Below, piece by piece: positions 1 to 13,377 of a stretch of 13,377 nt of DNA. Where the stretch lies: positions 1 to 13,377 of the forward strand of contig WRIO01000006.1 of NCBI GenBank assembly GCA_009782695.1. Reading direction: 5' to 3'. The stretch is from Candidatus Cloacimonadota bacterium. Its GTDB lineage: Bacteria; Cloacimonadota; Cloacimonadia; Cloacimonadales; WRIO01. Every line of letters starts with the position of its first letter. Position 1 is the first letter of the stretch. The notes under the pieces are model-generated. The model was not told the origin of the DNA and did not search any database. It worked only from the letters and a program-made list of their open reading frames with translations. Position numbers and translations under genes: made by a program.

Positions 1-177
1 AGAATGGGAAAGGGAAAAGGTGCCCCAGAATACTGGGTGGCAGTAGTTCGTCCTGGCCGCATAATGTTTGAAGTGGAAGGTGTGGCACTAGAAATAGTGA
101 AGGAAGCATTGCGTTTAGCAGGTAACAAGCTCCCCATCACTTCCAAAATCATAGCGAGAGAAGGTAAAGAATTATGA
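1..177 (+). CDS. rplP: 50S ribosomal protein L16, C-terminal part (5' end outside window)
   Basis: This open frame enters at base 1 and ends at TGA 175-177, giving the last 58 residues of L16. L16 is a core protein of the large subunit near the A site and the peptidyl-transferase region. The visible segment begins [16 protein letters not shown], a highly conserved L16 signature, and ends in a basic tail ([10 protein letters not shown]) typical of the family. The stop overlaps the next start as ATGA (174-177), so rpmC is probably translationally coupled. L16-L29-S17 is the standard order at the end of the S10 operon, which supports the identity. The N-terminal half lies outside the window. Confidence 0.96.
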
Positions 178-362
178 AAATTACAGAACTGAGAGACCTT
201 ACCGTTCCAGAGCTGGAAAAACTGCTCGAAGACAAGAAAGAAGCCTTTTTTAACCTTCGTTTTCAAAAAGTAAAAGGCAACTTGGAAAACACAAATATGA
301 TAAAAAATACGAAAAAAGATATGGCTAGGATTTACACTTTACTAGCAGAGAAAAAGGGGTAA
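174..362 (+). CDS. rpmC: 50S ribosomal protein L29
   Basis: This encodes 62 residues, the normal size for L29, which sits at the polypeptide exit tunnel and forms part of the docking site for trigger factor and SRP. The sequence begins [18 protein letters not shown] and contains the [15 protein letters not shown] segment that marks the family, in a two-helix hairpin pattern. The ATG overlaps the rplP stop by four bases (ATGA), which suggests coupled translation. A 4-bp gap separates its stop from rpsQ. Nothing unusual is seen. Confidence 0.96.
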
Positions 363-366
363 AATC

Positions 367-621
367 ATGGCTATAGAAAGAAAAGTCAAAAAGGTCGGAA
401 CTGTGGTTAGCGACAAAATGGACAAGACTATCGTGGTCCGTGTCGGTAGACAGTTTATGCACCCTTTATACAAGAAAGTGGTTCGGAAACACAAAAAGTT
501 TATGGCTCATGATGCTACGAACGATTGTAAAGTGGGTGATGTGGTCGAGATCACAGAATCGCGTCCGCTTTCCGCCCGTAAAAGATGGGTTCTGACCCGT
601 GTCATCGAAAGAAGTAAATAA
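367..621 (+). CDS. rpsQ: 30S ribosomal protein S17
   Basis: This encodes 84 residues of S17, a primary 16S rRNA-binding protein with an OB fold. The family signature is clear: [18 protein letters not shown] at the N-terminus and the [17 protein letters not shown] segment near the C-terminus. An AAGGGG ribosome-binding site overlaps the end of rpmC and lies at a normal distance from ATG 367. It is placed between rpmC and rplN, as in most bacteria. Confidence 0.97.
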
Positions 622-633
622 AGGAGAATTGCT

Positions 634-1002
634 ATGATACAAGTTCAAACTGTCCTAAATATCGCCGACAATTCTGGTGCCCGCAGAGCTATGTGTATAA
701 AAGTCCTCGGTGGCTCAAAAAGAAAATACGCAAGTGTAGGCGACATCATAGTGGTGGCTATAAAAGCAGCTTCTCCCGGTGGCAAAGTAAAGAAAGGAAC
801 TGTGGAAAGAGCGGTGATAGTCCGCACCAGTAAAGAGATTCGCCGTCCTGACGGTTCATATATCCGCTTCCAAGACAATGCAGCTGTGGTCATAGACGAC
901 CGCTACGAACCAAAAGGAACACGCATCTTCGGTCCCGTAGCCCGTGAACTTCGCGAACACGGCTACACAAAAATATTATCACTAGCCCCCGAAGTGCTAT
1001 AG
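634..1002 (+). CDS. rplN: 50S ribosomal protein L14
   Basis: This encodes 122 residues, exactly the typical L14 length. L14 lies at the subunit interface (bridge B8) and is the target of the RsfS silencing factor. It starts [27 protein letters not shown] and has the conserved [13 protein letters not shown] and [14 protein letters not shown] blocks. A strong AAAGGAG site precedes ATG 634. It is the first gene of the canonical spc operon, following S17 after 12 bp with no visible promoter, so it is probably read through from the S10 operon. Confidence 0.98.
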
Positions 1003-1010
1003 GAGTAAAA

Positions 1011-1388
1011 ATGAGTGAAAATTTAAGATACAGAATCGGCAAAAAAATTCACCAAGTGACTCGTGGAAAGATGAGAATCAAAAAAGGTGACGATGTGGTA
1101 GTCATCACAGGAAAATACAAAGGTGTGCACGGTCGCGTCCTAAAATGTTTCCCTGAAATAGACAAGATAATAGTAGAAAGGGTAAACTTTATAAAAAGAC
1201 ACACAAAACCAAACCGTCAGAACCAGCAAGGTGGCATCATAGAAAAAGAAGCACCTATCCATGTGTCCAATGTGATGCTCTTTAATGCTAAAATTAGTGG
1301 CGACAGTAAAGTGACCAAAGCAGTGATGAAAGTGGTCGGAAATAAAAGAGTTCGCGTCTGTAAAAAAACAGGCGAAGAGCTGTCATAA
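1011..1388 (+). CDS. rplX: 50S ribosomal protein L24, with a basic N-terminal extension
   Basis: L24 is an early assembly protein near the exit tunnel. The KOW domain begins at about residue 21 ([21 protein letters not shown]) and is followed by the [16 protein letters not shown] and [12 protein letters not shown] blocks. The product is 125 residues, about 20 longer than common L24 proteins, because of a basic N-terminal stretch ([15 protein letters not shown]). The start at 1011 is chosen because an AGGAG site sits just upstream; the internal ATG at 1071 that would give the usual length has no comparable site. The extension may contact rRNA, but that is inference. Confidence 0.95.
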
Positions 1389-1399
1389 CAGGAGATAAC

Positions 1400-1948
1400 A
1401 TGAATAGACTAAAAGAAAAATACCGCAAAGAAATGACCGCAAACCTGCAAAAAACATTCGCCTACAAGAACGTAAATCAAGTGCCTAAACTGCAAAAAAT
1501 AGTGGTCAGTATGGGTGTGGGTGCAGCTACGCAAAATAAAGCCTTACTCGACAACGCTGTAAAAGACCTGACCCAGATCACCGGTCGCAAACCACAGATA
1601 ACCAAAGCAACCAAATCTATATCAAACTTCAAGCTGCGTCAAGGCTCGCCTATCGGCTGCATGGTTACGCTGCGCGATGAGATCATGTATGAGTTCCTCG
1701 ACAGGCTCATCAGCATAGTGATACCACGTATCAGAGACTTCAAAGGCGTGCCACTAAACTCGTTTGACGGCAGAGGAAACTACTCGTTTGGTATCAAAGA
1801 ACAGACGGTATTCCTAGAAATAGATTACGATAAAATAGACGCCGTGAGAGGCATGAACATCACACTGGTTACCACCGCTCAAACAGACGAAGAAGGGCGT
1901 GAGCTCCTTCGTCAGCTCGGTATGCCGTTTGTGAAGAAAAACAACTAA
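1400..1948 (+). CDS. rplE: 50S ribosomal protein L5
   Basis: This encodes 182 residues, typical of L5, which binds 5S rRNA and the central protuberance and contacts P-site tRNA. Diagnostic stretches are [14 protein letters not shown] (about residue 28), the [21 protein letters not shown] block, and [21 protein letters not shown]. The C-terminal LLRQLGMPF is also family-typical. An AGGAG site precedes ATG 1400. It lies between rplX and rpsN, as expected for the spc operon. Confidence 0.97.
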
Positions 1949-1965
1949 AAACAAAGGAGAAAAAC

Positions 1966-2151
1966 TTGGCAAAAAAATCTTTAGTAATAAAAGCTAGTAG
2001 AAAGCAAAAATTTAAAGTGCGTCAGTATAATAGATGTCAGGTCTGCGGTAGAGCAAGAGGCTACTTCCGTGACTTCGGTATCTGTCGCCTTTGTTTCCGC
2101 AAACTAGCTTCGAACGGAGAGATACCAGGCGTCACCAGAGCGTCTTGGTAG
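1966..2151 (+). CDS. rpsN: 30S ribosomal protein S14, zinc-binding short type (type Z)
   Basis: This encodes 61 residues starting with TTG at 1966, six bases after a strong AAAGGAG site. The product has the four zinc-ligand cysteines as CxxC (CQVCG, near residue 24) and CxxC (CRLCF, near residue 40), followed by the S14 tail ending GVTRASW. This short C+ form is the type found in Gram-positive bacteria, Thermotogales and several candidate phyla, unlike the roughly 100-residue zinc-free form of enterobacteria. The residue written M at the start would be read from TTG by initiator tRNA. In most genomes rpsH follows at once, but here a terminator follows 13 bp after the stop, so this is the last gene of the transcript. 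Confidence 0.96.
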
Positions 2152-2164
2152 ATCCAAAAAATAT

Positions 2165-2201
2165 AAACGGACGCCGACATATACGGCGTCCGTTTTCTTT
2201 T
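2165..2201 (+). terminator. Intrinsic terminator closing the ribosomal protein operon
   Basis: A perfect 12-bp inverted repeat pairs AAACGGACGCCG (2165-2176) with CGGCGTCCGTTT (2184-2195) across a 7-base loop. The T-rich run TTTTCTTTT follows, starting inside the stem. It lies 13 bp after rpsN and is a textbook Rho-independent terminator on the + strand. Its position shows that the spc operon really ends after rpsN in this genome. Confidence 0.9.
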
Positions 2202-2457
2202 GGAGTGCTACGCACAGATGAAAGTTGTTTAACCACCCCGTCAACAAGTTGCCACCCCTCCACATTGGAGGGGAATTTTCGGAGTGCTACGCACGGATGA
2301 AAGTTGTTTAACCACCCCGTCAACAAGTTGCCACCCCTCCAAATTGGAGGGGAATTTTCGGAGTGCCACGCACGGATGAAAGTTGTTTAACCACCCCGTC
2401 AACAAGTTGCCACCCCTCCAAATTCGAGGGGAATTTTCGGGGTGCTACGCACAGATG
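2202..2457 (+). repeat. Three tandem 79-bp intergenic repeats plus a partial fourth
   Basis: Units start at 2202, 2281 and 2360 with a constant 79-bp period, and a 19-bp truncated fourth unit starts at 2439. Each full unit has a head GGAGTGCTACGCACGGATG, a middle with TTAACCACCCCGTCAACAAG, and an 8-bp inverted repeat CCCCTCCA/TGGAGGGG before GGAATTTTC. Units differ by only a few bases; copy 3 has one mismatch in the inverted repeat. A period that is not a multiple of three rules out a repetitive protein. No spacer variation is present, so this is not a CRISPR array. It fills most of the gene-free stretch 2152-2512. Confidence 0.93.
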
Positions 2458-2462
2458 TGAAC

Positions 2463-2484
2463 GGAAGGCAGAGGGCTGCCTTCC
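2463..2484 (+). repeat. Hairpin repeat GGAAGGCAG / CTGCCTTCC
   Basis: A 9-bp stem (2463-2471 with 2476-2484) encloses the loop AGGG. It follows directly on the truncated fourth head of the 79-bp repeat. A second copy is at 10960-10981, with the same loop and one compensated base pair in the stem (G-C here, A-T there). There is no T-tract, so it is unlikely to be a simple terminator. It lies 28 bp before the ung start. Confidence 0.75.
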
Positions 2485-2512
2485 CTACGAAATTAGGAAA
2501 CAGTATAATAAT

Positions 2513-3178
2513 ATGGTCAACCTAAACAACGATTGGGATGCTCTGCTTGCACCAGAGTTCCAAAAAGAGTATTATATCAAGCTACGGCAGTTCTTGATAG
2601 CAGAGTATCAGACAAAGACTATTTACCCCGATAAACACGATATTTTCAATGCTTTTAAGCTGACCCCTTACAATGCCACCAAGATAGTCATACTCGGGCA
2701 AGACCCATATATAAACCCTTCGGAAGCACAAGGACTATCTTTTTCTGTTCCCAAAAATATCAAGATCCCCCCATCCCTGGCGAATATTTTCAAGGAGCTA
2801 CACAACGATATAGGCGCGGCTATTCCCCCACACGGATGTCTGATAGAATGGGCTTTGCAAGGAGTTCTGCTCCTAAATACCGTTCTGACAGTCCAGCAAG
2901 GTCGTAGCCATTCACATGCTAATAAAGGTTGGGAAATATTCACCGACAATGTGCTCCATATCCTAAATCAGAAGGACGCACCTGTAGTTTTCCTTTTATG
3001 GGGAAACCCCGCCAAAGCAAAGGCAGTAGCACTAAATAACCCAAAACACCTCGTGCTAACAGCAGCACATCCTAGTCCCTTGGCAGGAGGCAAATTCTTT
3101 GGCTGTCGGCACTTCTCAAAGGCAAATGACTTTTTAGCCGAAAATGGTGAGGCGCGGATAGATTGGGGCTTTATGTAA
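2513..3178 (+). CDS. ung: Uracil-DNA glycosylase, family 1
   Basis: This enzyme removes uracil from DNA as the first step of base excision repair. The start is placed at ATG 2513, giving 221 residues that align with the usual family N-terminus; the longer in-frame reading from 2363 would only translate the upstream repeats. Visible motifs are the water-activating loop GQDPY with catalytic Asp64, GLSFSVP (74-80), LLNTVLTV with the uracil-recognising Asn122, and the HPSPLAGG minor-groove loop with catalytic His186. Position 67 is Ile where most members have His (GQDPYH), an unusual change beside the active site. Expression may come from a promoter in the repeat region, but none is recognisable. 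It converges with flhA across 23 bp. Confidence 0.95.
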   Translation: MVNLNNDWDALLAPEFQKEYYIKLRQFLIAEYQTKTIYPDKHDIFNAFKLTPYNATKIVILGQDPYINPSEAQGLSFSVPKNIKIPPSLANIFKELHNDIGAAIPPHGCLIEWALQGVLLLNTVLTVQQGRSHSHANKGWEIFTDNVLHILNQKDAPVVFLLWGNPAKAKAVALNNPKHLVLTAAHPSPLAGGKFFGCRHFSKANDFLAENGEARIDWGFM

Positions 3179-3196
3179 ATTAGAAATTAGAAATTT
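3177..3196 (+). repeat. AT-rich AATTAGAAATTAGAAAT motif between ung and flhA
   Basis: The motif spans the ung stop and most of the 23-bp gap before flhA. The same motif occurs on the - strand at 9175-9193, at the end of the 95-bp repeat array. Its right end contains the palindrome TAGAAATTTCTA (3188-3199). Whether it is a functional element or simple AT-rich sequence is unclear. Confidence 0.45.
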
Positions 3197-3201
3197 CTAT
3201 T

Positions 3202-5316
3202 TTATTTATACGATACGCTGATTTTTGATTCTAATGGTATATGCGTGGGTATCTCGTTATAAGCTATCACAGGCAACGAAGGCAATGTCGGCTCTATCAA
3301 GCGGCGGAGGTAGGCACGGATATTCGGTGTGACGATGATCACTGGTGTCAGCCCTTCTTTTAGCATTTCAGTGCTGGCTTCTTTGAGGTCGCTGTATAAC
3401 ACGCTAACTATTTCCGGAGGCAATGAAGCTGCATAATTCTTTTGTTTTAACTGGTTTACGGTGTCTATAATCAGTTGTTCTAATGAGGCTTCTAAGGTGA
3501 TACCGTAGACTGTGCCATCGGCAGAGACAAACTTTTTGGCTATAGTGCGGGACAGATTGAACCGAACATATTCGGTCAGGACTTCGATATCACGGGTTGC
3601 AGGGGCATAGTCCGCAAGGGTCTCCAATATAGTAATAGTATCGCGTATAGGGATACCTTCTCGCAGTAGATTTTTAAGAACTTTTTCGATATTGCCCACA
3701 GATAAAAGGTTCGGCACGAGTTCGGTCACCACCGCGTCATTTTCCTTTTTCACATTATCGAGAAGTTTTTGCACTTCTTGGCGGGTTATCAGCATATCAG
3801 CGTGGCTTTTTATGATCTCCGAAAGGTGTGTAGCTATCATAGCCGAAGGCTCTATCACGCTGTATCCGTGCATTTCGGCGATACTCTTTTTGTCCTCTGT
3901 AATCCACACAGCATTTAGTCCAAAAGCAGGTTCTTTGGTCTCGATACCTTTGATGGGTTTATCCACAGTGCCGGGGTCAAGGGCTAAATAATGATTTACC
4001 AAGCACTCGTAAGTTGCCACCACTTCGCCTCGAATTTTCACGATGTATTGGTTTGGTATCAAGGCGATATTATCACGCACGCGTATAGCAGGCACCACAA
4101 CGCCTATCTCTAATGCAAGCTGCTTTCGTAGGCTGGTTATCCTGTCGAGAAGGTCACCTTTTTGGGTCTCATTGACCAGCGAAACAAGGCTGTAACCAAT
4201 CTCTAATTCGAGCGGGTCTATCCGCATAATGCTTTCCAGCTCGCGAGCCTTCTCTTCTGGCGAGTTTGCCGCTTCTGTCTCAGCTTGTCGTTGCTCATCT
4301 TCTCGCCTAGCAGTCAGTCTCTGCTCCTCTTCGGACTCAACTTCTACCACTTTTGCCCTCGAAACACTCCACCCGAAATAGGCTAAACCTAAACCAGCGG
4401 GAGCAAATAAATACCACGGCATGCCAGGGGCAAAGGCAAAGACTACCATGATCACAGCCACAGCGTAAAGAACCTTTGGCTCTTTGAACATCTGCGTGAG
4501 AACCTCTTCGCCGAGATTTGACTTTGAGCCTGCCCGAGTGACTATAATACCTGCGGACACCGAAACTAAAAGACCTGGTATTTGCGACACTAAACCGTCA
4601 CCGATAGATAAAGTAGTGTATGTGCTGAGTGCGTCAAAAAAAGTGTCTCCTCGTAGAACCATTCCTAGCACGATACCACCCAGAAAGCTAATAAATAGTA
4701 TAAAAATACCTGCTTTGGCATCACCTGACACGAACTTACTAGCACCGTCCATAGCTCCATAAAAATCACCTTCACGGCGTATATCATCACGCCTTTGGCG
4801 AGCTTCTGCTTCTGTGATGATACCGTTGTTCATATCAGCGTCCACAGCCATTTGACGACCGGGCATAGAGTCTAATGTAAAGCGGGCAGCTACTTCAGCC
4901 ACACGCCCAGAACCCTTTATCACGACTATAAAGTTTATGATAAAGATGATGATAAAGATGATCACCCCAACCACGGGTGGGTCGCCGACCATAGCTCTCC
5001 CGAAGACAGCGATGATAGTGCCTGGGTTCCCTGTCTGCAAAATAGCTCGTGTAGTCGCCACATTTAGTGAAAGACGGAAAAGTGTAACTATCAGTAGCAA
5101 GCCGGGATATACAGAAAATTCAGTGGGTCGCAAAAGATAAAGCGGAGCAAGCAGTATGATAAAAGAAATCATGAAATTCATCACAAGCAAAACATCTATC
5201 AGCCAACCGGGTAAGCTAAATAGCAATATAGATAATATTGCTATCACACCCACCATTATTACGGCGTTTGAACCCTTTCCTAAGCTAACTAATAGTGCAT
5301 TCTTTTTTTCTGCCAC
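3202..5316 (-). CDS. flhA: Flagellar biosynthesis protein FlhA (type III export gate)
   Basis: FlhA is the large inner-membrane component of the flagellar type III export gate; its cytoplasmic domain forms a nonameric ring that docks chaperone-substrate complexes. The product has 704 residues, the usual size. Hydrophobic segments, probably eight, lie between about residues 17 and 318. The FHIPEP signature region is clear at about 138-165 (GRVAEVAARFTLDSMPGRQM). A charged linker (about 320-358) precedes the soluble C-terminal domain from about 362 to the end. The start is GTG 5316 with an AGAGGA site five bases upstream. No other flagellar gene flanks it (flhB, flhF and fliPQR are absent here), so it is a solitary copy. 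The FlhA rather than virulence-type homologue assignment rests on overall sequence similarity read by eye. Confidence 0.95.
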   Translation of the reverse strand: MAEKKNALLVSLGKGSNAVIMVGVIAILSILLFSLPGWLIDVLLVMNFMISFIILLAPLYLLRPTEFSVYPGLLLIVTLFRLSLNVATTRAILQTGNPGTIIAVFGRAMVGDPPVVGVIIFIIIFIINFIVVIKGSGRVAEVAARFTLDSMPGRQMAVDADMNNGIITEAEARQRRDDIRREGDFYGAMDGASKFVSGDAKAGIFILFISFLGGIVLGMVLRGDTFFDALSTYTTLSIGDGLVSQIPGLLVSVSAGIIVTRAGSKSNLGEEVLTQMFKEPKVLYAVAVIMVVFAFAPGMPWYLFAPAGLGLAYFGWSVSRAKVVEVESEEEQRLTARREDEQRQAETEAANSPEEKARELESIMRIDPLELEIGYSLVSLVNETQKGDLLDRITSLRKQLALEIGVVVPAIRVRDNIALIPNQYIVKIRGEVVATYECLVNHYLALDPGTVDKPIKGIETKEPAFGLNAVWITEDKKSIAEMHGYSVIEPSAMIATHLSEIIKSHADMLITRQEVQKLLDNVKKENDAVVTELVPNLLSVGNIEKVLKNLLREGIPIRDTITILETLADYAPATRDIEVLTEYVRFNLSRTIAKKFVSADGTVYGITLEASLEQLIIDTVNQLKQKNYAASLPPEIVSVLYSDLKEASTEMLKEGLTPVIIVTPNIRAYLRRLIEPTLPSLPVIAYNEIPTHIPLESKISVSYK

Positions 5317-5360
5317 TTTTCCTCTTTACTAAAAACTCATGTTTTTTTCCCCCCATTTTT

Positions 5361-5366
5361 TGTCAA
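5361..5366 (-). promoter_or_regulatory. Putative -35 element upstream of flhA
   Basis: On the - strand the sequence reads CTTGACAAAAAA, with TTGACA at 5366-5361, 45 bp before the flhA GTG. The same 12-base string appears upstream of two other - strand units, at 8891 and 10844, which argues that it is a real promoter box. No convincing TATAAT is found 17 bp downstream, so the -10 element is undefined. Confidence 0.45.
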
Positions 5367-5391
5367 GCTTTTTATACTATACGAGGGGTTT

Positions 5392-5407
5392 ATACATATA
5401 TATGTAT
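5392..5407. promoter_or_regulatory. Perfect 16-bp palindrome between two - strand genes
   Basis: ATACATATATATGTAT is self-complementary over 16 bp. It sits between the end of the envelope operon (stop at 5437) and the flhA promoter region. There is no T-tract, so it is not an obvious terminator. It could be an operator for flhA or a weak transcription end; no regulator can be named. Confidence 0.3.
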
Positions 5408-5436
5408 TGCAAATGATATGCCAAAATCTATATAAT

Positions 5437-5997
5437 TTACTTTATGCTTACCCTCGCAACATTTTTTAGCCAACGTTGTGAGAAGCTATCTTCTGGCAAG
5501 ATTAATCGGCAGGTATATTCGCTTTTATTTTTTTCAAAGGCGAGCAAAATCAACGAATCTTTGTTTTCGTATGGTTCTATCACTACTCTGGCTCCGTCAG
5601 CCGCAATAAAAGTGAGCCTTTTGTAGTCCAATCTTTTTATGCCTGAGAGCTGTATTATTTGGTCTATTTCATACACTTTCAAGTATTTATCTTTATCTTC
5701 GCCCACATAATTTTCGTAAAAATTTAGTAGGACCTCTATGGTGTAGAGGTCGTTTGGGGTATCGTCTGCGGAAGCTATCTGTCGCAATTCTGCGAAATTT
5801 ATGCCCCGTCTCTGCAAAATAGTTTTATATTCTAAGGTCTCCGACCTTCCTTCGTCGTCATCGATTGTGAGGCTACCTACCGCCGAACGTGGAAGCAACC
5901 ATAGTAAAAAAGCCAAGACTATCACGAAAAAGATAACGACTATCCAGAAGATCCTTTTAAAATAAGCTTCTGTTGATTCAATAGCAGGTAACTTTAT
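5437..5997 (-). CDS. Membrane-anchored protein with one SUOX-like domain; probable AUA start
   Basis: The stop is at 5437-5439. The first ordinary start codon in frame is GTG 5925, which would cut a hydrophobic segment in half. The frame continues upstream and encodes a polar leader with KR just before a 20-residue transmembrane helix (residues 16-35 of the long form), so the true start must lie upstream. The best ribosome-binding site, AGGAGG (6010-6005), is seven bases from ATA 5997, which overlaps the stop of the preceding gene; that reading gives 186 residues. The C-terminal part (LSGIKRLDYKRLTFIAADG through RWLKNVARVSIK) resembles the SUOX-fold halves of the protein encoded at 7337-8224. 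It is the last gene of the four-gene operon. The function is unknown; it is probably a membrane-tethered partner of the two upstream exported proteins. Confidence 0.7.
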   Translation of the reverse strand: MKLPAIESTEAYFKRIFWIVVIFFVIVLAFLLWLLPRSAVGSLTIDDDEGRSETLEYKTILQRRGINFAELRQIASADDTPNDLYTIEVLLNFYENYVGEDKDKYLKVYEIDQIIQLSGIKRLDYKRLTFIAADGARVVIEPYENKDSLILLAFEKNKSEYTCRLILPEDSFSQRWLKNVARVSIK

Positions 5998-7337
5998 TCT
6001 GCTGCCTCCTCTTTGATAGAATACTTTATCACTCCGACCATGTCTTCTATCCAGGCTCGCCCATATCTTTCTTTATCCACGCTCATTGGCATATTGTCCA
6101 GTCGACCGTGATTCCCCCCAGTTGCCACGAAGTGCATACCGTGGTCAGAAAATATGATATAATCCCCCTGCCATTTCTTCAAGAGCTCTTCCACATAACC
6201 GCCAACTGCGTTTAGTTCTCTTTGCAAAAACATTCCATCCGGACCTCTGGCATGAGCCCCTCGGTCTATCCCATGAAAATGCACAAGCAACATATCAAAA
6301 TCTTGGTCTAAATATTCGAGTGCACTGGCAAAAATCTCGTCGTCAGTCGTGCCGTTTCTATTTTGGTCTGTGTGGTTTATCACAGGGTATTTTGAGCTAA
6401 CAAAGCTGTGTGATGTCTCCAAAATATAGGCTTTCTCGATGTCGAGCTGCATAAACACTTTTAGAGGTCCTCTGGGAAAGCCGTCCATATTCCCAGTACC
6501 GACCACCCTATACGCAGCCGATGTAGTAGCTGGATACACGGTTCTCATCGGCTCGAGACCTATTTTGTTTAGATAGATATCCCATCCCCTTGCCTCACAG
6601 TCAGCCAAAAGACTCGCGCCCAAGCCGTCTAAAAATATCAGCAAAAGCGGTCGCTTGGGAGAGACTTCAGCTATCACCGGGTAAATATCATAAATGCTTT
6701 TCTGCGGGAAATCCTTCCACACTATCATCACCTCAGACTTTGGGATATCTCGCATGCTAAAATAAGAGCCGTCAAAAACCAGATTTTCGGCAAACTCCTG
6801 ATAGGTATAGACCTTCTCGCCTATATCGGTCACCACCAAAAGAGAATCGGGTATGCTATCAAAAAACCGAACAAAACCACTTTCCTTTTTTTTGTATCGC
6901 GTATAGCCTATCACTGCTTTTGTCCCTAAGGGAATCTGCTCAAACCCCCTCAAAATCTCTGCATAAGGTCTCACAAAAAAAAGGTGGTTTAGCCCCTCAA
7001 ACACAGCCAGCTGATACCTGGGGCTTTCCCTCTCGACAGCTATATAGTCTAGGTCGTGTAAGCCTGCCACACCCGGCTGCTTGACTTTTAGATTCCACAC
7101 CCCTTCCTCAAAAGATATACTTGCAGTGTGCAGGCTATCTGCCACTATAGCCACTGCATCGCCATTTTTAGCCACAAACAGCATCTGTGTAGTGGTTACC
7201 TCTTTTAGATACATAAAGCTACCGGGAGGGGATATATTATGTTGGCGGGGTATATCCCCCTTTACTGTCAGAAACGGTTGCGATGAACACGACAGCACAA
7301 AGCATAGAAAAAGAGCTATACAGACTATCTTTCTCAT
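5994..7337 (-). CDS. Lipoprotein with alkaline-phosphatase / nucleotide-pyrophosphatase domain
   Basis: This encodes 447 residues from ATG 7337, which overlaps the previous stop by one base (TAATG). The start is chosen because it gives a clean lipoprotein signal (MRKIVCIALFLCFVLSC, lipid Cys17); a longer in-frame reading adds 19 residues inside the upstream gene. Residues 230-412 form an alkaline-phosphatase-superfamily core close to phosphodiesterase/nucleotide pyrophosphatases: metal Asp in FLDGLG (about 237), a Thr nucleophile in YPATTSAAY (about 271-272), HFHGIDRGAH (Asp358, His362), SDHGM (Asp398, His399) and GGNHG (His410). All expected metal-ligand positions are present, so it should be active outside the inner membrane. 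Residues 40-210 hold two segments that weakly resemble SUOX-like units. The substrate is unknown; a nucleotide- or phosphate-bearing cofactor is a guess from context. Confidence 0.82.
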   Translation of the reverse strand: MRKIVCIALFLCFVLSCSSQPFLTVKGDIPRQHNISPPGSFMYLKEVTTTQMLFVAKNGDAVAIVADSLHTASISFEEGVWNLKVKQPGVAGLHDLDYIAVERESPRYQLAVFEGLNHLFFVRPYAEILRGFEQIPLGTKAVIGYTRYKKKESGFVRFFDSIPDSLLVVTDIGEKVYTYQEFAENLVFDGSYFSMRDIPKSEVMIVWKDFPQKSIYDIYPVIAEVSPKRPLLLIFLDGLGASLLADCEARGWDIYLNKIGLEPMRTVYPATTSAAYRVVGTGNMDGFPRGPLKVFMQLDIEKAYILETSHSFVSSKYPVINHTDQNRNGTTDDEIFASALEYLDQDFDMLLVHFHGIDRGAHARGPDGMFLQRELNAVGGYVEELLKKWQGDYIIFSDHGMHFVATGGNHGRLDNMPMSVDKERYGRAWIEDMVGVIKYSIKEEAAE

Positions 7338-8224
7338 TATTCTTTGTCGACAGCTCCTACAAATGATATGCCATACCAGTCCACATCGTCCCAATTTGTG
7401 ATCTTTTTCATATTTGGATAGGTCATAAAGTGGTGTTCTGCGGAGATAAAATCTATAAAATCTTTGTAAACTACATTCCCTTGTTTGTCTATATTTTCAT
7501 AGAAAAATATAGTTTTGTCATTCTGTGAGATGATCATGATTTCCTTTACCCACATAGCCGACGGTATATCAGAGGCATACAGCGAATACGAGGTCTCATC
7601 GTCTAGCAGAAAAGCATTTTTGAAATATGACAATGGCATAGTATGTTCTACACCGTCAGCTGAAACTAACCGCACTGGACCGGTTGCCTTCCTATCCATA
7701 GAATTTAGTATGTCCATAAATTTGTAGCCTTTTAATGGATCAAAATGCATCCGGATATGGTCAAGTATCGTGTGATACGAATAGACGCGCAACGGGTGGT
7801 AAATCTCGTTTTTTTCGTGGTAAACTATCTGCTCGATATCGGCAATCCAATACAAATCTAGAAGCTCTTCGCCCACTAAACGATATTGGTCTTTCTTTAA
7901 TCTGGCACCGTTTCGGGCGGTGGCTATCAAGGGATTAAATTCCTTGATCTGCTCTTTGGTCAGTCTGACCATATAATGGTCGGCTGCCTTGAACTCCAAC
8001 GCATCAAAACGATATATGCCATAGTGGTGTATAAAATCGGACAAGAACACTCCCTGCCAGACTTCTGTGTTTACCACTCCTCGCTTGTCACGAGTTGTCA
8101 CCACTTTGCCTAAATCATAGTCTCTCTCGTTGAAAGTCCCTATCTGCTGGTCATCTTCCCATACTTCGATAGCAAAAAGACTTATCCCCAATAATAATAT
8201 TGCTAGCAATACTATCCTATTCAT
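7337..8224 (-). CDS. Exported protein with two SUOX-fold (molybdopterin-oxidoreductase-like) domains, no cysteine
   Basis: This encodes 295 residues from ATG 8224, six bases after an AAGGGGGG site. A signal peptide covers about residues 1-18 (cleavage near LFA-IEV), with no lipobox. Two halves show the pattern of the oxidoreductase molybdopterin-binding fold. The first (about 20-136) has WQGVFLSDFIHHYGI, FKAADHYMVRL, ARNGARL and YRLVGEE, ending YWIADIEQIVY. The second (about 143-240) has YKFMDIL, VRLVSADGVEHTMPL, and ends MWVKEIMII. The whole protein has no cysteine, so the metal-binding Cys of sulfite oxidase or YedY is absent and redox catalysis is unlikely; ligand binding is more plausible. 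It lies 42 bp after the ECF S-component gene and overlaps the lipoprotein gene by one base, so the three are surely co-transcribed. Confidence 0.72.
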   Translation of the reverse strand: MNRIVLLAILLLGISLFAIEVWEDDQQIGTFNERDYDLGKVVTTRDKRGVVNTEVWQGVFLSDFIHHYGIYRFDALEFKAADHYMVRLTKEQIKEFNPLIATARNGARLKKDQYRLVGEELLDLYWIADIEQIVYHEKNEIYHPLRVYSYHTILDHIRMHFDPLKGYKFMDILNSMDRKATGPVRLVSADGVEHTMPLSYFKNAFLLDDETSYSLYASDIPSAMWVKEIMIISQNDKTIFFYENIDKQGNVVYKDFIDFISAEHHFMTYPNMKKITNWDDVDWYGISFVGAVDKE

Positions 8225-8266
8225 TATTTCCCCCCTTAGACAGCTTTTTTTATAAAAACTGCCTAA

Positions 8267-8827
8267 CTATATAATTTTGAATTTTTTCATTTCTCCGAAT
8301 ATTATTTCAGCTAAAAATCCTCCAAAAAGCCCCGATATAGTAGCCGTAATCAATGCTATCACTAAAAGCAATGGTGGTAGCTGCATAACCACAAGCGACA
8401 CTATCATCACACCTGTTAGATTTGCAAATATCGTGTATACACAAAATACCAGCAAGGTCTCACCGCGTAAAAATAGTGCAAAAACTTCCACCACTAAACC
8501 CGGTAAACCGTAAGTAATGAGCGTAAAGGCACCATGTGAGCCAAAAGATCCTAGCATCATCACTACCAAACCTTGTGCCACACCAAAAAGCAATGCCACA
8601 CCCCGCTTATTTACTATCACTCGAGCTAGCACCATCCACATCAGCAGAAACCCTCCCGATAGCGAACCACCGGGTATGCGGAGCGCTGTGGTGAACGTGT
8701 GAAATACAGGGTTTAGTATAGGTTTGATAGCCAGTCCGATAGCACAAAACACAGCTATCACTACCAAATCAAACAGCTCGAACCTGCCACTATATCTATC
8801 TTTTAAAGTCAATCTATTGCCGTTCAT
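8267..8827 (-). CDS. ECF-transporter substrate-binding (S) component-like membrane protein
   Basis: This encodes 186 residues with about six hydrophobic helices (near 20-40, 56-75, 78-95, 102-122, 125-148 and 151-178), the size and topology of S components of energy-coupling factor vitamin transporters. The first helix contains AVFCA (Ala25-Ala29), matching the AxxxA motif through which S components contact EcfT. The RIPGGSLSGG segment before helix 2 and the YGLPGLVVE segment fit the broader S-component/YkoE-like group. No ATPase or EcfT gene is nearby, so it would use a shared module encoded elsewhere (group II arrangement). ATG 8827 has no clear ribosome-binding site. It is the first gene of the operon and has a putative promoter at 8885. 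The substrate cannot be read from sequence. Confidence 0.68.
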   Translation of the reverse strand: MNGNRLTLKDRYSGRFELFDLVVIAVFCAIGLAIKPILNPVFHTFTTALRIPGGSLSGGFLLMWMVLARVIVNKRGVALLFGVAQGLVVMMLGSFGSHGAFTLITYGLPGLVVEVFALFLRGETLLVFCVYTIFANLTGVMIVSLVVMQLPPLLLVIALITATISGLFGGFLAEIIFGEMKKFKII

Positions 8828-8884
8828 AAACCAATATTTTACTAATATTCATTTAGGTAGCAAACTATTATTTCTTGCATTTTT

Positions 8885-8890
8885 TGTCAA
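8885..8890 (-). promoter_or_regulatory. Putative -35 element of the envelope operon
   Basis: CTTGACAAAAAA on the - strand, with TTGACA at 8890-8885, lies 58 bp before ATG 8827. The same string lies upstream of flhA and of the tRNA pair. Seventeen bases further comes TAGTTT, a poor match to TATAAT, so the -10 remains uncertain. Confidence 0.45.
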
Positions 8891-8950
8891 GTAAAAAAAG
8901 AAAGATGTTCCTATAAGGTAGGATTTAATAAAATTATAAATTATAATTTG

Positions 8951-9174
8951 CACGAAGTGCTTTCATTCGTCCGAAGAACACCACCAAGACGATGTGGAGG
9001 ATGTGTCTGCTCTGCAGAATGTGAAGGATGTGTATACCTCAACGGCACGAAGTGCTTTTATCCGTGCGGAGCACACCACCAAGACGATGTGGAGGATGTG
9101 TCTGCTCTGCAGAATGTGAGGGATGTGTATACCTCAACGGCACGAAGTGCTTTTATCCGTGCGGAGCACACCAC
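8951..9174 (-). repeat. Two 95-bp tandem repeats plus a 34-bp partial third
   Basis: Units start at 8951, 9046 and 9141 (plus-strand coordinates) with a 95-bp period; the third stops at 9174. Each begins CACGAAGTGC on the + strand. Read on the - strand, the unit end gives GTGCTCCGCACGGAT followed by AAAAGCACTTCGTGC, so its head matches the head of the 79-bp repeats at 2202. The first unit has diverged at the head. The 95-bp period shifts frame, so the open frame across this region (8948-9271) is not a gene. The array occupies most of the gene-free stretch 8828-9315. Confidence 0.9.
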
Positions 9175-9193
9175 ATTTCTAATTTCTAATTTT
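9175..9193 (-). repeat. Second copy of the AATTAGAAATTAGAAAT motif
   Basis: On the + strand this reads ATTTCTAATTTCTAATTTT, the reverse complement of the motif at 3177-3196. It abuts the truncated third unit of the 95-bp array. Confidence 0.45.
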
Positions 9194-9216
9194 AAAAGAG
9201 TGGGTAACCACAAAAA

Positions 9217-9251
9217 CTTTATAGCTGTTTATAAAAACCTCAATAACTGTG
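9217..9251 (-). repeat. Left arm of an imperfect inverted repeat around the outer-membrane protein gene
   Basis: Read on the - strand this segment contains CACAGTT, then TTTATAAACAGCTATAAAG. Nearly the same sequence lies in direct orientation on the + strand at 10196-10227, so the two arms point towards each other's reverse complement and bracket the gene at 9316-10131. Confidence 0.55.
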
Positions 9252-9270
9252 AAAAACTGTTTTATATTTA

Positions 9271-9300
9271 GGGGGGCTGCTCTGAGTAGGGCAGTCCCCC
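9271..9300 (-). terminator. GC-rich hairpin after the outer-membrane protein gene
   Basis: A 10-bp stem pairs GGGGGGCTGC (9271-9280) with GCAGTCCCCC (9291-9300), including one G-T pair, around a 10-base loop. It lies 15 bp beyond the stop of the - strand gene. On that strand the stem is followed by TAAATATAAAACAG, which is A/T-rich but not a clean U-tract, so termination is probable but not certain. Confidence 0.6.
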
Positions 9301-9315
9301 GGTTATTTGTCTATA

Positions 9316-10131
9316 TTAGAACGAATATTTTACGCCTAAACTGAACCCGATGATAGCATCATCATCATTGTCAGCGCCTAAGTTACTGACAGGAAGTGCA
9401 AATTCGACTGCAAGTCCATCTACAGGAAGTATGTTGAAATCTATCAAAGGAGTGATGGTCATGCCTTCGAGGTCCATACCGTCTTCAAAAAGAGGCATAG
9501 CAATCTCTATTTCACCATAGAACCATTCGTGTTCAAAGTATGGAGTGATCTTTAGGTAATTTAAGAAGATGTCTTCTGATGGTTCTGTTAGCCAGTTTTC
9601 TAATTTCAGCTCACATCCCCAAGTGTCAGCCATTCCTCTTTTGTCACGAAGTCTGTTTAAGTTCATAGTGAGGTTTAATCCGACAAAGTCCATAGCTTCG
9701 GTATCTTCATCTCCAGCTAATATGAGAGGTAAGTCCAATCTAACAAAGAAATCGAAACTTGGCTCGAATTTGTATCTAAATCCAGGTGTGAGCCATGTCT
9801 CTCCATCTTTGTCACTATCCATAGGCATCGTGATACAAAGGTCGAGGATAGCAGCCATATTGTCGTTGAAGTTGTAAGTAGCTTCGACTTCTATTTCCAT
9901 ATCTCCGTCTGCATCGCTATCCAATGGATTATTATAGATTAGATTGCCCCATATTTCGAGTGCATCATCCATAAAAGCACCATCGTATTCTATTTTGACT
10001 TTGATAGATTCGTCATCATCCATGTCTGTATTTGGTTCTACATAATGCACACCAGCAGTGATGCCGACTTGTGCGATGGCAAGTGTGAAAATAAATGTCA
10101 TCGCTAGTAATAACATAATATATTTTTTCAT
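9316..10131 (-). CDS. Putative outer-membrane beta-barrel protein with calcium-type Asp loops
   Basis: This encodes 271 residues from ATG 10131, with a TAGGAG site about ten bases upstream. A signal peptide spans residues 1-20 (MKKYIMLLLAMTFIFTLAIA, cleaved before Gln21). The mature part is rich in alternating polar and hydrophobic strands and ends in KYSF; a C-terminal Phe is the usual signal for insertion by the BAM complex. Two DxDxDG motifs, DSDADG (71-76) and DSDKDG (105-110), look like calcium-binding loops and could sit in extracellular turns. The protein is strongly acidic. No named family is recognised; a porin-like or structural role is the best guess. It is a single-gene unit followed by a GC-rich hairpin and bracketed by an inverted repeat. 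Confidence 0.75.
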   Translation of the reverse strand: MKKYIMLLLAMTFIFTLAIAQVGITAGVHYVEPNTDMDDDESIKVKIEYDGAFMDDALEIWGNLIYNNPLDSDADGDMEIEVEATYNFNDNMAAILDLCITMPMDSDKDGETWLTPGFRYKFEPSFDFFVRLDLPLILAGDEDTEAMDFVGLNLTMNLNRLRDKRGMADTWGCELKLENWLTEPSEDIFLNYLKITPYFEHEWFYGEIEIAMPLFEDGMDLEGMTITPLIDFNILPVDGLAVEFALPVSNLGADNDDDAIIGFSLGVKYSF

Positions 10132-10522
10132 AATTTTATTACTCCTATAATTGTTTATTTTTTACATTTATATTTGTGGTTTTCGCTTCGTTCTCCACAG
10201 TTTTGAAGTTTCTATAAACAGCTATATATAGCCCTGGCTATGCCTTTTTAGACAAGCCGGAGCTAATATTTTGTGTCACCCTATTCGCAGTTATTTAGAT
10301 AGTTTTTCCTCATATATCACAAAAACCATAGCTGTAAACTAGTAAAAAATGGTGGAGGGTATGATAGTGAGATGAGGCTTTTTGGGGACAATTGTCTTCT
10401 ATCGCCTTTGGTAAGCTTATTTTAGCTACCAATGGACTTCTTCCGATAAACTTAAATCGAAAATCTTTTTCCAATCGTCACTCCATTCTCCATTCGGAGA
10501 TAAAGATATCTTATATAAAAAC
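10132..10522. other. Gene-free stretch between the outer-membrane protein gene and tRNA-Ala
   Basis: No convincing gene is seen on either strand. The left part should hold the promoter of the outer-membrane protein gene, but no clear -35/-10 pair can be read. It contains the inverted-repeat arm at 10196-10227, a related segment at 10318-10343 (CACAAAAACCATAGCTGTAA) and the palindrome GACAATTGTC near 10387. A 51-codon reading on the - strand starting with TTG lacks a ribosome-binding site and is not called. Confidence 0.5.
10196..10227 (+). repeat. Right arm of the inverted repeat around the outer-membrane protein gene
   Basis: The segment begins CACAGTTTTGAAG and continues TCTATAAACAGCTATA. 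It matches the reverse complement of 9217-9251 with a few mismatches and one indel. A weaker relative of its inner part lies on the - strand at 10318-10343. Confidence 0.55.
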
Positions 10523-10598
10523 TGGTGGAGGATATCGGATTCGAACCGATGACCTCTGCCTTGCAAGGGCAGCGCTCTCCCAACTAAGCTAATCCCCC
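10523..10598 (-). tRNA. tRNA-Ala (anticodon TGC)
   Basis: On the - strand the gene runs from 10598 to 10523, 76 bases including an encoded CCA. The acceptor stem GGGGGAT pairs with ATCCTCC (one G-T pair), the discriminator is A, and the T loop has GGTTCGAATCC. The anticodon loop CTTGCAA gives TGC. It lies 29 bp after tRNA-Ile. This pair in this order normally occupies the 16S-23S spacer, but no rRNA is present here. Confidence 0.97.
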
Positions 10599-10627
10599 AG
10601 TCTTTATATCTTACAGCTATTTTGTGC

Positions 10628-10704
10628 TGGTGGGCCTGGGTAGACTCGAACTACCGACCCCTGCCTTATCAGAGCAGTGCTCTAACCGACTGAGCTACAA
10701 GCCC
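10628..10704 (-). tRNA. tRNA-Ile (anticodon GAT)
   Basis: On the - strand the gene runs from 10704 to 10628, 77 bases including an encoded CCA. The acceptor stem GGGCTTG pairs with CAGGCCC (one T-G pair), the D arm has AGCTCAGTCGGTTAGAGC, and the anticodon loop CTGATAA gives GAT. It is transcribed just ahead of tRNA-Ala, probably from a promoter near 10843. Confidence 0.97.
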
Positions 10705-10798
10705 AGCAAAAATAACCTATTTTTAGCGGATAGTGGCTTTCGCACACACTCCACTAAATCAGTCTTTATATAGATAATGTCCTTTTAATATTCATACA

Positions 10799-10807
10799 TC
10801 AAAGAAC
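10799..10807 (-). promoter_or_regulatory. boxA-like antitermination element upstream of tRNA-Ile
   Basis: GTTCTTTGA on the - strand, followed by TGTATGAATATT, resembles the boxA sequences of rRNA operon leaders and spacers, to which the NusB-NusE antitermination complex binds. It lies about 95 bases before tRNA-Ile. Such a site is expected in rRNA operons and is unusual before a two-tRNA transcript. The match is short. Confidence 0.4.
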
Positions 10808-10837
10808 TGTTGCCAAAAAATCAAAGATAGTGTTTTT

Positions 10838-10843
10838 TGTCAA
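10838..10843 (-). promoter_or_regulatory. Putative -35 element of the tRNA-Ile/tRNA-Ala transcript
   Basis: CTTGACAAAAAA on the - strand has TTGACA at 10843-10838, about 134 bases before tRNA-Ile. It is identical to boxes upstream of flhA and of the envelope operon. A standard -10 is not visible at the expected spacing. Confidence 0.45.
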
Positions 10844-10937
10844 GCATTATTTTTTTTACATAAAATTAACAGTAATTTTTTATTTGTTTTCTATAAATTT
10901 GGAATGTAGTGAGGGGGCGTCTTTCTCTACGGATAAA

Positions 10938-10990
10938 GTGTGCTTCGAACGGATGTAGCGGAAGGCAAAGGGTTGCCTTCCCTAAGGAAA
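10938..10990 (+). repeat. Repeat head joined to the GGAAGGCAA hairpin
   Basis: The segment begins GTGTGCTTCGAACGGATG, a diverged copy of the head seen at 2202-2457, and continues into a 9-bp hairpin (10960-10968 with 10973-10981, loop AGGG) and CCTAAGGAAA. Its order and spacing match 2439-2484, so the two loci carry the same composite element. Confidence 0.75.
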
Positions 10991-11140
10991 AAACAACATT
11001 GCAAACTATTTTACATAGTCATTAGGTTCTAATATATGTAACCCCTAAAGCATTTGGATACGGGGTATGTGATGAGTATTTTTTTATTTTATTTTTTCGA
11101 TTTGCGTTTCTTTACAAAAAAAACACTTGACTAATAACAG

Positions 11141-11154
11141 CAGTTTTTAAACTG
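11141..11154 (+). promoter_or_regulatory. Inverted repeat CAGTTT-TT-AAACTG upstream of gpmI
   Basis: This perfect 6-bp inverted repeat with a 2-base centre lies 45 bp before the gpmI start and just after TTGACT (11127-11132). It could be an operator overlapping the gpmI promoter. No regulator can be named and no good -10 is placed. Confidence 0.35.
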
Positions 11155-11198
11155 TGTATTTGTGCATATAAAGTTGTATATAATAAGGGGTTATAAAT

Positions 11199-12731
11199 AT
11201 GAAAAACAAAGCAATGTTGATTATTTTAGACGGATATGGGCTAAATGACCAGGTCAAAGGCAATGCTGTGGCAGCTGCCGACAGACCTTTTATCAAAGAA
11301 TTATTCGCAAAATATCCACATAGTAGGCTAAAGGCTTGCGGTCGTGATGTGGGCTTGCCAGACGGTGTAATGGGAAATTCTGAGGTCGGTCACCTAAATA
11401 TCGGTGGCGGACGGGTGGTGTATCAGCTAAACACCATGATAGATCACAAAATAGAGACTGGTGAATTTTTTACGAATCCCGCCCTGCTCAGCGCCATCAA
11501 TCACGCTAAAAAGAACCACTCAAAGCTACACTTTTTTGGTTTGCTGTCACCAGGCGGTGTGCATAGTAGCTTGAACCACCTCGATGCTTTACTGCAGCTA
11601 TTTAAGAAAGAGAATTTACAACAGGCTTATTTTCATGCCTTTATGGACGGTCGCGACACCTTGCCAAATTCCGGCATAGAATATATAAAGGAATATATGG
11701 CAAAGTCCGAAAAACTCGGTGTGGGCAAGGTCGCTTCGGTTTGCGGTAGATATTACGCTATGGACCGTGACAATCGCTGGGAAAGAGTGGTAAAGGCTTA
11801 CAATATGCTCGTTTTCGGGCAGGGAAATGCCGCCACAGACCCTGTAAAAGTCATGTCCGAAAGCTATGCAAACGACGTCACAGACGAATTTATACTACCT
11901 ACCATCATCACAGAAAACGGCAAACCCATAGCCTTGATAGAAGACAACGACGCTGTGATTTTTTTCAATTTCCGCAGTGATAGACCACGTGAGATCACCA
12001 AAGCCTTTATTTATAACGACTTTGCAGAATTTCCTGTAAAAAAGATAAAAAACCTAAAATATGTGACCATGACGGAATATGACGCTCAATTCGGTGATCT
12101 GGTGGAGGTAGCCTTTCGGCTAGAAAAGCTCGATGATATACTCGGAAAAGTGATGGAAACACACCAAAAGACACAGCTACGACTTGCCGAAACCGAAAAA
12201 TATGCACATGTGACCTTTTTCTTTAATGGCGGTGTAGAGCAACCTTTTGCGGGCGAAGACAGGATACTGATACCCTCACCCAAAATACCTTCATATGACC
12301 AACAGCCGAGTATGAGTGCCTTTTTGGTAAAGGACGCCGCTATAGACACGCTAAATACCAAAGACTATGACCTGATCATCATAAACTTCGCGAACTGCGA
12401 TATGGTGGGGCACACAGGGAAGTTTTCAGCCGCTGTGGAAGCGGTGGAAACTGTCGATAAATGCTTGCAAGAGATAGTCCCCTTGGCACTGTCAAAACAA
12501 TATAATATCGTTATCACAGCCGACCATGGCAACGCAGAGCAAATGCTTGACGAAAATGGTAATGTAATGACAGCTCATAGTATGAACGATGTCCCTTTGA
12601 TTTTACTGCATACCACCAACCACAATGCCTCCCTGTCAGATGGCAAGCTCTGCGATATAGCTCCAACTATACTGCAGCTGATGGATATAGAGAAACCCGC
12701 AAAAATGACCGGCGTGTCCCTGATTAGGTAA
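11199..12731 (+). CDS. gpmI: 2,3-bisphosphoglycerate-independent phosphoglycerate mutase
   Basis: This enzyme interconverts 3- and 2-phosphoglycerate in glycolysis and gluconeogenesis through a phosphoserine intermediate and two manganese ions. The product has 510 residues, the normal length. It has metal Asp11 (ILDGYGLND), catalytic Ser61 in GNSEVGHLNIG, HAFMDGRDTLP (about 146-156), GRYYAMDRDNRWERV (about 183-197), NFRSDRPRE (about 257-265), Asp401 and His405 in NCDMVGHTG, ADHGN (Asp442, His443) and His460. The phosphatase domain is split by the transferase insert, as in all members. AAGGGG precedes ATG 11199 at eight bases. The HAD gene follows after 3 bp and is likely co-transcribed. Confidence 0.97.
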   Translation: MKNKAMLIILDGYGLNDQVKGNAVAAADRPFIKELFAKYPHSRLKACGRDVGLPDGVMGNSEVGHLNIGGGRVVYQLNTMIDHKIETGEFFTNPALLSAINHAKKNHSKLHFFGLLSPGGVHSSLNHLDALLQLFKKENLQQAYFHAFMDGRDTLPNSGIEYIKEYMAKSEKLGVGKVASVCGRYYAMDRDNRWERVVKAYNMLVFGQGNAATDPVKVMSESYANDVTDEFILPTIITENGKPIALIEDNDAVIFFNFRSDRPREITKAFIYNDFAEFPVKKIKNLKYVTMTEYDAQFGDLVEVAFRLEKLDDILGKVMETHQKTQLRLAETEKYAHVTFFFNGGVEQPFAGEDRILIPSPKIPSYDQQPSMSAFLVKDAAIDTLNTKDYDLIIINFANCDMVGHTGKFSAAVEAVETVDKCLQEIVPLALSKQYNIVITADHGNAEQMLDENGNVMTAHSMNDVPLILLHTTNHNASLSDGKLCDIAPTILQLMDIEKPAKMTGVSLIR

Positions 12732-12734
12732 TAA

Positions 12735-13377
12735 ATGAAGCATTGGTCTGACTACAAAAATATTATCTTTGACCTCGATGGCACTTTGATAGATTCTATG
12801 GGTATCTGGCGCGAAATAGATATGAAATTTTTAAACAAAAGGAATATCGAAATGCCTGAAAAACTCTTTGCAGGCTTACCCTCAAACAACTTAAATGACA
12901 CTGCCCTATATCTAAAAGAAAGATTTCAGCTCCCCGATACTGTGGAGGAGATACTGTCCGAATGGCACCAAAATATGCTGCAACATTACGAAAAAAGCAT
13001 AGGTTTAAAACCTTTTGTGAGTGACTTTGTGCAGAAGCTAAAAGAGAGTGACAAAGTCCTAGCCGTCGGCACCAGTAATAGCCGTGCTTTGACAGAAATA
13101 ATCCTATCAAGGTTTGGTCTGCTGGGACACTTTGCCACCATAGTGACAGGTTGTGGCGATATAAAAGGTAAACCATTGCCCGATATATACTTGAAAGTGG
13201 CAGAAAATCTAAAAGTAGAGCCAGCCGAATGCCTCGTGTTTGAGGACTCATTGCCGGGGGTGCAAGCCGCGAAAAATGCGGGAATGACCGTGTATGCCAT
13301 AGCTGATCCCTCAGCTGAAAAATATAAAGAAAAAATCATCAGTATAGCCGACAGATATTTCACCTGTTACAGCCAGC
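12735..13377 (+). CDS. HAD-superfamily hydrolase, beta-phosphoglucomutase-like (3' end outside window)
   Basis: The frame starts at ATG 12735, three bases after the gpmI stop, and runs open to the window end, giving 214 residues. The four HAD motifs are present: FDLDGTLIDS (nucleophile Asp13 and acid Asp15), GTSNS (112-116), GDIKGKPLPD with Lys146, and VFEDSLPGVQAAKNAG with Glu170 and Asp171. A helical cap is inserted between motifs I and II (about residues 22-95), typical of subfamily IA. This places it with phosphatases and sugar-phosphate mutases such as beta-phosphoglucomutase or phosphoglycolate phosphatase, but the substrate cannot be assigned. The adjacency to gpmI may point to sugar-phosphate metabolism. 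The ribosome-binding site is weak, which fits translational coupling. Confidence 0.9.
   Translation, partial: MKHWSDYKNIIFDLDGTLIDSMGIWREIDMKFLNKRNIEMPEKLFAGLPSNNLNDTALYLKERFQLPDTVEEILSEWHQNMLQHYEKSIGLKPFVSDFVQKLKESDKVLAVGTSNSRALTEIILSRFGLLGHFATIVTGCGDIKGKPLPDIYLKVAENLKVEPAECLVFEDSLPGVQAAKNAGMTVYAIADPSAEKYKEKIISIADRYFTCYSQ

Follow-up and report, generated by a model that had tools for sequence, protein, structure and literature searches.

A four-gene envelope unit of a Candidatus Cloacimonadota bacterium as a candidate half of an uptake system for an intact molybdenum or tungsten cofactor

To our knowledge, Moco is usually described as being made by every cell that needs it, and no described bacterial Moco importer was found in the literature searched. 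Vitamin B12 enters diderm bacteria by BtuB-type uptake, in which a TBDR works together with an inner-membrane importer for this large cofactor. Thiamine is imported by YkoEDC, a group I ECF transporter consisting of a PF09819 S component (YkoE; structure 5edl), EcfA-type ATPases, and EcfT. PruR, a periplasmic pterin-binding protein of Pseudomonadota, is SUOX-like and exported but lacks the Cys that binds Mo, and sections of its description state that the truncated site is probably unable to hold Moco (PMC13259868). The sections of Regulski et al. 2008 (PMC2408646) considered here describe the Moco/tungsten-cofactor riboswitch, RF01055, in front of genes for cofactor synthesis, for oxyanion import, and for enzymes that use the cofactor; they name no cofactor importer and contain 0 occurrences of "TonB" and "cobalt". 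For animals, excerpts of PMC9793310 report that C. elegans takes up Moco from bacteria, where the membrane crossing is an asked question.

Together with the genes that accompany it in relatives, the locus described here resembles each of these systems in part. It shares with BtuB-type uptake the combination of a TBDR and an inner-membrane importer for a presumed large cofactor, but its ABC part is of the ECF type, and no cobalamin riboswitch was present among the hits of three scans. With YkoEDC it has in common the PF09819 S component and, in relatives, the EcfA-type ATPases and EcfT, and the thiamine twin of this transporter in Cloacimonadota also adjoins a TBDR; unlike YkoEDC, however, it is linked to RF01055 instead of a TPP riboswitch, its thiamine contacts are replaced, and SUOX-like and phosphodiesterase (PDE) proteins are added. 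Like PruR, it includes an exported SUOX-like protein that lacks this Cys, whereas the partners of PruR are c-di-GMP or kinase regulators (in the same sections of PMC13259868) and a transporter takes their place here; no DcpA/DTB regulator was located next to the SUOX genes, whose neighbors are transport genes. Its RNA is of the same family as the regulons of PMC2408646.

The window, by which we mean the whole analyzed stretch of 13,377 nucleotides (contig WRIO01000006.1), carries on its minus strand a real unit of four tightly packed genes, which confirms the initial annotation on this point. The gene at 8267..8827 encodes an ECF S component of 186 aa, which was assigned by its PF09819 (YkoE family) match and a residue comparison with YkoE-type paralogs to a subfamily without the thiamine-contact residues. 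After a gap of 42 bp follows SUOX1 (7337..8224, 295 aa), an exported protein whose N-terminal half is SUOX-like and whose second half shows weak similarity. The SUOX1 stop and the ATG of the next gene have one base in common, 7337, and this gene (5994..7337) encodes a lipoprotein that combines an N-terminal domain (family C7) with a phosphodiesterase/nucleotide pyrophosphatase domain (PF01663). The last gene, SUOX2 (5437..5997), encodes a membrane-anchored SUOX-like domain without Cys, recognized by its family profile and sequence. It has no ATG; an ORF from GTG begins at 5925, and an AGGAGG at 6010–6005 shows good spacing to an in-frame ATA at 5997; a start there would overlap the stop codon of the PDE gene (ATAA) and lengthen the membrane helix. 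From this spacing and the longer helix, the previously suggested overlap of the fourth start is likely but not certain, with the GTG at 5925 as the alternative. NCBIfam contained no family above its cut-off for any of the four proteins. The genes were neighbors in many genomes of two phyla when their co-occurrence was checked: the S component and SUOX1 were both present in 48 of 60 fetched neighborhoods, adjacent in 46 and separated by one small ORF in 2, indicating a pairing beyond chance.

The 186-aa protein had been read as an ECF S component with AxxxA in helix 1, and its HMM assignment, which could have pointed to a non-ECF family, gave PF09819 (3e-10, 40.8 bits against the Pfam cut-off of 25.2), while helix 1 contains AIGLA, in agreement with AxxxA. 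All 23 members of the S-component alignment A1 match this family. The general ECF S family PF12822 had no match in the window's own genome, so that the S component there is of the PF09819 kind only. The A1 profile matched nothing in the PDB at E values up to 1.

In sequence, the SUOX similarity of the window protein is weak; SUOX1 matches PF00174 slightly below the Pfam cut-off (2.6e-4, 21.1 bits; cut-off 24), which is exceeded by the Bacillota SUOX proteins of loci L199 and L211. Profile matches of SUOX1 were obtained to SorA (E 0.0015) and to the pterin-binding proteins 7kp2 (E 0.028) and 7kom (E 0.048); with regard to the pterin-contact Tyr and Trp of PruR, the invariant Tyr84 is aligned on a Tyr of 7kp2, and Trp126, invariant in alignment A2, lies outside the aligned stretch. 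W56, D82, and R115 are invariant as well. SUOX2 has no Pfam match over a cut-off, and the profile of its family aligns with the SUOX1 family over the N-terminal half of the latter (hhalign 99.1) and with SorA (E 0.005). The absence of the molybdenum Cys reported earlier holds for both families, the best Cys column being occupied in 26% of 58 SUOX1 and 4% of 26 SUOX2 sequences. A whole-database protein search with SUOX1 returned itself and one 51% relative, and nothing else. We propose SUOX1 as a putative periplasmic cofactor-binding protein.

The third protein was rightly described as a metal-complete lipoprotein of the alkaline-phosphatase superfamily: it matches PF01663 (2.3e-8, 34.5 bits; Pfam cut-off 23), its profile finds NPP enzymes in the PDB (best 5.3e-9), and the motif residues D, T, D/H, D/H, and H, read by eye, are as expected for PF01663. 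In alignment A3, D237, T272, D358, H362, and H399 are almost invariant and D398 is invariant; we take the motif residues to be the metal ligands and the Thr nucleophile. Several of these residues are lost in the PDE of one locus (L177). Family C7 corresponds to the N-terminal half of the PDE (hhalign 100), and many relatives keep this part alone and miss the catalytic domain, which makes cleavage the weakest step of the mechanism proposed below. A separate lipoprotein family resembles SUOX with hhalign values of 81–91, and its kinship rests on these weak scores because the PDB matches of its profile A5 are signal peptides only.

In Candidatus Cloacimonadota relatives, these genes belong to a larger set comprising a lipoprotein, the S component, SUOX1, the PDE or its N-terminal part, SUOX2, two EcfA, a TBDR, and EcfT, members of which were recognized as ABC_tran, CbiQ, and TonB plug genes. 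The lipoprotein, TBDR, EcfA, EcfA', and EcfT lie outside the window and were absent from the initial annotation. An ATPase and EcfT are present in 36 of the 48 loci with S component and SUOX1. In the window genome, EcfA, EcfA', and EcfT are not adjacent to the S gene, and EcfT was not found in this 64% complete assembly. An arrangement of riboswitch, lipoprotein, and TBDR occurs on another contig (C143) of this genome and at 7 other loci; the nearest named NCBIfam models of the TBDR are BtuB and hemin, far below their cut-offs. The four genes appear to be the inner-membrane and periplasmic half of a larger system.

For 31 of 63 S genes of the window-like type, versus 0 of 12 YkoE-type genes, a search for vitamin riboswitches located RF01055 in the 3 kb upstream; among 93 RF01055 matches, one below the cut-off (G035) was excluded from this count. 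RF01055 occurs elsewhere in 27 of the other 32 genomes and was not found in 5 of the 63. It reached the gathering score at 10/12 loci of one scan and 7/11 of a second, 3 of these 7 being lipoprotein-TBDR loci. The window contains no riboswitch, neither upstream of the four genes nor elsewhere, and in the same genome RF01055 heads the lipoprotein-TBDR half on C143. Readings as vitamin B12, flavin, or thiamine systems were rejected, as only RF01055 appeared in two Rfam scans of Cloacimonadota loci. P3 is missing in 26 of the 28 RF01055 copies read, with a hairpin there in L032 and L196, which suggests that a tungsten cofactor for aldehyde:ferredoxin oxidoreductases would be the prized form. An AOR distance test on 35 AFOR_N positions chosen from a longer list found at least 8.

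The presence of Mo/W enzymes and of cofactor synthesis was compared computationally with that of the importer, in raw counts over genomes of one order, which are not independent. A Mo/W-enzyme family (AFOR_N, PF01568, or PF02738) was present in 65/65 importer-positive genomes and MoaC in 0/65, so that the check for an auxotrophy matching operon presence pointed to a loss of Moco synthesis. The 3 MoaC-positive genomes are all without the importer, as are all 13 enzyme-negative genomes. Importer and MoaC are both missing from 17 enzyme-positive genomes, 7 of which are at least 90% complete. MoaE was dropped as a synthesis marker, since it is absent from all 98 genomes including those with MoaC. 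MoeA/MogA-type PF00994 proteins were encountered in the 3 MoaC-positive genomes alone; the other 50 of 55 matches are CinA-like by span and length, two of which were scanned and were both CinA. With MoeA/MogA-type proteins so confined and MoaE at 0/98, no known metal insertion is left in importer-positive Cloacimonadota. In MoaC-positive G023, RF01055 precedes an ABC importer with MoeA, MoaA, MoaC, MOSC, and a MogA-like gene.

These observations are best explained, with a probability of roughly 0.7, by the four genes forming half of an uptake system for an intact pyranopterin Mo/W cofactor, either Moco or, more likely, the tungsten cofactor. The TBDR and its lipoprotein, on the other contig in the window's own genome, would bring the cofactor across the outer membrane, and in the periplasm the SUOX-like proteins without the Cys, either anchored or free, would hold the pterin in the manner of proteins with the sulfite-oxidase fold; PruR, a Cys-less protein of this fold, binds pterins. 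Where present, the PDE lipoprotein may remove the nucleotide from a dinucleotide form of the cofactor; the S component with EcfA, EcfA', and EcfT would then carry it into the cell, and cofactor scarcity would raise expression through RF01055. The computation shows the gene set, its riboswitch linkage, the lack of MoaC, and the occurrence of Mo/W enzymes; binding, cleavage, transport, the exact substrate, and the direction of the switch are what we infer here. Points against this reading are the enzyme-positive genomes that lack both importer and MoaC, the MoaC of many Bacillota genomes, the S-gene genomes and SUOX-bearing loci in which RF01055 was not found, the window without a riboswitch and its genome without a recognized EcfT, the weak SUOX similarity, the PDE catalytic domain missing in many relatives, and the truncated site of PruR that is probably unable to hold Moco. 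The salvage system imagined at the outset, with binding by SUOX-like proteins, cleavage by the lipoprotein, and import by the S component, thus gains support from PF09819, the NPP-type PDE, co-occurrence in two phyla, RF01055, and the loss of Moco synthesis. The initial annotation had left the cofactor unnamed. We also lean, with less assurance, toward the view that this dedicated pathway for the complete cofactor allowed much of one phylum to give up Moco synthesis and depend on cofactor produced by others. The gene set provides named candidate parts for bacterial Moco uptake and leads us to expect Mo/W-cofactor auxotrophs, as well as cross-feeding within anaerobic communities, in which the cofactor would be a shared good if this view is true. 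It also offers a function for Cys-less SUOX-like proteins now annotated as molybdenum oxidoreductases.

Import of thiamine or its pyrimidine, as by YkoE, is suggested by the common Pfam family, but is very improbable. A separate YkoE-type paralog exists in the same Cloacimonadota order, with a TBDR and a TPP riboswitch nearby in 6 of 12 loci, and no TPP riboswitch was found in the window or among the window-like loci of two Cloacimonadota riboswitch scans. All 12 YkoE-type paralogs retain W49 and Q95, the thiamine contacts of YkoE, which are replaced in 23/23 window-like proteins by Y/L/N and Pro, respectively, with the Trp column close to an alignment gap; Glu77 of YkoE is Gln in 11/12 paralogs (Q78 of the paralog) and is hence uninformative. 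A somewhat better but still quite unlikely substrate is molybdate or tungstate, with the oxyanion held by the SUOX-like domains. RF01055 often controls transporters of these ions in the regulons covered in sections of PMC2408646, a FecCD-type importer lies inside the same RF01055-led gene run of L199, and 16 of the 23 Bacillota genomes reached via S loci have MoaC and can make the pterin, as do 4 of the 6 with riboswitch and set, so that in that phylum auxotrophy does not follow from the presence of the system. The 65 importer-positive genomes without MoaC would nevertheless offer such an oxyanion no pterin acceptor; a pterin bearing a phosphate or nucleotide is suggested by the SUOX fold, the NPP-type PDE, and MobB, and the oxyanion importers known here belong to the ordinary ABC type with a solute-binding protein.

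A pterin precursor, namely cPMP, metal-free molybdopterin, or a simple pterin that the cell completes to the cofactor, is the least improbable of these substrates, although it also remains unlikely. Among Cys-less SUOX proteins, PruR has been studied best, and sections of PMC13259868 describe its binding of simple reduced pterins; MobB adjoins the Bacillota loci, but the confinement of MoeA/MogA-type proteins and the lack of MoaE described above stand against completion of a precursor in the cell.

In Bacillota, the set is preceded by RF01055 at its gathering score in 6 of 7 loci and closed by MobB after EcfT in all 5 loci checked, and RF01055 was not found at 4 SUOX-bearing loci. Sections of PMC2408646 mention two odd P3-lacking RNAs before putative sulphite oxidases of Syntrophomonas wolfei; these oxidases may belong to the SUOX-like components of the present system. 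At Bacillota locus L190, which is the monoderm set of Acidaminobacter, an additional FMN riboswitch lies approximately 3.5 kb before its RF01055.

All four minus-strand genes described by the initial annotation were present in the window: an ECF S component (8267–8827), a SUOX-like protein lacking the molybdenum-ligand cysteine (SUOX1, 7337–8224), a phosphodiesterase (PDE) lipoprotein (5994–7337), and a second such SUOX-like protein (SUOX2, 5437–5997, start uncertain). Pfam matches supported the S component (PF09819) and the PDE (PF01663), while SUOX1 fell just below the PF00174 cut-off and SUOX2 was tied to SUOX1 by profile comparison only. The best reading of this system is the uptake of a molybdenum/tungsten (Mo/W) pyranopterin cofactor, to which we assign a probability of roughly 0.7. 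The SUOX1 profile matched the PDB entries of sulfite dehydrogenase SorA (E = 0.0015) and pterin-binding 7kp2 and 7kom (E = 0.028 and 0.048), and the SUOX2 profile matched SorA (E = 0.005); these matches are weak but consistent. Residues W56, G58, D82, Y84, R115, W126, D190, P221, M224, and W225 were invariant across 37 aligned SUOX1 sequences. A precedent for Cys-less pterin binding by a SUOX-like protein is PruR, although its own site is described as probably too small for the molybdenum cofactor (Moco) in the part of the source available (PMC13259868). The PDE profile matched nucleotide pyrophosphatases in the PDB (best E = 5.3e-9).

The genes flanking this set, a beta-barrel-like protein (9316–10131) with weak family matches only and an FlhA-like protein (3202–5316) without a family call, were both named by eye and lie outside it. 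An Rfam scan of the window gave two tRNAs and nothing else. Direct repeats of approximately 100 bases were seen by eye just upstream of the S gene (8948–9271), the place of a lipoprotein gene and a riboswitch in relatives, and are possibly a scar from splitting of the gene set. The own assembly consists of 309 contigs and is 64% complete; its closest relative in the search, G001, belongs to the same family.

Of the 98 genomes examined from the order, 62 carried SUOX1, the own genome being one of them. Sixty neighbourhoods were fetched and their genes clustered. S and SUOX1 stood side by side in 48 neighbourhoods, within reach of an EcfA-type ATPase (44), EcfT (36), SUOX2 (24), a C4-family lipoprotein (19), a short C7 lipoprotein (19), the full PDE (7), and a TonB-dependent receptor (TBDR, 16); the counts miss some genes owing to contig ends and the ORF caller. 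The fullest loci (e.g., L035 and L052) read C4 lipoprotein, S, SUOX1, PDE, SUOX2, EcfA, EcfA', TBDR, EcfT, and Pfam gave ABC_tran twice, TonB plug, and CbiQ for L035. C7 corresponds to the PDE protein's N-terminal region, with the catalytic domain missing (hhalign 100), and C4 showed weak profile similarity to SUOX domains (81–91). In the own genome, contig C143 carries the riboswitch, the C4 lipoprotein, and the start of a TBDR cut by the contig end; EcfT was not found in this 64% complete assembly. A PBP_like_2 solute-binding-protein gene (2004–3035 of C143) is divergent from this unit. A second SUOX1-like gene adjoins the lipoprotein–TBDR pair, away from the S locus, in L086–L090, and a dCMP-deaminase-like gene (named by eye) directly precedes S in 14 of the 48 loci, all from one family of the order. 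In short C7 lipoproteins (L036, L039, and L040 among them), the motif P-x-V-C-N-I...E-I-C contains two Cys, present in 19 and 17 of 21 sequences, that possibly form a disulfide or a metal ligand; by eye, the window PDE protein has Ala at both positions.

Among the Cloacimonadota loci fetched, RF01055, the Moco/tungsten-cofactor riboswitch, reached its gathering score in 10 of 12 and then in 7 of 11 others; across the order, 64 of the 98 genomes have it. A copy lay on the same strand and no more than 3 kb ahead of 31 of 63 window-like S genes, versus 0 of 12 YkoE-type paralogs in these genomes; for the remaining 32 window-like genes it was elsewhere in the genome (27) or absent from it (5). RF01055 also preceded the C4 lipoprotein and TBDR in eight loci examined (L078, L086, L087, L088, L090, L133, L138, and L151), and at least eight AOR-family genes had it within 500 bases upstream. 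Only a short linker replaced the P3 hairpin in 26 of 28 copies inspected, not all of them upstream of the importer, and five alignments show the gap. Forms lacking P3 were tied to the tungsten cofactor in the portion of Regulski et al. 2008 (PMC2408646) consulted, a tie that is a correlation because P3 deletion failed there to switch specificity. RF01055 lies immediately upstream of an aldehyde dehydrogenase (PF00171) in L134, L137, and L143 (G012, G019, and G005), which may replace cofactor-dependent AOR under cofactor scarcity. A [FeFe]-hydrogenase gene follows RF01055 by 0.2–0.3 kb in L144 and L146 (G003 and G002).

Since PF09819 is the YkoE family, thiamine has to be weighed as the substrate, and paralogs of the same order served as an internal control. 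Twelve YkoE-type paralogs scored 103–110 bits against PF09819, and the 63 window-like S proteins scored 39–71 bits. Six of the 12 YkoE-type loci (L233–L244) hold a TPP riboswitch and TBDR, and such loci are likely a thiamine importer of the same design, a twin of the window system. W49 and Q95, thiamine contacts of YkoE according to the text available (PMC5037267) and the only two that could be compared, were kept in 12/12 twins and replaced in 23/23 window-like proteins (alignment through 5edl); therefore, the window-like S most likely has another substrate, as judged from these residues.

MoaC, a marker of Moco synthesis, occurred in 3 of the 98 genomes, none of them importer-positive (window-like S or SUOX1 present). 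MoeA/MogA-type proteins were seen in the same three; the other PF00994 matches (50 of 55) had a CinA-like span and length, and the two scanned were both CinA. MoaE was found in 0 of 98 genomes and is therefore no marker of synthesis here. G010, G023, and G092 have MoaC without MoaE at the threshold used, and may use another MPT synthase. Mo/W-enzyme families were frequent (AFOR_N in 71, PF01568 in 24, and PF02738 in 75 genomes): all 65 importer-positive genomes had at least one, and the importer was present in 0 of 13 enzyme-negative genomes (Fisher p = 1.1e-7, uncorrected for kinship of genomes). Against this association, 20 enzyme-positive genomes lack the importer, of which three have MoaC and 17 do not; seven of the 17 are at least 90% complete (G004, G007, G025, G026, G031, G045, and G048). 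In MoaC-positive G023, RF01055 precedes a solute-binding-protein ABC importer, MoeA, MoaA, MoaC, MOSC, and a MogA-like gene; the same switch there heads synthesis genes where the importer stands elsewhere.

The proposed Mo/W-cofactor system shares its parts and mode of working with known ECF and TBDR vitamin importers; to our knowledge, its substrate class and SUOX-like binding proteins are without precedent. The literature searched, which left bioRxiv and most subscription journals out of reach, yielded no bacterial Moco importer and nothing joining the Moco riboswitch with TonB and a transporter, or Cloacimonadota with molybdenum cofactor. A 2013 riboswitch-regulon survey, in the part accessible, treats coenzyme uptake without a Moco class (PMC3766115).

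Searching the genomes of named species with the S alignment as query gave 132 loci, of which 80, mostly Cloacimonadota, were kept; 25 were Bacillota by title and one was titled Thermoleophilia (L188). L222, titled Armatimonadetes, was taken as contig C55 of G041, a relative of the window. Among 75 loci with a recognised S, a SUOX gene was near S in 57, 44 of these also with EcfT, and a further 11 had EcfT with S and no SUOX. The 25 Bacillota loci include 13 that combine SUOX, S, ATPase, and EcfT, and four of the 13 (L186, L190, L199, and L209) show the order SUOX1-S-PDE-SUOX2-A-A-T. RF01055 lay upstream in 6 of 7 Bacillota loci holding the set, and in a second batch it was found in 0 of 9 loci, of which five lack SUOX and four carry it (L212, L219, L223, and L229). 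MobB was the next gene after EcfT in all five loci checked (L186, L190, L199, L205, and L211). Of 23 Bacillota genomes, 16 encode MoaC, as do 4 of the 6 with both set and riboswitch; uptake there would therefore supplement synthesis. Genes with the FMN-binding domain PF04205 precede SUOX1 in L190, L199, and L205, ApbE occurs in L196, and L205 has a DUF364/DUF4213 'heavy-metal chelation' protein; redox partnership or metal handling is a possible role for these proteins.
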